The notes under the pieces: model-generated
What the model was told of the DNA's origin: nothing
The model's input: the letters and a program-made list of their open reading frames with translations, nothing else
Databases searched by the model: none
NCBI RefSeq assembly: GCF_002258315.1
Contig: NZ_NOYD01000050.1
Coordinates: forward strand, 124,001-188,000
Direction of reading: 5' to 3'
DNA length: 64,000 nucleotides
Origin: Rhodococcus sp. 06-462-5
Lineage (GTDB): Bacteria > Actinomycetota > Actinomycetes > Mycobacteriales > Mycobacteriaceae
Position numbers and translations under genes: made by a program
Shown here: positions 1-64,000 of the stretch, one piece after another
How positions within the stretch are numbered: the stretch's first letter is position 1
Layout of the letters: the number at the start of each line of letters is the position of its first letter

Positions 1-1
1 G

Positions 2-1000
2 CCGACGGACGTCATCGCAGGTGCCGCTCTCGGCTCGGCCATCGCGTTGTCCACCCGTCGCTGGTGGGCCGTGCGGTCGGAGAAGCCTGCCGATCTGGGT
101 TCCCCGGTCGAGGTCGAGCCGCTGCAGGGTGGCCGAGGGCTGCTGGTACTCGTCAATCCGGGTTCGGGCACCGATTCAGACGCGGTGCCCGACGCGATTC
201 GTCGAGCACTTCCCGATGCCGATCTGTTCGTGCCGAATCCCGATCAGGACTTCAACGAGCAACTGGAACAGCGGATTCGGAGCACGTCCCCGCGTGCCCT
301 CGGTGTGTGCGGTGGCGACGGAACCGTGGTCAGCGTTGCCGCATCTGCGGTGCGCAACGGATTACCCCTCGCAGCCTTTCCGGGCGGCACCCTCAACCAC
401 TTCGCGCGCGACACCGGATTGACCGTCGTGGAGGACACCGCTGCCGCCGTGGAAGCGGGCACTGCCGAACTGGTCGACATCGCCGAGGTGTCCGTCGACG
501 GCCGCAGCGTGTCCTTCGTCAACACCGCCACGTTCGGTGGCTACCCCGACTCGGTGCGGCTGCGTCAGAAGTTGCAACGCCGGATCGGCAAATGGCCGGC
601 CGCCGCCATCGCGATGACGAGGGTCCTGGCAGCAGCAGAACCACTGAACATCGGGCTCGACGGCACCAGGCACTCGGTCTGGATGCTGTTCGTCGGCAAC
701 GGCAATTACGTACCGACCGACCAAGTGCCCATGTCTCGCAGCAGTATTCACACCGGAACCCTCGATGTCCGGTTTCTTCCGTCCGAGCCGAAGGCATCCA
801 GAACCAGGCTGCTGTGGGCAACGTTGACCGGCACCCTCGGCTCGTCGCCCGCCTACGTTCGTCGAGCGGTGAAGGAACTGACCGTCGAGGTGGAGGGTGC
901 CCCCGTCGCGCTTGCGGCCGACGGCGAAGTGGTGGGCGACGGAACGTGGTTCGAGTTCACCAGCGACAAGAACGGCCTCGTGCTCTACCGGAAGCGATAG
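2..1000 (+). CDS. PAP2 phosphatase-diacylglycerol kinase fusion, 3' part
   Basis: The frame is open from the first bases of the window, so the gene starts upstream. The first visible residues, PTDVIAGAALGSAIA, match the end of a PAP2 phosphatase domain (the usual context is HYPTDVIAG). After a linker comes a lipid/diacylglycerol kinase catalytic domain with LVLVNPGSGT at about residues 48-57 and the nucleotide-binding GGDGT at about 104-108, followed by FPGGTLNHFARD. Such fusions are annotated in mycobacteria and rhodococci as bifunctional PAP2/diacylglycerol kinase proteins and are expected to act on membrane lipids. A TTG codon at 47 is the first possible start in view but would cut off the PAP2 residues, so it is unlikely to be real. 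The gene converges on prcA with 33 bp between them. Confidence 0.85.
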   Translation, partial: PTDVIAGAALGSAIALSTRRWWAVRSEKPADLGSPVEVEPLQGGRGLLVLVNPGSGTDSDAVPDAIRRALPDADLFVPNPDQDFNEQLEQRIRSTSPRALGVCGGDGTVVSVAASAVRNGLPLAAFPGGTLNHFARDTGLTVVEDTAAAVEAGTAELVDIAEVSVDGRSVSFVNTATFGGYPDSVRLRQKLQRRIGKWPAAAIAMTRVLAAAEPLNIGLDGTRHSVWMLFVGNGNYVPTDQVPMSRSSIHTGTLDVRFLPSEPKASRTRLLWATLTGTLGSSPAYVRRAVKELTVEVEGAPVALAADGEVVGDGTWFEFTSDKNGLVLYRKR

Positions 1001-1033
1001 CGCACGAGGCCGAACGAGTGCCGGGACAACCGG

Positions 1034-1807
1034 TCAGGAAGGCGGTGCGCCTTCGGTGTCGGTTGCCGCCTCGACCGCAGCGGTCGGCGTCGGCAACATG
1101 TCCTCCAGTGCAGCTCCGGCGATGCGTCTGAACGCTCGTCGCGGCCGCGCCTGGTCCAGCACCGCGACCTCGAGCGCCGACACCTCGAGAATCTTCTTCT
1201 CCGGCTCGGTGCCGGCCGCAGGCGGTGTAGTCGGACCTGCCGTGAGTGCGTCGACGGCGACCCGCACTGCGTCGGCCAGATCCAGCCCGGAGCGGTAGGT
1301 GTCCTTCAGCGCAGCCACGATCGGCTCGGTCGTCCCGCCCATGACGACGAAATCCTGCTCGTCGACGATGGATCCGTCGTAAGTGATGCGGTAGAGCTGC
1401 GTCGCGACCGGCTCGTCCTGGTGCGACACCTCCGCGACACAGATCTCGACCTCGTACGGCTTGAGCTGCTCGGTGAAGATCGTGCCGAGCGCTTGCGCGT
1501 ACGTCTTGGCGAGCGATCGACCGGTCACGTCGCGCCGATCGTAGGTGTATCCCTTGATATCGGCGTGCTGGATGCCGGCCTTGCGCAGGTTCTCGAACTC
1601 GTTGTACTTGCCAACGGCCGCGAAGCCGATCCGGTCGTAGAGTTCGCTCACCTTGTGCAACGCGGTCGAACGGTTCTCGGCCACGAAGAGGACCCCGTCC
1701 GCGTACGTCAGCACGATGACGCTGCGGCCGCGGCCGATTCCCTTGCGCGCCAACTCCGAACGATCGCGCATGATCTGTTCGGCGGATGCGTAGTACGGCA
1801 TCGTCAT
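1034..1807 (-). CDS. prcA: Proteasome alpha subunit PrcA
   Basis: Structural alpha-ring subunit of the 20S proteasome core, 257 residues, near the usual actinobacterial length. The N-terminus [19 protein letters not shown] is the gating segment typical of PrcA, and it is followed by the Ntn-hydrolase fold ([21 protein letters not shown]). As expected for an alpha subunit it has no processed N-terminal threonine. The ATG at 1807 overlaps the prcB stop in an ATGA arrangement, indicating translational coupling and equal production of the two rings. An internal ATG two codons later (MPYYAS) is an alternative start. The C-terminus is low-complexity and rich in Pro, Ala and Thr. It is the last gene of the pup-prcB-prcA unit; pafA, often near here in relatives, is not in the window. 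Confidence 0.97.
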
Positions 1808-2745
1808 GGTGCGCTACCCCCTTCGCTCACTTGCTGGCCGGCCCGGGTGTGGTGCTCGGCACCGCCGGAATGCGCCGCACTCTCGGTCCGCTCCGCGAGG
1901 ACGGACCGCGCTGCAGCCGAAATCCTCTCGTGCGCAACGTCGTCCGCCCCGACGCTGGTGATGGCGACAGCCGTCGGGTAGATCCCGCGGGTGACGTCCG
2001 GACCACCGGTGGCCGAGTCGTCGTCGGCGGCGTCGTACAGCGATTCCACCGCTGCACGGATCGCCTCCTCCTCGGTCATTGCGGGGCGATAGAGCTTCTT
2101 GAGCGCGGACTTGGCGAACAACGATCCCGATCCCACCGCGTGATAGCCCGAACGCTCCTCGTATCGCCCGCCGACCACGTCGTAGGACACGATGCGTCCG
2201 GCTCGATCCGGATCCGAGATGTCGATGTCGAATCCGACCAGCAACGGGACGGCGGCGAGCCCTTGCATCGCGGCACCGAGATTGCTTCGCACCATCGACG
2301 ACAGCTTGTTGGCCTTGCCGTTGAACGTGAGCGGCACGCCCTCGATCTTCTCGTAGTGCTCGAGTTCGACGGCGAAGAGCCGTACCAGCTCGATCGCGAT
2401 ACCCGCAGTTCCGGCGATACCGGCGGCGGAGTAGTCGTCGGTGACGTAGACCTTCTGCATGTCGCGATTGGCGATCAGATTGCCCTGCGTTGCTCGCCGG
2501 TCACCCGCGATCAGAACGCCGCCCGCGTAGGTCAGTGCAACGATCGTCGTCCCGTGCGGAGCGATACCGGACTTGTCCGAACCGCCGTTCGCGGTGTGGG
2601 ACGCCAGATCCGCCGCGATACCGCTCTCGGGCAACAGATGAGGGGCGTGCCGACGAAGATAATCGGAGAACGACGAGCTGCTCGACCCGAATGGGATCGC
2701 CGCTCCGTCGCCGGCCGACCGTGGGTCCGAACGATCCACCGTCAC
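1804..2745 (-). CDS. prcB: Proteasome beta subunit PrcB
   Basis: Catalytic beta subunit of the bacterial 20S proteasome. The first 65 residues form a propeptide containing a serine run near 21-25. Autocleavage before Thr66 in the HGTTIVAL motif would expose the catalytic threonine. The downstream sequence ([34 protein letters not shown]) is characteristic of the family. The total of 313 residues is slightly long because of an acidic, histidine-containing tail. The start is GTG at 2745, overlapping the pup stop by 4 nt (GTGA), so pup, prcB and prcA are coupled one after another. Together with PrcA it degrades pupylated proteins delivered by Mpa. Confidence 0.97.
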
Positions 2746-2936
2746 TGGCCGCCCTTCTGAACGTAGGCGCGGACGAAGTCCTCGGCGTTTTCCTCGAGCA
2801 CGTCGTCTATCTCGTCGAGAAGGTCGTCGGTCTCCTCGGCCAGCTTCTCGCGTCGTTCCTGACCACCGGCTCCGGTGTCGCCGGGAACCTCATCGTCGTC
2901 GCCGCCGCCAGAGCGCCGTGTCTGCTCCTGTGCCAT
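2742..2936 (-). CDS. pup: Prokaryotic ubiquitin-like protein Pup
   Basis: A 64-residue intrinsically disordered modifier. It starts [12 protein letters not shown], has the helix-forming acidic segment [21 protein letters not shown] that binds the Mpa coiled coil, and ends in Gly-Gly-Gln. The terminal Gln means Dop must first deamidate it to Glu before a ligase can attach it to lysines on target proteins. A strong Shine-Dalgarno sequence (GGAGGAGG) lies 9 nt before the ATG. The gene is first of the coupled pup-prcB-prcA unit. A 194-bp non-coding gap separates it from dop; a TAGGGT hexamer on the minus strand at 3061-3066 could be the -10 box, giving a leader of roughly 120 nt, but there is no convincing -35. 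Confidence 0.97.
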
Positions 2937-3130
2937 AGTCGCCGACCTCCTCCGTGTATCGAGAAAACAGATCTACTGCACTCTCTTCGGTCGATCCGCG
3001 GTGCACCGTCGTGGATGTGCAAGTGCAACCGAACGTTCCGCCGAAAGTGCACGGACCTTTACCCTACCGACAGACCGACTCCGCCGGTTGGCAAGACACC
3101 GCGATTGGTCACCACCGGTCTGTGGGTGCG

Positions 3131-4630
3131 TCAGTTGGTGAGCTGATCGACGAGCTCTGCGGCGCTGTCGACCGACTCGAGCAGTGCACCGACGTGCGAT
3201 TTGGTGCCTCGTAGCGGCTCGAGGGTCGGGATCCGAACGAGGGAATCGCCACCGAGATCGAAGATGACCGAGTCCCAGCTCGCCGCGGCGATATCGGCCC
3301 CGAACTTGCGCAGGCACTCGCCGCGGAAGTAGGCCCTCGTGTCCTCGGGTGGCGTGCCGACGGCATCGAGCACCTGCTGCTCGGTGACCAGTCGATCCAT
3401 CGACCCACGAGCGACCAGCCGGTTGTACAGGCCTTTGTCCAGTCGCACATCGGAGTACTGCAGGTCGACCAGATGCAGCCGCGGAGCCGACCACCCGAGC
3501 CCCTCCCGCTGACGGAAGCCTTCGAGCAGGCGCAGTTTCGCGGGCCAGTCCAGCAGGTGGGCACATTCCATCGGATCCCGCTCGAGCAGGTCGAGGACCA
3601 TGGCCCACTTGTCGAGCACGTCCAGTGCACGCGCATCGTCACTGCCCTCGGCAGCCACGAACTTGGCAACACGCTGATGGTAGATCCGCTGCAGCGCAAG
3701 CCCGGTCAGTTCGCGGCCGTCGGCGAGAGCGACGGCCTTGCGCAGCGTCGGATCGTGGCTGATCTGATGGACTGCGGTCACCGGCCTGGCCAGCTGCAGA
3801 TCGGACAGGTCGACCCCCGCTTCGATGATGTCGAGCACGAGCGCAGTGGTGCCGACCTTGAGATAGGTCGACATCTCGGCGAGATTGGCGTCGCCGATGA
3901 TGCAGTGCAGGCGGCGATACTTGTCCGCGTCCGCGTGCGGTTCGTCGCGCGTGTTGATGATGCCGCGCTTGAGGGTGGTCTCGAGGCCCACTTCCACCTC
4001 GATGTAGTCGGCCCGCTGCGACAGCTGAAAGCCCGCTTCGTCACCGGACTGGCCGATTCCGACGCGTCCCGACCCGGTGATGACCTGCCTCGAAGCGAAG
4101 AACGGCGACAGACCGGCGATGACCGCCGAGAACGGCGTCTCGCGTGACATCAGGTAGTTCTCGTGGGTGCCGTACGACGCGCCCTTGCCGTCGACGTTGT
4201 TCTTGTACAGCTGAAGGCGCGGCGCACCCGGGACGCTCGATGCGTGGCGGGCGGCGGCTTCCATCACCCGCTCGCCTGCCTTGTCCCAGATGACTGCGTC
4301 CAGCGGATCACGTACCTCGGGAGCCGAGTACTCGGGGTGTGCGTGATCGACGTACAGGCGAGCACCGTTGGTGAGAATCATGTTGGCTGCGCCGATCTCG
4401 TCGGCATCGATCACCGGTGCGGGGCCGCTGAAGCGTCCGAGGTCGAAGCCGCGGGCATCGCGTAGCGGCGACTCGACCTCGTAGTCCCAGCGCGTGCGCT
4501 TGGCCCGGGGCACTCCGGCGGCTGCCGCGTACGCCAACACCGCCTGGGTGGAGGTCAGGATCGGGTTGGCGGTGGGTTCGGTGGGCGAAGAGATGCCGTA
4601 CTCGACCTCGATACCGATGATGCGCTGCAT
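3131..4630 (-). CDS. dop: Pup deamidase/depupylase Dop
   Basis: Carboxylate-amine ligase-like enzyme of 499 residues that deamidates the C-terminal Gln of Pup and removes Pup from substrates. The N-terminal [16 protein letters not shown] is diagnostic of Dop rather than the ligase PafA. Asp95 in [17 protein letters not shown] is at the position of the catalytic aspartate known in mycobacterial Dop. The ATG at 4630 is preceded by TAGGCT six nucleotides upstream and has no Shine-Dalgarno sequence, so a leaderless message is likely. It sits between mpa and pup, as in mycobacteria, 81 bp after the mpa stop and separated from it by a strong hairpin. Confidence 0.96.
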
Positions 4631-4636
4631 AAGTCG

Positions 4637-4642
4637 AGCCTA
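4637..4642 (-). promoter_or_regulatory. Putative -10 box for dop (leaderless)
   Basis: On the minus strand this reads TAGGCT and ends 6 nt before the dop ATG. That places the expected transcription start on or next to the start codon. No clear -35 is visible. Confidence 0.5.
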
Positions 4643-4660
4643 GACGGCCGGCAGATGCAG

Positions 4661-4693
4661 TTCGGGGCGCGCCCTGTGCGGACGCGCCCCGAA
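4661..4693 (-). terminator. GC-rich hairpin after mpa
   Basis: A perfect 11-bp inverted repeat (TTCGGGGCGCG and CGCGCCCCGAA, loop of 11 nt) begins 18 nt after the mpa stop. There is no T-run on the minus strand, so it resembles the U-tract-less hairpins of actinobacteria. It could terminate or attenuate read-through from mpa into dop. Confidence 0.5.
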
Positions 4694-4711
4694 AACTGCT
4701 CGACGAAGGAT

Positions 4712-6475
4712 CTACAGGTACTGGCCGGTATTGGCCTCGGTGTCGATCGCCCGGCTCGCGCTGGCGTTCTTGCCGGTGACCAGCGTGCGGATGTAGACGA
4801 TCCGCTCGCCCTTCTTGCCGGAGATTCGAGCCCAGTCGTCCGGGTTCGTGGTGTTCGGCAGGTCTTCGTTCTCGGCGAACTCGTCGACGATGGAGTCGAA
4901 GAGATGTTGAATTCGCAGACCGCCGTTGCCGGTTTCGAGTACCGATTTGATGGCGTACTTCTTCGCGCGGTCGACGATGTTCTGGATCATGGCACCGGAG
5001 TTGAAGTCCTTGAAGTACAGAACTTCCTTGTCTCCGTTGGCATACGTCACCTCGAGGAAACGGTTGTCGTCGCTTTCGGCGTACATGCGCTCGACGACGC
5101 GGTCGATCATCCCTCGGATGCAGGCCGCGCGGTCTCCACCGAACTCTGCGACGTCGTCGGCGTTGACCGGCAACGAGTCGGTCAGGTACTTCGAGAAGAT
5201 GTCCTGTGCCGATTCGGCGTCGGGCCGCTCGATCTTGATCTTCACGTCCAGGCGACCGGGCCGCAGGATCGCGGGGTCGATCATGTCCTCACGGTTGGAG
5301 GCACCGATCACGATGACGTTCTCCAGCCCCTCCACGCCGTCGATCTCGGCGAGCAACTGCGGAACGACCGTCGTCTCGACGTCGGACGAGACGCCCGAAC
5401 CACGGGTGCGGAAGATCGAATCCATCTCGTCGAAGAACACGATGACCGGGGTGCCCTCGGACGCCTTCTCCCGCGCGCGCTGGAAGATCATGCGGATGTG
5501 CCGCTCGGTCTCGCCGACGAACTTGTTGAGCAGTTCGGGGCCCTTGATGTTGAGGAAGAACGACTTCGCTTCCTTGGCGTCCTGACCGCGGGCCTCGGCG
5601 ATCTTCTTGGCCAACGAGTTGGCAACGGCCTTGGCGATCAACGTCTTTCCGCAACCGGGAGGGCCGTAGAGCAGCACACCTTTGGGCGGGCGCAGGGAGT
5701 ATTCGCGGAACAGATCCTTGTGCAGGAACGGCAGTTCGACGGCGTCCCGAATCTGTTCGATCTGTCGCCCGAGACCACCGATGTCCTCGTATCCGACGTC
5801 CGGCACCTCTTCGAGAACCAGGTCCTCCACCTCGGCCTTGGGGACGCGCTCGAAGGCGTAGCCGGCCTTGGTGTCGACGAGCAAGGAATCGCCGGGGCGG
5901 AGTTTGCGGGACGGTTCGTCGGGGTCGACAGGGCCCTCGTCGTTGACCATGTCGATCAACGGCTTGGCCAGCCACACGACTCGCTCCTCGTCGGCGTGAC
6001 CGACGACGAGTGCCCTCGATCCGTCGCCCAGAAGCTCACGCAGAGTGCTGATTTCGCCGACCTGGTCGAAAGTGCAGGCCTCGACGATGGTCAACGCTTC
6101 GTTCAGTCGCACCGTCTGTCCCGGTGCCAGTGAGTCGGCCTCGATGTTGGGTGAACACGTCAGCCTCATCTTGCGCCCGGAGGTGAACACGTCGACCGTT
6201 CCGTCGTCGAACACGCTCAGCAGAACGCCGTAACCGCTCGGTGGTTGACCGAGGCGGTCCACTTCCTCGCGGAGCGCGATGAGCTGTTGCCTGGCCTCTT
6301 TGAGCGTATCCATCAACTTGGCGTTGCGGAGCGCCAGCGAATCGACGCGACCTTCGAGTTCGCGTACCTGCTCGGGGGACTCCCCCAGTTGGCGGCGCAG
6401 TGAAGCAGCTTCGGCTCGCACGGCGTCCAGTTCGGCTCTGGCCGCGGCCACATCCGGATTGTCTGTTGAGCTCAT
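4712..6475 (-). CDS. mpa: Proteasomal AAA+ ATPase Mpa/ARC
   Basis: Hexameric unfoldase that recognises Pup and threads tagged proteins into the 20S core; 587 residues from the ATG at 6475. The domains run: coiled coil that binds Pup (about 10-75), tandem OB-fold region (about 80-220), AAA+ module with Walker A GPPGCGKT at 271-278 and Walker B VIVFFDE at 344-350, then a second region ending in GQYL. The penultimate tyrosine is the proteasome-docking tail known from Mpa. The start was chosen because GGGAGGAG lies 6 nt upstream of the ATG that begins [16 protein letters not shown]; the 34 in-frame codons further upstream look non-coding. It is divergent from the lipoprotein gene at 6655. Confidence 0.96.
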
Positions 6476-6596
6476 GAGCGACTCCTCCCAGTGACGATCT
6501 TTCAACGCTACCGGCACCGGCCCGAATGTGCGGACCGACACCACGATCGGGACGGAGAAGCACTGTGTCTCGACCACACCCGAGCGTCGGTCGAAT

Positions 6597-6615
6597 TCAT
6601 GTTAGCCTCACCTGA
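6597..6615. promoter_or_regulatory. Putative IdeR/DtxR iron box over a -10 box
   Basis: The 19 bases match the IdeR/DtxR consensus TTAGGTTAGSCTAACCTAA at 15 of 19 positions (mismatches at 2, 4, 13 and 18). A TANNNT hexamer, TAGCCT at 6603-6608, lies inside the box in the direction of the downstream lipoprotein gene. Iron-loaded repressor would then block RNA polymerase. The site is 39 bp before the chosen GTG at 6655 and 121 bp before mpa on the other strand. Confidence 0.55.
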
Positions 6616-6654
6616 CCAAACAGCGGACCGACCATGGAATCAGGGGCCTCACCA

Positions 6655-7146
6655 GTGACGATGCGTAAATTCTCGGTAGTTGTCGCGCTCGCGGCGGCGG
6701 TGATTTCGGTAGCCGGATGCAGCTCGGCCGATGAATCCGATCAGACCGATCACAATTCGACGTCGGCCGCCGAGAGCAGCGCCCCGGCAGCCGAAGCGCC
6801 CGCCGTCGCACCGCCGACATCCGGTGAACTCGAAGCATCTCTGCTGCAGTTGGTGGCCCCGAACGTCGACGCAACGACGAAGGCGGCGGCGGTCGAGAAC
6901 GGGCAGGCACGCCTGACCAACCTCGAAACGATGACCGCGGCCCTGGCCAACTACGGCGCGATCACGTTCGAGGTTGCCGAACCGACGGTCGAGGGCGAGA
7001 CATCCACCGCCGACGTCGCGATAGCCACCCCGAGGGGAACGGCAGCTCCGTCCCCTCAGACCTGGGTGCTGATCGACGGCGACTGGAAGCTCTCCGATGC
7101 CAGTACCTGCCAGATTCTCGCCATGGGACAGGCTCCCTGCGCCTAG
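6655..7146 (+). CDS. MTB12-like secreted lipoprotein (LppK position)
   Basis: Small exported lipoprotein of 163 residues. A short basic N-terminus (VTMRKF) is followed by a hydrophobic stretch and a lipobox, VAGC, so the mature protein should begin at the cysteine and be lipid-anchored. After a Ser/Ala/Pro-rich linker the C-terminal half ends with VLIDGDWKLSDASTCQIL, resembling the C-terminal domain of mycobacterial antigen MTB12. Position next to mpa corresponds to Rv2116 (LppK). GTG at 6655 has AGGGG 8 nt upstream; ATG at 6661 is the alternative. The function is unknown. The iron box upstream suggests it is made under iron limitation. Confidence 0.75.
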   Translation: MTMRKFSVVVALAAAVISVAGCSSADESDQTDHNSTSAAESSAPAAEAPAVAPPTSGELEASLLQLVAPNVDATTKAAAVENGQARLTNLETMTAALANYGAITFEVAEPTVEGETSTADVAIATPRGTAAPSPQTWVLIDGDWKLSDASTCQILAMGQAPCA

Positions 7147-7181
7147 ACCGACAGGTCAGGAATCTTCGGCGACGCCGATCG

Positions 7182-9237
<2,056 letters not shown>

Positions 9238-9241
<4 letters not shown>

Positions 9242-10050
9242 CGATTCCGAACGCCTTCTTCGTTCCAGCCGGAGTCGGTAGTGAAGGCCACGAGAGGGTC
9301 ACCGCGACCGAGCACACCGTCAGCCTGTGGGCACCGACGATGCAGCACGGGGCACCGCCGTCCGCCCTGTTGGTCCGTGCGCTCGAGCGCGTCGACGCTC
9401 GGGAGGACACCCGTATCAGTCGCGTGGCCGTCGACATCCTCGGGCCGGTTCCGGTCGGGGACATCGAGATCCGAGCCTGGACGGAGCGTCCCGGTGCCAA
9501 CATCGAGCTCGTCGTGGCGGAACTCTGGGCGGACGGCACCTCGGGAACTGCGCGGGCGGTGGCTCGCGGCAGCGCATGGCGTATGCGCACCACGCCGACC
9601 GACGACGTTGCACACTCGGGCGATCCGGTGATGCAACCGGTGAGCGACGGTGTCGACTACACGTTCGGTGGCACCTGGTCGTCGGGCTATCTCGACGCCG
9701 TCGAGTTCAAGACTCTCACCGGACTCGGCGAGCCGGGGCCGGGCCAGGTGTGGGCAAGGCCCAAACCTGTTCTCGTGCAGGGTGAATCGATGACATCACT
9801 GGAAAGACTGTTCTCGATCGCGGACATCGCGAACGGAATCGGAGCGAAACTCCCGATCGACGAATGGACGTTCTTGAACACCGACCTGACCGTGCACGTG
9901 TTCCGAGTGCCGCAGGGCGAATGGATCGGGGTGTCGGCCGAGACCTCCACCGGGCCCGACGGTATCGCCATGTGTGCGGGCACACTCAGCGACGAACTGG
10001 GACCGGTCGGCCGCATCGCTCAGACGGTGCTGGTTCGCCGTCGCACCTGA
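9238..10050 (+). CDS. Thioesterase-family (double hotdog) protein
   Basis: A 270-residue protein resembling the acyl-CoA thioesterase-like family with two hotdog domains. The N-terminal half has WAPTMQHGAPPSALLVRALE, the usual segment around the substrate site, and RVAVDILGPVPVGDIEIRAW. The C-terminal half has the second hotdog segment (WTFLNTDLTVHVFRVPQGEWIGVSAET). It is likely to hydrolyse an acyl-CoA, but no substrate can be inferred. GTG at 9238 overlaps the nuclease stop (GTGA), so the two genes are co-translated although no functional link is evident. Confidence 0.82.
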
Positions 10051-10119
10051 CGAGCGACAACGATCGCGGCACCCGCTGCGAGGACGCAACGCGCGAAGCG
10101 ACCCGTCGGCTGCCCGGAT

Positions 10120-10971
10120 TCAGAATGCTCGGCAGGACCTGATGTCGGAGGCGAGGATCGCCTTGGCACCCAGCTCGGCGAGCTGATCCATGACGTTGTT
10201 GTGCACCTTGCGAGAAACCATGGCGCGCACGGCAACCCAATTGTCGTCGACCATCGGGGCGAGGGTCGGCGATTCGATTCCGGGGGTGATCTTGACGGCC
10301 TCGTCGAGGATCGACTTGGGGCAGTCGTAATCGAGCATCAGGTACTGCTGCGCGAACACGACGCCCTGCACGCGCGCGATGAGCTGCTTGCGTGCGGAGT
10401 CGGTGCCAGGGGTGCCTGCCCGTTCGATCAATACACCCTCCGAATCGCAGAGGGATTCACCGAAGGCCACGAGGTTGTTCTGACGCAGCGAGCGTCCCGA
10501 CTCCACGACGTCGGCGATCGCGTCGGCGACCCCGAGCTGGATGGAGATCTCGACTGCACCGTCGAGACGGATGACCGTGGCCTCGAGTCCTCTGGAGGCC
10601 AGATCCTTACGCACCAGATTGGGATAGGACGTGGCGATGCGCAGTCCGCCCAGGTCCTCGGGTGCCCATTCCTTGCCCGCAGGTGCGGCGTATCGGAACG
10701 TCGAACGACCGAATCCGAGTGCCAGCCGTTCCTCGACCGCAGCACCCGAATCGAGAGCCAGGTCGCGTCCGGTGATACCCAGATCCAACTGCCCGGATCC
10801 GACGTAGATCGCGATGTCCTTGGGGCGCAGAAAGAAGAACTCGACGCCGTTCGCCGGGTCGAGAACCGTCAGGTCCTTCGAGTCGCTTCGACGTCGGTAA
10901 CCGGCTTCACTGAGAATTTCGGCGGCGGACTCGGAGAGAGCGCCCTTGTTGGGTACGGCTACGCGCAGCAT
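10120..10971 (-). CDS. hisG: ATP phosphoribosyltransferase HisG (long form)
   Basis: First and committed enzyme of histidine biosynthesis, joining ATP and PRPP. The 283-residue length and the C-terminal regulatory domain ([23 protein letters not shown] onward) mark the long, histidine-inhibited hexameric form found in mycobacteria. The N-terminus [16 protein letters not shown] is typical. The start at 10971 is chosen because in-frame sequence upstream is not conserved-looking and this ATG aligns with the family start. It lies 47 bp after hisE on the same strand, in what looks like a metH-HAD-hisE-hisG transcript. Confidence 0.95.
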
Positions 10972-11018
10972 GGAGTTTTCCTTGTTCGACGAGTTCGTGA
11001 GCGACATGCGGATCGAAC

Positions 11019-11300
11019 TCACAGATGTTTGTAGACGTCCTCGAGTTCGAGGCCTCTGCCCACCATCATCACCTGGACCCAGTAGAGGAGCTGAGAGATC
11101 TCCTCGGCGAGCGCCTCGTCGCTCTCGTGCTCGGCAGCGATCCACACTTCACCGGCTTCTTCGAGGACCTTCTTGCCCTGGAAATGAACTCCCGCGTCCA
11201 ACGCTGCGACGGTGCCCGAACCCTCGGGACGGGTCTTCGAGCGATCGGTGAGCTCGGCGAACAGCGAATCGAAAGTCTTCACGACTGGATATTCTTTCAC
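11019..11300 (-). CDS. hisE: Phosphoribosyl-ATP pyrophosphatase HisE
   Basis: Hydrolyses phosphoribosyl-ATP to phosphoribosyl-AMP, the second step of histidine synthesis. The all-alpha NTP-pyrophosphohydrolase fold is shown by [19 protein letters not shown] and [14 protein letters not shown], which carry the metal-binding glutamates. GTG at 11300 gives 93 residues, the length I recall for the mycobacterial protein; a second GTG at 11282 would give 87. Neither has a strong ribosome-binding site, so the start is uncertain by six codons. It directly precedes hisG and is 32 bp after the HAD gene. Confidence 0.93.
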
Positions 11301-11332
11301 GTCGACACTCGGGTACACGAACACGGTCGAGA

Positions 11333-12010
11333 TCAGGCTGTCAGGCCCGACCAAGCCCGCCGGACGTCGTCGGCAGTCAGGCCGAGCAGACCGTCGCGAA
11401 TCGTGTACCCGGGTGCGGCCGGCACTGCGATCTCGGAGGGAACCACCAGCACCGGACAGCCCGCCGTGTGGGCAGAGAGCGAGCCGGTGGGCGAATCCTC
11501 GACCGCGAGGCAGGAGGCAGCGTCGAAACCGAGCAACGCAGCACCGCGCAGGTACGGTGCCGGGTGCGGCTTGCCTGCCTCGACCTCGTCGCCGGTGACC
11601 GTGATGTCGAAGTACTCGCGCCCCAGGGTGTCGAGTGCCCGCTCGACCAGACCCCGCTCGGTGTTGGTGACCAGCCCGGTGGACAGGCCCATCTCGCGCA
11701 CGAGCGCAAGAGCGTCCTTTGCACCGGGTCGCCACGGAATGCCCTCGGCGAACAGGTCTCCGACGCGGGCCGTAAGCCATTCGCGGCCCTGAACCAGGTG
11801 CTCGTCGGTGACCTCGACCGACGCGTTCGCCAGAACCTTGCGCAGTGCATCCCACATCGAGTTGCCGAGGGTGCTCTCGCGCACCTCCGCGCTGAGTTCC
11901 GTTCCCAGCGTGCGGGAGTACTCACCGATGGCGACGTCCCAGATCTTCTCCGAGTCGAGCAGCGTGCCGTCCATGTCCCACAGGACACCTCGCAGGTGGG
12001 TTCTAGACAT
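11333..12010 (-). CDS. HAD-superfamily phosphatase (beta-phosphoglucomutase-like)
   Basis: A 225-residue haloacid dehalogenase-type hydrolase. Motif I is [12 protein letters not shown] with both catalytic aspartates, motif II lies near GLVTNTERG, and motifs III/IV are [19 protein letters not shown] and VEDSPTG. The helical cap between motifs I and II is of the beta-phosphoglucomutase/phosphoglycolate phosphatase kind. The substrate is unknown. The ATG at 12010 overlaps the metH stop by 8 nt, so it is translationally coupled to metH, and hisE-hisG follow. A phosphatase could in principle supply the histidinol-phosphatase step, but nothing in the sequence proves it. Confidence 0.88.
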
Positions 12011-15000
12011 TGAAGTACTTGGCCTCCGGGTGATGAAGTACGAATGCATCGGTCGACTGTTCGGGGTGTAGCTGCAGTTCCTCGGAGAGCTTCACGCCGA
12101 TTCGCTCGGGTTCGAGGAGCGCGGCGAGCTTGATGCGGTCTTCGAGATCCGGGCATGCTCCGTAGCCGAACGAGTAACGCGCACCGCGATATTCGAGTTT
12201 GAAGAAGCCCTCGGCCTCGGTGGGATCCTCCGAGGCAACGGAATTGCCGTCGGACAGCTTCAGCTCCTCGCGTACCCGGCGATGCCAGTACTCGGCCAAG
12301 GCTTCGGTGAGCTGAACGCCGATTCCGTGGACCTCGAGGTAGTCGCGGTACGAGTCGGCGGCGAAAAGCTCGTTCGCGAAGTCCGCGATGGGCTGGCCCA
12401 TGGTCACCAAGTTCATCGGCAGAACGTCGACCTGGCCCGATTCCCGTGCAGCCGTACGCGATCGAACGAAGTCCGATATGCAGAGGAAGCGGTCGCGGTG
12501 CTGCCGCGGGAACGTGAACCGAAAGCGTTCGGGCGCATCGGGTTCGGGTTCGGTGAGCACGATCACGTCGTCGCCCTCGGAGACCGCCGGGAAGTATCCG
12601 TACACCAACGCCGCATGCGCGAGGATGCCGTCGGTGCTCAAACGATCGAGCCAATAACGCAGGCGCGGTTTGCCTTCCGATTCCACCAGATCCTCGTACG
12701 TCGCGCCTTCGCCCTTTCGAGCACCGCGCAGACCCCACTGCCCCAGGAACAGAGCCCGCTCGTCGAGCAGCCCCGAGTACTCCGACAGCGACACACCCTT
12801 GACGATGCGCGTGCCCCAGAAGGGCGGCACCGGAATGTCGATATCGGCAGCGACATCGGATCGCTCGGGCACGACCACCGGTGCCTCGGCGGCCTTGCGC
12901 TTCTCGGCGATTCGCTTGGAGCGCTCGTGACGTTCCTTGCGCTCGGCCGTCTTCGCCTTTGCGGCGAGCGCCTCGGGGCTGTCCGGAGCCGGACCGCCGC
13001 CACGCTTGGTGGTCATGATGGTGTCCATCAACCGAAGGCCCTCGAATGCGTCACGCGCATAGTGCACGTCGCCCTCGTAGACGTCCTGCAGATCGTTCTC
13101 GACATACGACCGCGTCAGCGCCGCACCACCGAGCAGAACCGGGAATTGCTCGGCGACACCCCGCGAGTTGAGCTCGATCAGGTTGTCCTTCATGACGACG
13201 GTGGATTTCACCAACAGCCCGGACATGCCGATCACATCCGCGCGCTTGTCGATCGCAGCTTCCAGAATGGTCGAAATCGGTTGCTTGATACCGAGATTGA
13301 CCACCTCGTAGCCGTTGTTGCTCAGAATGATGTCGACGAGGTTCTTGCCGATGTCGTGCACATCGCCCTTGACGGTACCGAGCACGATGCGGCCCTTGCC
13401 GTCGTCGTCGGTCGCCTCCATGTGCGGCTCGAGGTACGCCACAGCAGCTTTCATCACCTCAGCGGAGGCGAGCACGAACGGCAGCTGCATCTGGCCGGAG
13501 CCGAACAGCTCACCCACGGTCTTCATCCCCGAGAGCAAGGTCTCGTTGATGATCTCGAGCGGCGGCTTCTCGGTCATCGCGGTGTCGAGATCGGCGTCGA
13601 GGCCGTTGCGTTCACCGTCGACGATGCGTCGTTCGAGTCGCTCGAACAGTGGCAATCGGCCGAGTTCCTCGGCGCGGGATTCGCGCGCCGAGGCCGCGGA
13701 GACACCCTCGAAGAGCTGCATGAGCTTCTGCAGCGGGTCGTAGCCCTCGCTCCGACGGTCGTACACCAGATCGAGAGCCGTCTCGCGCTGCTCGTCGGGA
13801 ATCTTGTTCATCGGCAGGATCTTCGACGCGTGCACGATGGCGGTATCGAGACCGGCCTGCGTGCACTCGTGCAGGAACACCGAGTTCAGTACCTGGCGTG
13901 CAGCGGGATTGAGGCCGAACGAGATGTTCGACAGCCCGAGGGTGGTGTGCACCTTCGGGTACTTCTCCTTGAGCTGCCGGATCGCCTCGATGGTCTCGAT
14001 GCCGTCGCGTCGCACCTCTTCCTGGCCCGTCGAGATCGGGAAGGTGAGGGTGTCGACGATGATGTCCTCGTGGCGTAAGCCCCAGTTCTCGGTGATGTCG
14101 GTTATCAACCGGTCTGCGACTCGCACCTTCCACTCGGCCGTACGTGCCTGTCCCTCTTCGTCGATGGTCAGAGCGACGACAGCGGCGCCGTGCTCCTTGA
14201 CCAGACGCATGATCTTCTGGAACCGCGAGTCGGGCCCGTCGCCGTCCTCGTAGTTGACCGAGTTGACCGCGCTGCGGCCACCGAGGTGCTCCAACCCTGC
14301 TTCGAGAACGGCAGGTTCGGTGGAGTCGAGCATGATCGGCAGGGTCGACGCGGTCGCCAGGCGGCTGGCCAACGCGGCCATGTCGGCGGCACCGTCGCGG
14401 CCGACGTAGTCGACGTTGAGGTCGAGCATGTGCGCACCGTCGCGCGTCTGATCCTTGGCGATGTCGAGGCACTTCTCGTAGTCCTCGGCGAGCATCGCGT
14501 CGCGAAATGCCTTGGACCCGTTGGAGTTGGTGCGCTCACCGATCATCAGGATGCTGGCATCCTGCTCGAACGGAACGGCGGTGTAGAGCGAGGACACGCC
14601 CGGCTCCGGCGCAGGCCGACGTTCGAGTTTCGTTGCCCCGTGGACCATGTCGGCAACCTGGCGGATGTGCTCGGGCGTGGTGCCGCAGCAACCGCCGACC
14701 AGAGCCAACCCGTACTCGTTGACGAAGCCGCTCAGAGCCTCGGCCAGTTCGGGGGCGGTCAGTGGGTACTCGGCACCCTTCGCACCCAGCGTCGGCAGGC
14801 CGGCGTTGGGCATCACCGACACCGGTAGACGCGAATGCTTGGACAGATGGCGCAGGTGCTCGCTCATCTCGGCCGGACCGGTCGCGCAGTTGAGCCCGAT
14901 CATGTCGATACCGAGGGGTTCGAGTGCGGTCAGTGCGGCACCGATCTCGCTTCCGACGAGCATCGCACCGGTGGTTTCGACGGTGACGTGGGTGATGATC

Positions 15001-15572
15001 GGGATTCGGACGCCGAGCCTGTCCATCGCGTGCTGGCTACCGATGATCGCGGCCTTGACCTGCAGCAGATCCTGGCAGGTCTCGACCAGGATGGCGTCGG
15101 CACCGCCGTCGATCATGCCGAGGGCGGCCTCGGTGTACGCGTCGCGCAGTCGGGCGAAGGGAGCGTGTCCGAGAGTGGGGAGCTTGGTGCCCGGGCCCAT
15201 CGAGCCCAGCACGTAGCGGCCCATTCCATCGCGGCCGGGACCCATCTCGTCGGCGGTCTCGCGCGCGAGACGGGTGCCCTTCTCCGCAAGTTCGCGGATG
15301 CGGTCCTCGATGTCGTAGTCGGCGAGGTTCGGCAGGTTGCACCCGAAGGTGTTGGTCTCGACGGCGTCCGCGCCTGCCGCGAAGTACTCGCGGTGGATCT
15401 CCCGCAGTACATCCGGCCGGGTGTCGTTGAGGATTTCGTTGCAGCCTTCGAGGCCGATGAAGTCGTCGAGAGTCAGCTCGGCGTCCTGGAGCATCGTGCC
15501 CATCGCGCCGTCGCCGATGACAACGCGACGTGAAATCGCATCGAGCAGACTGGGCTTGTGTTCAGCGGGCAT
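12003..15572 (-). CDS. metH: Cobalamin-dependent methionine synthase MetH
   Basis: Transfers a methyl group from methyltetrahydrofolate through cobalamin to homocysteine; 1189 residues, full length. Order of domains: homocysteine/zinc domain with GLNCATGP and the Cys pair in VGGCCGTTPEHI (to about 330), pterin-binding domain starting MIGERTNSNGSKAFRD (about 350-620), cobalamin cap and Rossmann domains with the axial-ligand motif GDVHDIGKN near residue 736, and the C-terminal AdoMet reactivation domain. The ATG at 15572 follows a TACTCT hexamer by 6 nt and lacks a ribosome-binding site. Only 50 bp separate it from the divergent PAC2 gene, which leaves no room for a cobalamin riboswitch. Confidence 0.97.
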   Translation of the reverse strand: MPAEHKPSLLDAISRRVVIGDGAMGTMLQDAELTLDDFIGLEGCNEILNDTRPDVLREIHREYFAAGADAVETNTFGCNLPNLADYDIEDRIRELAEKGTRLARETADEMGPGRDGMGRYVLGSMGPGTKLPTLGHAPFARLRDAYTEAALGMIDGGADAILVETCQDLLQVKAAIIGSQHAMDRLGVRIPIITHVTVETTGAMLVGSEIGAALTALEPLGIDMIGLNCATGPAEMSEHLRHLSKHSRLPVSVMPNAGLPTLGAKGAEYPLTAPELAEALSGFVNEYGLALVGGCCGTTPEHIRQVADMVHGATKLERRPAPEPGVSSLYTAVPFEQDASILMIGERTNSNGSKAFRDAMLAEDYEKCLDIAKDQTRDGAHMLDLNVDYVGRDGAADMAALASRLATASTLPIMLDSTEPAVLEAGLEHLGGRSAVNSVNYEDGDGPDSRFQKIMRLVKEHGAAVVALTIDEEGQARTAEWKVRVADRLITDITENWGLRHEDIIVDTLTFPISTGQEEVRRDGIETIEAIRQLKEKYPKVHTTLGLSNISFGLNPAARQVLNSVFLHECTQAGLDTAIVHASKILPMNKIPDEQRETALDLVYDRRSEGYDPLQKLMQLFEGVSAASARESRAEELGRLPLFERLERRIVDGERNGLDADLDTAMTEKPPLEIINETLLSGMKTVGELFGSGQMQLPFVLASAEVMKAAVAYLEPHMEATDDDGKGRIVLGTVKGDVHDIGKNLVDIILSNNGYEVVNLGIKQPISTILEAAIDKRADVIGMSGLLVKSTVVMKDNLIELNSRGVAEQFPVLLGGAALTRSYVENDLQDVYEGDVHYARDAFEGLRLMDTIMTTKRGGGPAPDSPEALAAKAKTAERKERHERSKRIAEKRKAAEAPVVVPERSDVAADIDIPVPPFWGTRIVKGVSLSEYSGLLDERALFLGQWGLRGARKGEGATYEDLVESEGKPRLRYWLDRLSTDGILAHAALVYGYFPAVSEGDDVIVLTEPEPDAPERFRFTFPRQHRDRFLCISDFVRSRTAARESGQVDVLPMNLVTMGQPIADFANELFAADSYRDYLEVHGIGVQLTEALAEYWHRRVREELKLSDGNSVASEDPTEAEGFFKLEYRGARYSFGYGACPDLEDRIKLAALLEPERIGVKLSEELQLHPEQSTDAFVLHHPEAKYFNV

Positions 15573-15578
15573 CACTAC

Positions 15579-15584
15579 AGAGTA
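15579..15584 (-). promoter_or_regulatory. Putative -10 box for metH (leaderless)
   Basis: Minus-strand TACTCT ends 6 nt before the metH ATG. It lies back to back with a similar box for the divergent PAC2 gene inside a 50-bp intergenic region. Confidence 0.45.
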
Positions 15585-15610
15585 GTGGGCACCGAAGTTA
15601 CGTCGGGTCG

Positions 15611-15616
15611 TAGGCT
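15611..15616 (+). promoter_or_regulatory. Putative -10 box for the PAC2 gene (leaderless)
   Basis: TAGGCT ends 6 nt before the GTG at 15623. This supports that codon over the adjacent GTG at 15620 as the start. Confidence 0.45.
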
Positions 15617-15622
15617 GTCGTG

Positions 15623-16648
15623 GTGAGTCCCCGAAACCTCGATGGCCAGTCCCCGATCGACAACGGTAACGAAAATACGGACATTTCGGGATCCGGATCG
15701 GATGTGCCTCTCGATGCTGCATTGATCGAGGCAGTCCACGATGCTGTGGCCAACGCCACAGACCTCGACGATCTCGACGATCTCGACGACGACATTCCCG
15801 AGCTGCGCTCCCCGATCCTGGTGGCTGCCTTCGAGGGCTGGAACGACGCAGGTGATGCGGCCAGCGGCGCGATAGAACATCTGGAGCTGATCTGGGACGC
15901 CAGCCCGCTGGCCGAACTGGACTCCGAGGACTACTACGACTACCAGGTCAACCGCCCGACCGTCCGCCAGGTGGATGGTGTCACTCGCGAGATCGAGTGG
16001 CCGTCCACACGGCTGTCGGTGTGTTCGCCTCCCGGCAGCTCACGCGATGTGGTGTTGCTGCGCGGCATCGAGCCCAACATGCGCTGGCGCAGCTTCTGCG
16101 ACGATCTCCTCGAATTCGTCGAACAGCTCGGCGTCGAGACCGTGGTGATCCTGGGAGCGTTGCTGGCCGACACCCCGCACACCAGGCCCGTTCCGGTGAC
16201 CGGCACCGCCTACAGCACCGAATCGGCCGAACAGTTCAATCTCGAACAGACCCGCTACGAGGGACCGACCGGAATCACCGGTGTACTGCAGGACGAGTGC
16301 GTCAAGGCGGGGGTGCCCGCGGTCTCCTTCTGGGCTGCTGTTCCTCACTACGTCTCCCAGCCGCCCAACCCCAAGGCCACCGTGGCGCTGCTGCAGCGGG
16401 TCGAGGACGTGCTCGACATCGAGGTACCGCTCGGCGAACTGCCCACCCAGGCCGAGGAATGGGAAGAGGCGGTGACCGAGATGACGAAGGAAGACGAGGA
16501 GATCAGCGAGTACGTCCGCAGCCTCGAGGAACGCGGTGATGCCGAGGTGGACATGTCCGACGCGATCGCCAAGATCGACGGCGACGCCATCGCGGCCGAG
16601 TTCGAGAAGTACCTGCGTCGACGCGGTCCGGGCAACTTCGGGCTCTGA
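15623..16648 (+). CDS. PAC2 (proteasome-assembly-chaperone-like) family protein
   Basis: A 341-residue protein of the PAC2 family, corresponding to Rv2125. The conserved core is ILVAAFEGWNDAGDAASGAIEHL, ending with VVILGALLADTPHTRPVPVTG and VPAVSFWAAVPHYVSQPPNPKA. Between the N-terminus and the core is a strongly acidic run, DLDDLDDLDDD, built from three nearly identical 9-nt DNA repeats (about 15770-15795). The C-terminal third is charged and helical. Eukaryotic PAC2 proteins chaperone 20S assembly; whether bacterial members help the Pup-proteasome is not established, but the gene lies about 9 kb from mpa in this group. Confidence 0.88.
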   Translation: MSPRNLDGQSPIDNGNENTDISGSGSDVPLDAALIEAVHDAVANATDLDDLDDLDDDIPELRSPILVAAFEGWNDAGDAASGAIEHLELIWDASPLAELDSEDYYDYQVNRPTVRQVDGVTREIEWPSTRLSVCSPPGSSRDVVLLRGIEPNMRWRSFCDDLLEFVEQLGVETVVILGALLADTPHTRPVPVTGTAYSTESAEQFNLEQTRYEGPTGITGVLQDECVKAGVPAVSFWAAVPHYVSQPPNPKATVALLQRVEDVLDIEVPLGELPTQAEEWEEAVTEMTKEDEEISEYVRSLEERGDAEVDMSDAIAKIDGDAIAAEFEKYLRRRGPGNFGL

Positions 16649-16701
16649 CCGACCGCACACGAGGGACCGGGAGCCGGTGAGGTCTTTCTGATCCCGACGT
16701 A

Positions 16702-16722
16702 ACGTCACCGCAGCGGTGACGT
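16702..16722. promoter_or_regulatory. 21-bp palindromic operator upstream of the nir genes
   Basis: A perfect inverted repeat, ACGTCACCGC and GCGGTGACGT around a single A. It overlaps a possible -10 (TAACGT, 16700-16705). A regulator bound here would cover the promoter of the small gene and nirBD. Nitrogen control by GlnR is plausible for nitrite reductase genes, but only part of the GlnR motif (GTNAC) is present, so the regulator's identity is open. Confidence 0.5.
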
Positions 16723-16748
16723 CACCCCGACCCCGCAACCTCGTGGGT

Positions 16749-17096
16749 ATGGCCAGCACACCGCGATTCCTGCACGGCATCTTCTCCTTTACCGGGCACG
16801 GTCTCGACAAGCCCGAATTGATCGATCCCAGCCTGAGCTTCGTCGTCCCCGAGAGTGCGACGGCTCAGCCGCTGTACTTTCGCGGTGGAAACTCGAGCGA
16901 CGAGTTGGTGGTCGTGACCTTGCTCCGCGACGGCAGCCCGATGCGCATGTTCCCGATGGGCGCCAAGAGCGGAGTGAACATTCCGCTGCGGGTGGTCGAG
17001 GACGTGGATCCGGACACGGTGCTCGAACTGGTGATTGCCGCCCCTGCCGGAACCAGCGGAGAGGTCGTCGTCGATTTCGGTCTGGTGCTGATCTGA
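16749..17096 (+). CDS. Small conserved protein coupled to nirB, function unknown
   Basis: A 115-residue protein with no motif that I can assign to a known enzyme. It begins MASTPRFLHGIFSFTGHG and appears to be a single beta-rich domain (LSFVVPESATAQPLYFRGGN, ELVVVTLLRDG, VLELVIAAPAGTSGEVVVDFGLV). There is no signal peptide and no cysteine. Its stop overlaps the nirB ATG in TGATG, so it should be translated together with nitrite reductase. ATG at 16749 is preferred because the upstream in-frame GTG at 16716 lies inside the palindrome. It might be an accessory or assembly factor of NirBD, or a binding domain for the enzyme; this is inferred from position only. Confidence 0.7.
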   Translation: MASTPRFLHGIFSFTGHGLDKPELIDPSLSFVVPESATAQPLYFRGGNSSDELVVVTLLRDGSPMRMFPMGAKSGVNIPLRVVEDVDPDTVLELVIAAPAGTSGEVVVDFGLVLI

Positions 17097-19585
17097 TGAC
17101 CGCGTGCAAGCAGCGATTGCTGGTGGTCGGTAACGGGATGGCCGGTGCCAGGGCAGTCGAGGAGATCATCAAACGCGACGGCAGTTCGCAATTCGAGATA
17201 ACCATGATCGGCGACGAGCCGTACGGCAACTACAACCGAATCATGCTCTCGCACGTGCTGTCCGGCGAGGCCACCGTCGACGACGAGGATCTCATTCTCA
17301 ACCCGATGAGTTGGTACAGCGCGAACGGTGTGACCCTGCACGCCGGGGACCGCGCGATCTCGCTCGACCGGTTCTCCAAGACCGTCGTCTGCGAGAGCGG
17401 TCGGTCCGTCGACTACGACGTGCTCGTCATCGCCACCGGCAGCAATACGTTCTTCCCGAACATGGACGGTCTTCGGGAGTCCGACGGCAGGCTGGCGCGC
17501 GGCGTGTTCGGCTTCCGCACCATCGCCGACACCAACGGGATGCTGCAGATGGCGCAGTCGCGTGACGACGTCTCGGCGGTCGTCATCGGTGGCGGACTCC
17601 TCGGACTCGAAGCCGCGTACGGCTTGCGCACGCAGGGCCTGGAGGTGAACGTGGTGCACTCCCCCGGACACCTGATGAATCAGCAGCTCGACGAGCGCGG
17701 CGGACGAGTGCTGCGCAACAAGATCGAGTCACTCGGCGTCGGCGTGCACACCTCCAAGCGGACCACCTCGGTGTTGCGCTCCGAGGACGGCGTCGTCACG
17801 GGCGTCGGGTTCAACGACGGCACCTCGCTCGACGCGGACATGGTCGTGGTCACCGCGGGCATTCGTCCCAGTGTCGATTTCGCTCGCGCCGGCGGACTGG
17901 TGATCGAACGAGGAATTGTCGTCGACGACCAATTGCGTTGCGAGGACGAGGGTTCGATCTATGCCGTCGGCGAATGCTGCCAGCATCGCGGCGAGGTCTA
18001 CGGCCTGGTCGCGCCGCTGTGGGAACAGGCCGTCGTGTTGGCCGACGTGCTCACCGGAGCCGATCCCACTGCGGCGTACCACGGTTCGCGTCTGACCACC
18101 AAGCTCAAGGTGGCCGGTGTCGACGTCGCCTCGATGGGGATCACCTCTCCCGAACGCGACGACGACGAGTTCGTCCAGTTCTACGAACCGCGCAGTGGTA
18201 CGTACAAGTCGGTGATCGTGCGGAACAACAAGCTGGTCGGTGCCACCTTGCTGGGCGACATCTCCAAGGCCAACTTCCTGACGCAGGCGTTCGACGAAAA
18301 GGTGCCGTTGCCCGAGGAGCGCATCAGCATGCTCTTCGACATGGGAACTCCCTCTGCGGCAACAGGAGCCGCCGAGCTGGCCGACGACGTTCAGGTGTGC
18401 AACTGCAACGGTGTCACCAAGGGTGCCATCGTGGCCTGCGTGCACGCGGGTGCCAAGAACCTCGGTGACGTCACCGCGAAGACCCGAGCGGGCAAAGGGT
18501 GCGGATCGTGTAAGGGCCTGGTCAAGGACATCATCGCGTGTGCGGCAGGCGGTGCCGTCGAGGCCGATCCCACAGCCGACTGGTACGTCCCCTGCATTCC
18601 CATGACCAAGCCGGAACTGATCGACGCCGTTCGAGCGCAGGATCTTCGGGCGGTGTCTGCGGTGTTCGCGGCGCTGGCGACCGGCGGAGCAGAGGATGCC
18701 GCCGCCAAGATGCCGTTGGCATCGTTGCTGCGGACGGTGTGGGGCCCCGACTGGGTGGACGAGCGCGGCGCACTGTTCATCAACGACCGCGTCCACGCCA
18801 ACATCCAGCGCGACGGCACGTTCTCGGTGGTGCCGCAGATGAAGGGTGGCGTCACCACCCCGGATCAGTTGCGCAAGATCGCCGACGTCGCGGACAAGTA
18901 CCACGTTCCGCTGGTCAAGGTCACCGGCGGACAGCGGATCGACCTTCTCGGCATCAAGAAGGAGGATCTGCCGAAGGTGTGGGGCGATCTGGACATGCCC
19001 TCCGGCTTCGCCTACGGCAAGAGCATGCGCACGGTGAAGACCTGTGTCGGCAGCGACTTCTGTCGCTTCGGCCTCGGTGATTCGACAGCTCTTGGCATCG
19101 CCCTCGAAGAACGGTTCCAGGGCCTGGAGACTCCGGCGAAGTTGAAGCTCGCGGTCGCGGGCTGCCCACGCAACTGCTCGGAGGCACTGTGCAAGGACTT
19201 CGGCGTCGTCTCGGTCGGCGAAGACAAGTGGGAGATCTACGTCGGCGGTGCAGCAGGCGCGCACATCCGCAAGGGCGATCTACTGGCCACCGTGACGGGG
19301 GCCGAGGAGGTTCTGACCGTGGCAGGCAGGTTCATTCAGCACTACCGCGAGAACGCTCAGTGGCTCGAGCGGACGTACGCATGGGTCCCGCGTGTCGGCC
19401 TGGAAGAACTGCAGAGCGTGCTGATCGACGACCGGGACGGCATCGTCGCCGGACTCGACGAGCGAGTGCAGGCATCGGTGGACGGGTACATCGACCCCTG
19501 GCAGGACCGCGCGGCACCGAAGTCACCCGCCCAGTTCACCCCGTCGCTGCCCCTGCTTCCGCTCCCGCAGGTGCCGGTCCGATGA
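17096..19585 (+). CDS. nirB: Assimilatory nitrite reductase large subunit NirB
   Basis: Cytoplasmic NAD(P)H-dependent enzyme that reduces nitrite to ammonium; 829 residues. An FAD/NAD(P) oxidoreductase domain begins LLVVGNGMAGARAVEEI. A BFD-like [2Fe-2S] domain has VCNCNGVTKGAI near residue 434 and KGCGSCKG near 468. Ferredoxin-like and sulfite/nitrite reductase domains follow, with the four cysteines for the [4Fe-4S]-siroheme centre in TCVGSDFCRFGLGDS (about 649-655) and AGCPRNCSEALC (about 690-694). ATG at 17096 overlaps the previous stop, and its own stop overlaps nirD. All catalytic ligands are present, so it should be active. Confidence 0.96.
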   Translation: MTACKQRLLVVGNGMAGARAVEEIIKRDGSSQFEITMIGDEPYGNYNRIMLSHVLSGEATVDDEDLILNPMSWYSANGVTLHAGDRAISLDRFSKTVVCESGRSVDYDVLVIATGSNTFFPNMDGLRESDGRLARGVFGFRTIADTNGMLQMAQSRDDVSAVVIGGGLLGLEAAYGLRTQGLEVNVVHSPGHLMNQQLDERGGRVLRNKIESLGVGVHTSKRTTSVLRSEDGVVTGVGFNDGTSLDADMVVVTAGIRPSVDFARAGGLVIERGIVVDDQLRCEDEGSIYAVGECCQHRGEVYGLVAPLWEQAVVLADVLTGADPTAAYHGSRLTTKLKVAGVDVASMGITSPERDDDEFVQFYEPRSGTYKSVIVRNNKLVGATLLGDISKANFLTQAFDEKVPLPEERISMLFDMGTPSAATGAAELADDVQVCNCNGVTKGAIVACVHAGAKNLGDVTAKTRAGKGCGSCKGLVKDIIACAAGGAVEADPTADWYVPCIPMTKPELIDAVRAQDLRAVSAVFAALATGGAEDAAAKMPLASLLRTVWGPDWVDERGALFINDRVHANIQRDGTFSVVPQMKGGVTTPDQLRKIADVADKYHVPLVKVTGGQRIDLLGIKKEDLPKVWGDLDMPSGFAYGKSMRTVKTCVGSDFCRFGLGDSTALGIALEERFQGLETPAKLKLAVAGCPRNCSEALCKDFGVVSVGEDKWEIYVGGAAGAHIRKGDLLATVTGAEEVLTVAGRFIQHYRENAQWLERTYAWVPRVGLEELQSVLIDDRDGIVAGLDERVQASVDGYIDPWQDRAAPKSPAQFTPSLPLLPLPQVPVR

Positions 19586-19881
19586 GCGTGCCGGTCGGGG
19601 CCGTGGAGGACCTGACACCCGGCGAGGGACGCGCCTACGTGGTGGACGGCAAGCAGGTTGCGGTGTTCCTGCTCAGCGACGGCTCGGTGCGAGCGATGGA
19701 CGCCGTGTGCCCCCACAAGGGCGGGCCCCTGGCCGACGGTCAGATCGACGGGTCCATCGTCGTCTGCCCACTGCACCAGTACACGTTCTCGCTCGACGAC
19801 GGCACCTGCCCCAGCGGCATCGACTCGGTGCGCACCTACCCCGCCGCAGTAGTGGACGGAAAAGTAACCGTCGAACTCTGA
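19582..19881 (+). CDS. nirD: Nitrite reductase small subunit NirD
   Basis: Rieske-fold small subunit of the assimilatory nitrite reductase, 99 residues. The Rieske ligand pattern is intact: CPHKGG around the first Cys-His pair and CPLHQYTF around the second. NirD proteins elsewhere often lack the ligands, so a [2Fe-2S] cluster is possible here. The ATG overlaps the nirB stop by 4 nt (ATGA), which ties production to nirB. The gene ends the nir unit; the Wadjet operon begins 46 bp later on the same strand, so some read-through is possible. Confidence 0.93.
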   Translation: MSVPVGAVEDLTPGEGRAYVVDGKQVAVFLLSDGSVRAMDAVCPHKGGPLADGQIDGSIVVCPLHQYTFSLDDGTCPSGIDSVRTYPAAVVDGKVTVEL

Positions 19882-19890
19882 CCGGCACGG

Positions 19891-19921
19891 TTGAACGACT
19901 GGCACTCCTACCCCCTACCCT
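19891..19921 (+). promoter_or_regulatory. Putative promoter of the Wadjet operon
   Basis: TACCCT at 19916-19921 ends 6 nt before the jetA GTG, and TTGAAC at 19891-19896 lies 19 nt further upstream as a possible -35. This would give a leaderless jetA message independent of nirBD. Confidence 0.4.
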
Positions 19922-19927
19922 GTTCCA

Positions 19928-21451
19928 GTGAGCGAATCAGGCGAGGACGCGCGGCAGGGAGTCGTGAACGCGTTCGTGGAGGAAGATCGTCTCGGTCTGT
20001 TCTCGTTCGCCGTTGCCGAGAAGCGGTCCGAGTACCTGGCCGTTCTCCGGGCCTTCGACACCGCACGAGCCAACTACGTCGTCCTGCTGCACTCCGGAGA
20101 CGTGGCCGACCTCATCGCACGCAGCCCAGGTCGGCACGCCGCCCTGACCACCCTCGACATCGCACCTCTGCTCGATCAGCTCCACGCCTGGAATCTGCTC
20201 GAACGCAGTTACGACGGCACCCGCGCCGCAACCCTCGCCGAGTACCGCAACCGTCACTTCGTCTACCAGTTCGGCCAAGCCGGCTACAAGGTCTACCGCG
20301 CGGTCGAGGACGTGCTCGGGGCCCGCCTGGACGACGCGGCGCTGTCGAGGCTGGTGCTGCCCGAGCTGTTGGCGGATATGCACGAGCTGGCCGAGGCGAA
20401 CCGTCAGGCCGACGGCGATCGTATCTACCGCAAGCTCAGCCGACTCGATTCGACGCTGTCGGAAATGGCGACCCGCGCCGCCCACTTCTATCTGGTGCTC
20501 GGTGACCTCGTGCGCACCACCGAGATCACGCCGGAGTCGTTTCTGGTCCACAAGGACGCCCTGCTGACACACATGCGTGAATTCAGCTCCGATCTGACTC
20601 GCTACGCACCGAAGCTCGCCGAGGCGATAGCACTCGTCGAGAGCACCGGGATCGAGGAACTCGTCGAGCGAGCCGCGATCAGCGACGAACGAGTCTTCCT
20701 CACCGTGGACGAACGCCGCGCCGACTGGACCGATCGATGGGCCGGCCTCTCGCACTGGTTCGTCTCGGCCGAGTCCGAGCTCAGCGAGTCCGAGCGACTC
20801 CGCGAGGGTACGATGAGTGCGATCGCCGCCGTGCTGTCGCTGCTGCGCCGCGTCACGGAAACCCGCAAGGGCGGAGTCAGCCGCGAGAGCCAATTACGCC
20901 ACCTGGCCGGTTGGTTCGCTGCCGCGCCCACCGAGGACAGCGCGCATGCCCTGTTCCATGCCGTGTTCGGCCTCGGCAGACCACGGCACCTGTCGATGGT
21001 GCATCCCGACGCCGACATCATCTCGACGTCCCGATCGTGGTGGGAGGCACCGCCGGTCGAGATCTCGCGCACCTTGGCCGAGACCGGGCGCACCCCTACG
21101 CCCGGTGTTCCGGGGCGGGTGCAGCGCAACGACGGTGGCATTCGACGGCTGAGGGAGCAGCAACTCGAGTCGCAGCGATCACGCAGCGCCGCAGCGCAGT
21201 CGCTCGCCTCGGCCGGGATCCACGACCGCATTCTCGACGAGCAGGAAACCGAGGTGCTGTTGAGCTTGCTGAATGCTGCGTTGACCGCGCGGGTGCGCGT
21301 GAGCGGGCGCACTTCCGACTCTTCCGGGTCGGACAGCGGCGTGCGCCTGACACTGACCGACAGCGAGCGTTCGACGATCGTGCGGACCAGCAGGGGCCGA
21401 TTGCATCTGGACCGCCTCGCGCTCGAGGTCAGCGAGGTAGCACGCCGATGA
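19928..21451 (+). CDS. jetA: Wadjet JetA-like subunit (TIGR02677/DUF2397)
   Basis: Kleisin-like subunit of a predicted SMC-type plasmid-defence complex, 507 residues. It matches the DUF2397 family by overall plan: an N-terminal winged-helix-rich region (FSFAVAEKRSEYLAVLRAFDTARANYVVLL) and an alpha-helical middle (RQADGDRIYRKLSRLDSTLSEM, RDLAQLM-free helices of the HFYLVLGDLVRT type). The C-terminal region carries TLTDSERSTIVRTSRGRLHLDRLAL. The start is a GTG at 19928. It is first of four tightly packed genes, with its stop overlapping jetB by 4 nt. The family match is from recalled sequence features and the operon context; a profile search would settle it. Confidence 0.85.
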   Translation: MSESGEDARQGVVNAFVEEDRLGLFSFAVAEKRSEYLAVLRAFDTARANYVVLLHSGDVADLIARSPGRHAALTTLDIAPLLDQLHAWNLLERSYDGTRAATLAEYRNRHFVYQFGQAGYKVYRAVEDVLGARLDDAALSRLVLPELLADMHELAEANRQADGDRIYRKLSRLDSTLSEMATRAAHFYLVLGDLVRTTEITPESFLVHKDALLTHMREFSSDLTRYAPKLAEAIALVESTGIEELVERAAISDERVFLTVDERRADWTDRWAGLSHWFVSAESELSESERLREGTMSAIAAVLSLLRRVTETRKGGVSRESQLRHLAGWFAAAPTEDSAHALFHAVFGLGRPRHLSMVHPDADIISTSRSWWEAPPVEISRTLAETGRTPTPGVPGRVQRNDGGIRRLREQQLESQRSRSAAAQSLASAGIHDRILDEQETEVLLSLLNAALTARVRVSGRTSDSSGSDSGVRLTLTDSERSTIVRTSRGRLHLDRLALEVSEVARR

Positions 21452-22881
21452 GAGCTCGCGAGATCTCCACCCTCGCACTGGATTCCTACCAGCGGGCCGC
21501 CCGGGTCGCGCTGTCGAATCACCTGGTGACCACGACGTACCCCGATCGGATCGCGCTACCACTGCTGCGTCGATGGGCGACCGAGCTGCGCGAGGACCTG
21601 CTCGAACTGTTCGGGTATCGCCTCGAGGTCACCGAGACCACCGCACGTCTGTTCCCGGTGATCGACGCCCTCGACGACAGCCAACCGGCGCGCACGTCCA
21701 CCGACCGAATCTTCGATCGCCGCAGATACGCGTACCTGGCTTTGGCGCTTGCGGCTCTCGGCCGGGCGGGCAACCAGATCACTCTGTCCGAACTTGCCGA
21801 TCACGTTGCGGCCGAGGCGAGTCAGGTCGACGGTGTCGAGCTGACGACCGACCGGGCAAGCGACCGAGACGCGTTCGTCGACGCGATCGGCTGGCTCGCG
21901 ACCCGCGGCGCCATCGCGTTGGCCGACGGTGATGCGACCGGCTGGGCGAACAACCCGTCCGCAGGCGAGGCGCTCTACGACATCGACCGTCCCGTCGTCG
22001 TCGCCATGTTCCGGCCGCCCCGCGCCGTGCAGCACCTGCGATCGATCCGCGGTCTGCTGGCAGGCTCGGTCGCGCCGATCGATCCCGAGGATTCCGAACC
22101 GGGACAGCCCGATTCCGGGCGTGAGGCAGACCCGAAGGAAACGCTGCGTGCGGTACGCCGAGCGTTGGTCGAGCAACCGGTCGTCTACCTCGACGATCTC
22201 GACCTGGACGGCCGCACCGCGCTGGCCGCGTCGCGCACCGTTGCCGACGTCGAGTTGTTGACCGGCCTCGTTGCCGAGCGTCGCTCCGAAGGAGTCGCCC
22301 TCATCGACACCTCGGGTCGGCTCTCGGACTACCGGTTCCCCAGCACCGGAACCATCGCCCAGGTCGCATTGCTGATTGCGGGCGAAATCTCGGACCGAGT
22401 GATCGATCCGGATGCACCCGCGCTGGCGACCTACCCCCTTCCCGACGGTGACGCCCTGGTGGATCAGTTGGACAGCGCCATTCCCGACGGCGGGATCTTC
22501 GGCGATCTCGCCGAGTTCGGGTTCGGTTCCGATGCAACGGCATTCGGCGATGCGGGCGAGAAGAAACTGTATCCGTTGATCGAGGACAGTTGGCTGACAA
22601 CGGTCGTCGACGATCTCGTCGAACGCTTCGGCCGCACCTTCGCAGCTCAGTGGCAGACCGATCGGGACGGACTGCGAGTGCGGGCGATCGCGCTGTTGCA
22701 CCGACTTCGACTGATACACAGCGTGTCCGGCGGCGTACTGGTGCTGCCGGTGATCGCGCGCTACCGCGACGTGATGGTCAGCGTGCGTGATCGGACCCCG
22801 CAGGACTCACTGTTCGGCACCGAACAAGCCCCCAGAACCGCACAGTCCGTCAGTAACGAATCGTCCGAAGTAGAGGCCTGA
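21448..22881 (+). CDS. jetB: Wadjet JetB-like subunit (TIGR02678/DUF2398)
   Basis: A 477-residue protein of the DUF2398 type, the kleisin-associated (KITE-like) subunit in type II Wadjet. Recognisable segments are TYPDRIALPLLRRWATELRED near the N-terminus, RRRYAYLALALAALGRAGNQITLSEL in the first third and the C-terminal winged helix (LRVRAIALLHRLRLIHSVSGGVLVLPVIARYRD). ATG at 21448 overlaps the jetA stop (ATGA) and jetC starts 5 nt after its stop. Coupling of all four genes implies a fixed-stoichiometry complex. No transmembrane segment or nuclease motif is visible. Confidence 0.85.
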   Translation: MRAREISTLALDSYQRAARVALSNHLVTTTYPDRIALPLLRRWATELREDLLELFGYRLEVTETTARLFPVIDALDDSQPARTSTDRIFDRRRYAYLALALAALGRAGNQITLSELADHVAAEASQVDGVELTTDRASDRDAFVDAIGWLATRGAIALADGDATGWANNPSAGEALYDIDRPVVVAMFRPPRAVQHLRSIRGLLAGSVAPIDPEDSEPGQPDSGREADPKETLRAVRRALVEQPVVYLDDLDLDGRTALAASRTVADVELLTGLVAERRSEGVALIDTSGRLSDYRFPSTGTIAQVALLIAGEISDRVIDPDAPALATYPLPDGDALVDQLDSAIPDGGIFGDLAEFGFGSDATAFGDAGEKKLYPLIEDSWLTTVVDDLVERFGRTFAAQWQTDRDGLRVRAIALLHRLRLIHSVSGGVLVLPVIARYRDVMVSVRDRTPQDSLFGTEQAPRTAQSVSNESSEVEA

Positions 22882-22886
22882 GGTAG

Positions 22887-25800
22887 ATGACCGCACACTC
22901 GACACGCTTTCGGCCGACGCGAGCAGGGATCGTCAACCTGTGGGACTACCGCGATCAGGAGTTCTCCTTCGCCGACGGTCGCCTGGTGCTGCGTGGTCCC
23001 AACGGATCCGGCAAGACCAAGGCACTGGAAGTGCTGTTTCCCTTCGTCCTGGACGGACGCATCGAACCCCGCCGACTCAATCCCTTCGCCGGAGAAGAGC
23101 GGACGATGAAGTCCAACCTGCTCTACCGAGGGCAGGAAAGCGCGCATTCGTACGTGTGGATGGAGTTCGGCCGCGGTTCACGCGAGGACCCCGAATCGGT
23201 GACGGTCGGAATCGGAATGCGGGCCAGTCGACACAACGACAAGGTGACCCGCTGGTACTTCGTGGCCGACGGTCGAGTGGGCGTGGACTTCTCGTTGTTG
23301 GGTTCCGACGACCGGCCGTTGACGAAGAAGCAGCTCGGTGAGCAGCTGGGTACCGACGCGTTGACCGATCGCCCGGTGGACTACCGCGCCGCGATCGATG
23401 CCCGCATGTTCGGTCTGGGCGCGCAACGCTACGACCAGCTGATCAATCTCATTCTGACGCTTCGTCGCCCGCAATTGGCCAAGAACCTCGACCCCAAGGG
23501 GCTCTCGCAGGCGCTGACCGACGGTCTGCGTCCGTTGGACGAGCAGCTGGTGCTCGAGGCGGCGCGCTCGTTCAGCGACATGGAAGAAGTAGGCCGTGCA
23601 CTCGAAGGACTGGCACAGGCCGATCACGCCGCCAAGAACTTCGTCTCGGTGTACTCCAAATACCTTCGAGTACAGACCCGTTCGGACGTCGAGCAGGTCT
23701 CGCGCCGGCTCGAGGCGGTGACTCACGCGACCACGGCGCACTTCGCCGCCGCCGCCCTGAAGGACCGGCGTCTGCTGGAACGAGCGGCTGCGGAAACCCG
23801 ATTCGACGAGGCCGAACGCGCACTGGATCAGGCCGTTGCAGACCGCGAAACTCTGCAGCGCTCGAGCGCCTACGAGGGCAAGCAGCAACTGGACGACTTG
23901 GCCGAATCCGCCGCGAAGCTGGAGATCTCGACCGCCCAGCAAGCCGACCGCGCACGCAAGGCGCACGCCGAACTGGAACAGCGCACCACCGAGTCGGCGC
24001 GCGCCGACTCCGCACTCCGAGACTCCGTTGCCGGGGTGACCCGCGCCGAGGAAGAACTGCAGACTGCAGCCGAGGACGCGGGAATCGTCTGGACACCACT
24101 GCCCGGAACAGCGCGCAGCGATCAGATCAGCACCGCTCTGCGTGGCCATGCCGAGGAGCGCGACGGCGACGTGCGGGCGGTTCGCGAGGCGCTGGGAACC
24201 GTCGAGAAGGCATCGACCGAGCGCGCTCGCGCGGAGAGGGCCGCTTCGAAGGCTCGCGAGATGCTCGAGGCAGCGTCGGCGGCGGTCACCGAGGCCGAGG
24301 CCACCGTCGATCTGGAGAAGGCGCAGTTCGCGTCGGGTCTGCGGGCCTGGTGGTCGGCCAATTCGGCGTCGTACTCCGCGGCGGGCATCACCTCCGCAGC
24401 CTTCGAGGCCCTCGACGCCGCGTTGGCGGGCATCGGCGACGACGATGCCCCGAGCCTGGAATCGGTGCTGGCCGACCAAACCGCAGACGCGGTCGACGCA
24501 CTTCGTGCCCGCCAGGCCCAGGCACGCGTCGACGTGACGACCCGCACGGCCGAGCTGAACGCGCTGCGTGACGAGCTGTCCCTGGTGCGCGCCGAACACG
24601 ATGACGCGCCGCCGCCGTTCGCGGCACGAACCGACTCTCGCGTCGAACTCTCGGGTGCGCCACTGTGGCAGCTGGTTCGGTTTGCCGACTCGGTCTCCTC
24701 TACCGACGCGGCAGGGATCGAAGCCGCACTGCAGGCAGCGAATCTGCTCGACGGCTGGATTCACCCGACCGCGGACTTCCCCGTCGACTCGAACTCGGAG
24801 CAGTATCTGTCGCCGCTGCCGGAAACCTCGAGGCCGACCGGGACCACGTTGGCGTCCGTCCTCGAACCCGAGCCCGGTACCGCCGTATCCGAATCGCGCA
24901 TCCTCGACGTGCTGAAATCGATTGCACTGCAACAGGATCAACACACTGCCTCGGGTAGTGCCGTCTCGGTGGGTATCGACGGTCGGTACTGGCAGGGGGT
25001 GCAGCAGGGCCGACACACCAAGACCGATGCCGAGTACATCGGCGCGACGGCCCGTGCGCGGCGCCGAGAGCAGCGGATCGCCGAACTCGGCGCTGCGATC
25101 GACACCGCAACAGCCGCACTGGAGGCCGCGACGGTCGACGAGCGATCTGCCCGCGAATCGGTACAGGCACTGGCTGCGGCCGCCAAGCAACTCCCCCGGG
25201 TCTCGGCCATCGTGAAAGCGCAACGCACCGTCACCGCCGCCGCCGGAGCGCTGCGTACCTCGAAGGAGACTTCTGCTGCGGCCGACCGCGAGTTCGACCA
25301 GGCGATCGCAGACCTGTCCGCGAAGGAGAAGCAGCTACGCACCGTCGCGGTGGCGCACCACACCCCACACATCGGTCGAGACATCGATGCCCTCGCCGCG
25401 GCGATCCGGCATTTCGAACACCAGGGCTCGGTGGTGATCCGCAAGCGCGGCGATCACACGCGCGAAGCAGAACGCGCCCGCGAAGCAACCAACCGACTCG
25501 AAGAAGCGAGTGGCCTGGCCGAGGAGCTCGCCGAGGAAGCCGCCATAGCCGACGAGAACTACCGACAGCAGGTCCAACGCCTCGAGCTCCTGAGCGAGAA
25601 GCTCGGTGCCACCGCAGAACAGATCGACACCGATCTCGAGAACGCGCGCGAACGCATCGAGAAGTGCCGCGCCGAGCAGCGGGCCGCGCGCAAGGCGGAC
25701 AAGGAAGCGGGCGAAGCGATCGGCAAGGCCGAGGGGGCGTGCAACACAGCGCTCGAGAGCCTGCGCGGTGCCGTCACCGAAACCCTGGGCGACGCCGTGC

Positions 25801-27071
25801 GGCTCGCGCCCTACGCTCGCAAGGACCTGCTCGGCATCCTCGGCGTCCACGAGGCGTACACCTGGCCGGCGAGCGACTCGGCGTGGTTGAGCGTGGAGCA
25901 GATTCTGTATCGAGTGCAGCAGGCCGAGGGTCCCGACGACGAGGTTCCGGTACTTCCGCCCGTCGTGCGCGCTCTGCATTCGGCGCTCGACGCAGCGACG
26001 GCGTCGGTGAAAGTCAGTGACTCGAGCCGAAAGTCGACCCGGACAGCGCTGACGAGTGCGCTGCAGGAGTTCGACTCGCAGCTCGCCGCATCGGGTCAGG
26101 ACTACCGCCTGCAGTGGGATGCGCCGGACGGTTTGACCGTGGTCCGAGTTCAGGACGAGCAGGGGTACTCGTCGGTCGGAGATTTCGCCGACCGAATCGG
26201 TGCGGCGAGAGCCGATCAGGAGTTGCTGCTGACCGAGCAGGAGCGCCGAATTCTCGAGGATGCACTGCTGACCGGCCTGGCGCAGCAGATTCACGAGCGC
26301 ACTGTCGACGCACGCGAGTTGATCGCGCAGATGTCCGCCGAGATGAAGCAGCGCCGCATGTCCTCGGGCAACACGATCGGTGTGCACTGGGTGCTCGCGG
26401 ACAACCTCGACGACGGTGCCCGGGCGGTGTCCAAACTGCTCGACCGCGACGCCTCGGCCTTGAACCAGGACGATCTGGCCGCGATGCGAGCCCACTTCGC
26501 GTCGGAGATCAGGATCGCTCGGGCGGCGCATCCGGAACGGTCCTACCCCGAGATCCTCTCCACGACACTGGACTATCGCCGCTGGCGCGTGTTCGCCTTC
26601 ACTCTCATCAGCGGCGACGGCAACGAGGATCGTCTCACCGTCGCACGCCACAGTGCGCTCTCGGGCGGTGAGCAGTCGGTGTCGCTGCACCTGCCCCTGT
26701 TCGCCGCTGCGCACGTGATGCTCTCGTCCGCCGATCCACATTCACCTCGACTACTGGCGCTGGACGAGGCATTCGCCGGCGTCGACGACAACGGCCGCAG
26801 CGAATTGCTCGGGCTGAGTGTGCAATTCGATCTCGATCTGTTCATGACCGGATACGACCTGTGGATCACCTACAGGGACGTTCCCGGCTGCGCGCACTAC
26901 GACCTGGCGCATTCGACAGCCGAGAACACCGTCAGCGCAGCTCTTCTGGTGTGGGAGAACGGCGAACTGTTCGCCGAGCACGACGGTACCGACCTCGCTG
27001 CTGCACTCGGGTCACCTTTGACCCGCCGGGTGCCGACCCGAACCGAAGGTGGGCTGGAGTTTGACCGGTAA
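22887..27071 (+). CDS. jetC: Wadjet JetC-like SMC/Rad50-type ATPase (TIGR02680)
   Basis: The motor of the system, 1394 residues. Walker A GPNGSGKT is at residues 37-44. Long coiled coils rich in Ala, Glu, Arg and Leu run from about 250 to 560 and again from about 700 to 1000, separated by a hinge-like region. The C-terminal head carries the ABC signature LSGGEQ at 1258-1263 and Walker B RLLALDEAF at about 1288-1296. All ATPase residues needed for head engagement are present. Such ATPases extrude DNA loops and sense small circles. The gene is full length with no frameshift, and its end overlaps jetD by 23 nt if jetD uses the GTG at 27049. Confidence 0.9.
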   Translation: MTAHSTRFRPTRAGIVNLWDYRDQEFSFADGRLVLRGPNGSGKTKALEVLFPFVLDGRIEPRRLNPFAGEERTMKSNLLYRGQESAHSYVWMEFGRGSREDPESVTVGIGMRASRHNDKVTRWYFVADGRVGVDFSLLGSDDRPLTKKQLGEQLGTDALTDRPVDYRAAIDARMFGLGAQRYDQLINLILTLRRPQLAKNLDPKGLSQALTDGLRPLDEQLVLEAARSFSDMEEVGRALEGLAQADHAAKNFVSVYSKYLRVQTRSDVEQVSRRLEAVTHATTAHFAAAALKDRRLLERAAAETRFDEAERALDQAVADRETLQRSSAYEGKQQLDDLAESAAKLEISTAQQADRARKAHAELEQRTTESARADSALRDSVAGVTRAEEELQTAAEDAGIVWTPLPGTARSDQISTALRGHAEERDGDVRAVREALGTVEKASTERARAERAASKAREMLEAASAAVTEAEATVDLEKAQFASGLRAWWSANSASYSAAGITSAAFEALDAALAGIGDDDAPSLESVLADQTADAVDALRARQAQARVDVTTRTAELNALRDELSLVRAEHDDAPPPFAARTDSRVELSGAPLWQLVRFADSVSSTDAAGIEAALQAANLLDGWIHPTADFPVDSNSEQYLSPLPETSRPTGTTLASVLEPEPGTAVSESRILDVLKSIALQQDQHTASGSAVSVGIDGRYWQGVQQGRHTKTDAEYIGATARARRREQRIAELGAAIDTATAALEAATVDERSARESVQALAAAAKQLPRVSAIVKAQRTVTAAAGALRTSKETSAAADREFDQAIADLSAKEKQLRTVAVAHHTPHIGRDIDALAAAIRHFEHQGSVVIRKRGDHTREAERAREATNRLEEASGLAEELAEEAAIADENYRQQVQRLELLSEKLGATAEQIDTDLENARERIEKCRAEQRAARKADKEAGEAIGKAEGACNTALESLRGAVTETLGDAVRLAPYARKDLLGILGVHEAYTWPASDSAWLSVEQILYRVQQAEGPDDEVPVLPPVVRALHSALDAATASVKVSDSSRKSTRTALTSALQEFDSQLAASGQDYRLQWDAPDGLTVVRVQDEQGYSSVGDFADRIGAARADQELLLTEQERRILEDALLTGLAQQIHERTVDARELIAQMSAEMKQRRMSSGNTIGVHWVLADNLDDGARAVSKLLDRDASALNQDDLAAMRAHFASEIRIARAAHPERSYPEILSTTLDYRRWRVFAFTLISGDGNEDRLTVARHSALSGGEQSVSLHLPLFAAAHVMLSSADPHSPRLLALDEAFAGVDDNGRSELLGLSVQFDLDLFMTGYDLWITYRDVPGCAHYDLAHSTAENTVSAALLVWENGELFAEHDGTDLAAALGSPLTRRVPTRTEGGLEFDR

Positions 27072-28299
27072 CAGCGAATGGCGCGGCAGCGTCGAATTGG
27101 CTGCACTGCTCGATGCGGCACGAAAGAAGTTGGAGTCCAACTGGCTTCGCGTCGGCGGCAACATCACCGTCGACTTGAGCGACGCCCCGGAGCTGTGGCG
27201 TCTGTGCAGCGCCATCTCTCGGTCCAACTCCAGTCTGCATTCCCGGGCGCGCAGCACCAGGCTCGACCTCGAGCGGTTCGACGCGTGGCTGAGCCATCCG
27301 CTCAACGGTGGCCTCGGACTGATCGACACCCTCACTCTGCAGGCCCCGCTGCAGGACAAGAAGAAGATCGCTGCCGACAAGGCACAGGTCCGCGCGGATG
27401 CACTCGATCGGGCCAGAGAGGTTCTCGGCGGTGGTACCGATCGCGAGTGGATCGAGCACTGGATCGCGTCGCTGCTCAATCAGGACGGCACACTCGGGGG
27501 CCGCGTCGCCGTCGACGCGCTCGCGGTGGCGACACAGGTCCTGGCGCTGCTTCCGGTGGACGGAATGTCGCTGACCGAACTCGCGGAACTGGCCTGCGGT
27601 GATACGAAGGCGCTCTCTGGCGGCGGTGCCCCGAAACTCGTCCTCGACGCGTTGTCGTTGCGCGAGAACGTGCCTCGGCCCGTCGATCCGGTCGGCATCA
27701 GGGCGTTGTGGGAGACCGCGGGCGTGTCGGTCGACGCAGTGTCCAGCCGGGTGCTGGTGCTCGGCTATCGCGTCGACGAGACCCACACGGTGGCTCGTTG
27801 GCTCAACGACGCAGCAGACGAGGGCATCCCCTTCCCCGTCACCGTGGACATGCTCTCGCGCGGGCCACTCACCAACAGCTCGTCCACGGTGTTCGTCTGC
27901 GAGAACGTGGCCGTGCTCGCCGCCGCAGCCCGCACCATCGGCTCGAACTGCGCGAGCCTGATCTGCACCGACGGTCAGCCCTCCGCGGCTGTGCACCGGC
28001 TGCTGGCCTCCCGCGCGCCCGGCACCACGATCCACTGGCGAGCCGACTTCGACTGGGCCGGAGTGCACATGGTGACCCGAGCGCTCTCCCGATACGACGC
28101 CTTGCCGTGGCGCATGGACGTCGACTCGTACCGGCATGCGCTCGATGCGCGGAACTCCGAGCCGCTGAAGGGCCATCCGACGGCCAGTCCATGGGACCCG
28201 GAACTGGCTGAGGCCCTTCGCGACTCGGGTCGAGCAGTCATGGAAGAACGACTGATCCCGGATCTGCTGGCCGATCTGCGGACCGGGGATTCGATCTAG
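27049..28299 (+). CDS. jetD: Wadjet JetD-like Toprim nuclease (TIGR02679/DUF2399)
   Basis: Predicted nuclease subunit, 416 residues from the GTG at 27049 (a TTG at 27061 is an alternative). The C-terminal DUF2399 domain shows the Toprim signature: VCEN with Glu285, then IHWRADFDWAGVHM with Asp333 and Asp335 as the metal-binding pair. The N-terminal part is the DNA-binding arm (LEADER-like ERFDAWLSHPLNGG region and helices to about residue 200). In studied Wadjet systems this subunit cuts plasmid DNA after the SMC complex has extruded it. It converges on mshC with only 12 bp between the stops. Confidence 0.87.
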   Translation: MGWSLTGNSEWRGSVELAALLDAARKKLESNWLRVGGNITVDLSDAPELWRLCSAISRSNSSLHSRARSTRLDLERFDAWLSHPLNGGLGLIDTLTLQAPLQDKKKIAADKAQVRADALDRAREVLGGGTDREWIEHWIASLLNQDGTLGGRVAVDALAVATQVLALLPVDGMSLTELAELACGDTKALSGGGAPKLVLDALSLRENVPRPVDPVGIRALWETAGVSVDAVSSRVLVLGYRVDETHTVARWLNDAADEGIPFPVTVDMLSRGPLTNSSSTVFVCENVAVLAAAARTIGSNCASLICTDGQPSAAVHRLLASRAPGTTIHWRADFDWAGVHMVTRALSRYDALPWRMDVDSYRHALDARNSEPLKGHPTASPWDPELAEALRDSGRAVMEERLIPDLLADLRTGDSI

Positions 28300-28311
28300 T
28301 TCGGGGAACGA

Positions 28312-29553
28312 TCAGCGCAGCGGAACGCCGAGCAGCGCGTCGACCGCATCGGCGAAGGCACCGGGTGCGCCCGCATCCGACCCGCCGCGTTCGACCGCGA
28401 AACTCGCCCACGCGTCGAGAGCATCGAGGGCCTTGGGGGTGTCCAGATCGTCGGCCAGATGCTGCCGCAACCGATTGATCACATCGTCGGCCGACGCGGC
28501 GCTCTCGAGCGCTGCCGCCCGGCGCCACAGTGCGAGCCGGGTGTGAGCCCGTTCGAGAACCTCGTCGGACCACGGCCGATCCTGCCGGTAGTGGCCGGAG
28601 AGCAAACCGAGTCGCACGGCGGCCGGATCGACGTCCTCGGCGCGGAGCTTGGAGACGAACACCAGGTTGCCGCGGCTCTTGGACATCTTCTCGCCGTCGA
28701 GCCCGATCATCCCGGTGTGCACGTAGTGGCGCGCGAAGCGCGGGTCACCGGTCGCGGCCTCGGCGTGGGCGGCCGAGAATTCGTGGTGCGGAAAGATGAG
28801 ATCGCTTCCGCCGCCCTGAATGTCGAAGGCGGTACCGATGCGGTTGAGCGCGATGGCCGCGCATTCGATGTGCCACCCGGGCCGGCCAGGACCCCACGGC
28901 GACGGCCACGACGGCTCGCCCGGCCGCACTGCGCGCCAGAGCAACGCATCGAGTGGATCCCGCTTACCGACGCGATCGGGGTCGCCACCGCGTTCGGCGA
29001 AGAACGTGTCCATCGTGGCGCGGTCGTAACCGGACTCGTAGCCGAACTGCTCGGTGGCATCGGCACGGAAGTACACATCCGGGTATTCGGCATCGTCGAC
29101 GACGTACGCGGCACCGGACGCGACCAGCTTCTCCACCAGTTCGACGACCTCGTCGACGGACTCGACGGCGCCGATGTAGTCGCGCGGAGGGAGCACCCGG
29201 AGCGCTTCCATGTCTGCGCGGAAGAGTTCGATCTCACGTGCTCCCAGATCGCGCCAGTCCTCGCCGTCGCGGTCGGCGCGCTCGAACAGTGGATCGTCGA
29301 CATCGGTGACGTTCTGCACGTAGTGCACGTCCGTGCCCGCGTCCAACCACAGCCGGTAGATCAGGTCGAACGTCAGGTACGTCGCTGCGTGCCCCAGGTG
29401 GGTGGCGTCGTACGGGGTGATTCCGCAGACGTACATCCGCGCCGTCGAACCGGGGGTGACGGGACGGACCTGGCGGTCGGCGGTGTCGAACAATCGAAGC
29501 GCTGGACCCTGTCCTGGGATTGTCGGGATCTCCGGGCTCGACCAAGAATGCAT
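28312..29553 (-). CDS. mshC: Mycothiol ligase MshC
   Basis: Cysteine:glucosaminyl-inositol ligase, which activates cysteine with ATP and joins it to GlcN-Ins in mycothiol synthesis. The 413-residue protein is a class I cysteinyl-tRNA synthetase relative. It has the zinc/cysteine site [18 protein letters not shown] (with the HIGH-like element) and the KMSKS loop in [10 protein letters not shown], but it lacks the tRNA anticodon-binding domain of true CysRS. The N-terminus [19 protein letters not shown] is typical of MshC. A TAGGCT hexamer ends 7 nt before the ATG, so the message may be leaderless. It is downstream of the SCO1664-like gene in a conserved actinobacterial neighbourhood. Confidence 0.95.
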
Positions 29554-29560
29554 GCAGCCG

Positions 29561-29566
29561 AGCCTA
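29561..29566 (-). promoter_or_regulatory. Putative -10 box for mshC (leaderless)
   Basis: Minus-strand TAGGCT ends 7 nt before the mshC ATG, inside the 24-bp gap after the SCO1664-like gene. It would give mshC its own promoter. Confidence 0.5.
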
Positions 29567-29577
29567 TCCGAGCCCGA

Positions 29578-30390
29578 TCAGAAGGCGGGCCAGGGTATGG
29601 GTCTGCTCGAGCGAGGTTCCGGCATGACGGGACGGGCGATCAGCTCCTGCGCCCGGTCGAGAACCGCGACCGTTTCGGCCAGGGTGATCTTGTCGACCAA
29701 TCGTGGAGCGGTGACCGCGTCGAACGTCTCGACGAACCGCACCACGTCGGTCATCAATGCGTCGTCCACGGCCTGGCCAGCCCACCCCCACAGCACCGTC
29801 CGCAACTTGTTCTCGGAATGCAGACAGATGCCGTGATCGACTCCGTACACGTAGCCGTCGAGACCTTCGAGCGCGTGCCCGCCCTTGCGGTCGGCATTGT
29901 TGAGGATCACGTCGAGAACTGCCATCCGTTGCAGCCGCGGATCGTCGGCGTGGATCAGCGCGATCTCCTCGCCCTCGCCGTCGTAGGCCTGCAGCACCGG
30001 AATCCATCCCGCCGGCACGAGATCGGGACGACAGATGTCGACGAGGTCGACGCGTCCCTCCGTGCGCTCTTCCGGCGTGTCGATCCATTTCTGCACCATG
30101 CCCGGACCGAACGGCCCGTCGCGCAGCACCGTCGGCGGAATGACTCCCCAACCGAGGGCCTCGGAGATTTCGTACGACGCCACCTCGCGGCCCGCGAGAG
30201 TGCCGTCCGGAAAATCCCAGAGCGGCACTTCCCCGCGAACGGGTTTGTACACGCACCGCACGGCCGTCTCGCCCTCGCCCGCCTCGCACACCAGCGTGGC
30301 GTTGCTGGCCGACACCACCCGACCGACGACGGTCAGGTCGCCGGTCTCCATGGTTTCGCGGCCCTCGAACGGCGGCAGTTCGACGGTCAA
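29578..30390 (-). CDS. SCO1664-family kinase-like protein
   Basis: A protein of about 270 residues with a PI3/4-kinase-like catalytic fold, corresponding to Rv2133c. The ATP-site segment is VRCVYKPVRGE. The catalytic-loop equivalent is LDVILNNADRKGGHAL and the metal-binding triplet is in VYGVDHGICLH. Its substrate is not known. The TTG at 30390 overlaps the DUF3090 stop (TTGA); ATG at 30351 (METGDLTVVGRVV) is a reasonable alternative. Together with the phosphomutase-like protein and DUF3090 it forms a three-gene set that is conserved near mshC in many actinobacteria. Confidence 0.82.
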   Translation of the reverse strand: MTVELPPFEGRETMETGDLTVVGRVVSASNATLVCEAGEGETAVRCVYKPVRGEVPLWDFPDGTLAGREVASYEISEALGWGVIPPTVLRDGPFGPGMVQKWIDTPEERTEGRVDLVDICRPDLVPAGWIPVLQAYDGEGEEIALIHADDPRLQRMAVLDVILNNADRKGGHALEGLDGYVYGVDHGICLHSENKLRTVLWGWAGQAVDDALMTDVVRFVETFDAVTAPRLVDKITLAETVAVLDRAQELIARPVMPEPRSSRPIPWPAF

Positions 30391-30977
30391 GACTCGTCGA
30401 CCTCGGTCACCGGTCCGAACGTCGCACCGCGGCGGTAGCCGTTGGTCCTGATGCAGACGTGTCCCTCGGGAGCCAGTGGCTGTCCGCACAGCGGGCACGG
30501 CGCGCGGCCCGCTGCGATGACGCGCTCGGACCGCACCGCGAACTCGCGGGCCTGCACCGGAGTGAGGAACACCCGAACGGCATCGGGACCCTCGTCGGTG
30601 TCGTCGAGAACGACCGATTCGTCCACCTCGACCTCGCTGACGGCGAGAAGTTCCACCACGACGGCGTTGGCGTCGGCATCCCAGCCGAGCCCCATCGTTC
30701 CCACGCGGAACTCGGTGTCGATCGGAGTCAGCAACGGACTGGTGTCGACCGGATCGGTCTCCTCCGCCGGAACATCGGCTCCGAAGCGACGGTGCACCTC
30801 TTCGAGCAGCAGACCCATTCTGTCGGCGAGTACCTGGACCTGCTGCTTCTCCAGCGCTACCGACACCACGCGGGCGTCGTGCACCGCCTGGAGGAAGAAC
30901 GTTCGGTCGCCCGGTTCCCCAACGGTCCCGGCAACGAAACGATCAGGGGTGCGAAAAACGTGTATGGCGCGCGGCAT
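30387..30977 (-). CDS. DUF3090 family protein
   Basis: A 196-residue conserved actinobacterial protein of unknown function, corresponding to Rv2134c. It begins MPRAIHVFRTPDRFVAGTVG and has a beta-rich N-terminal domain. The C-terminus has PCPLCGQPLAPEGHVC, with spacing consistent with a small zinc ribbon. The ATG at 30977 is well supported by AGGAGG 4 nt upstream; in-frame codons before it are not used. Its stop overlaps the start of the SCO1664-like gene. It lies 135 bp after the phosphomutase-like gene. Confidence 0.85.
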   Translation of the reverse strand: MPRAIHVFRTPDRFVAGTVGEPGDRTFFLQAVHDARVVSVALEKQQVQVLADRMGLLLEEVHRRFGADVPAEETDPVDTSPLLTPIDTEFRVGTMGLGWDADANAVVVELLAVSEVEVDESVVLDDTDEGPDAVRVFLTPVQAREFAVRSERVIAAGRAPCPLCGQPLAPEGHVCIRTNGYRRGATFGPVTEVDES

Positions 30978-31112
30978 TGCACCTCCTAACGACTCGAACA
31001 GCTCCGCGAAGCAATTCGCGGAACTTTCATTATCGGCCACAGATCGACCATGGACGGTATTGCTTGCCCTTCAGCCTGCCACCGATCGGGGCGGTAGCGC
31101 CGAATCGGCGCT

Positions 31113-31820
31113 CTAGCTGCCTGCCCCACCACCGACGACCGCGTCGGAAGAGTCCGCGTTGCCCGATTCCGAAGTGGTGGGCTCCTCGGCCTTCGGCACG
31201 AACGCGCTCAGATCGGACCCGGTGTCGTTGGTCCGCAGTACGAAAGGACGCGTCGAGGTGTAGCGAACGACACTGATCGATGCTGGATCGGCGACGATGC
31301 GCTGAAAGGAATCGAGGTGGGCACCCATCGCGTCCGAGAGCACCGACTTGATCACGTCACCGTGCGAGCACGCCACCCACAACACGTCGCGACCGTGCTG
31401 CGCGGCCAACCGCGCGTCGTGCTCGCGCACGGCCTGCACGGCGCGTTGCTGCACCGTCGCCAGGCCCTCGCCCTCCGGGAACACCGCGGCCGACGGATGC
31501 TGCTGCACCACCTTCCACAGTGGCTCGGCCAGCAATTCCTTGATCGTCCGGCCGGTCCACTGCCCGTAGTCGACCTCCACCAATCGATCCTCGACCACCG
31601 GCGCGAGCCCGAGCTTGGCAGCCAACGGCTCGACCGTCTGCTCGCACCGCAGCAGCGGCGAGCGTACGATCTCCGCGACCGGCAGATCACCGAGACGATC
31701 CGCGACCGCCTGTGCCTGCTCACGCCCGCGATCGTCGAGCTCGACGCCGGCGCTTCGACCCGCGAGCGTGCCTGCGGTATTCGACGTCGAGCGGCCGTGT
31801 CGAAGCAAGATGACTGTCAT
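31113..31820 (-). CDS. Histidine-phosphatase (phosphomutase-like) protein
   Basis: A 235-residue branch 1 histidine phosphatase of the MSMEG_4193 type, corresponding to Rv2135c. The catalytic histidine is in LLRHGRSTSN at the N-terminus, the second conserved site is RSPLLRCEQT, and the second histidine is in CSHGDVIKS. The last 30 residues are a low-complexity acidic tail. The substrate is not known. The ATG at 31820 follows TAGGCT by 7 nt. It lies 25 bp downstream of uppP on the same strand and precedes DUF3090. Confidence 0.87.
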   Translation of the reverse strand: MTVILLRHGRSTSNTAGTLAGRSAGVELDDRGREQAQAVADRLGDLPVAEIVRSPLLRCEQTVEPLAAKLGLAPVVEDRLVEVDYGQWTGRTIKELLAEPLWKVVQQHPSAAVFPEGEGLATVQQRAVQAVREHDARLAAQHGRDVLWVACSHGDVIKSVLSDAMGAHLDSFQRIVADPASISVVRYTSTRPFVLRTNDTGSDLSAFVPKAEEPTTSESGNADSSDAVVGGGAGS

Positions 31821-31827
31821 TGCATCG

Positions 31828-31833
31828 AGCCTA
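31828..31833 (-). promoter_or_regulatory. Putative -10 box for the phosphomutase-like gene
   Basis: Minus-strand TAGGCT ends 7 nt before the ATG at 31820, within the 25-bp gap after uppP. Confidence 0.5.
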
Positions 31834-31845
31834 GTGAGGGTGTCC

Positions 31846-32685
31846 CTACGTTGCAGATACGACCCCGCCTGCCAGGAGACCGAGCACCACGACACCCAGC
31901 ACGATGCGGTACCCCACGAACCAGTACAGCGAGTGGTTCGCGACGAACTTCAGCAGCCAGGCAATCGAGGCATACCCGAGCCCGAAGGCGACGATCGTGG
32001 CCACCAGCAGCTGCGGACCCGACGCCGCCAGTCCCGAGCCGACCGGCTCGAAGGCGTCGGGCAGCGAGAAGAGACCGGAGGCCGTGACCGCCGGGATGGC
32101 GAGCAGGAACGAGAATCGCACTGCTGCCTCGCGTTCGAGCCCGAGGAACAGGCCTGCGCTGGTCGTCGCACCGGAACGGGACACTCCGGGAATCAGGGCG
32201 AGACACTGCGCCAGACCCATCACGATGCCGTCGCGAGTGGTCAACTTCTCGATCGGACGCTCCTTCCTACCCACCTTCTCCGCGATCGCGATGACGACGG
32301 CGAACGCGATCAACATGAACGCGATGAGGTACAGGTTTCGGGCACCGGTTCGGATCTGGTCCTTGAACAGCAGGCCGAGAACGCCGATGGGAATGGTGGC
32401 GATGATCACGTACCACCCCATGCGGTAGTCGAGTCCGCGTTCGTCCTTCTGCTTGAGGCCGACGAACCAGGCCTTGACGATTCTGACGATGTCTCGCCAG
32501 AAGAACAGCAGCACAGCGGCTTCTGTGCCGAGCTGCGTCACCGCGGTGAAGGAGGCACCGGCATCCTCGTTCCAGAACACGCTGGACACGATGCGCAGGT
32601 GCCCGGACGAGGAGATCGGCAGGAATTCGGTCAGGCCCTGCACCGCGCCGAGGATGATCGCCTGCAGCCACGTCATGTCGATCAT
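31846..32685 (-). CDS. uppP: Undecaprenyl-diphosphatase UppP
   Basis: Integral membrane enzyme that recycles undecaprenyl pyrophosphate for cell-wall synthesis and confers bacitracin tolerance, 279 residues. Both family motifs are present: [13 protein letters not shown] near the N-terminus and [18 protein letters not shown] in the second half. Seven or eight hydrophobic helices can be traced. The ATG at 32685 (MIDMTWLQ) has GGAGGG 9 nt upstream. The gene is divergent from the aldo/keto reductase homologue and heads the row of genes leading to mshC; it corresponds to Rv2136c. Confidence 0.95.
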
Positions 32686-32887
32686 GCGGCGTCACCCTCC
32701 GAGATCGGTGTGGATGAACTGTTCACTGTCGATGCGCGGCCGCCGGCCTGCCCCCTGAATTCGCGATTCACGGGCACGACCGTACCCGGCGCGGCACGTG
32801 CGCACCGAGCGGCGCGGCGCACTACTGTGCACTGGCGGCAGTGCAGTTCGACACCGACGATCACACGTAAAAGGACATTCGGCACAT

Positions 32888-33820
32888 ATGAAGCAGAGAT
32901 CGGTCGGCACCAGCGGACTTCGAGTCTCCAGACTCGGCCTCGGCACCCTCGGATGGGGTAGCGGAACCGACGGTGACGACGCCGCGGCACAGTTGTCGGC
33001 GTTCGCCGAGGCCGGCGGCACGCTCGTCGACACGTCTCCGGCGTACGGGGACGGACGCGCGCAACGAGTGCTCGCCGAATTGCTCGACGACGTGGTCCCC
33101 CGGCACGAATTGGTGATCAGCAGCGCAGCGGGGCTGAGTTCGCGCTACGGTCGCTATCACGTGGACTGCTCGAGGCGCGGGCTGCTCGGCCAACTCGACG
33201 CCACGCTGCGCGAACTGGGAACCGACTACCTCGACCTGTGGCAGGTGGCGACCTGGGATCCGATGACTCCGGTCGACGAGGTCGCCGCCACGCTCGACTA
33301 TGCCGTGACCAGCGGACGGGTCCGCTACACCGGAGCCCGCGGATACCTCGGCTGGCAACTGGCGACGGCGGCAGGTGCAGCCGGTACCGGACACATCGTG
33401 GCCACTCAGGCGGAGTACTCACTGCTCGCGCGCGGAATCGAGGACGAGCTGATTCCCGCCGCAGACCACCACGGCATCGGTGTCCTCGCCGCGATTCCCC
33501 TCGCGGGCGGCGTGCTGACAGGCAAGTACCGCAACGGAATCCCGGCCGACTCCCGCGGTGCCGACGAGGTGCACGCGGAGTCCGTGCTCACGTACCTGAC
33601 CGATGCTGCGGTCAGCATCGTCGACGCCGCGGTCACCGCCGCCGACGGGCTGGCCACCTCTCCCCTGGTCGTCGCACTCGCATGGGCTCGGGACAGGCCG
33701 GGCGTGAGCAGCGCGATCGTGGGAGCTCGCGATCTGGCTCAGTTGATGGGCGCACTGATGGCCGAGGAACTCGAGCTGCCGTCCGCGATCGCGTCGGCCC
33801 TGGACGACGTCAGCGCCTGA
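32888..33820 (+). CDS. Aldo/keto reductase homologue lacking catalytic Lys and His
   Basis: A 310-residue TIM-barrel protein of the aldo/keto reductase family, with the typical start LGLGTLGWGSG, Asp48 and Tyr53 in LVDTSPAYGDG, and a C-terminal cofactor-binding segment SSAIVGARDLAQLMGAL. The usual catalytic lysine is replaced by alanine (VISSAAG, position 80) and the catalytic histidine is also alanine (LWQVATWDP, position 121). Only two of the four tetrad residues remain, so normal carbonyl reduction is doubtful. It may be an NADPH-binding or altered-chemistry protein. The ATG at 32888 is used because the upstream in-frame extension is not family-like. The hemin importer genes follow. Confidence 0.85.
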   Translation: MKQRSVGTSGLRVSRLGLGTLGWGSGTDGDDAAAQLSAFAEAGGTLVDTSPAYGDGRAQRVLAELLDDVVPRHELVISSAAGLSSRYGRYHVDCSRRGLLGQLDATLRELGTDYLDLWQVATWDPMTPVDEVAATLDYAVTSGRVRYTGARGYLGWQLATAAGAAGTGHIVATQAEYSLLARGIEDELIPAADHHGIGVLAAIPLAGGVLTGKYRNGIPADSRGADEVHAESVLTYLTDAAVSIVDAAVTAADGLATSPLVVALAWARDRPGVSSAIVGARDLAQLMGALMAEELELPSAIASALDDVSA

Positions 33821-33831
33821 CCCCCACGAAC

Positions 33832-33850
33832 ATCGGACAGGCTAACCTTC
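33832..33850. promoter_or_regulatory. Putative IdeR/DtxR iron box over the hmuT -10
   Basis: Thirteen of 19 bases match the IdeR consensus, with an intact right half (GGCTAACCT). The box contains TAACCT (33843-33848), which ends 6 nt before the hmuT GTG and is a good leaderless -10. Repressor binding would therefore directly block the hemin-importer promoter when iron is plentiful. Confidence 0.6.
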
Positions 33851-33854
33851 CGTT

Positions 33855-34862
33855 GTGACCGTCAACCGTCTCGCCGCCGTGCTCCTCGTCGCCGGACTTC
33901 TGGTGGCCTGCTCGGCGAACACCCCCGGCGCAGGACCCGCGGACTCGATCGGCCCCCGCACCGCTGTCGTCGACGATCCGAATCCGGAACCGATCGCCGA
34001 CGATCCGGCCGAGGTACTGCCCGTCACCGTGACCGGATTCGACGGCGTCGCCGTCACGGTCACCGACAACAGCCGCATCGTCGCTGCCGATCAGTACGGC
34101 ACGCTGGCCGAGACCGTCTTCGCGCTCGGACTCGGTGACAACCTCGTCGGGCGTGACACCTCTGCCGCATTTCCCGCGGCCGAGAACGTGCCCGATGTCA
34201 CCCCGACCGGCCATTCTCTGAGCGCCGAAGGAATTCTGGCGCTGTCGCCGACCGTCGTCCTGACCGATACCAGTATCGGTCCGCGCGCTGTGCAGGATCA
34301 GATCCGAGCCGCGGGCATTCCCGTCGTGTTCTTCGATCCCACCCGCACTCTCGCCGGCGTCGCGACCCAGATCGAGGCCGTGGCGGCCGCCCTCGGTGTC
34401 CCCGATGCCGGTGCCGCCCTCGCCGAACGAACGAACGCCGAGATTTCGGCAGCGGCGAACGAGACACCCGAGTCCACCGAACCGCTGAAGATCGCGTTTC
34501 TGTACATGCGCGGGCCTGCCATCAAGATGCTCGCCGGGCCCGGTTCGGGAGCGGATGCACTGATCGAGGCTCTCGGAGCCGAGGACGCCGGTGTCGAATC
34601 GGGTCTGACCGAGCAATTCGTGCCGGTCACCAGCGAAGCCCTGATCGCCGCAGAACCCGACGTCATTCTGATGATGACCAAGGGCCTGGAATCGATCGGC
34701 GGAATCGAGGGTCTCGAGCAGATCCCCGGTATCGCCCAGACACCCGCGGGCCGAGAACGCCGGGTGGTTGACATGGACGACGGGACCATCCTCAGTTTCG
34801 GCCCGAACACGGGAAAGGTGTTGGGCGCACTGTCGAAGGCCGTGTACGACCCGGCGTCATGA
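33855..34862 (+). CDS. hmuT: Hemin-binding lipoprotein HmuT-like
   Basis: Periplasmic-type solute-binding lipoprotein of a heme ABC importer, 335 residues. A signal peptide ends in the lipobox LVAC at about residues 16-19. The mature part has the two-lobed helical-backbone fold of cluster A-II binding proteins, recognisable in DNSRIVAADQYGTLAETVFALG, GRDTSAAFP and VVDMDDGTILSFGPNTGKVL. The assignment to heme rather than siderophore rests on these HmuT-like segments and the following permease and ATPase. GTG at 33855 is preceded by an iron box and -10. Its stop overlaps hmuU by 3 nt. Confidence 0.88.
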   Translation: MTVNRLAAVLLVAGLLVACSANTPGAGPADSIGPRTAVVDDPNPEPIADDPAEVLPVTVTGFDGVAVTVTDNSRIVAADQYGTLAETVFALGLGDNLVGRDTSAAFPAAENVPDVTPTGHSLSAEGILALSPTVVLTDTSIGPRAVQDQIRAAGIPVVFFDPTRTLAGVATQIEAVAAALGVPDAGAALAERTNAEISAAANETPESTEPLKIAFLYMRGPAIKMLAGPGSGADALIEALGAEDAGVESGLTEQFVPVTSEALIAAEPDVILMMTKGLESIGGIEGLEQIPGIAQTPAGRERRVVDMDDGTILSFGPNTGKVLGALSKAVYDPAS

Positions 34863-35926
34863 CGAACCGCACACGCGCCGAACCAGCCACGGGCAGAGGA
34901 CGGGTTCTTGCCACCTTCGGAGCCCTGGTCGTTGCACTGGTGGGCCTGGCATTGATCTCGGCCGTCGTGGGGCAGGTGCCGACGACTCCGCTGGAAGTGC
35001 TGGGCAGCCTCGCGAATCGGGTGGGACTCGACATCGGCCCGATGCCCTCACATCCCAGCGGCGAGGTGACGCTGTGGCAGGTCCGGTTCCCACGGCTGAC
35101 GCTGGCAATTTTTGTCGGCGCGTGTCTGGGCTGCGCGGGTGCGCTGCTCCAGGGGGTGTTCGCCAATCCACTGGCCGAGCCGGGTGTCGTCGGGGTCTCC
35201 TCGGGCGCTGCCGTCGGGGCCAGCTCGGTCATCGTGCTCGGCGGCAGCTTCGCGGGAGTGTGGAGCGTGGCTTTCGCCGCATTCGTCGGCGGGCTCGTCA
35301 CCACGGTCGCCGTGTATTTCCTCGCTCGCAACGCAGGCCGCACCGAAGTGGTGACGCTCATCCTCACCGGCGTTGCAGTCAACGCCTTCGCCGGCGGTGT
35401 CATCGCGTTCTTCACCTTCGTCGCCAGTCCCGCCGCCCGCGATCAGATCGTGTTCTGGCAACTGGGGTCGCTCGCGGGCGCAACCTGGCAGTCGGTGGCG
35501 GTGGTCGGCCCGCTCGCGCTGCTCGGAATCGGAGCCTCCCTGGCGATCGCCCGCCGACTCGACCTGCTTGCGCTCGGTGAGAACGTGGCACGCCATCTGG
35601 GAGTGAACGTCGAACGACTCAGACAGTTCGCGATCGTCGTCGTCGCCCTGCTGGTTGCGTCCGGGGTCGCGTTCACCGGAATCATCCTGTTCGTGGGTCT
35701 GGTGGTTCCGCACGCCATGCGGATGGTGCTCGGCCCCGCGCATCGACTCCTCATTCCGGCCAGCGCCCTCGCCGGGGCGGTCGTGCTGCTTGCTGCCGAC
35801 CTCGTGACGCGGACTCTCGTCGCGAACGTCGACCTGCCACTCGGCATGGTGACCTCGCTGGCGGGTGCCCCGTTCTTCTTCTGGCTGCTTCGCCGTACCC
35901 GTGCTCGCCAGGGCGGTTGGGCATGA
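34859..35926 (+). CDS. hmuU: Hemin ABC transporter permease HmuU (FecCD family)
   Basis: A 355-residue FecCD-type permease with about ten transmembrane helices. Family signatures include RFPRLTLAIFVGACLGCAGALLQG, NPLAEPGVVGVSSGAAVGAS and the coupling-helix region LGVNVERLRQFAIVVVALLVASGVAFTG, followed by GLVVPHAMRMVLG. It should form the membrane channel as a dimer with HmuV. The ATG at 34859 overlaps the hmuT stop and the gene's own stop overlaps the hmuV start, so hmuTUV is a coupled operon. Confidence 0.93.
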   Translation: MTNRTRAEPATGRGRVLATFGALVVALVGLALISAVVGQVPTTPLEVLGSLANRVGLDIGPMPSHPSGEVTLWQVRFPRLTLAIFVGACLGCAGALLQGVFANPLAEPGVVGVSSGAAVGASSVIVLGGSFAGVWSVAFAAFVGGLVTTVAVYFLARNAGRTEVVTLILTGVAVNAFAGGVIAFFTFVASPAARDQIVFWQLGSLAGATWQSVAVVGPLALLGIGASLAIARRLDLLALGENVARHLGVNVERLRQFAIVVVALLVASGVAFTGIILFVGLVVPHAMRMVLGPAHRLLIPASALAGAVVLLAADLVTRTLVANVDLPLGMVTSLAGAPFFFWLLRRTRARQGGWA

Positions 35927-36765
35927 TGGGGCGCACAGCCCGCCGCGACATCCCGGTCATCCCTGAACCGGGTTCGAACACCCTCGTCGCCTGCGGAGTC
36001 TCCGCACGGCGTGGAGACGCGACGGTGTTGTCCGACGTCCACCTCGACGTGGTGGCCGGCGAGATACTGGCGCTGGTGGGACCCAACGGCGCAGGCAAAT
36101 CGACGCTGCTGTCGGTCCTGGCGGGAGACACCGAGCCCAGCGCCGGATCGGTGCTGCTGGGCGACGAACCGCTGTCCCGCATCCGCACGGTGGACGTGGC
36201 CAGGCGACGCGCTGTGCTGCCCCAGCAACACAGCGTCGGATTCGCGTTCACGGCCGGCCAGATCGTCCGGATGGGCCGAGCCCCCTGGGTCGGTACGCCG
36301 GCGGCACGCACCGACGACGACCGCGTCGCCGCAGCCATGGCCGCGTGCGACGTAGCGGAGTTCTCGCATCGACCGTTCGCATCTCTCTCCGGCGGCGAGC
36401 AGGCCCGGGTCGCGCTGGCTCGCGTCATCGCCCAGGACACCGCGACGATCATGCTGGACGAGCCCACCGCAGCACTCGACCTGGGACATCAGGAGTCGGT
36501 GATGGCCGTGGTGCGTTCACTCGCCGCCGCGGGCCGCGCCGTGGTCGTCGTGCTGCACGATCTCGGCCTCGCGGCGGCGTACGCCGATCGCGTCGCGATC
36601 CTGGACTCGGGTGAACTGATCGCAACCGGTCCGCCGCGCGAAGTGCTCACCGCCGAAAGGCTGGCCCGGGTCTATCGACACCCCGTCGACGTGTTCGATC
36701 ATCCCGACACGGGCGAACAGCTGGTGGTTCCCCACCGTGTCAGAAACCCTCCAGCACGGAATTGA
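35923..36765 (+). CDS. hmuV: Hemin ABC transporter ATP-binding protein HmuV
   Basis: ATPase of the heme importer, 280 residues. Walker A is GPNGAGKST, Q-loop near VLPQQHSVGFAF, the signature is LSGGEQARVALAR, and Walker B is TIMLDEPTAALDL with the H-loop in VVVVLHDLGLAA. ATG at 35923 overlaps the permease stop (ATGA); a second ATG follows immediately at 35926. The 3' end overlaps the convergent gene at 36740 by 26 bp, so the two transcripts are complementary there. Confidence 0.93.
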   Translation: MMGRTARRDIPVIPEPGSNTLVACGVSARRGDATVLSDVHLDVVAGEILALVGPNGAGKSTLLSVLAGDTEPSAGSVLLGDEPLSRIRTVDVARRRAVLPQQHSVGFAFTAGQIVRMGRAPWVGTPAARTDDDRVAAAMAACDVAEFSHRPFASLSGGEQARVALARVIAQDTATIMLDEPTAALDLGHQESVMAVVRSLAAAGRAVVVVLHDLGLAAAYADRVAILDSGELIATGPPREVLTAERLARVYRHPVDVFDHPDTGEQLVVPHRVRNPPARN

Positions 36766-37105
36766 CCCGGTTGAAGAAGGACCGCACTGCCGTGGTGTCC
36801 CGCTGTGACGCATCGGACAGCTGCTGCGCGTGGGCGACCGCATCACGCACCACCCCGACGATGCTGCGCTCGTCCGTCAGATCTACCTCGGTGACCGAAT
36901 GCTCGGCAACCGCTTCGACCTCGGACCGGTCCGGTACAGGAGATTGCACATCGGCGCGGTATATCTCCACGTAGAGGGTGCTTCTGTGCACCCGAAACGC
37001 GAACGCCCGGCCGTCGTCGGTGCGCCCGAAGCCGTTCGGATGCGTTCCCGCGTTCACTTCCTCGATGACGAAGTGTGTTTCCTCGGTTCCCACGTCCACT
37101 CCCAT
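36740..37105 (-). CDS. Conserved hypothetical protein (Rv2137c position)
   Basis: A 121-residue cytoplasmic protein without a recognised domain. It begins MGVDVGTEETHFVIEEVNAG and has an alternating beta pattern in the first half (AFAFRVHRSTLYVEIYRAD) and a helix near the end (RDAVAHAQQLSDASQRDTTAVRSFFNRVN). There is no signal peptide, membrane segment or cysteine. The ATG at 37105 has AGGTGAG 8 nt upstream and is preferred over the GTG at 37114. Position between uppP and lppL matches Rv2137c. Its stop overlaps the end of hmuV. Confidence 0.72.
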   Translation of the reverse strand: MGVDVGTEETHFVIEEVNAGTHPNGFGRTDDGRAFAFRVHRSTLYVEIYRADVQSPVPDRSEVEAVAEHSVTEVDLTDERSIVGVVRDAVAHAQQLSDASQRDTTAVRSFFNRVNSVLEGF

Positions 37106-37252
37106 GTCGTGCACTCACCTCGGACGATCACGCTACCGCGTCCTCGGACTCGACCGGACGGCAGCAGATCCGGCGCGGTCGATTTCGCCGAGATCGCCGC
37201 ACGCTGGTACAGATGTGGCAGCGCCTACACCGGCAGCATCTTCTCGAGGAAG

Positions 37253-37258
37253 TAGGTT
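37253..37258 (+). promoter_or_regulatory. Putative -10 box for lppL (leaderless)
   Basis: TAGGTT ends 7 nt before the ATG at 37266. No ribosome-binding site is visible for that start. Confidence 0.5.
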
Positions 37259-37265
37259 CGGCCTC

Positions 37266-38291
37266 ATGCGAACACCGTCGGCTCGTTCGATTCGAGGGGC
37301 AGTCGCGTCCGCGCTCGCCGTCGTCACGGTCCTGTCGGTCGGCGGGTGTTCCAGCGACGACGAGAACGCCGACGACATCTCCGTCGAACCCCGACCGCCG
37401 GCGGAGTCCCCCGAGGCGACGGTCACCCCCGCCGGAACCGTCGGTCCGTTCGCGCCCGTGGACGCCCTCACCTTCGACCCCGTCACCCGCACCCTGGTGG
37501 CGCTCACCGACGCATCGACGACGGTGACTCTGGTCCGCGACGGAGCCACGGCCGAGACCCAGGTGGTCGACCTGGGCTCTACGGGAGCAGAACTCGTCGC
37601 CGGACGCGACTCGACCGTGCTCGTCCCGATGGACGGTGCCGTCGCGAGAATCGCCGTGGCGGATGGACAGCGCACCGACCTCACGGTCGACGCCGACGCC
37701 CTGTCCGCAGCCGACCTGCCCGACGGCACGACGGCCGTCGGGGACGGCACCGGAGCGGTCCGCGTGCTCGACGCGAGCGGTCAGATCACCGCCACGGTCT
37801 CCGGCGGCAGCGTGACCTCGGCAGATTCTCTGGCCAGCACACCGAACGGGGTCTCGGTTCTCGATCGTCGTCAGACGTCGGTGACCGACCTGGATCTGGA
37901 CGACGGCACCCTCGGAGTGGCCCTGCGCGCAGGCGAAGGTGCTGCGGAGATGACCAGCGACGAGTTCGGCCGTCTACTGGTCACCGATTCGACCGGGACC
38001 GAGTTGCTCGTCTTCACCTCGCACGATCTGCTGATGCGACAACGGTTTCCGGTCGGGTCGCAGCCGTGGGCGATCGCCTACGATGAGCAGTCCGGTGTCG
38101 CATGGGTGACGCTGCCCGCTCTCAACGAGGTGGTCGGGTACACACTCGACACCGGAATTCCGGTCGAGGCCAGGCGGTTGGCCACTGTGCGGCAGCCGAA
38201 TTCGGTTGCCGTCGACGCCGACACCGGCGACCTGTACGTGGGATCGGCAACCGGCGACGGTCTGCAGCGCATCCCCGCTGCGGGTCGCTGA
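37266..38291 (+). CDS. lppL: LppL-like beta-propeller lipoprotein
   Basis: Exported lipoprotein of 341 residues. A basic N-terminus MRTPSARSIR, a hydrophobic core and the lipobox SVGGC mark the signal peptide. The mature protein consists of repeated beta segments with conserved DG/GT turns (GPFAPVDALTFDPVTRTLVAL, QPWAIAYDEQSGVAWVTLPALN, NSVAVDADTGDLYVGSATGDG), typical of a YncE-like seven-bladed propeller. Position immediately before pyrD matches Rv2138 (LppL). The function is unknown; surface binding or scaffolding is possible. An upstream in-frame ATG region is ignored because it lacks a signal peptide. Confidence 0.85.
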   Translation: MRTPSARSIRGAVASALAVVTVLSVGGCSSDDENADDISVEPRPPAESPEATVTPAGTVGPFAPVDALTFDPVTRTLVALTDASTTVTLVRDGATAETQVVDLGSTGAELVAGRDSTVLVPMDGAVARIAVADGQRTDLTVDADALSAADLPDGTTAVGDGTGAVRVLDASGQITATVSGGSVTSADSLASTPNGVSVLDRRQTSVTDLDLDDGTLGVALRAGEGAAEMTSDEFGRLLVTDSTGTELLVFTSHDLLMRQRFPVGSQPWAIAYDEQSGVAWVTLPALNEVVGYTLDTGIPVEARRLATVRQPNSVAVDADTGDLYVGSATGDGLQRIPAAGR

Positions 38292-38298
38292 GCTCGAA

Positions 38299-38397
38299 GC
38301 AGGAGTGGAGCCTGCAGGAACGACCGATAGGGCAGGAGTGAAGCCTGCAGGAACGACCGTCAGGGCAGGAGCGGAGCCTGCAGGAACGACCGATAGG
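38299..38397. repeat. Three 33-bp tandem repeats with internal hairpins
   Basis: Units at 38299-38331, 38332-38364 and 38365-38397 differ from each other at two to four positions. Each contains GCAGG, seven bases and then CCTGC, a short hairpin, followed by a conserved GAACGACCG. The array begins 7 bp after the lppL stop and ends 14 bp before the next gene. Because 33 is a multiple of three it is also open in one frame, but no start or coding context supports translation. Confidence 0.85.
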
Positions 38398-38411
38398 GAC
38401 TGAGGAGGCAT

Positions 38412-38672
38412 GTGAACGCACACGAGGGTTCGGCACCTGGCCGCGCGAAGATGCCCGTCGGATGGGAAGTGTCGCCGTCCGATGATTGGGAGTACGTGCC
38501 GTTGCGGTTGCCGCCGGATGTGACCCGTGTGACGGCCTCGATGCGTCTGGCGATTCAGGCGGAGTTCGGCGGCTGGGAACTGTCGCGGGTTCGCCTCTAC
38601 ACCGATGGCAGCAGGCGAGTGCTGCTCAAACGCAAGAAGACCGCGCATCACATCCCTGAGCCGGGAATCTGA
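38412..38672 (+). CDS. DUF5703 family protein
   Basis: An 86-residue small protein matching the DUF5703 pattern: [52 protein letters not shown]. It has no cysteines, signal peptide or membrane segment. The function is unknown. GTG at 38412 follows AGGAGG closely (3 nt), and the ATG at 38451 (MPVGWEV) is an alternative with a poorer ribosome-binding site. It lies between the tandem repeats and pyrD, 83 bp before pyrD. Confidence 0.8.
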
Positions 38673-38755
38673 GCGTCTCGCAGTACTGTTCTGACCGCAC
38701 GATCGTCGAATCACAGCATGAGTTCGACCGAGCCAGATCGACCGGAGAGAAGACC

Positions 38756-39838
38756 GTGGGAGACCGTCTGTACCGCGTCCTGTTGCGCCTTATGTTCCTC
38801 GTGCCACCGGAGAGGATTCACCACCTGGCGTTCGGTGTGCTTCGCGCGGTCGCCGTCGTGCCTCCGCTCCGCTACCTGGCACAGAAGATGTTCGTGGTCG
38901 ACGATCCCCGGCTGCGCTCGACGGTGTTCGGCGTCGACTTCCCGGCCCCGCTCGGTCTCGCGGCCGGCTTCGACAAGAATGCCGACGGAATCGATGCGTG
39001 GGGGCCGATCGGATTCGGTTTCGCCGAGATCGGCACAGTGACCGCGCAGAGCCAGCCGGGCAATCCGACTCCGCGACTGTTCCGGTTGCCCGCGGACCGC
39101 GCCATCGTCAACCGCATGGGCTTCAACAACCACGGTGCCGACCACGCCGCGCAGCGTGTCCGTGCCAGGCGCACCGGTATCCCGATCGGTGCCAACATCG
39201 GCAAGACCAAGATCGTCGAGCCGGCCGGTGCTGCCGCGGACTACACGGCCAGCGCCCGGCTTCTGGGCCCGTTGGCGGACTTCGTGGTCGTCAACGTCAG
39301 CTCCCCCAACACCCCTGGCCTGCGTGACCTCCAGGCCGTGGAATCGCTGCGGCCGATCCTGGTGGCGGTGCAGTCCGTGGTGACGGTTCCGGTACTGGTC
39401 AAGATCGCCCCCGACCTGTCCGACGAGGACATCGACGCCGTGGCCGATCTGGCCGTCGAACTCGGTCTCGACGGGATCGTGGCCACCAACACCACGATCT
39501 CTCGCACCGGTCTGCGCACTGCCGCCGACGTGGTCACCGCAGCAGGAGCAGGCGGCCTGTCCGGTGCTCCGCTGGCCGACCGCTCGCTCGAGGTACTGCG
39601 ACGCCTCTACCGCCGAGTGGGTACGCGTCTGACGCTGGTCTCCGTCGGCGGAATCGAGACCGAGGCGCAGGCATGGGAACGCATCACCGCGGGGGCGTCG
39701 CTGGTGCAGGGCTACACCGGGTTCATCTACGGCGGCCCGTTGTGGATCAAGAACATTCACCGCGGACTGGCCGCTCGGCTCGAGCAACACGGGTTCGCCA
39801 CGATCGCCGACGCGGTGGGCTCGGCGAACAAGCCCTGA
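38756..39838 (+). CDS. pyrD: Dihydroorotate dehydrogenase (quinone) PyrD
   Basis: Class 2 dihydroorotate dehydrogenase, a membrane-associated flavoprotein of pyrimidine synthesis, 360 residues. The N-terminal amphipathic helix ([27 protein letters not shown]) is the quinone-binding element of class 2. The FMN barrel has [12 protein letters not shown], the catalytic serine in [14 protein letters not shown] and the phosphate-binding [23 protein letters not shown] at 38756 has GGAGAGAA just upstream. A convergent terminator follows. Corresponds to Rv2139. Confidence 0.96.
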
Positions 39839-39840
39839 AG

Positions 39841-39877
39841 CGTCGGGTGTCGGGAAATGGGTTTCCGACACCCGACG
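39841..39877. terminator. Hairpin between pyrD and the PEBP gene
   Basis: Thirteen perfectly paired bases, CGTCGGGTGTCGG and CCGACACCCGACG, extend with three A-T pairs past one bulged G to a TGGG loop. It begins 3 nt after the pyrD stop and ends 8 nt before the stop of the convergent gene, so it can terminate transcription from both sides. Confidence 0.75.
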
Positions 39878-39884
39878 ACCGAGC

Positions 39885-40412
39885 TCAGGCCTCGTAGATG
39901 CCGGTGAGGACCGCACGACCGATGGCGTGCGAGAACAGATTGAAGCCGAGGTAGGCCGGGGTGGCCGTCTCGTCCACTTCGAGCCGTTCGACGTCCACCG
40001 CGTGAACCACGATGAAGTACCGGTGCGGGCCGTGGCCTGCGGGCGGTGCAGCACCGATGTAGCGGAACAGTCCTGCATCGTTCTTCAGCGTCACCGCGGT
40101 GCTGGGTACCCCGGTCCCGCCGTCGTCGCCCGCGCCGGACACCAGCGATGTCGTCTCGACGGGGATGTTCGCCACTGCCCAGTGCCAGAAGCCGGATGCC
40201 GTCGGCGCGTCGGGGTCGTAGACGGTGACGGCGAAGCTCTTGGTGCCCTCGGGGAATCCGGACCAGGACAGCTGCGGGGAGTTGTCGTGTCCACCGGCTC
40301 CCATGATCCCACTGACCTGCTGAGCGGCCAGTGTCTTGCCGTCCTCGACGTCCTCGGACGTCAACTCGAAGGACGGTAGGTCCGGAAGCGAGTCGTATGG
40401 GTTGTACGCCAC
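39885..40412 (-). CDS. YbhB/YbcL-type PEBP (Raf kinase inhibitor-like) protein
   Basis: A 175-residue phosphatidylethanolamine-binding-protein homologue, corresponding to Rv2140c. Ligand-site segments are [35 protein letters not shown] and [14 protein letters not shown]. Bacterial members bind anionic small molecules and their cellular role is not settled. The ATG at 40412 has an AAAGGA ribosome-binding site. No signal peptide is present, so it is cytoplasmic. Downstream of the M20 peptidase gene on the same strand, with a 16-bp gap. Confidence 0.92.
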
Positions 40413-40428
40413 GATGGTTCCTTTCGTA

Positions 40429-41799
40429 TCAGCTGTGCAGCAAGAAGTGTTCGAGTACCTGTGTACCGAACTCCAACGATTCCACGGGTACTCGTTCGTC
40501 GATGCCGTGAAACAACGCCGCGAAATCCAGTTCCGGCGGCAACTTCAGCGGAGCGAAGCCGAAACAGCGAATACCGATGCGCGCGAATGCTTTTGCGTCG
40601 GTGCCACCGGAGAGCATGTAGGGAACGGTTCGACCGTTCGGATCGTGAGCCAACACTGCGTCGTTCATCGCATCGACGAGATCACCGTCGAAAGTGGTCT
40701 CGTACGGTTCCAGTTTCGTGATCCACTCGCGTTCGACGTTCGGGCCGATCAACTCGTCGACCTCCTTCTCGAAGGCAACCTGCCGCCCCGGCAACACTCG
40801 GCAGTCCACCACTGCCGTCGCCGTCTGCGGAATCACGTTGGCCTTGTAGCCGGCCGAGAGCATCGTCGGGTTCGCGGTGTCACGCAGCGTCGCTCCGACG
40901 ATGCGGGCGATGCTGCCGAGCTTGAGCAGGGTGCCGTCGATGTCCGGTGACGTCGGGTCGAAATCGAGCCCCGATTCCTCCGAGACCGCCTGCAGAAACT
41001 GCGAGACCGATTCGGTGAGCACCAGCGGGAACGTGTGATTGCCCAGTTTGGCCACTGCCTCGGCGAGGTAAGTCACGGCGTTGTCGTCGTGCAGGAACGA
41101 TCCGTGCCCGGCTCGCGCCTTTGCCGTCAGCCGCATCCACGCCAGGCTCTTCTCCGCCGTCTCGACCATGTAGAGCCGCTTCTCGGTGCCGTCCGGGCGG
41201 GCGACGGTCAGTGAGAACCCGCCGACCTCGCCTACTGCCTCGGTGACGCCCTCGAACAGATCCGGTCGGTTGTCGACCAACCAGTGCGATCCGTACTTGC
41301 CGCCCGCCTCCTCGTCCGCCAGGAACGCGAACAGGATGTCGCGGGGTGGGACGGTTCCGTTGGACTTGAACTGGCGGGCCAGCGCGAGGGCCATGCCGAC
41401 CATGTCCTTCATGTCCACTGCTCCCCGGCCCCACACGTACCCGTCCTCGACGGCCCCGGAGAACGGATGCACGCTCCAGTCGGCGGGTTCGGCGGGCACG
41501 ACGTCCAGGTGTCCGTGAACCAACAGCGCGCCGCGAGAGGAGTCCGCTCCGCGCAGCCACGCGAACACGTTCCCTCGACCGGGGGCACCGGATTCGACGT
41601 ACTCCGTCTCGTAGCCCACCTCCTCCAGCTTGCTCGCCACCCACTCGGCGCATTCCTTCTCGCGGACCGTGGTCTCGAGCTCTCCCGTGTTCGAGGTGTC
41701 GAAACGGATCAGGGAACTGACGAGATCCACGACTTCGTCGAGGGCAACGGTGGCGTCGATATCGGTTGTGTTTCCGGGGTTGCTCACATCGTTGGGCAC
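40429..41799 (-). CDS. M20-family metallopeptidase (dipeptidase-like)
   Basis: A 456-residue zinc peptidase of the M20/M25/M40 group, corresponding to Rv2141c. Metal ligands are in [41 protein letters not shown] and the C-terminal histidine of [24 protein letters not shown] region. The dimerisation (lid) domain lies between. It may act as an aminoacylase or dipeptidase. The GTG at 41799 has AGGA 8 nt upstream. No signal peptide is present, so a cytoplasmic location is expected. Confidence 0.92.
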
Positions 41800-41872
41800 A
41801 CGTCGTTCCTACCACCAGAATCCGCTCCGGGCACCATGAGAAACGGCCTCGAGCACGAACTGACGTGGGGAT

Positions 41873-41900
41873 TTGGGTTATCGGGAACCCGTCGGATAAT
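41873..41900 (+). promoter_or_regulatory. Possible promoter of tRNA-Leu
   Basis: TTGGGT (41873-41878) and GATAAT (41895-41900) are 16 nt apart in a locally AT-rich stretch. The expected transcript would start about 58 nt before the tRNA. The -35 is weak. Confidence 0.35.
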
Positions 41901-41964
41901 CTTACGCAGCACACAGCGGCCGGCTGTGAAAGCAACAAAAGAATATGCGGCAGAGGTCGCACTT

Positions 41965-42050
41965 GTCCGAGTGGCGGAATGGCAGACGCGCTAGCTTGAG
42001 GTGCTAGTGTCCTATTAACGGACGTGGGGGTTCAAGTCCCCCCTCGGACA
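41965..42050 (+). tRNA. tRNA-Leu (anticodon GAG)
   Basis: The 86-nt sequence folds as a type II tRNA. The acceptor stem is GTCCGAG with CTCGGAC, and the anticodon stem-loop is CTAGC-TTGAGGT-GCTAG giving anticodon GAG. There is a long variable arm (GTCC/GGAC) and a T-arm with GGGGG-TTCAAGT-CCCCC. The 3' CCA is not encoded. It should read CUC and CUU codons. Confidence 0.95.
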
Positions 42051-42111
42051 CCGTCTGAAAGATGTAGCCAGACAGAGATTTTCACAGATCTGAGTTGAGA
42101 CAGACGAAACG

Positions 42112-42142
42112 GACCCTGATTCTTCGGAATCGGGGTCTTTTT
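42112..42142 (+). terminator. Intrinsic terminator after tRNA-Leu
   Basis: An 11-bp stem (GACCCTGATTC and GAATCGGGGTC, one G-T pair) is closed by a TTCG tetraloop and followed by five T residues. It lies 62 nt after the tRNA and is a classic Rho-independent terminator. Confidence 0.85.
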
Positions 42143-42195
42143 CGTTCTGCACTCGCTTCGTTCGGCTCGAAGGGGCCGATGCTAGGAGACCGACG

Positions 42196-43656
42196 ATGAA
42201 CGCGATCGACCCGACCGATCTCGAGACGTGCCTGCGCGTGCTGAAGCAGGCCGCAGAGCTGGACAAGAACCATCCCGATTCGATCGCTGTGCAGCGCGCG
42301 TCCGGTGCCATGTTCAAGGACCTCAAGCGTGCTCGACGCGTCGCCGCGCGCAATGCCGTCAACGCGGCCGACCGTGCCGTCGTCGCCGCCACCGCAACAG
42401 GATCGCCTGACCGGATCGACGACGAGACAGCAGGGCTGTCCCTCACCTCTCGTGCCGAGGGAGACATCGCAGGCACGCTGATCAAGGCCCGTCCCTGCTA
42501 CATCTGCAAGCAGCGATACACCCACGTCGACTCGTTCTATCACCAGCTGTGCCCGGAGTGCGCGACGCTCAATCGCGGCAAGCGCAACGCTCGAACCGAC
42601 CTGTCCGGCCGGCGGGCGTTGCTGACCGGTGGTCGGGCCAAGATCGGCATGTACATCGCGCTTCGCCTGCTCCGCGACGGTGCGCACACCACGATCACCA
42701 CTCGTTTTCCCAACGATGCCGTACGGCGCTTCGCCGCGATGGACGACAGCGACCAGTGGCTGCACCGCCTGTGCGTCGTCGGTATCGATCTTCGCGACCC
42801 GGCTCAAGTTGTGGCACTTGCCGATTCGGTCGCGGCCGAGGGTCCGCTGGACATCCTGATCAACAACGCCGCACAGACCGTCAAGCGCTCCCCCGGTTCC
42901 TACAGTGCTCTGGCCGATGCCGAAGCCGAACCTCTGCCTGCGGCGCTGACCGAGGGCGCAGGACCGCAGCGGATCACGTTCGGCAAGACCAGCGATGCGC
43001 ATCCTGCGTCGCTCGCGAGTTCGTTGCCTGCCACCGCGATCGGCGGCAGGCCGGCCGCTGCACTCAGTGCCGACGACGTGGCCTCGTTGGCCATGGTGGC
43101 CGGTTCCGTGACGGCCGAGAGGATCGAGAGCGGGCTCGCCATCGATGCCGGCGGACTGGTACCCGATCTCGCCGAGACCAACAGCTGGATCCACACCGTC
43201 GAACAGGTGGACCCGGTCGAACTGCTCGAGGTGCAGCTCTGTAATTCCGTTGCACCCTTCATCCTGGTCTCGCGGCTCCGCACCGCGATGGAAGCCTCGG
43301 ACGCGCGACGCAAGTACGTCGTGAACGTCTCGGCCATGGAGGGCCAGTTCGGCCGCGCCTACAAGGGACCGGGTCATCCCCACACCAACATGGCCAAGGC
43401 CGCACTGAACATGCTCACGCGCACCAGCGCGAAGGAGATGCTCGAGAGCGGAATCCTGATGACCGCCGTCGACACCGGTTGGATCACCGACGAACGACCA
43501 CACCCCACCAAGATGCGGCTCGCCGACGAGGGTTTCCATGCTCCACTCGACCTGGTGGACGGTGCTGCTCGAGTGTACGACCCGATCGTGCAAGGAGAAC
43601 TCGGAGTGGATCTGTACGGCTCCTTCCTCAAGGATTACCAGCCGTCACCCTGGTGA
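42196..43656 (+). CDS. Zinc-ribbon SDR-family oxidoreductase
   Basis: A 486-residue protein in two parts. The first 135 residues are helical and contain C101-x2-C104 and C119-x2-C122 (RPCYICKQRYTHVDSFYHQLCPECA), which look like a zinc ribbon. The rest is a short-chain dehydrogenase fold with ALLTGGRAKIGMYIALRL as the nucleotide-binding loop and LDILINNAAQT. The glycine motif is atypical, and the usual YxxxK is replaced by HPHTNMAKAALNM with no tyrosine four residues before the lysine. The catalytic serine is in VNVSAMEG. A role as a reductase is likely but the chemistry may be altered. GGAG lies 7 nt before the ATG. Confidence 0.82.
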   Translation: MNAIDPTDLETCLRVLKQAAELDKNHPDSIAVQRASGAMFKDLKRARRVAARNAVNAADRAVVAATATGSPDRIDDETAGLSLTSRAEGDIAGTLIKARPCYICKQRYTHVDSFYHQLCPECATLNRGKRNARTDLSGRRALLTGGRAKIGMYIALRLLRDGAHTTITTRFPNDAVRRFAAMDDSDQWLHRLCVVGIDLRDPAQVVALADSVAAEGPLDILINNAAQTVKRSPGSYSALADAEAEPLPAALTEGAGPQRITFGKTSDAHPASLASSLPATAIGGRPAAALSADDVASLAMVAGSVTAERIESGLAIDAGGLVPDLAETNSWIHTVEQVDPVELLEVQLCNSVAPFILVSRLRTAMEASDARRKYVVNVSAMEGQFGRAYKGPGHPHTNMAKAALNMLTRTSAKEMLESGILMTAVDTGWITDERPHPTKMRLADEGFHAPLDLVDGAARVYDPIVQGELGVDLYGSFLKDYQPSPW

Positions 43657-43761
43657 TTTTCGCGTGCGTCCCCCTCGGCGAACGCCGACTGCGATACTCG
43701 TAGGCCGAAGTCGTTGCGCGCGAGCGAACGGCCCTTCTTCACGCACCGATAGGCGGTCACC

Positions 43762-45258
43762 ATGGGCGAGGACGTCGAGCGCCGTAAGTTCACCCGGCAG
43801 GACCGGCACGAGTTTCGCCAGAAGGTCCAGGACTGTCTCGACGCGCTGGCGATCATGCTCGCCGACGAGACCTTCCACGTCGGCGAACCGCAGATCGGCA
43901 TGGAGATCGAGCTCAATCTCGTCGACGACGACATGGAGCCGTCGATGGCCAACGCGGCGGTGCTCGACGCCATCGCCGACCCCGACTATCAGACCGAGCT
44001 CGGCCAGTTCAACATCGAGATCAACGTCGACCCTCGACCACTGCGCGGTGCCTCGATCGCCGAGTTGGAGACGGACCTGCGCAGATCGCTCAATGCAGCG
44101 GACGAACGCGCCCGCACCTCGGGTAGTCGTCTCGCCATGATCGGCATGCTCCCGACTCTGGACGAGGAGCACTTCGAGCACCGGTGGCTCTCGGCGAATC
44201 CGCGCTACGACCTGCTCAACCAACAGATCTTCGCCGCGCGCGGCGAAGACATCGAACTCAGGATCGGCGGAGTCCGGCTGCCCGGTGCCGCGGCCGCCGA
44301 GGACCTCGACATCGTGACCGACACGATTCTCCCCGAGGCAGCCTGCACGTCGGTTCAGCTGCACCTGCAAGTTGCTCCGGACGAGTTCGCGTCGTATTGG
44401 AATGCCGCGCAGGCTCTTTCGGGCGTACAGGTGGCACTCGCCGCCAACTCGCCGTTCTTCGCCGGTCGCGCGCTGTGGCACGAGACTCGCATTCCGTTGT
44501 TCGAGCAGGCCACCGACACCAGACCGCAGGAGCTCAAGAATCAGGGAGTCCGGCCGCGGGTGTGGTTCGGCGAACGGTGGATCACCTCGATCTTCGATCT
44601 GTTCGAGGAGAATTCGCGCTACTTCCCTGCGTTGCTGCCCGTCTGCAGCGAGGAGGACCCCAAGGCAGCGCTGGCCGAGGGCAAGACACCGTCGCTGTCC
44701 GAACTGCGCATGCACAACGGAACCGTCTACCGCTGGAACCGGCCGATCTACGATCGGTCCGGCGACGGCCACCACATCCGGCTCGAGAACCGCGTTCTCC
44801 CGGCGGGACCGTCGGTGGTCGACACTCTCGCCGACGCGGCGTTCTACTACGGCACCGTCCGCGCGCTGGCCGACGCCGACCGCCCGCTGTGGTCTCAGAT
44901 GTCGTTCGACGCGGCCGAGGAGAACGTGCACTCCGCCGCCCGCGGCGGGTTCGATTCGATGCTCTACTGGCCGGAGGTGGGCTGGGTGAGTCCGCAGGAA
45001 CTGGTGCTGCGTCGACTGTTGCCACTGGCCGACGCCGGGTTGGCCGCCTACGGCGTGGACGCGACCGTCCGCGACCGATATCTCGGGGTGATCGAAGCGC
45101 GGTGCCTGGCCAAGCAGTCCGGCTCGGTGTGGCAGCGCAACGCCGTCGTGGCCCGTGAACGCGCCGGTGAGAAGCGCGATCGCGCACTCGCCGGAATGCT
45201 CGGTGACTACGTCACGCTCATGAATGCCGGAGAACCCGTGCACACCTGGACGAACTGA
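43762..45258 (+). CDS. GCS2-type glutamate-cysteine ligase family protein
   Basis: A 498-residue carboxylate-amine ligase of the GCS2 type. Conserved segments are IGMEIELNLVDDDMEP near the N-terminus, FNIEINVDPRPL, ANSPFFAGRALWHETRIPLFEQATDTR and LENRVLPAGPSVVD. These are metal- and ATP-binding regions of the glutamine-synthetase-like fold. It is longer than EgtA and differs from it, so I do not assign it to ergothioneine synthesis. Since the organism makes mycothiol, glutathione synthesis is not expected, and the product is open. The ATG at 43762 has a modest ribosome-binding site (AGGCGG). Confidence 0.8.
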   Translation: MGEDVERRKFTRQDRHEFRQKVQDCLDALAIMLADETFHVGEPQIGMEIELNLVDDDMEPSMANAAVLDAIADPDYQTELGQFNIEINVDPRPLRGASIAELETDLRRSLNAADERARTSGSRLAMIGMLPTLDEEHFEHRWLSANPRYDLLNQQIFAARGEDIELRIGGVRLPGAAAAEDLDIVTDTILPEAACTSVQLHLQVAPDEFASYWNAAQALSGVQVALAANSPFFAGRALWHETRIPLFEQATDTRPQELKNQGVRPRVWFGERWITSIFDLFEENSRYFPALLPVCSEEDPKAALAEGKTPSLSELRMHNGTVYRWNRPIYDRSGDGHHIRLENRVLPAGPSVVDTLADAAFYYGTVRALADADRPLWSQMSFDAAEENVHSAARGGFDSMLYWPEVGWVSPQELVLRRLLPLADAGLAAYGVDATVRDRYLGVIEARCLAKQSGSVWQRNAVVARERAGEKRDRALAGMLGDYVTLMNAGEPVHTWTN

Positions 45259-45289
45259 CGGCGCGTCGACTCGCCGGGGTGACCCGCGT

Positions 45290-45295
45290 TAGTGT
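45290..45295 (+). promoter_or_regulatory. Putative -10 box for the enoyl-reductase-like gene
   Basis: TAGTGT ends 7 nt before the ATG at 45303; no ribosome-binding site is present there. Confidence 0.45.
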
Positions 45296-45302
45296 CGCTG
45301 GT

Positions 45303-46568
45303 ATGAACTCGCCTGCATCCGACTCGACCATCGGCCCCGATCGCACTCACGACATCGTCGTCTACGGCGTCACCGGCTTCGTCGGGAAATTGACGGCCAA
45401 GTACCTTGCCGAGCACGCACCGGCCGACACCCGGATCGCCCTCGCAGGGCGCTCGCGGTCGCGGGTGGAGGCTGCGAGGAAGGATCTGGGCTCCAGGGCT
45501 CAGCAGTGGTCCGTTCTCGAGGCCGACGCCACCGACGTCGCATCACTCGAGGCCATGGCCCGATCGACCGAGGTCGTCATCACGACCGTCGGACCGTACG
45601 CGAAGTACGGCTTGGAATTGGCGACCGCGTGTGCCGAGGCCGGGACGGACTACGTCGACCTCACGGGCGAGGTCCTGTTCGCTCGAGAGAGCATCGACAC
45701 CAACCACGAGATCGCTCAGCGCACCGGAGCTCGCATCGTCCACTCGTGCGGCTTCGACTCCATCCCGTCCGACATCGGCGTACACGCCCTGTACGAGGCC
45801 GTGACCGCGGACGACGCCGGTGAGCTGACCGACACGACCCTGGTGGTCACGTCGATGTCCGGTGGGGTCAGCGGCGGCACCATCGACTCGCTGCGTGGGC
45901 AGATCGAGGCGATGAAGAAGGACAAGCGGGCCCGACGCATCGCCGCGCGGCCGTATTCGCTCAGTCCCGATCGCGGTCTCGAGCCGCAGCTCGGTCGCCA
46001 ACTCGACACCGTACTGATCGACGGCAAGAAGATCGACCCGAGCCTGCGCGGTTGGAAAGCACCGTTCGTGATGGCCTCGTACAACACACGAGTCGTCCGG
46101 CGCACCAACGCACTTCGCGACTGGGCCTACGGAAAGCAGTTCCGCTACAGCGAGGTCATGAGTGTCGGCTCGTCGTTCGCCAGCCCCGTCCTCGCCGGTG
46201 CTCTGTCCGCGGGGCTGTTCGTCGGCGTGTCGGCGATGACTGTGCTTCCGGCCAAGGTCCTCGACCGCATTCTGCCCAAGCCGGGCACCGGCCCCAGTGA
46301 AAAAGCCCGCGAGAAGGGACATTTCACGGTCGACCTGTACACCCTCACCACCTCCGGCGCGCGCTACCGGGCCCGGGTCAAGGCCTCGGGAGACCCCGGC
46401 TACAAGGCCACCGCGGTCATGTTGGCCGAGTCGGCACTCGCGCTCGTGCACGGTGGCGACGCCCTGCCCAAGGCCAGCGGAGTGCTTACTCCCGCCACTG
46501 CGATCGGCGACGTCCTCGTGGACCGTCTCAATGCCGCCGGAATGGAGATCTGGGCCAAGAGGAACTGA
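45303..46568 (+). CDS. Saccharopine dehydrogenase-like/trans-acting enoyl reductase protein
   Basis: A 421-residue protein of the family that includes mycobacterial Rv2449c and Rv2953 (trans-acting enoyl reductase of phthiocerol synthesis). A Rossmann motif VVYGVTGFVGKLTAKYLAEH opens the chain, followed by TTVGPYAKYGLELATACAEAGTDYVDLTGE and SCGFDSIPSDIGVHAL. A hydrophobic stretch around residue 300 (SPVLAGALSAGLFVGVSAMTVLP) could contact the membrane. The substrate here is unknown; a role in reducing lipid or polyketide intermediates is the nearest precedent. It converges with the transporter gene 10 bp away. Confidence 0.83.
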   Translation: MNSPASDSTIGPDRTHDIVVYGVTGFVGKLTAKYLAEHAPADTRIALAGRSRSRVEAARKDLGSRAQQWSVLEADATDVASLEAMARSTEVVITTVGPYAKYGLELATACAEAGTDYVDLTGEVLFARESIDTNHEIAQRTGARIVHSCGFDSIPSDIGVHALYEAVTADDAGELTDTTLVVTSMSGGVSGGTIDSLRGQIEAMKKDKRARRIAARPYSLSPDRGLEPQLGRQLDTVLIDGKKIDPSLRGWKAPFVMASYNTRVVRRTNALRDWAYGKQFRYSEVMSVGSSFASPVLAGALSAGLFVGVSAMTVLPAKVLDRILPKPGTGPSEKAREKGHFTVDLYTLTTSGARYRARVKASGDPGYKATAVMLAESALALVHGGDALPKASGVLTPATAIGDVLVDRLNAAGMEIWAKRN

Positions 46569-46578
46569 TCGACGGCCG

Positions 46579-48084
46579 CTACGACCGCGCGGAGGCCGAG
46601 GAGACCTCGGAATAGAGCTCCTCGGCTTCCTTAGTCGAATCCACCTGAGGCGGTGAGCCTTCCAGAGGCTGAGTCGCGGACTCGCGCAGAAATCCGACGG
46701 CGACGAGGCCGACGAGACCGCTCACGACGAGGTAGTACGCGGGAATCATCGGGCTACCCGTTGCGCTGACCAGGGCCGAGGTCACCAACGGCGTCGTACC
46801 TCCGAAGATCGACACCGACAGATTGAACCCGATCGAGAGCGCCGCGTAGCGAATCCGGGTGGGAAACAAGGCCGGTAGGGTCGATGCACTCGGTGCCGCG
46901 AAGCAGGCCAGAACGAGGCCGAGAAGCAGGCACGCGATCAGCGGCCCCATCCACCCGCTGCGTTGCATCAACAGGAAGCACGGCACAGCCAGCACGATCT
47001 GGCCGATGGCACCGAAAACGAACACCGGTTTGCGACCGATCCGGTCCGTCAGTCGTCCGACGGCGACGATGATCGACACGACGACCACCATCGCCGAGAG
47101 CACGAGAAGATCGGCACTGAGCTGACTGCGACCGACGACCTCGGTGAAGTACGTGGGTAGATACGACGTCACCATGTAGTTGGTCACGTTGTACAACAAC
47201 ACGATTCCCATGCAGATCAGCAACGCCCGCCAATGACCGGTGAAGATCTTTCCGATCGAGCTGCGACCGCTCTCCTGCGCCTTGACCTTGTTGTCGTGTT
47301 CGTCGAGTTGCTTGCGAAACGCCGGAGTGTCCTCGAGTTTCAACCGAAGATACAACCCGATCAGGCCCATCGGACCGGCGATGAAGAACGGTATGCGCCA
47401 GCCCCATTCGACCATGGTGGCGTCGCCCAGCACCGCGTTGAGGATCGTCACCAGGCCCGAACCCATGGCGTACCCGACGAAGGTCCCGAAATCGAGCCAA
47501 CTCCCGAGAAAGCCACGCCGCTTGTCCGGGGAGTACTCGGCGATGAACGTCGTGGCACCGCCGTACTCGCCGCCGGTGGAGAAGCCTTGGACCAGGCGCG
47601 CAACGAGCAGAAGAATCGGTGCCCAGATCCCGATGGTGGCGTAGCTGGGGATGAGCCCTACGGCCAGAGTGCCGATCGCCATCATGATCATGGTGGCGGC
47701 CAGGACCTTCTGCCGACCGATCCGGTCCCCGAGAGGTCCGAAGAACAGACCGCCGAGCGGACGAACCACGAACGCTGCCGCGAACGTGGCGAACGTCGAG
47801 ATGAGCTGCACCGCAGGCGTGGCATCGGGATAGAACACCTTGCCCAACGTTGCCGCCAGGTAGCCGTAGACACCGAAGTCGAACCACTCCATCGTGTTAC
47901 CGAGCGCAGCTGCCGACACGGCACGCTTGAGCATCGGCTGATCGACGACGGTGATGCTCTCCTCCGAGAGGGCCGGCTTCGTGCGCATCCGTTTCGAGAA
48001 CGCAACGCGGCGAAGATGCTGGACGTGACGGCGTCCCCACGCGGTCTGCTCTCGGTCCGGTTCGAGACTGGGCAATGATCTCAT
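46579..48084 (-). CDS. MFS transporter, metabolite:H+ symporter (ProP-like)
   Basis: A 501-residue major facilitator with twelve predicted membrane helices. The MHS-family features are NTMEWFDFGVYGYLAATLG in helix 1 and RPLGGLFFGPLGDRIGRQK in loop 2-3. Further on are ARLVQGFSTGGEYGGATTFIAEYSP and the second-half GRLTDRIGRKP. Relatives carry proline, betaine, dicarboxylates or shikimate; the substrate cannot be chosen here. ATG at 48084 follows a good -10 and -35 with no ribosome-binding site, supporting it over the ATG at 47988. The N-terminal 45 residues are basic and cytoplasmic. Confidence 0.9.
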   Translation of the reverse strand: MRSLPSLEPDREQTAWGRRHVQHLRRVAFSKRMRTKPALSEESITVVDQPMLKRAVSAAALGNTMEWFDFGVYGYLAATLGKVFYPDATPAVQLISTFATFAAAFVVRPLGGLFFGPLGDRIGRQKVLAATMIMMAIGTLAVGLIPSYATIGIWAPILLLVARLVQGFSTGGEYGGATTFIAEYSPDKRRGFLGSWLDFGTFVGYAMGSGLVTILNAVLGDATMVEWGWRIPFFIAGPMGLIGLYLRLKLEDTPAFRKQLDEHDNKVKAQESGRSSIGKIFTGHWRALLICMGIVLLYNVTNYMVTSYLPTYFTEVVGRSQLSADLLVLSAMVVVVSIIVAVGRLTDRIGRKPVFVFGAIGQIVLAVPCFLLMQRSGWMGPLIACLLLGLVLACFAAPSASTLPALFPTRIRYAALSIGFNLSVSIFGGTTPLVTSALVSATGSPMIPAYYLVVSGLVGLVAVGFLRESATQPLEGSPPQVDSTKEAEELYSEVSSASARS

Positions 48085-48091
48085 TCCGTCA

Positions 48092-48121
48092 ACGTTAGCC
48101 AGACAAACGATTCGTATTCAA
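48092..48121 (-). promoter_or_regulatory. Putative promoter of the MFS gene (leaderless)
   Basis: Minus-strand TAACGT (48092-48097) ends 7 nt before the ATG, and TTGAAT (48116-48121) lies 18 nt upstream as a possible -35. Confidence 0.45.
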
Positions 48122-48288
48122 ACGGCAAAGGTGGAAATCGACGCTCACACCTCGACGAATGCCCAGGTGGGCAGGCGCAGCGACGAATGTGCCACACCGC
48201 CTTGACAATCCAGGCATTCCGGTCGATGCGGACAGGTGTTTGCGCGGCGGATTGCCACCGATCGGCCGGGAACTGGCACGATGTACCC

Positions 48289-48759
48289 GTGCCGAACCAC
48301 AACTACGGACTCACGGTGAACTGGACGGGCAACCGCGGCGCGGGTACCGCCGGTGCCGCAGCCTACGACCGCGATCACATCGTCTCGGCGCCCGGAAAGC
48401 CCGACCTCCACGCGAGCTCCGATCCGAGCTTTCGGGGCAATCCCGAACGCTGGAATCCCGAGGAGATGCTCGTCGCCTCGCTGTCGAGTTGCCACATGCT
48501 GTGGTACCTCGGGCTGGCCGCTGCATCGGGCGTCGTCGTCACCGATTACACCGACTCCCCCACCGGAGTGATGACCGAGCAATCCGATGGTTCGGGTCAG
48601 TTCGTCGAGGTCACACTGGCTCCGGTCGTGACCGTCGTCGATCCGTCCATGGTGCCGCGCGCCGAGAAGCTGCACGCGTCCGCGTCGTCGAAGTGCTTCA
48701 TCGCGCGTTCGGTCAATTTCCCGGTGCGCCACACCCCGACGACCGAGGTGGCATCATGA
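48289..48759 (+). CDS. OsmC-family peroxidase-like protein
   Basis: A 156-residue OsmC-fold protein. The two redox cysteines expected for hydroperoxide reduction are present, in LSSCHMLWYL and SSKCFIARS, together with the EEMLVASLSS helix. It probably reduces organic hydroperoxides using a thiol system. The GTG at 48289 gives the family's usual start (NHNYGLTVNWTGN); the ribosome-binding site is weak. Its stop overlaps the ATG of the nucleoside hydrolase gene by 4 nt, so the two are co-translated. Confidence 0.88.
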   Translation: MPNHNYGLTVNWTGNRGAGTAGAAAYDRDHIVSAPGKPDLHASSDPSFRGNPERWNPEEMLVASLSSCHMLWYLGLAAASGVVVTDYTDSPTGVMTEQSDGSGQFVEVTLAPVVTVVDPSMVPRAEKLHASASSKCFIARSVNFPVRHTPTTEVAS

Positions 48760-49832
48760 CCGTCCCTCTGATCGTCGACGTGGACACCGGAATCGACGAT
48801 TCTCTCGCCCTGCTGTACCTGTTGGCCAGCGAGGATGCCGAGATCCTCGGCATCGCCTCCACCGCAGGCAACGTGCCGGTGAACCAGGTTGCCGCGAACA
48901 ATCTCGCCTGGCTCGATCTGTGCCGCGCGGGCGATATCGAGGTCACGCTCGGCGCGCAGGTACCCCTCGAGGCACCACTGATGACCACCGAGGACACCCA
49001 CGGGCCGCAGGGCATCGGCTACGCGGAGCTTCCGGTGTCGACGCGGCCGCTGTCCGACCGGGACGCCACCACGATGTGGGTGGAGCTGGTTCGATCGCGA
49101 CCGGGCGAGATCACCGGACTGGTGACCGGTCCGCTGACCAATCTCGCTCTCGCGATCCGTCGGGATCCCGAGCTACCTCGACTGCTGAAGCGACTGGTGT
49201 TGATGGGCGGCGCATTTCAGCACCAGGGCAACACGACACCGACCAGCGAATGGAACATTGCCGTCGACCCCGAGGCCGCCGCGGAAGTGTTCGCAGCCTT
49301 CTCCGGACTACTTCCGGAACGACATCCCATCGTCTGCGCGCTCGACGTCACCGAGACCATCGAAATGACCCCCGAACACATCCGCCGACTGGCCGCGCGA
49401 GCGGAAAGCTTTCCGGTGGAGTCGATCTCCACCGACGACGCACCGGGCGTTCGATCGATCGCGTCGAACCCGATCGTGCGGCATTTCTCCGACGCGGTGC
49501 GGTTCTACATGGAGTTCCATCGCGACCACGATCAGGGTTTTCTGGCGCACATGCACGACCCCTTCGCGGCTGCGGTCGCGTTGGATGCCGATATCGCCGC
49601 GTACCGACATGCGACCGTCGACGTCGAGCTCGTCGGAACCCTCACGCGCGGAACGACAGTCGCGGACTGGCGCGGCATGTGGGGCAAGGCCCCCAACGCG
49701 GCGATCGCCACGCACACCGATCCCGAGGCATTCTTCGACCGACTGATCGAACGGGTCGGAGCACTCGCAGCTCGGCTCTACCCCGCGACGCCCGCGGCCG
49801 AAGCAGAGTCAGGAATCGAACGCGTCGAGTAG
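48756..49832 (+). CDS. Nucleoside hydrolase (inosine-uridine preferring type)
   Basis: A 358-residue nucleoside N-ribohydrolase. The calcium-binding aspartates are in VDVDTGIDDSLALL, followed by TAGNVPVNQVAANN, ITGLVTGPLTNLALAIR and LVLMGGAF. The C-terminal HMHDPFAAAVALD supplies the remaining ligands. It should split ribonucleosides to base and ribose for salvage. ATG at 48756 overlaps the osmC-like stop. The last 24 bp overlap the convergent meaB gene. Confidence 0.92.
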   Translation: MTVPLIVDVDTGIDDSLALLYLLASEDAEILGIASTAGNVPVNQVAANNLAWLDLCRAGDIEVTLGAQVPLEAPLMTTEDTHGPQGIGYAELPVSTRPLSDRDATTMWVELVRSRPGEITGLVTGPLTNLALAIRRDPELPRLLKRLVLMGGAFQHQGNTTPTSEWNIAVDPEAAAEVFAAFSGLLPERHPIVCALDVTETIEMTPEHIRRLAARAESFPVESISTDDAPGVRSIASNPIVRHFSDAVRFYMEFHRDHDQGFLAHMHDPFAAAVALDADIAAYRHATVDVELVGTLTRGTTVADWRGMWGKAPNAAIATHTDPEAFFDRLIERVGALAARLYPATPAAEAESGIERVE

Positions 49833-50807
49833 CTCCTGGGCGGCCAATGCGGCCGTCAGAGAACCGTCGCGCACCCGGGCTTCGACGTCGTCGCGGATGG
49901 CCTTGACGGATGGGTTCTGCGCCAGCCTGCGCAGCAGTTGGTCGTCGACCATCGTCCACGTCCAGTCGACCTGCTGCTTGCGGCGCTTCTCTGCGAATTC
50001 GCCTGCGTCGCTGAGTACTTGCTGGTGCCGCAGCACGGTGTCCCAGTACTCGTCGAGTCCGGTGCCCTCGATGGCACTCATCGTCAGCACCGGCGGCTTC
50101 CAGATCGCATCGTGCGGGTAGATCAGCCGTAGTGCGCCCGCCAATTCCCGCGCCGCGTTCTTCGCGTCGGTCGCGTGCTTGCCGTCGGCCTTGTTGACGG
50201 CCACCAGATCGGCGAGCTCGAGAACGCCCTTCTTGATGCCCTGCAACTGATCTCCGGTGCGCGCGAGCGTGAGAAACGTGAAGCAGTCGACCATGTTCGC
50301 GACCGTCACCTCGGACTGCCCGACGCCCACCGTCTCCACCAGAATGACGTCGAAGCCTGCCGCTTCGAGGAGCACGATCGTCTCTCGCGTCGCACGTGCG
50401 ACCCCGCCCAGAGTTCCCGACGTCGGAGACGGCCGAATGTATGCGTTCTCCTGCACGGCCAATCGCGACATCCGGGTCTTGTCACCCAGGATGGAACCAC
50501 CGGTACGCGTCGACGACGGATCGACGGCGAGCACCGCGACCCGGTGCCCCTTCTCGATCAACCGCATCCCCAGCGCATCGATGAACGTCGACTTGCCGAC
50601 CCCCGGCACGCCGGTGATGCCGACGCGATGGGAACCACCTGCATCGGGCAGAACCCGAAGAAGCAACTGCTGAGCCAGGTCTCGATGATCCGAGCGGGTG
50701 GACTCGACCAGCGTGATGGCACGAGCCAGACCGGATCGTTCGTTCGCTCGGACCGACTCGGCAACCGCGTCGATGTCGATGGCGCGGCCCTTGTTCGGAG
50801 AGTTCAT
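49809..50807 (-). CDS. meaB: Methylmalonyl-CoA mutase-associated GTPase MeaB
   Basis: G3E-type P-loop GTPase that gates loading and protects methylmalonyl-CoA mutase, 332 residues. Walker A is GVPGVGKS at residues 66-73, followed by AVLAVDPSSTRTGGSILGDKTRM (switch region), VETVGVGQSE and the base-specificity motif AVNKADG. The C-terminal helical dimerisation arm is present (VDWTWTMVDDQLLRRLAQNPSVKAIRDD). The ATG at 50807 begins 2 nt after the mutB stop, making mutA-mutB-meaB a coupled set. Corresponds to Rv1496. Confidence 0.95.
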   Translation of the reverse strand: MNSPNKGRAIDIDAVAESVRANERSGLARAITLVESTRSDHRDLAQQLLLRVLPDAGGSHRVGITGVPGVGKSTFIDALGMRLIEKGHRVAVLAVDPSSTRTGGSILGDKTRMSRLAVQENAYIRPSPTSGTLGGVARATRETIVLLEAAGFDVILVETVGVGQSEVTVANMVDCFTFLTLARTGDQLQGIKKGVLELADLVAVNKADGKHATDAKNAARELAGALRLIYPHDAIWKPPVLTMSAIEGTGLDEYWDTVLRHQQVLSDAGEFAEKRRKQQVDWTWTMVDDQLLRRLAQNPSVKAIRDDVEARVRDGSLTAALAAQELLDAFDS

Positions 50808-50809
50808 AT

Positions 50810-53080
50810 TCAGGCGTTGGCCTCGCGTGGTGCATGCCCGAGCGCGACGGACAGCTTCTCCACCAGCCCGATCGCCGCGTCGGCGATGACGGTGCCCGGA
50901 GGAAAGATCGCTGCGGCACCCGCCGCGTAGAGCTCGTCGAAATCGCCCGGCGGGATGACGCCACCGACGACGATCATGATGTCCTCGCGCCCGACGTCGG
51001 CCAAGGCCTGCCGCAACGCGGGGACCAGCGTCAGATGGCCTGCCGCCAGCGACGACACACCGACGACGTGGACGTCGTTGTCGGCGGCCTGGCGGGCCAC
51101 CTCCTCGGGCGTCTGGAACAGCGGTCCGACGTCCACGTCGAAGCCGATGTCCGCGAACGCCGTGGCGATGACCTTCTGGCCGCGGTCGTGCCCGTCCTGA
51201 CCCATCTTGCACACCAGGACGCGAGGCCGACGGCCCTCGTCCTCGGCGAACTGCTCGACCAGCGCGGTGGCGCGGGTGATGTTCTCGGATTTGCCTGCCT
51301 CGTCGCGGTACACACCACTGATTGTCCGGATTTCGGCCTGATGGCGCCCGTAGACCTTCTCGAGCGCGTCGGAGATCTCACCGACGGTGGCCATCTTGCG
51401 CGCTGCGTCGATGGCGAGGGCCAGGAGGTTGTTCTCCATCCCCGGCTGGTCCGAGGCTGCCGCTCTGGTCAGGTTCGCCAGGGCGGCCTCGACCTCGGCG
51501 GTGTCCCGCTCGGCTCGCAGTCGCTCGAGCTTCTCGATCTGCTCCCGCCGAACCTTGGAGTTCTCGACCTTGAGCACCTCGATGGTGTCGGGCTCGTCGG
51601 GCACGTACTTGTTGACGCCGACGAGGGGCTGACGGCCGGAGTCGATGCGCGCCTGGGTGCGGGCCGCCGCCTCTTCGATGCGCAGCTTGGGGATGCCCTC
51701 GCCGATGGCCTGAGCCATGCCGCCTGCTTCCTCGACCTCGGCGATGTGTGCGCGAGCTCGATTGGCGAGCTGATGGGTGAGCCATTCGACGTAGTGCGAG
51801 CCGCCCCACGGATCGATCGGGCGCACGGTGTTGGACTCCTGTGCGATGAGCAGCTGGGTGTTGCGGGCGATGCGCGCCGAGAAGTCGGTCGGCAGCGCGA
51901 GTGCCTCGTCGAGGGCGTTGGTGTGCAGCGACTGGGTGTGGCCCTGGGTGGCCGCCATCGCCTCCACGCAGGTGCGGGCGACGTTGTTGAACACGTCCTG
52001 TGCCGTCAACGACCAACCCGACGTCTGCGAATGGGTACGCAGCGAACGGGATTTGGCGCTCTTGGGCTCGAACTGCTGAACGAGCTCGGCCCACAACAGA
52101 CGCCCGGCCCGCAGCTTGGCGACCTCCATGAAGAAGTTCATTCCGATGGCCCAGAAGAACGACAGACGCGGTGCGAACGTGTCGATGTCCATGCCTGCAT
52201 CCAGACCGGCCCTGATGTACTCCACACCGTCCGCGAGGGTGTACGCGAGTTCGAGATCGGCTGTGGCACCGGCTTCTTGGATGTGGTAGCCGGAGATGGA
52301 GATCGAGTTGTACTTGGGCATCTTCTCGCTGGTGTACGCGAAGATGTCCGAGATGATGCGCATCGACGGCTTCGGCGGATAGATGTAGGTGTTACGCACC
52401 ATGAACTCTTTGAGAATGTCGTTCTGGATGGTGCCGGCGAGCTTCTCCGGCCCGACGCCCTGCTCCTCGGCGGCCGCGACGTACAGCGCCAGGATCGGCA
52501 GCACCGCACCGTTCATGGTCATCGAGACCGAGACGCTGCCCAGGTCGATGCCGTCGAACAGTTGCCGCATGTCGTAGATGGAATCGATGGCGACTCCGGC
52601 CATTCCGACGTCACCCTGTACCCGTGGGTGATCGGAGTCGTAACCGCGGTGGGTGGCCAGGTCGAACGCCACCGACAGACCCTTCTGGCCCGCTGCGAGG
52701 TTGCGGCGATAGAACGCGTTGGACTCGGCCGCGGTGGAGAAGCCGGCGTACTGGCGAATCGTCCACGGTTGGTTGACGTACATCGTGGGATACGGCCCGC
52801 GGAGAAACGGCGGGGCGCCCGGGTAGCTGTGCAGCGGGTAGCCCTCGGCCTCGGCGGCTGCGCGATCTGCCTCGGTGAACACAGGCTTGACGTCGATGCC
52901 CTCGGGGGTGGACCACACCACCTGCTCGGGCGTGTAGAAGTTGGCCTTCGCGCCCTGCTGCACATGGGCGGTGACGTCATCGGCCGACGGCGGCGTCGGC
53001 GTCGGCTCGTCGGGATCGACCAGTGGCACCTCGGCGAAACTTCCGATGGTGTGCGAGATTCTGCGCTCGTCGTTACTCAC
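50810..53080 (-). CDS. mutB: Methylmalonyl-CoA mutase large (catalytic) subunit
   Basis: Adenosylcobalamin-dependent subunit that interconverts methylmalonyl-CoA and succinyl-CoA, 756 residues. The TIM-barrel substrate domain contains [27 protein letters not shown] and [17 protein letters not shown]; the C-terminal Rossmann domain has the cobalamin motif DGHDRG near residue 630 and [17 protein letters not shown] at 53080 overlaps the mutA stop (GTGA); in-frame codons upstream of it overlap mutA and are not used. It feeds propionate and odd-chain or sterol carbon into the citrate cycle. Corresponds to Rv1493. Confidence 0.96.
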
Positions 53081-54966
53081 TTCTTCGCTCCCAGGGTGTC
53101 GAGAAGTTCGGTCAGCACTGCGACGGCGTCGACCTTCGCGGTCAGGAATCCATCGGGACGCGAGGTGCCCTCGATGCCGGTGAAGATCTTCTCGGGGCCG
53201 GCGAGCAGCACCTGCGTGACGCCTGCGGCCCGGAGCGCGTCCACGGCAGTGGCGGCCTCGTCTGCGTATCGCTTGTCGGTGCCGCACACCACGGCTATCC
53301 GAGCTCCGGACGTCTCGACCGATCCGGCGATTCCGTCGACGGTCAGGGGACCGGGATTGACGGCTTCGATTCCACCCGACGCCAGCAGGTTCGACGCGAA
53401 TGTCGTTCGGACGTTGTGTTCGGCAACGCTGCCCAGCGGCACCAGGAGCACTGTGGGACGCGAATCGTGTTCGGCCAGATAGGCGTCCGATCGGTCTCGC
53501 AGCGACTCGAATGCCCGGCCGTACCGGTACACCGTTGTCGAGCCCTGAGGTCCGGTTCGTTCGGGACTCAGCGGAGCCTCGGCCAGATTGGGAAATTCGT
53601 TGACGCCCGTCAGCGGGGTCACTCGGTGAGCGATGTCGGAATCGCGTTCGGCGCGGGTCTTCTCGATCGCGGCCACGAGCGAACCGTCGTCGACGGCAGC
53701 GCGGAATCCACCCGACGCTTCGATGGTCTGGAAGAACTCCCAGGCCTTCGCTGCAACCGCTGCCGTCAGTTCCTCGATGTACCAGGACCCGGCGCCCGGA
53801 TCCAGGACCCGTCCGAGATGGGCTTCTTCGAGCAGCAGCAGCTGGGTGTTTCGGGCGATGCGGGCCGCGAACGTCTTCGACACCCCGGCTGCGCCGCCGG
53901 CGAGTGCCGCATCGAACGGGAGCACGGTCACCGAATCGGCACCGCCCACTCCCGCTCCGAACGACGCCAGCGTGGTGCGCAGCATGTTCACCCACGGATC
54001 CCGCTGCGACATCATCGCTTCCGAGGTCACCGCATGCTGAGGAGCGTCACCCGCGTCGGGGGCTCCGCACACCTGCGCGATGCGCGCCCAGAGTGTGCGA
54101 GCGGCCCGGAACTTGGCGATGGTCTGGAACTGGTCGTCGGTGGCGGAGAACCTGAACTCGATCTGTCGCAGGGCATCCGAGATGCCGATACCGGCATCGG
54201 TCATGGACCGGAGGTACTCGAGTCCTGCGGCGATCGCCGCACCGAGCTCCTGTGCGTCGCCGCCACCGAGATTGTGGAACGCGGTGCCGTCGACCGTGAT
54301 CGCACGAATCGTCTCGGCACGACCGATCGATTCACGAACCAATTCGAGCGCCTCGGTCATCTCGATCGACTCGGCTCCGCTCAACCCGGCTGTGAGAGTG
54401 GACACGCCCAGCCGGATGTCGACCGCGGCGCGCTCGTCGATATCGGCAGAGTCGAGCACCTCGAACACCGCGGCTGTCGCTGCGCGAACATCCCCGCGCG
54501 CATCGAGCGTCAGCGGTGCGAGCTCGAGAAACACCCCACGCAGAACCTCCGGCAGAGCAGTCGGGTCGACGCCACCGTCGCCGACCGTCAACCACAGGGC
54601 GCTGGTGCCGTTGGAGAGCGAATCGAGAATTCGGGTGTTCAGTGTCGACGCGTCGTCGGCACCGTCGCCGCGGACCGAGCCGTGGCGGGTGCACACCTTC
54701 CAGCCAGCGTTGACGTCGCGGTGCGGGTCACGTCCCCGCAGGTAGGGAAACTGCCCGGGCAGCGGACCTTCCGGTCGCTCGTCGAACGCGGTGTACAGCG
54801 GGGACACCGTGATCCCGTCGTACGTCGTGGAATCGAGCAGATGTTCGGCATCGGCCGGCAGATCGGCTACCTCGACCCGACGCGATTTGGCCAGAACACC
54901 GGCCACTGCCTTCTGCCAAGCCGCATGAGCGCTGCGTGCGGCATCTTCGTGCGACGCGATGGACAC
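53077..54966 (-). CDS. mutA: Methylmalonyl-CoA mutase small subunit
   Basis: The non-catalytic partner of MutB, 629 residues. It keeps the overall barrel and C-terminal domain but, as in other small subunits, lacks the DxHxxG cobalamin ligand (the matching region reads [18 protein letters not shown]). Segments [33 protein letters not shown] align with MutB's substrate domain. GTG at 54966 has GAGGGAG 8 nt upstream. It is first in the mutA-mutB-meaB unit and divergent from the TVP38 gene. Corresponds to Rv1492. Confidence 0.94.
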
Positions 54967-55038
54967 GTGTGCTGCTCCCTCGGTTCGGCCGGGTAGTCCT
55001 TCGCCCGACTTGAAGTGATGCTAACCCCACCGCCTTGC

Positions 55039-55063
55039 AGGTTATCGTGAGGATCACCTCACG
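55039..55063 (-). promoter_or_regulatory. Promoter and 18-bp palindromic operator of mutAB
   Basis: CGTGAGG and CCTCACG flank ATCA at 55046-55063, a perfect palindrome. Directly downstream on the minus strand is TAACCT (55039-55044), a good -10 for mutA, so the palindrome covers the spacer and the edge of the -35. A repressor here would control the mutase genes. The regulator is unknown. Confidence 0.5.
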
Positions 55064-55122
55064 TTCGGTCGTGCAGCTCCGCTCTCGAACTCGAGAAAAG
55101 ACGAGGTGTCGTCTCGCGCCGG

Positions 55123-55128
55123 TACGCT
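55123..55128 (+). promoter_or_regulatory. Putative -10 box for the TVP38 gene
   Basis: TACGCT ends 8 nt before the GTG at 55137; no ribosome-binding site is present. Confidence 0.35.
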
Positions 55129-55136
55129 GGCCTCTC

Positions 55137-55853
55137 GTGACCCGGCACCTGCGTGACGTTCGACTGATCGCGCTGCTGACGGTGATTGCCGTCTTCGCTC
55201 TGGTAGCGGTGTTCGCACCCCATCCGAGTGTCGAACAGATTCGTGATTGGGGCGCGTCAGTCGGCCCGGCATTCCCGCTCGTGTTCTTCGGCGTGCACGC
55301 GATCGTGACCGTCGCGCCTGTCCCGAGAACCCTGTTCACGCTCAGTGCAGGAGTGCTGTTCGGGCCCCTGACCGGTCTGGCGGTCACCATCGGCGCGTCG
55401 ACCGTCAGTGCGATTCTGGCGCTGCTGTTGGTCCGTGCGATCGGCCGTGAAGCCGTGGCAGCGCGGATGTCGCACTCGGCTCTCGACTCGGTGGACGACA
55501 GTCTGCGTCGACGAGGATGGCTGGCCGTCGGCTCTCTGCGCCTGATTGCTCCGGTGCCGTTCTCGTTGGTGAACTACGCGTGTGGGGTGTCGGCGGTTCG
55601 GACCGTCCCGTTCGCGCTGGCGACGGCCGTCGGGATGCTGCCTGGCACTCTCGGAATCGTCGTGATCGGCGGAGCGATCGGAGGCGAGACTCATCCGGCG
55701 CTACTGGTCTTGTCTGCGGTCTGTATTGCGATCGGTCTGAGTGGGCTGGTCGTGGATTGGCGTCTCTCGCGCGGTGCGCGATCCGAGCCTGCGCCCGCGG
55801 GCGGTCGACAGGTCGGGAACCTTGATTCTGGCGAATCAAGCCTTGAAGCTTGA
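55137..55853 (+). CDS. TVP38/TMEM64 (SNARE-associated, DedA-like) membrane protein
   Basis: A 238-residue inner-membrane protein, corresponding to Rv1491c. Helices include DVRLIALLTVIAVFALVAVF and PAFPLVFFGVHAIVTVAP, with the re-entrant signature PRTLFTLSAGVLFGPLTGLAVTIGASTVSAILA and the conserved RLIAPVPFSLVNYACG. Family members are thought to move lipids across membranes, but this protein's cargo is unknown. The GTG at 55137 follows TACGCT by 8 nt. Its last codons lie within the palindromes that precede the SatD-HTH gene. Confidence 0.85.
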   Translation: MTRHLRDVRLIALLTVIAVFALVAVFAPHPSVEQIRDWGASVGPAFPLVFFGVHAIVTVAPVPRTLFTLSAGVLFGPLTGLAVTIGASTVSAILALLLVRAIGREAVAARMSHSALDSVDDSLRRRGWLAVGSLRLIAPVPFSLVNYACGVSAVRTVPFALATAVGMLPGTLGIVVIGGAIGGETHPALLVLSAVCIAIGLSGLVVDWRLSRGARSEPAPAGGRQVGNLDSGESSLEA

Positions 55854-55878
55854 CTGGACTACATCAACCATCTAGCCT
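55821..55878 (+). promoter_or_regulatory. Operator palindromes and promoter of the SatD-HTH gene
   Basis: Two overlapping inverted repeats lie here: CTTGATTC/GAATCAAG (55821-55840, 4-nt centre) and TCAAG/CTTGA (55836-55846, 1-nt centre). They end just before TTGACT (55850-55855), which is 17 nt from TAGCCT (55873-55878). The -10 ends 6 nt before the ATG at 55885. The arrangement suggests a regulated, leaderless promoter, possibly autoregulated by the HTH protein it drives. Confidence 0.55.
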
Positions 55879-55884
55879 TGTCCG

Positions 55885-56484
55885 ATGTTCGTGCTGACCG
55901 TGGACCAACGCCGCAGTAGACGCGATATCGATCGCGTGCCCGAACTGCTCGATCGCTATCGTGACCACGAACTGATCCGGCCCTTCGAGCGCACCGCAGG
56001 AGACGAAGTGCAAGCCGTCTGCGAGGACGCCGCCGCCGTCGTCTCGATCGCTCTCGAACTGGTCTCCACCCCGCACTGGAGCGTCGGCATCGGCATCGGC
56101 TCCGTAGAACTCCCGCTACCCGAGACCACGCGCGCCGGACGCGGACCGGCGTTCGAGGCAGCCAGAGACGCCGTGAACCGAGCCAAGAACGCCCCGGCCG
56201 CCCTTGCCGTCAGCGGCCCCGATGTCGCTGCCGCCGAGGATGCGGAAACAGCATCGACACTGGTTGCGCTGCTGGTCACCAGACGCTCGGAGCAGGGCCG
56301 AGAAGCGGTCGAACTCATGGCCCGCGGGTTGTCGCAGACCGACGCGGCCGAACGGCTGAAGATCAGCAAACAAGCCATGTCGCAACGACTCTCGGTAGCC
56401 GGCTGGCACGTGGAGAACGCGGGCCGCACCCTGGCGACTCGATTGCTCGACACCGCGAACACGACAGGAAACAACCGACCATGA
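55885..56484 (+). CDS. SatD-like regulator with C-terminal HTH
   Basis: A 199-residue protein. The N-terminal 130 residues resemble the SatD family (VDQRRSRRDID, RTAGDEVQAVCE, WSVGIGIGSVELPLPE, GRGPAFEAARDAVNRAK). The last 60 residues contain a helix-turn-helix, GLSQTDAAERLKISKQAMSQRLSVAGW. SatD proteins have no settled function; the HTH makes a DNA-binding role likely. The start is an ATG at 55885 with no ribosome-binding site but a strong leaderless-type promoter. Its stop overlaps the ATG of the next membrane protein by 4 nt, so the two act as a pair. Confidence 0.8.
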   Translation: MFVLTVDQRRSRRDIDRVPELLDRYRDHELIRPFERTAGDEVQAVCEDAAAVVSIALELVSTPHWSVGIGIGSVELPLPETTRAGRGPAFEAARDAVNRAKNAPAALAVSGPDVAAAEDAETASTLVALLVTRRSEQGREAVELMARGLSQTDAAERLKISKQAMSQRLSVAGWHVENAGRTLATRLLDTANTTGNNRP

Positions 56485-56990
56485 TCGTCGCCACCCTGGT
56501 GTTGCTGGCACTGACCGCAGTTGCCGCTGTCGTCCCCGCCGGCAATGGAATTCGCCGATGGTTGCCTACCGTCGCCGCGTCCAGTCTGCTTGCGGCAGCG
56601 GCAGTCCTGGCCACGGTGGCCGGACCGGCCTACGGTCTCGGCCATGCCGTCGGAGTCGTCCTGAGCGTTGTCGCCGCAGCCCTGGGTGGAACGGCGTGGG
56701 TACCCACCGTGTTTCGCATCGCACGACGACGAAGCGACTCGACCGGAGACGATCCGGTCGAGCCGCTTCGTGGTGGATTGACCATCGGCATCCTCGAACG
56801 CGTGGCCGTCGCGGTGTCGATTCTCGCCGGCTGGCCGGAAGGCATCGCCATCGTGCTGGCAGTCAAGGGACTGGCGCGCTATCCCGAACTGCGCGAATCC
56901 CATGCCTCCGAACAGTTCATCATCGGCACCTTCGCCAGCGTCCTGTGGGCCCTGGCCGCCGCCGGGGTCGGAACCGCCCTGGTCAGCTGA
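56481..56990 (+). CDS. Membrane protein paired with the SatD-HTH regulator
   Basis: A 169-residue hydrophobic protein with about five transmembrane segments: MIVATLVLLALTAVAAVVPA, WLPTVAASSLLAAAAVLATVA, LGHAVGVVLSVVAAALGGTA, then LERVAVAVSILAGWPEGIAIVLAVKG and a C-terminal helix ending FASVLWALAAAGVGTALVS. A short polar loop (RRRSDSTGDDPVEP) lies in the middle. No family is recognised. The ATG overlaps the regulator stop (ATGA), so it is probably its target or sensor partner. Confidence 0.75.
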   Translation: MIVATLVLLALTAVAAVVPAGNGIRRWLPTVAASSLLAAAAVLATVAGPAYGLGHAVGVVLSVVAAALGGTAWVPTVFRIARRRSDSTGDDPVEPLRGGLTIGILERVAVAVSILAGWPEGIAIVLAVKGLARYPELRESHASEQFIIGTFASVLWALAAAGVGTALVS

Positions 56991-57002
56991 TCAGGGCCGA
57001 CC

Positions 57003-58187
57003 TCAACGCTGTTCCGGCTCCGCCTCCGGCGATGCAGCCAGGGCACCGACGTCGAACCCCTTCGACAGCTCGGGTGCGGACGCCAGCGACGTGTCGACCG
57101 GCTTGCGCGCCACTGCTTCTGCAGCCTTGACCGCCTCGGCAACCGCCGGATCGGTCTTGGTCTCGAACCATTCGGCAACTTCGTCCGAGTCGTCCTCGGG
57201 CTTGGGCTCGTTGCCGGCCGACTCGTTGGGCTCGTACCGGAACACACCGTCCTCGCCTGGCGCACCGAGTGTCTTGGCGAACCCCTTGAGAGCGTCTCCG
57301 AAATCGCTCGGAATCATCCACACCTTGTTCGCATCGCCCTGAGCCATCTGCGGCAGCGTCTGCATGTACTGGTACGCCAGCAACTCGGGTGTCGGCTTGC
57401 CTGCCTTGATGGCACCGAACACCTTCTCGATCGCCTTGGCCTGGCCCTGAGCCTCCAGGTACTTCGCGGCGCGATCGCCCTGCGCCCGCAGGATGCGCGA
57501 CTGCCGCTCACCCTCGGCGGTGAGGATGGCTGCCTGCTTGCCGCCCTCGGCCGCGAGAATCCGGCTCTGCTTGTCACCCTCGGCCGTCTTGATCGCCGAT
57601 TCGCGATGACCCTCGGCGGTGAGGATGGTCGCTCGCTTCTCGCGATCGGCCTTCATCTGCTTCTCCATCGATTCCTGGATCGAGGGCGGCGGATCGATGC
57701 TCTTGAGCTCGACTCGGGCCACCCGCAGGCCCCAGCGACCGGTCGCCTCGTCCAGCACGACGCGCAACTGGCCGTTGATCGAATCACGCGAGGTGAGTGT
57801 CTCCTCCAACGTCATTCCGCCGACGACGTTGCGCAGAGTTGTGGTGGTCAACTGCTCGACACCGACGATGTAGTTGTTGATCTCGTACACGGCCGACTGC
57901 GGGTTGGTCACCTGGAAGTAGACGACGGTGTCGATGGACACGGTCAGGTTGTCCTTGGTGATCACCGGCTGCGGCGGAAACGACACGACTCGCTCACGCA
58001 GGTCGACCTTGGCGCGGATGCGGTCGACGAACGGCACGAGGAACGTGAGCTGACCGGACACGGTGCGCGTGTAGCGGCCGAGCCGCTCGATCACGGCGGC
58101 CTCGGCCTGCGGGACGATCGAGATGGACTTGGCCATCAACACCGCGACGAATGCGACGATGACAGCCAGTGCGATGAGTGCTTCCAC
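57003..58187 (-). CDS. SPFH/band 7 (flotillin/stomatin-like) membrane protein
   Basis: A 394-residue membrane-anchored scaffold, corresponding to Rv1488. An N-terminal hydrophobic segment (LIALAVIVAFVAVLMA) is followed by the SPFH domain beginning ISIVPQAEAAVIERLGRY. A long helix of alternating Ala, Glu, Gly and Arg repeats follows (about 195-270, for example ILTAEGHRESAIKTAEGDKQ). The acidic C-terminal tail is cytoplasmic. GTG at 58187 begins 3 nt after the nfeD-like stop. It is expected to work with that protein in membrane microdomains. Confidence 0.93.
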   Translation of the reverse strand: MEALIALAVIVAFVAVLMAKSISIVPQAEAAVIERLGRYTRTVSGQLTFLVPFVDRIRAKVDLRERVVSFPPQPVITKDNLTVSIDTVVYFQVTNPQSAVYEINNYIVGVEQLTTTTLRNVVGGMTLEETLTSRDSINGQLRVVLDEATGRWGLRVARVELKSIDPPPSIQESMEKQMKADREKRATILTAEGHRESAIKTAEGDKQSRILAAEGGKQAAILTAEGERQSRILRAQGDRAAKYLEAQGQAKAIEKVFGAIKAGKPTPELLAYQYMQTLPQMAQGDANKVWMIPSDFGDALKGFAKTLGAPGEDGVFRYEPNESAGNEPKPEDDSDEVAEWFETKTDPAVAEAVKAAEAVARKPVDTSLASAPELSKGFDVGALAASPEAEPEQR

Positions 58188-58190
58188 TGA

Positions 58191-58631
58191 CTACGGTCCC
58201 TTCCATACGACGGCGGTAGCGCCGTCTATTTCCATCACGGTCACAGTGGTACCCGGGGCATAGACCTCGGTCTCGTCGAGTGGACGAGCGGTCCACACCT
58301 CCCCACCGAGCTTGATCTGGCCTTCGTGGGCAGTGACCTGTTCGAGAACGACCGCGCTCTTGCCGGTGAGCGCGGCCATTCCCATCGGGGTGTCGGGCGG
58401 AGTCGCGAAGCGCCGCAACAGAATGGGGCGCAACCCGAGCACCAATGCCAACGACAGGACGCCGAAGACGATCGCATCGGCCCATACCGGGAAATCGGTC
58501 AGAGCCGAGACGCCTGCGGTGCCGAGCGCACCGCCTGCGATCATCAGAAGAAAGAAGTCGCCCGTCAGTGCCTCGGCACCGGCGAGTACCACTGCCGCTA
58601 TGAGCCAAATGATCGCTGCCACAGCCTCCAT
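58191..58631 (-). CDS. NfeD-family membrane protein
   Basis: A 146-residue partner of SPFH proteins, corresponding to Rv1487. Three to four hydrophobic helices (IIWLIAAVVLAGAEAL, FFLLMIAGGALGTAG, AIVFGVLSLALVLGL) precede a soluble OB-fold (GMAALTGKSAVVLEQVTAHEGQIKLGGEVWTARPLDE). This is the short NfeD form without the serine-protease domain. ATG at 58631 lacks an obvious ribosome-binding site. It is upstream of and coupled to the SPFH gene. Confidence 0.9.
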   Translation of the reverse strand: MEAVAAIIWLIAAVVLAGAEALTGDFFLLMIAGGALGTAGVSALTDFPVWADAIVFGVLSLALVLGLRPILLRRFATPPDTPMGMAALTGKSAVVLEQVTAHEGQIKLGGEVWTARPLDETEVYAPGTTVTVMEIDGATAVVWKGP

Positions 58632-58676
58632 CCAAGCACGAATCGGACAATTGCCGGTGCGTTGCTGGACACAGCC

Positions 58677-59495
58677 CTACTCGGTGACGAAGTCGACCAA
58701 TTGTTCGACGGCCCCGATCAGCGGTGCTTCGAGATCGCGGAAGCTCGAGACCGACGAATACACCCGACGCCACCCCTCCCGCGGACTGCCCCACCCCAGC
58801 TCTCGACAGATTCCGGTCTTCCAATCCTCACCCCGCGGGATCTTCGGCCAGGCATCGATACCGACGGCAGCGGGTTTGACCGCCTCCCAGACGTCGATGA
58901 ACGGATGCCCGGTGACCAGAACGTGTTCGCCCAGCGACCTCGTCAACTTCGACTCCTTGGACCCGGTCACCAAATGGTCCACCAGCACCCCGACGCGACG
59001 GCCGGGGCCGGGACCGAAATCGGCCAACCGCCCCCCCAGATTGTCCAGGCCCTCCAGATGCTCGACGACCACGCCCTCCACCCGAAGATCGTGTCCCCAC
59101 ACACTTTCGACCAGGGCCGCGTCGTGCACGCCCTCGACCCAGATACGGCTCGCGCGGGCGGTGCGCGCGCGCAGGCCCTCGACTTTGGTCGAACCGGATG
59201 CCGAGCGCGTCGGAGCCGCCGCTGCCGCCGCCGGTTTGGGCCGAACCAGGGTGACCCGACGTCCGTCGATCAGGAATGCTGCCTCGCGGAGGGCGAACAG
59301 CCGCGTCGTGCGGGCACCGTCCTCGAGCCGGACGAAATCTCCGTCGTAGGTGCGCTCGAAGCCGACCACGGCACCGCAGTACCCGGTTCCGGCATCTTCG
59401 ACGACCAATCCGCGCTCGGCCGAGACCTCCGGTGCCGGAACTTTGCGCATGCGACTGTGCCCTCTGAGAATGTCTCCGCCGTACATGTCGTTCAC
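58677..59495 (-). CDS. DUF3097 family protein
   Basis: A 272-residue conserved actinobacterial protein of unknown function. It begins VNDMYGGDILRGHSRMRKVPAP and contains GLVVEDAGTGYCGAVVGFE, then WVEGVHDAALVESVWGHDLRVEGVVVEHLEG (a Toprim-like acidic pattern) and GHPFIDVWEAVKP. An alanine-rich linker (PKPAAAAAAPTR) separates the two halves. The GTG at 59495 is supported by TAGCGT 8 nt upstream and by the usual N-terminus of the family; an ATG at 59486 is possible. It is divergent from the gene at 59563. Confidence 0.82.
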   Translation of the reverse strand: MNDMYGGDILRGHSRMRKVPAPEVSAERGLVVEDAGTGYCGAVVGFERTYDGDFVRLEDGARTTRLFALREAAFLIDGRRVTLVRPKPAAAAAAPTRSASGSTKVEGLRARTARASRIWVEGVHDAALVESVWGHDLRVEGVVVEHLEGLDNLGGRLADFGPGPGRRVGVLVDHLVTGSKESKLTRSLGEHVLVTGHPFIDVWEAVKPAAVGIDAWPKIPRGEDWKTGICRELGWGSPREGWRRVYSSVSSFRDLEAPLIGAVEQLVDFVTE

Positions 59496-59503
59496 GGCGA
59501 CCA

Positions 59504-59509
59504 ACGCTA
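59504..59509 (-). promoter_or_regulatory. Putative -10 box for the DUF3097 gene
   Basis: Minus-strand TAGCGT ends 8 nt before the GTG at 59495, in a 67-bp divergent region. Confidence 0.4.
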
Positions 59510-59548
59510 GCGACACCGGCCTCCCGAGCACGGTTCGCCACGCCGACC

Positions 59549-59554
59549 TATGCT
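59549..59554 (+). promoter_or_regulatory. Putative -10 box for the gene at 59563
   Basis: TATGCT ends 8 nt before the GTG at 59563; no ribosome-binding site is visible. Confidence 0.4.
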
Positions 59555-59562
59555 CGTGAGTC

Positions 59563-60390
59563 GTGTGTTCCTCCAGTACGAGTCTCGCCCTGTGGGCCGG
59601 TTCCTGGCTGGCCGGTGCCAGCTCGCCCGACGACGTCATCGACGCCATGTCCGAGTGGGCACCGATGCATCTCGTGGGTGCGGGCGATGCGGACGCGGCC
59701 GAGAATTTCGGGCTGGTGTACCCCGGCTACGCCGAGGGAATCGCGGGCCTGCTGCACGCGATCAGAGCGGCTGCAGCGGCGTCGACGCCAGCAGCCGGAG
59801 ACAGCCGGGTCAAGCTGGTTCTGCCTGTTCCCGGCGCGGTGAACGGTCTCCCCGCGAACACGGACTTCTCCCGAGCTGCGCTCGACACCGGCCAGGCGGT
59901 GGTGATCGGGACCTCGGGCAACGCCGGGATCGGGTTGGTACCCGTCGTGGAGGGGCCGGATGTGTTGCGCTGGACCGTGTATTCGATCGTCGTCCCCGAG
60001 CACGGCCATCGGGATCAGGGACTGGGTGAGGCCGAGTACGAGATGCGCGAGGCCGTGCGCGGCGCGGCGGATGCTCTGGCGCGGATACAGTCCTTACCCA
60101 CCCGAACCCTCGACGCCGATCCGCGCACCCGTATCGCCGCACTGACCGCCGACGCGGCACGTCATCGCTACCCCGCAGAAATGTCCGACAGGGCGTTCCG
60201 TGTCCTCGAATCGGCAGATCGGGTCGCCGCCATTCTGACGGTCGCCGCCGGATCGGCTCCGACGGAGGCACCCACCGCGTCGGCAACAGCAGCACGAGAA
60301 GAACTCGTTCGACCACTGTGGGCTGCAGTGCGCACCGCGCGCACCATCGCTGTGGCGACGAGCATCGAAGCGGCGATGCATTCCGCCTGA
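59563..60390 (+). CDS. Conserved hypothetical protein (Rv1486c position)
   Basis: A 275-residue protein of unknown function. It begins MCSSSTSLALWAGSWLAGASSPDDVIDAMSEWAP and contains VKLVLPVPGAVNGLPANTDFSRAAL, TGQAVVIGTSGNAGIGLVPVVEG and GLGEAEYEMREAVRGAADAL. The pattern is alternating beta and alpha with no cofactor motif or signal peptide. Position between hemH and the SPFH pair, in opposite orientation to hemH, is the same as Rv1486c. The start is the GTG at 59563 after a -10-like TATGCT. The stop is inside a perfect terminator hairpin. Confidence 0.78.
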   Translation: MCSSSTSLALWAGSWLAGASSPDDVIDAMSEWAPMHLVGAGDADAAENFGLVYPGYAEGIAGLLHAIRAAAAASTPAAGDSRVKLVLPVPGAVNGLPANTDFSRAALDTGQAVVIGTSGNAGIGLVPVVEGPDVLRWTVYSIVVPEHGHRDQGLGEAEYEMREAVRGAADALARIQSLPTRTLDADPRTRIAALTADAARHRYPAEMSDRAFRVLESADRVAAILTVAAGSAPTEAPTASATAAREELVRPLWAAVRTARTIAVATSIEAAMHSA

Positions 60391-60416
60391 CACCCGGGAA
60401 GCGGGTGTCAGGCGGA
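60382..60416. terminator. Perfect 15-bp hairpin between convergent genes
   Basis: TCCGCCTGACACCCG pairs exactly with CGGGTGTCAGGCGGA around a GGAAG loop. It contains the stop codon of the gene at 59563 and ends 5 nt before the hemH stop. Its symmetry lets it act on both strands. Confidence 0.85.
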
Positions 60417-60421
60417 GACGC

Positions 60422-61510
60422 TCACGACGTGGCGGCCGCGGGCCGCGATGGGCGGGTGGGCTGCTCACAGCAGCCGACGGCGCAACGACTGCCGTCCAGG
60501 GTCGAACCGAAGCCGGGCACATCGCCGAGGCCGCGGCATCGGCCACCGACTCGGTACTCGTCGACGAGTTCGCGAATCATCTGCGGGAAACGCGCGTCGG
60601 ATCCGGGGGTGCCTGCGCGCGCGAAGGCCATTCCGAGTTCGCGGGCCTTCTCCTCGGCCTCGGTGTCGAGATCCCACACGACCTCGAGATGATCGGACAC
60701 GAATCCGATCGGACACACGATCACGGCGTCGACGGATTTCTCCGACAGCGCTTCGAGGTGATCACAGATGTCGGGGTCGAGCCACGGAACCTGCGGAGGG
60801 CCGGAGCGAGACTGCCACACCAGGTCGTAGTCGTCGACACCCGACGCGGCAGCGACGAGCCTCGAGGCCTCGGCCACCTGACGGCTGTACAGGTGACCGC
60901 CGTTCTCGGGCGGGCCTGCGTTGGCGTCGGCGGCCGAGGGGATGGAGTGTGCGGTGAACACCAGACGTGCACCGGCGCGGTGCTGCTCGGGCAGTGAGGC
61001 TCGCGCCGATGCGACGGCGTCGCTGAACGCGTCGACCATCAGCGGGTGGTCGTAGTACTGCCGGATCTTGAGCAGATGCGGCGCATCCTCACCGACGGCG
61101 GCGCGGGCCCGGGCGATGTCCTCGTGATACTGCCTGCATCCGGAGTATCCGCCCCAGGCAGAGGTCGGGAAGACGAGGGCGTTCCTGATTCCGTCCGACT
61201 TCATGGTCGCGACGGTGTCCTCGATCATCGGATGCCAGTTGCGGTTTCCGAAATAGATCGGCAGATCGACTCCGGCGGAATCGAATTCGCTGCGGAGCGC
61301 ATCGATGATGTCTCGGTTGAGTCGGTTGATCGGCGAGACTCCCCCGAAGTGCATGTAGTGCTCGACGACGGCGTCGAGACGCTCGGGCGGCACTCCGCGT
61401 CCGCGAGTGACGTTCTCCAGGAACGGGCGTACGTCGGCGGGCTGTTCCGGTCCGCCGAACGAGAGCACCAACAATGCGTCGAAGTCTCCAGGGGTGTTCA
61501 TGTATTCCAT
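60422..61510 (-). CDS. hemH: Ferrochelatase HemH (Fe-S type)
   Basis: Inserts the metal ion in the last steps of heme synthesis; in actinobacteria this enzyme acts on coproporphyrin. It has 362 residues. The N-terminal [23 protein letters not shown], the active-site histidine in [16 protein letters not shown] and [18 protein letters not shown] are typical. A C-terminal set of cysteines ([19 protein letters not shown]) with the cysteine in [11 protein letters not shown] fits the [2Fe-2S] ligands of the mycobacterial enzyme. Starts at 61510 or 61501 are both possible. Downstream of inhA in the fabG-inhA-hemH order. Confidence 0.95.
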
Positions 61511-61605
61511 TGTGCCCCCGTCGCGGACCGGCCCCAGCGGGGGTCCGATCGGCGAACGAAACCTGTCGGTGGACGAAACCACGTGCGGTTCCGCCCACCG
61601 CGGCA

Positions 61606-62430
61606 TCACATGTTCTCGGGCAGGTACGTGTTGTGGCTGGCTCCGCCGTCGACGTACACGATGGATCCGGTGGTGCCGGGCAGCCAATCCGAGAGCAACG
61701 CGACGATGGACTTGGCGACGACGGTGGGGTCGTTGACATCCCAGCCGATCGGGGCGGCACCGTCCCAGTAGACGTTGAGCTGATTCATCTTGGCCGCGTC
61801 GTCGGTCGCCGTACCCGCGATGGCCTTGGCGGCGAGGGTCTTGATCGGTCCGGCAGCGACGAGGTTGGAACGAATGCGCTTGGCGGCGCCCACTTCCCGG
61901 GCGACGTAGCGGTTGACCGATTCGAGTGCAGCCTTGGCGACGCCCATCCAGTTGTAGTACGGCATGGACGTGCGCGGGTCGAAGTCCATTCCGACGATGG
62001 AGCCACCCTCGTTCATGACCGGCAGAACTGCACGCGCGAGCGAAGCGTAGCTCCACGCCGAGATCTCGAATGCCTTCGCGGCATCGGGTCCTGGGCCGTC
62101 GAGGAACGGCTTCGCGTCAGGGCCCATCAGGGTGCGGGGAGCGAATGCGATCGAGTGCAGAACCCCGTCGATACCCTCGGGTGCCACTTCGCGTACGCGG
62201 TCGGCCAGCGCCGCGAGGTGCTCCTCGTTGGTGGCGTCGAGCTCGATCGCCGGGGGAACCTCCTTGGGCAGACGCTGTGCGATGCGGTCGATGAGCCGAA
62301 GCCGATCGAACCCGGTGATGATCACCTTTGCACCCTGCTCCTGCGCCATGGCAGCGGCGTGGAACGCGATCGAGGCATCGGTGATGATGCCGGTGATGAG
62401 AATGGTCTTGCCTTCGAGCAATCCGCCCAT
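61606..62430 (-). CDS. inhA: NADH-dependent enoyl-ACP reductase InhA
   Basis: Reduces enoyl-ACP in the FAS-II cycle that extends mycolate precursors, 274 residues. The NADH-binding loop is [10 protein letters not shown]. The catalytic pair is Tyr159 and Lys166 in [15 protein letters not shown] (YX6K spacing of the InhA/FabI class). Ser93 (DGVLHSIAF) corresponds to mycobacterial Ser94. It is isoniazid-target-like, though susceptibility cannot be judged from sequence. An AAGGA ribosome-binding site lies about 10 nt before the ATG. It follows fabG by 57 bp in the same direction. Confidence 0.96.
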
Positions 62431-62487
62431 GGTGCTGTGTTCCTTAAATCGGAGGTGAATGTCTGTATCGTTGCGCGAGAACGACTC

Positions 62488-63276
<789 letters not shown>

Positions 63277-64000
63277 TCAGGGAAGTCGTTGCCTCATCAC
63301 CAACGCCGAACCGAGGCCGACCGAGATGCACAGGACACCGAGAATCAGCCATGGGCGCGAGGCGTCGCCACGGGTGATCTCGAATCCGATCTGCTCCTCG
63401 AGGGTGTCGTAGACATCTCTCAGATCCTCGAGTGACGACGCGGAGAAGAAGCTGCCGCCGGACAGATCCGCGATCTCACGCAACGACGGATCGTCGACGG
63501 GTACGGGGACGCGTTCGACGCCGTTGTCGTCCTCGATCTCGACCGAGCCGTAGCTGGTGCCGAACGAGATGGTGGAGATGGGCACGTTCTTGTCCTTGGC
63601 GGCACGCGCCGCGGTGTACCCGCCGCGTGGGTCGTCGAGGTTCTGCGGAACGGTCTGCTTACCGTCCGAGAGCAGCACGATGCGCGCAGGCGGTGCTGCG
63701 TCGCCGCCGCCGAGTATCGCTCCGAGGGTGTCGATCGACTGGAGCGAGGTGAAGATCGCCTCGCCGGTGGCCGTTCGCTCGCTGAGCTGCAACTTGTCGA
63801 TGGCGGATTTGGTGGCTTCGCGGTTGGCGGTGGGCGAGACCAGAACCGACGCCGTACCGGCGAACGCGACCAATCCGAGATTGATGCCTGGTGTCAGACC
63901 GTCGGCGAAGGATTTGGCTGCTTCCTGCGCCGCGGCCAATCGGGTCGGCTCGACGTCGGTGGCCTCCATGGACAGCGACACGTCGATCACGAGCATGACG
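63277..64000 (-). CDS. VWA-domain membrane protein (Rv1481 position), 3' part
   Basis: The frame remains open to the end of the window, so the 5' part is missing. The visible 240 residues begin with the MIDAS metal site [14 protein letters not shown] (DxSxS), followed by the rest of the von Willebrand A fold ([27 protein letters not shown]). A C-terminal transmembrane helix ends the chain ([20 protein letters not shown]). In mycobacteria this protein sits next to a MoxR ATPase and is thought to act with it as a chaperone-like pair. It precedes fabG by 66 bp on the same strand. Confidence 0.88.

What the first reader, a model, noticed from the sequence alone, without database searches (positions are those of the whole stretch)
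19928..28299. Complete type II-like Wadjet (jetABCD) plasmid-defence operon inside core DNA
Seen: four tightly packed genes with the features of DUF2397, DUF2398, a 1394-residue SMC/Rad50-type ATPase (Walker A, LSGGEQ, Walker B all intact) and a DUF2399 Toprim nuclease (CEN and DFD motifs intact). Established: these families form Wadjet, which restricts small circular DNA. Inference: the system is functional and targets plasmids. It interrupts an otherwise mycobacteria-like gene order between nirD and mshC with no integrase, IS or tRNA nearby, which suggests stable residence as part of the chromosome rather than a recent island.
Basis: partly seen in the sequence, partly recalled or inferred. 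Interest (0 to 1): 0.82.

Follow-up and report, generated by a model that had tools for sequence, protein, structure and literature searches.

The report
Core Wadjet operon with optional nuclease
This stretch holds an intact four-gene bacterial system of a kind known to cut small circular DNA; in its relatives the DNA-handling motor is a fixed, inherited part of the chromosome while the cutting enzyme is often absent, which suggests the motor has a second job.

Summary
Window 19928-28299 encodes an intact type II Wadjet operon: JetA (DUF2397), JetB (DUF2398), JetC (TIGR02680, 1394 aa) and JetD (DUF2399, JetD/Topo VI-A-like fold). It is not a recent island: jetABC, followed directly or after jetD by mshC, is present in 37 of 37 genomes held for the genus, and JetC divergence follows that of rpoB. 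DUF2399 is absent genome-wide in 8 of those 37, and jetD is absent from 77 of 110 related loci collected from Rhodococcus, Prescottella, Nocardia and Antrihabitans. In the JetD-less loci the JetC ATPase motifs are unchanged (76 of 76) and jetABC stays under purifying selection (median dN/dS 0.03-0.19). The JetDs sampled from these loci form one clade, so repeated loss is likelier than repeated gain, though trees of JetC and JetD do not fully agree. Best reading: in this strain JetABCD cuts small circular DNA, as a purified type II system does, and JetABC also has a conserved role that needs no JetD, perhaps chromosome handling. Identity, site and descent are shown; activity and the second role are inference. 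The operon itself is canonical; the nuclease-optional lineage is the new part.

The parts
19928..21451 (+). jetA, DUF2397 (predicted kleisin), 507 aa, GTG start, 46 bp after nirD
   Evidence: PF09660 466.3 bits, TIGR02677 235.1 against cut-off 165.85; JetA2 607.5 bits; PDB 9qe0 JetA E 9.7e-17
21448..22881 (+). jetB, DUF2398 (predicted KITE), 477 aa, ATGA overlap with jetA
   Evidence: PF09661 219.5 bits, TIGR02678 125.5 against cut-off 124.65; JetB2 703.3 bits; no PDB relative at E 0.01
22887..27071 (+). jetC, TIGR02680 SMC-type ATPase, 1394 aa
   Evidence: TIGR02680 719.6 bits against cut-off 462.85; PDB 9qe0 JetC E 3.1e-74; GPNGSGKT, LSGGEQ and LDE invariant in 109 JetCs compared
27049..28299 (+). 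jetD, DUF3323+DUF2399 Toprim nuclease, 416 aa from GTG 27049 or 412 aa from TTG 27061
   Evidence: PF09664 146.2 and PF11796 90.5 bits; model pLDDT 85.6, best PDB folds C. glutamicum nuclease 8b7f, JetD 7til and Topo VI-A
27901..27903 (+). JetD E285 codon (CEN motif)
   Evidence: invariant in 39 of 39 JetDs
28045..28053 (+). JetD D333-F-D335 codons
   Evidence: invariant in 39 of 39 JetDs
19582..19881 (+). nirD, left neighbour; found in the fetched stretch of 32 of 37 genus loci
   Evidence: Rieske domain; count
28312..29553 (-). mshC, convergent right neighbour, 12 bp after jetD; marks the site
   Evidence: PF01406 295.6 bits; downstream of jetABC in 37 of 37 genus loci

Best explanation
The operon is an intact type II Wadjet. 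JetA (kleisin), JetB (KITE) and JetC (SMC ATPase) form a loop-extruding complex that takes up DNA; when a small circle has been reeled in completely, JetD, a Topo VI-A-like Toprim nuclease, cuts it. It belongs to a lineage that has descended with the chromosome in Rhodococcoides and its relatives (Rhodococcus, Prescottella, Antrihabitans, Nocardia). In that lineage JetABC is kept and JetD has, most likely, been lost repeatedly. JetABC should therefore have a conserved function that does not need JetD, most likely an MksBEF-like action on the chromosome or on replicon maintenance. Shown: gene content, intactness, site conservation in the genus, descent, absence of JetD elsewhere, purifying selection. 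From published work on other Wadjets: loop extrusion and cutting of circles. Inferred: activity in this strain, repeated loss, and the nuclease-independent role.
For: Family matches, JetD fold, type II structure relatives. JetC in 37 of 37 genus genomes; jetABC with mshC downstream in 37 of 37. JetC distances follow rpoB (26 genomes, Mantel r 0.68, 0 of 5000 permutations as high) and mshC+uppP (53 loci, r 0.89, 0 of 2000). No JetC of 60% identity or more in 72,556 plasmid records. DUF2399 in 29 of 37 genus genomes. In the family sample of 301, 129 genomes have JetC-II at E<1e-60 and 73 of these have neither DUF2399 nor DUF2220 at E<1e-15. Collected loci: 33 of 110 with jetD (44); no convincing jetD remnant in the rest. 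ATPase motif residues identical in 76 of 76 JetD-less JetCs. Median dN/dS of jetA, jetB, jetC 0.03-0.19 in seven JetD-less groups, 0.04-0.11 in two JetD+ groups. Thirteen JetDs of these loci form one clade, UFBoot 97, against 36 others. A near pair differs cleanly: 1224 bp between jetC and mshC in L075, 55 bp in L076. Outside the family 42 of 51 JetC-II genomes have a TIGR02679 match.
Against: No activity was measured. No JetA/B/C column was invariant with JetD and degraded without it (12-13 JetD+ against 17-19 JetD- sequences), so no lost docking site was found and JetABC could still meet a nuclease in trans. The JetC tree groups Rhodococcoides with L104 rather than with L114 and L128 (UFBoot 90), unlike the JetD tree. 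Parsimony without constraint needs only 4-6 changes against 9-16 losses. Two of the four JetD+ loci outside the genus (L104, L192) have neither PAC2 nor mshC within reach, as do 22 of 110 loci in all. dN/dS is higher in most JetD-less groups than in JetD+ ones, and than in the neighbour genes. The complementarity with MksF follows genera and is not independent. jetA is interrupted in two JetD+ drafts.
Confidence: 0.7

Rival explanations
1. Ordinary plasmid defence only: JetABCD restricts small circular DNA, and the JetD-less loci restrict plasmids without cutting (for example by compaction) or with an unrelated nuclease supplied in trans.
For: A purified type II system cleaves naked circles (PMC12647877, passages). 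A review proposes that Smc5/6 acts on circular viral DNA by compaction, without cutting (PMC10586767, passages). No lost JetD-docking site in JetABC.
Against: All four subunits are reported necessary in B. subtilis (PMC10586767, passages). R. erythropolis NI86/21, whose Wadjet_II is listed with three proteins, carries circular plasmids of 5.9, 106 and 107 kb (PMC12915292, passages). Presence in 37 of 37 species of a genus is unusual for a defence locus (general knowledge).
Confidence: 0.35
2. JetD-less loci are decaying leftovers of a lost defence system.
For: Most JetD-less groups show somewhat raised dN/dS, up to 0.19.
Against: ATPase motif residues unchanged in 76 of 76; no internal stop or frame change was flagged in jetA, jetB or jetC of the 77 JetD-less loci, apart from genes cut by contig ends and stops within the last residues; dN/dS far below 1.
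Confidence: 0.05
3. JetABC alone is ancestral here and JetD was gained, or regained, several times by transfer.
For: Unconstrained parsimony needs only 4-6 changes. JetC and JetD trees disagree on L104, L114 and L128. L104 and L192 lack the usual flanks within reach.
Against: Thirteen sampled JetDs from these loci are monophyletic (UFBoot 97) against 36 others, sit directly behind jetC, and the split L104, L192 against L114, L128, g1 fits rpoB (UFBoot 77 there). Most JetC-II genomes outside the family have JetD (42 of 51).
Confidence: 0.15
4. Recent defence island inserted between nirD and mshC.
For: Sixteen of 20 genomes without JetC-II have PAC2 and mshC close together with no jet gene between.
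Against: Same site in 37 of 37 genus genomes, vertical signal, no mobility gene among the 20 flanking ORFs scanned, no near plasmid copy.
Confidence: 0.01

Closest known systems
Type II Wadjet of Neobacillus vireti (nvJET)
   Same: Type II; reported to cleave naked circular DNA (PMC12647877, passages). PDB entries 9qe0/9qe1, to which JetA and JetC are homologous, are probably this system; that link is my inference.
   Different: The window operon is a fixed chromosomal locus of an actinobacterial clade in which JetD is optional. The structure paper is only cited; I did not read it.
Type I Wadjet / MksBEFG of Corynebacterium glutamicum
   Same: Same four-part logic; the JetD model resembles the C. 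glutamicum nuclease 8b7f.
   Different: Different families (DUF3375, DUF3322/DUF2220; DUF4194 recalled). The window genome has no DUF3375 match.
Nuclease-free MksBEF
   Same: An SMC complex of likely Wadjet origin without its nuclease; a review states that P. [quoted passage not shown]
   Different: Type I families there, type II families here; the window copy still has JetD.
Wadjet_II call in R. erythropolis NI86/21
   Same: Probably the same JetABC lineage, listed with three proteins (PMC12915292, Table 4 passage); I did not compare the sequences.
   Different: Three proteins, no fourth listed; the passage that I saw does not comment on it.

Membership tests
Wadjet type II | JetA of the DUF2397 family | tested here: met
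   PF09660 466.3 bits, TIGR02677 over cut-off
Wadjet type II | JetB of the DUF2398 family | tested here: met
   PF09661 219.5 bits; TIGR02678 125.5 against cut-off 124.65
Wadjet type II | JetC of TIGR02680 with intact SMC ATPase motifs | tested here: met
   719.6 bits against cut-off 462.85; motifs intact
Wadjet type II | JetD with DUF2399 Toprim domain and catalytic acids | tested here: met
   PF09664 146.2 bits; E285, D333, D335 invariant in 39 of 39; fold matches JetD and Topo VI-A. TIGR02679 188.2 is below its cut-off of 196
Wadjet type II | Four genes in one tight operon | tested here: met
   Same strand, 4 bp overlap, 5 bp gap, 11 or 23 nt overlap; transcription not tested
Wadjet type II | Reduces establishment of small circular plasmids, ATP- and JetD-dependent | not testable with these tools
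   Needs a strain or purified proteins
MksBEF / type I Wadjet | DUF3375 subunit | tested here: not met
   No PF11855 match in G000
Recent mobile defence island | Patchy distribution, mobility genes beside it | tested here: not met
   37 of 37 genus genomes; 20 flanking ORFs scanned, none a mobility family

The most novel reading that the evidence does not exclude
In the Rhodococcus-Nocardia group a type II Wadjet has become the clade's core accessory SMC complex: JetABC lost its nuclease repeatedly and took over, in place of MksBEF, a standing role in chromosome organisation or segregation, with the window strain holding the ancestral, still-armed form.
Probability: 0.4. Interest if true: 0.75.

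Novelty: new variant of a known kind. Interest (0 to 1): 0.52.

Why it matters
A review proposes that MksBEF, and perhaps MukBEF, arose from Wadjet, with loss of JetD in the case of P. aeruginosa MksBEF (PMC10586767, passages). Here the same step seems to have happened repeatedly, in another Wadjet type and among close relatives, so armed and disarmed versions of one complex can be compared directly. It also suggests that annotation counts include nuclease-less loci as plasmid defence: R. erythropolis NI86/21 is listed as Wadjet_II with three proteins, and 73% of 97 Rhodococcus genomes are reported to have a Wadjet together with an RM system and either Eleos or PD-T4-3 (PMC10482375, passages).

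Tried and rejected
A replacement nuclease behind jetC in JetD-less loci: in six loci the intervening ORFs that I read by eye looked like a GNAT/AAA protein, SARP-type regulators, a homocysteine methyltransferase and others (labels are mine, no profile search). ORFs between PAC2 and jetA or behind jetC fell into lineage-bound groups, none shared by all JetD-less loci. A trans-acting substitute is therefore not excluded. A lost JetD-docking patch: 13 JetD+ against 19 JetD- loci (12 against 17 for JetA) gave 0 columns invariant in JetD+ and at most 35% in JetD-, for each of JetA, JetB and JetC; the reverse control gave 1 in each. JetD remnants: HMM scan of six frames gave nothing below E 0.02; the best was L206 (0.026), 3.8 kb from jetC. 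A small circular plasmid in a JetD+ genome: the 12.3 kb contig G023:C3 has no exact terminal overlap and no recognised replication gene among ten ORFs scanned; inconclusive. Promoter and terminator scan around the nirD-jetA gap: none found, uninformative. M. smegmatis EptC as a nuclease-free precedent: dropped, because the system is described as EptABCD, four genes.

Errors and corrections: the first rpoB tree used wrong frames for part of the genomes and gave r 0.014; I repeated it with the right frame and use only that; the JetC tree printed is not affected. In one search a Walker B pattern missed 13 loci because of a change just before the motif, and L217 is cut by its contig; the column count shows D and E invariant.
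Full report
What is there. The window lies in a 5.76 Mb genome of 61 contigs. The genus is Rhodococcoides/Rhodococcus by inference: contigs of the unnamed genus genomes have the same lengths as named records of Rhodococcoides and Rhodococcus strains. Four genes on the + strand form one tight unit: jetA 19928-21451, jetB 21448-22881, jetC 22887-27071 and jetD (27049 or 27061)-28299. Pfam, NCBIfam and PADLOC place them in DUF2397, DUF2398, TIGR02680 and DUF3323+DUF2399, called JetA2, JetB2, JetC2 and JetD2. JetD falls short of the TIGR02679 cut-off (188.2 against 196) but passes both Pfam cut-offs. An AlphaFold2 model of JetD (mean pLDDT 85.6, pTM 0.52) matches best, in the PDB, the C. glutamicum nuclease 8b7f, JetD of P. 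aeruginosa and Topo VI-A (E 4e-8 to 8e-4; TM-scores of 0.31-0.43 are low, perhaps because the domains are hinged differently, my reading). JetA and JetC have solved relatives, 9qe0/9qe1; JetB found none.

Surroundings. Upstream are metH, PAC2, nirB and nirD; downstream are mshC, a histidine-phosphatase-family gene and a BacA/UppP gene. nirD ends 46 bp before jetA and mshC lies 12 bp after jetD, on the other strand. Base composition does not stand out (GC 0.63-0.69 across the operon, 0.62-0.70 around). In 20 genomes without JetC-II, mshC has the phosphatase and/or uppP near it in 20 of 20; PAC2 lies in the same stretch in 16, 82-3734 bp from mshC with no jet gene between, and in four of these nirBD sits there (two g10, one g16, one g18). 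In the other four, three of genus g22 among them, PAC2 is not in reach.

Core status. JetC is present in 37 of 37 genomes of the genus, 66-98% identical in the 36 others. In all 37 loci jetA, jetB and jetC are found with mshC downstream. JetC distances follow those of mshC+uppP in 53 loci (Mantel r 0.89, 0 of 2000; rank correlation 0.91 among JetD+ pairs but 0.56 among JetD- and 0.41 between the groups) and those of rpoB in 26 genomes (r 0.68, 0 of 5000; 0.80 without the four most diverged JetCs). Of 110 related loci, 42 have both PAC2 and mshC in the stretch that I hold, 46 have one of them and 22 have neither, some because the contig ends; in Nocardia PAC2 is near (about 2-6 kb) but mshC is not in reach. 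Among 72,556 plasmid records there are 19 matches, none at 60% identity or more and none in Rhodococcus or Nocardia (the tool may leave out records very near the window). In the 301-genome family sample, 129 have JetC-II at E<1e-60.

The nuclease is optional. DUF2399 is found anywhere in the genome in only 29 of the 37 genus members; the eight without it are G001, G002, G005, G007, G012, G013, G017 and G035. Seven of these eight (not G035) were also searched with the type I nuclease domain PF09983; their rows show no match. I collected 158 loci (the window, 77 fetched regions and the 80 best of 368 named matches), removed 35 that are identical over JetC residues 101-400 and 13 with JetC below 50% identity, and kept 110. 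Of these, 33 have jetD and 77 do not; this set is weighted to near relatives. mshC is in reach in 32 of the 77 JetD-less loci, and in ten of these it follows jetC within 70 bp; stop-to-stop spacers of 7-57 bp were read for nine of the ten. The near pair L075 (1224 bp) and L076 (55 bp), both titled Rhodococcoides kyotonense, shows the difference cleanly. No convincing JetD remnant was found. Outside the family, 42 of 51 JetC-II genomes have a TIGR02679 match, against 40 of 129 with DUF2399 inside it (the two samples used different JetD profiles and thresholds). So JetD-less genomes also occur outside the family, in 9 of 51.

JetABC is kept intact. GPNGSGKT, LSGGEQ and LDE are identical in 33 of 33 JetD+ and 76 of 76 JetD- JetCs (one JetD- locus, L217, is cut by its contig end and not counted). 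Median Nei-Gojobori dN/dS for jetA, jetB and jetC is 0.03-0.19 in seven JetD-less groups and 0.04-0.11 in two JetD+ groups, where jetD itself is 0.11-0.12. Values are higher in most JetD-less groups, the neighbours mshC, uppP and PAC2 are lower in nearly all, and dS passes 1 in some groups, so these are rough. No internal stop or frame change was flagged in jetABC of the JetD-less loci apart from contig ends and stops within the last residues; two JetD+ drafts, L073 and L084, have an interrupted jetA.

Loss or gain. Among the 110 loci, JetD outside the genus was found behind jetC in L104, L114, L128 and L192 only. Thirteen JetDs (nine of the 29 of the genus and these four) form one clade (UFBoot 97) against 30 class-level and 6 island JetDs; a quick tree of all 33 with the six island JetDs also separates them. 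The split L104, L192 against L114, L128 and the genus fits the rpoB tree (UFBoot 77 there). Against simple co-descent, the JetC tree groups the genus with L104 and not with L114 and L128 (UFBoot 90), and L104 and L192 have neither flank marker in reach. Assuming presence at a midpoint root and no regain, 16 losses are needed on the JetC tree (109 tips), 14 on rpoB (26) and 9 on mshC+uppP (53); unconstrained parsimony needs 5, 6 and 4 changes. I favour repeated loss but cannot exclude some regain.

Complementarity. In the 301 genomes, JetC-II alone occurs in 111, DUF3375 alone in 104, both in 18 and neither in 68. Of 70 DUF3375 genomes without the type I nuclease domain, only 2 also have JetC-II, and these belong to genera g30 and g8, in which it is otherwise not seen in this sample; 16 of the 52 with that domain have JetC-II. 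Genera are not independent points, so I draw no probability from this.

How it most likely works. With all parts intact and under purifying selection, this should hold for the window operon; it is untested. The conservation of JetABC without JetD asks for a further function. An MksBEF-like role is the best-supported guess, by analogy with P. aeruginosa MksBEF and the complementary distribution. Plasmid restriction without cutting is the main rival; against it, R. erythropolis NI86/21, whose Wadjet_II is listed with three proteins, carries three circular plasmids including one of 5.9 kb.

Literature. Searches for Wadjet with type II, Rhodococcus, JetD or JetABC wording, MksBEF and MksG, the DUF and TIGR names, and type II Wadjet listed nothing whose listing, or the passages I opened, describe nuclease-less type II Wadjet as a conserved lineage. 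The library lacks most subscription journals. I asked for six papers and saw passages of five (PMC10482375, PMC10123090, PMC10586767, PMC12915292, PMC12647877) and nothing of the sixth (PMC4169951, not held); I read none in full.

Noticed in passing
   Followed up: partly
G323, G411, G421, G439, G440, G474, G482, G490, G513 (same class, other families): Nine of 51 JetC-II genomes outside the family have no TIGR02679 match; three of one genus (g64: G482, G490, G513) show two or three JetC matches.
   Followed up: no
G057, G127, G247 (genus g22): Members of a mostly JetC-II genus that lack JetC-II and have DUF3375 instead, as if one SMC complex replaced the other.
   Followed up: partly
L113, L115, L173, L179, L127: jetC-mshC spacer: Near-perfect palindromes fill the short spacer, probably bidirectional terminators for the converging genes.
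   Followed up: no
window 19882-19927: Only 46 bp and no promoter- or terminator-like match between nirD and jetA, so jet may be co-transcribed with nirBD here; the spacing varies among relatives.
   Followed up: partly
L073, L084: Interrupted jetA in two JetD+ draft or metagenome assemblies.
   Followed up: partly
window 63626-63713: ARAGORN reports a tRNA-like gene with an unreadable two-base anticodon.
   Followed up: no
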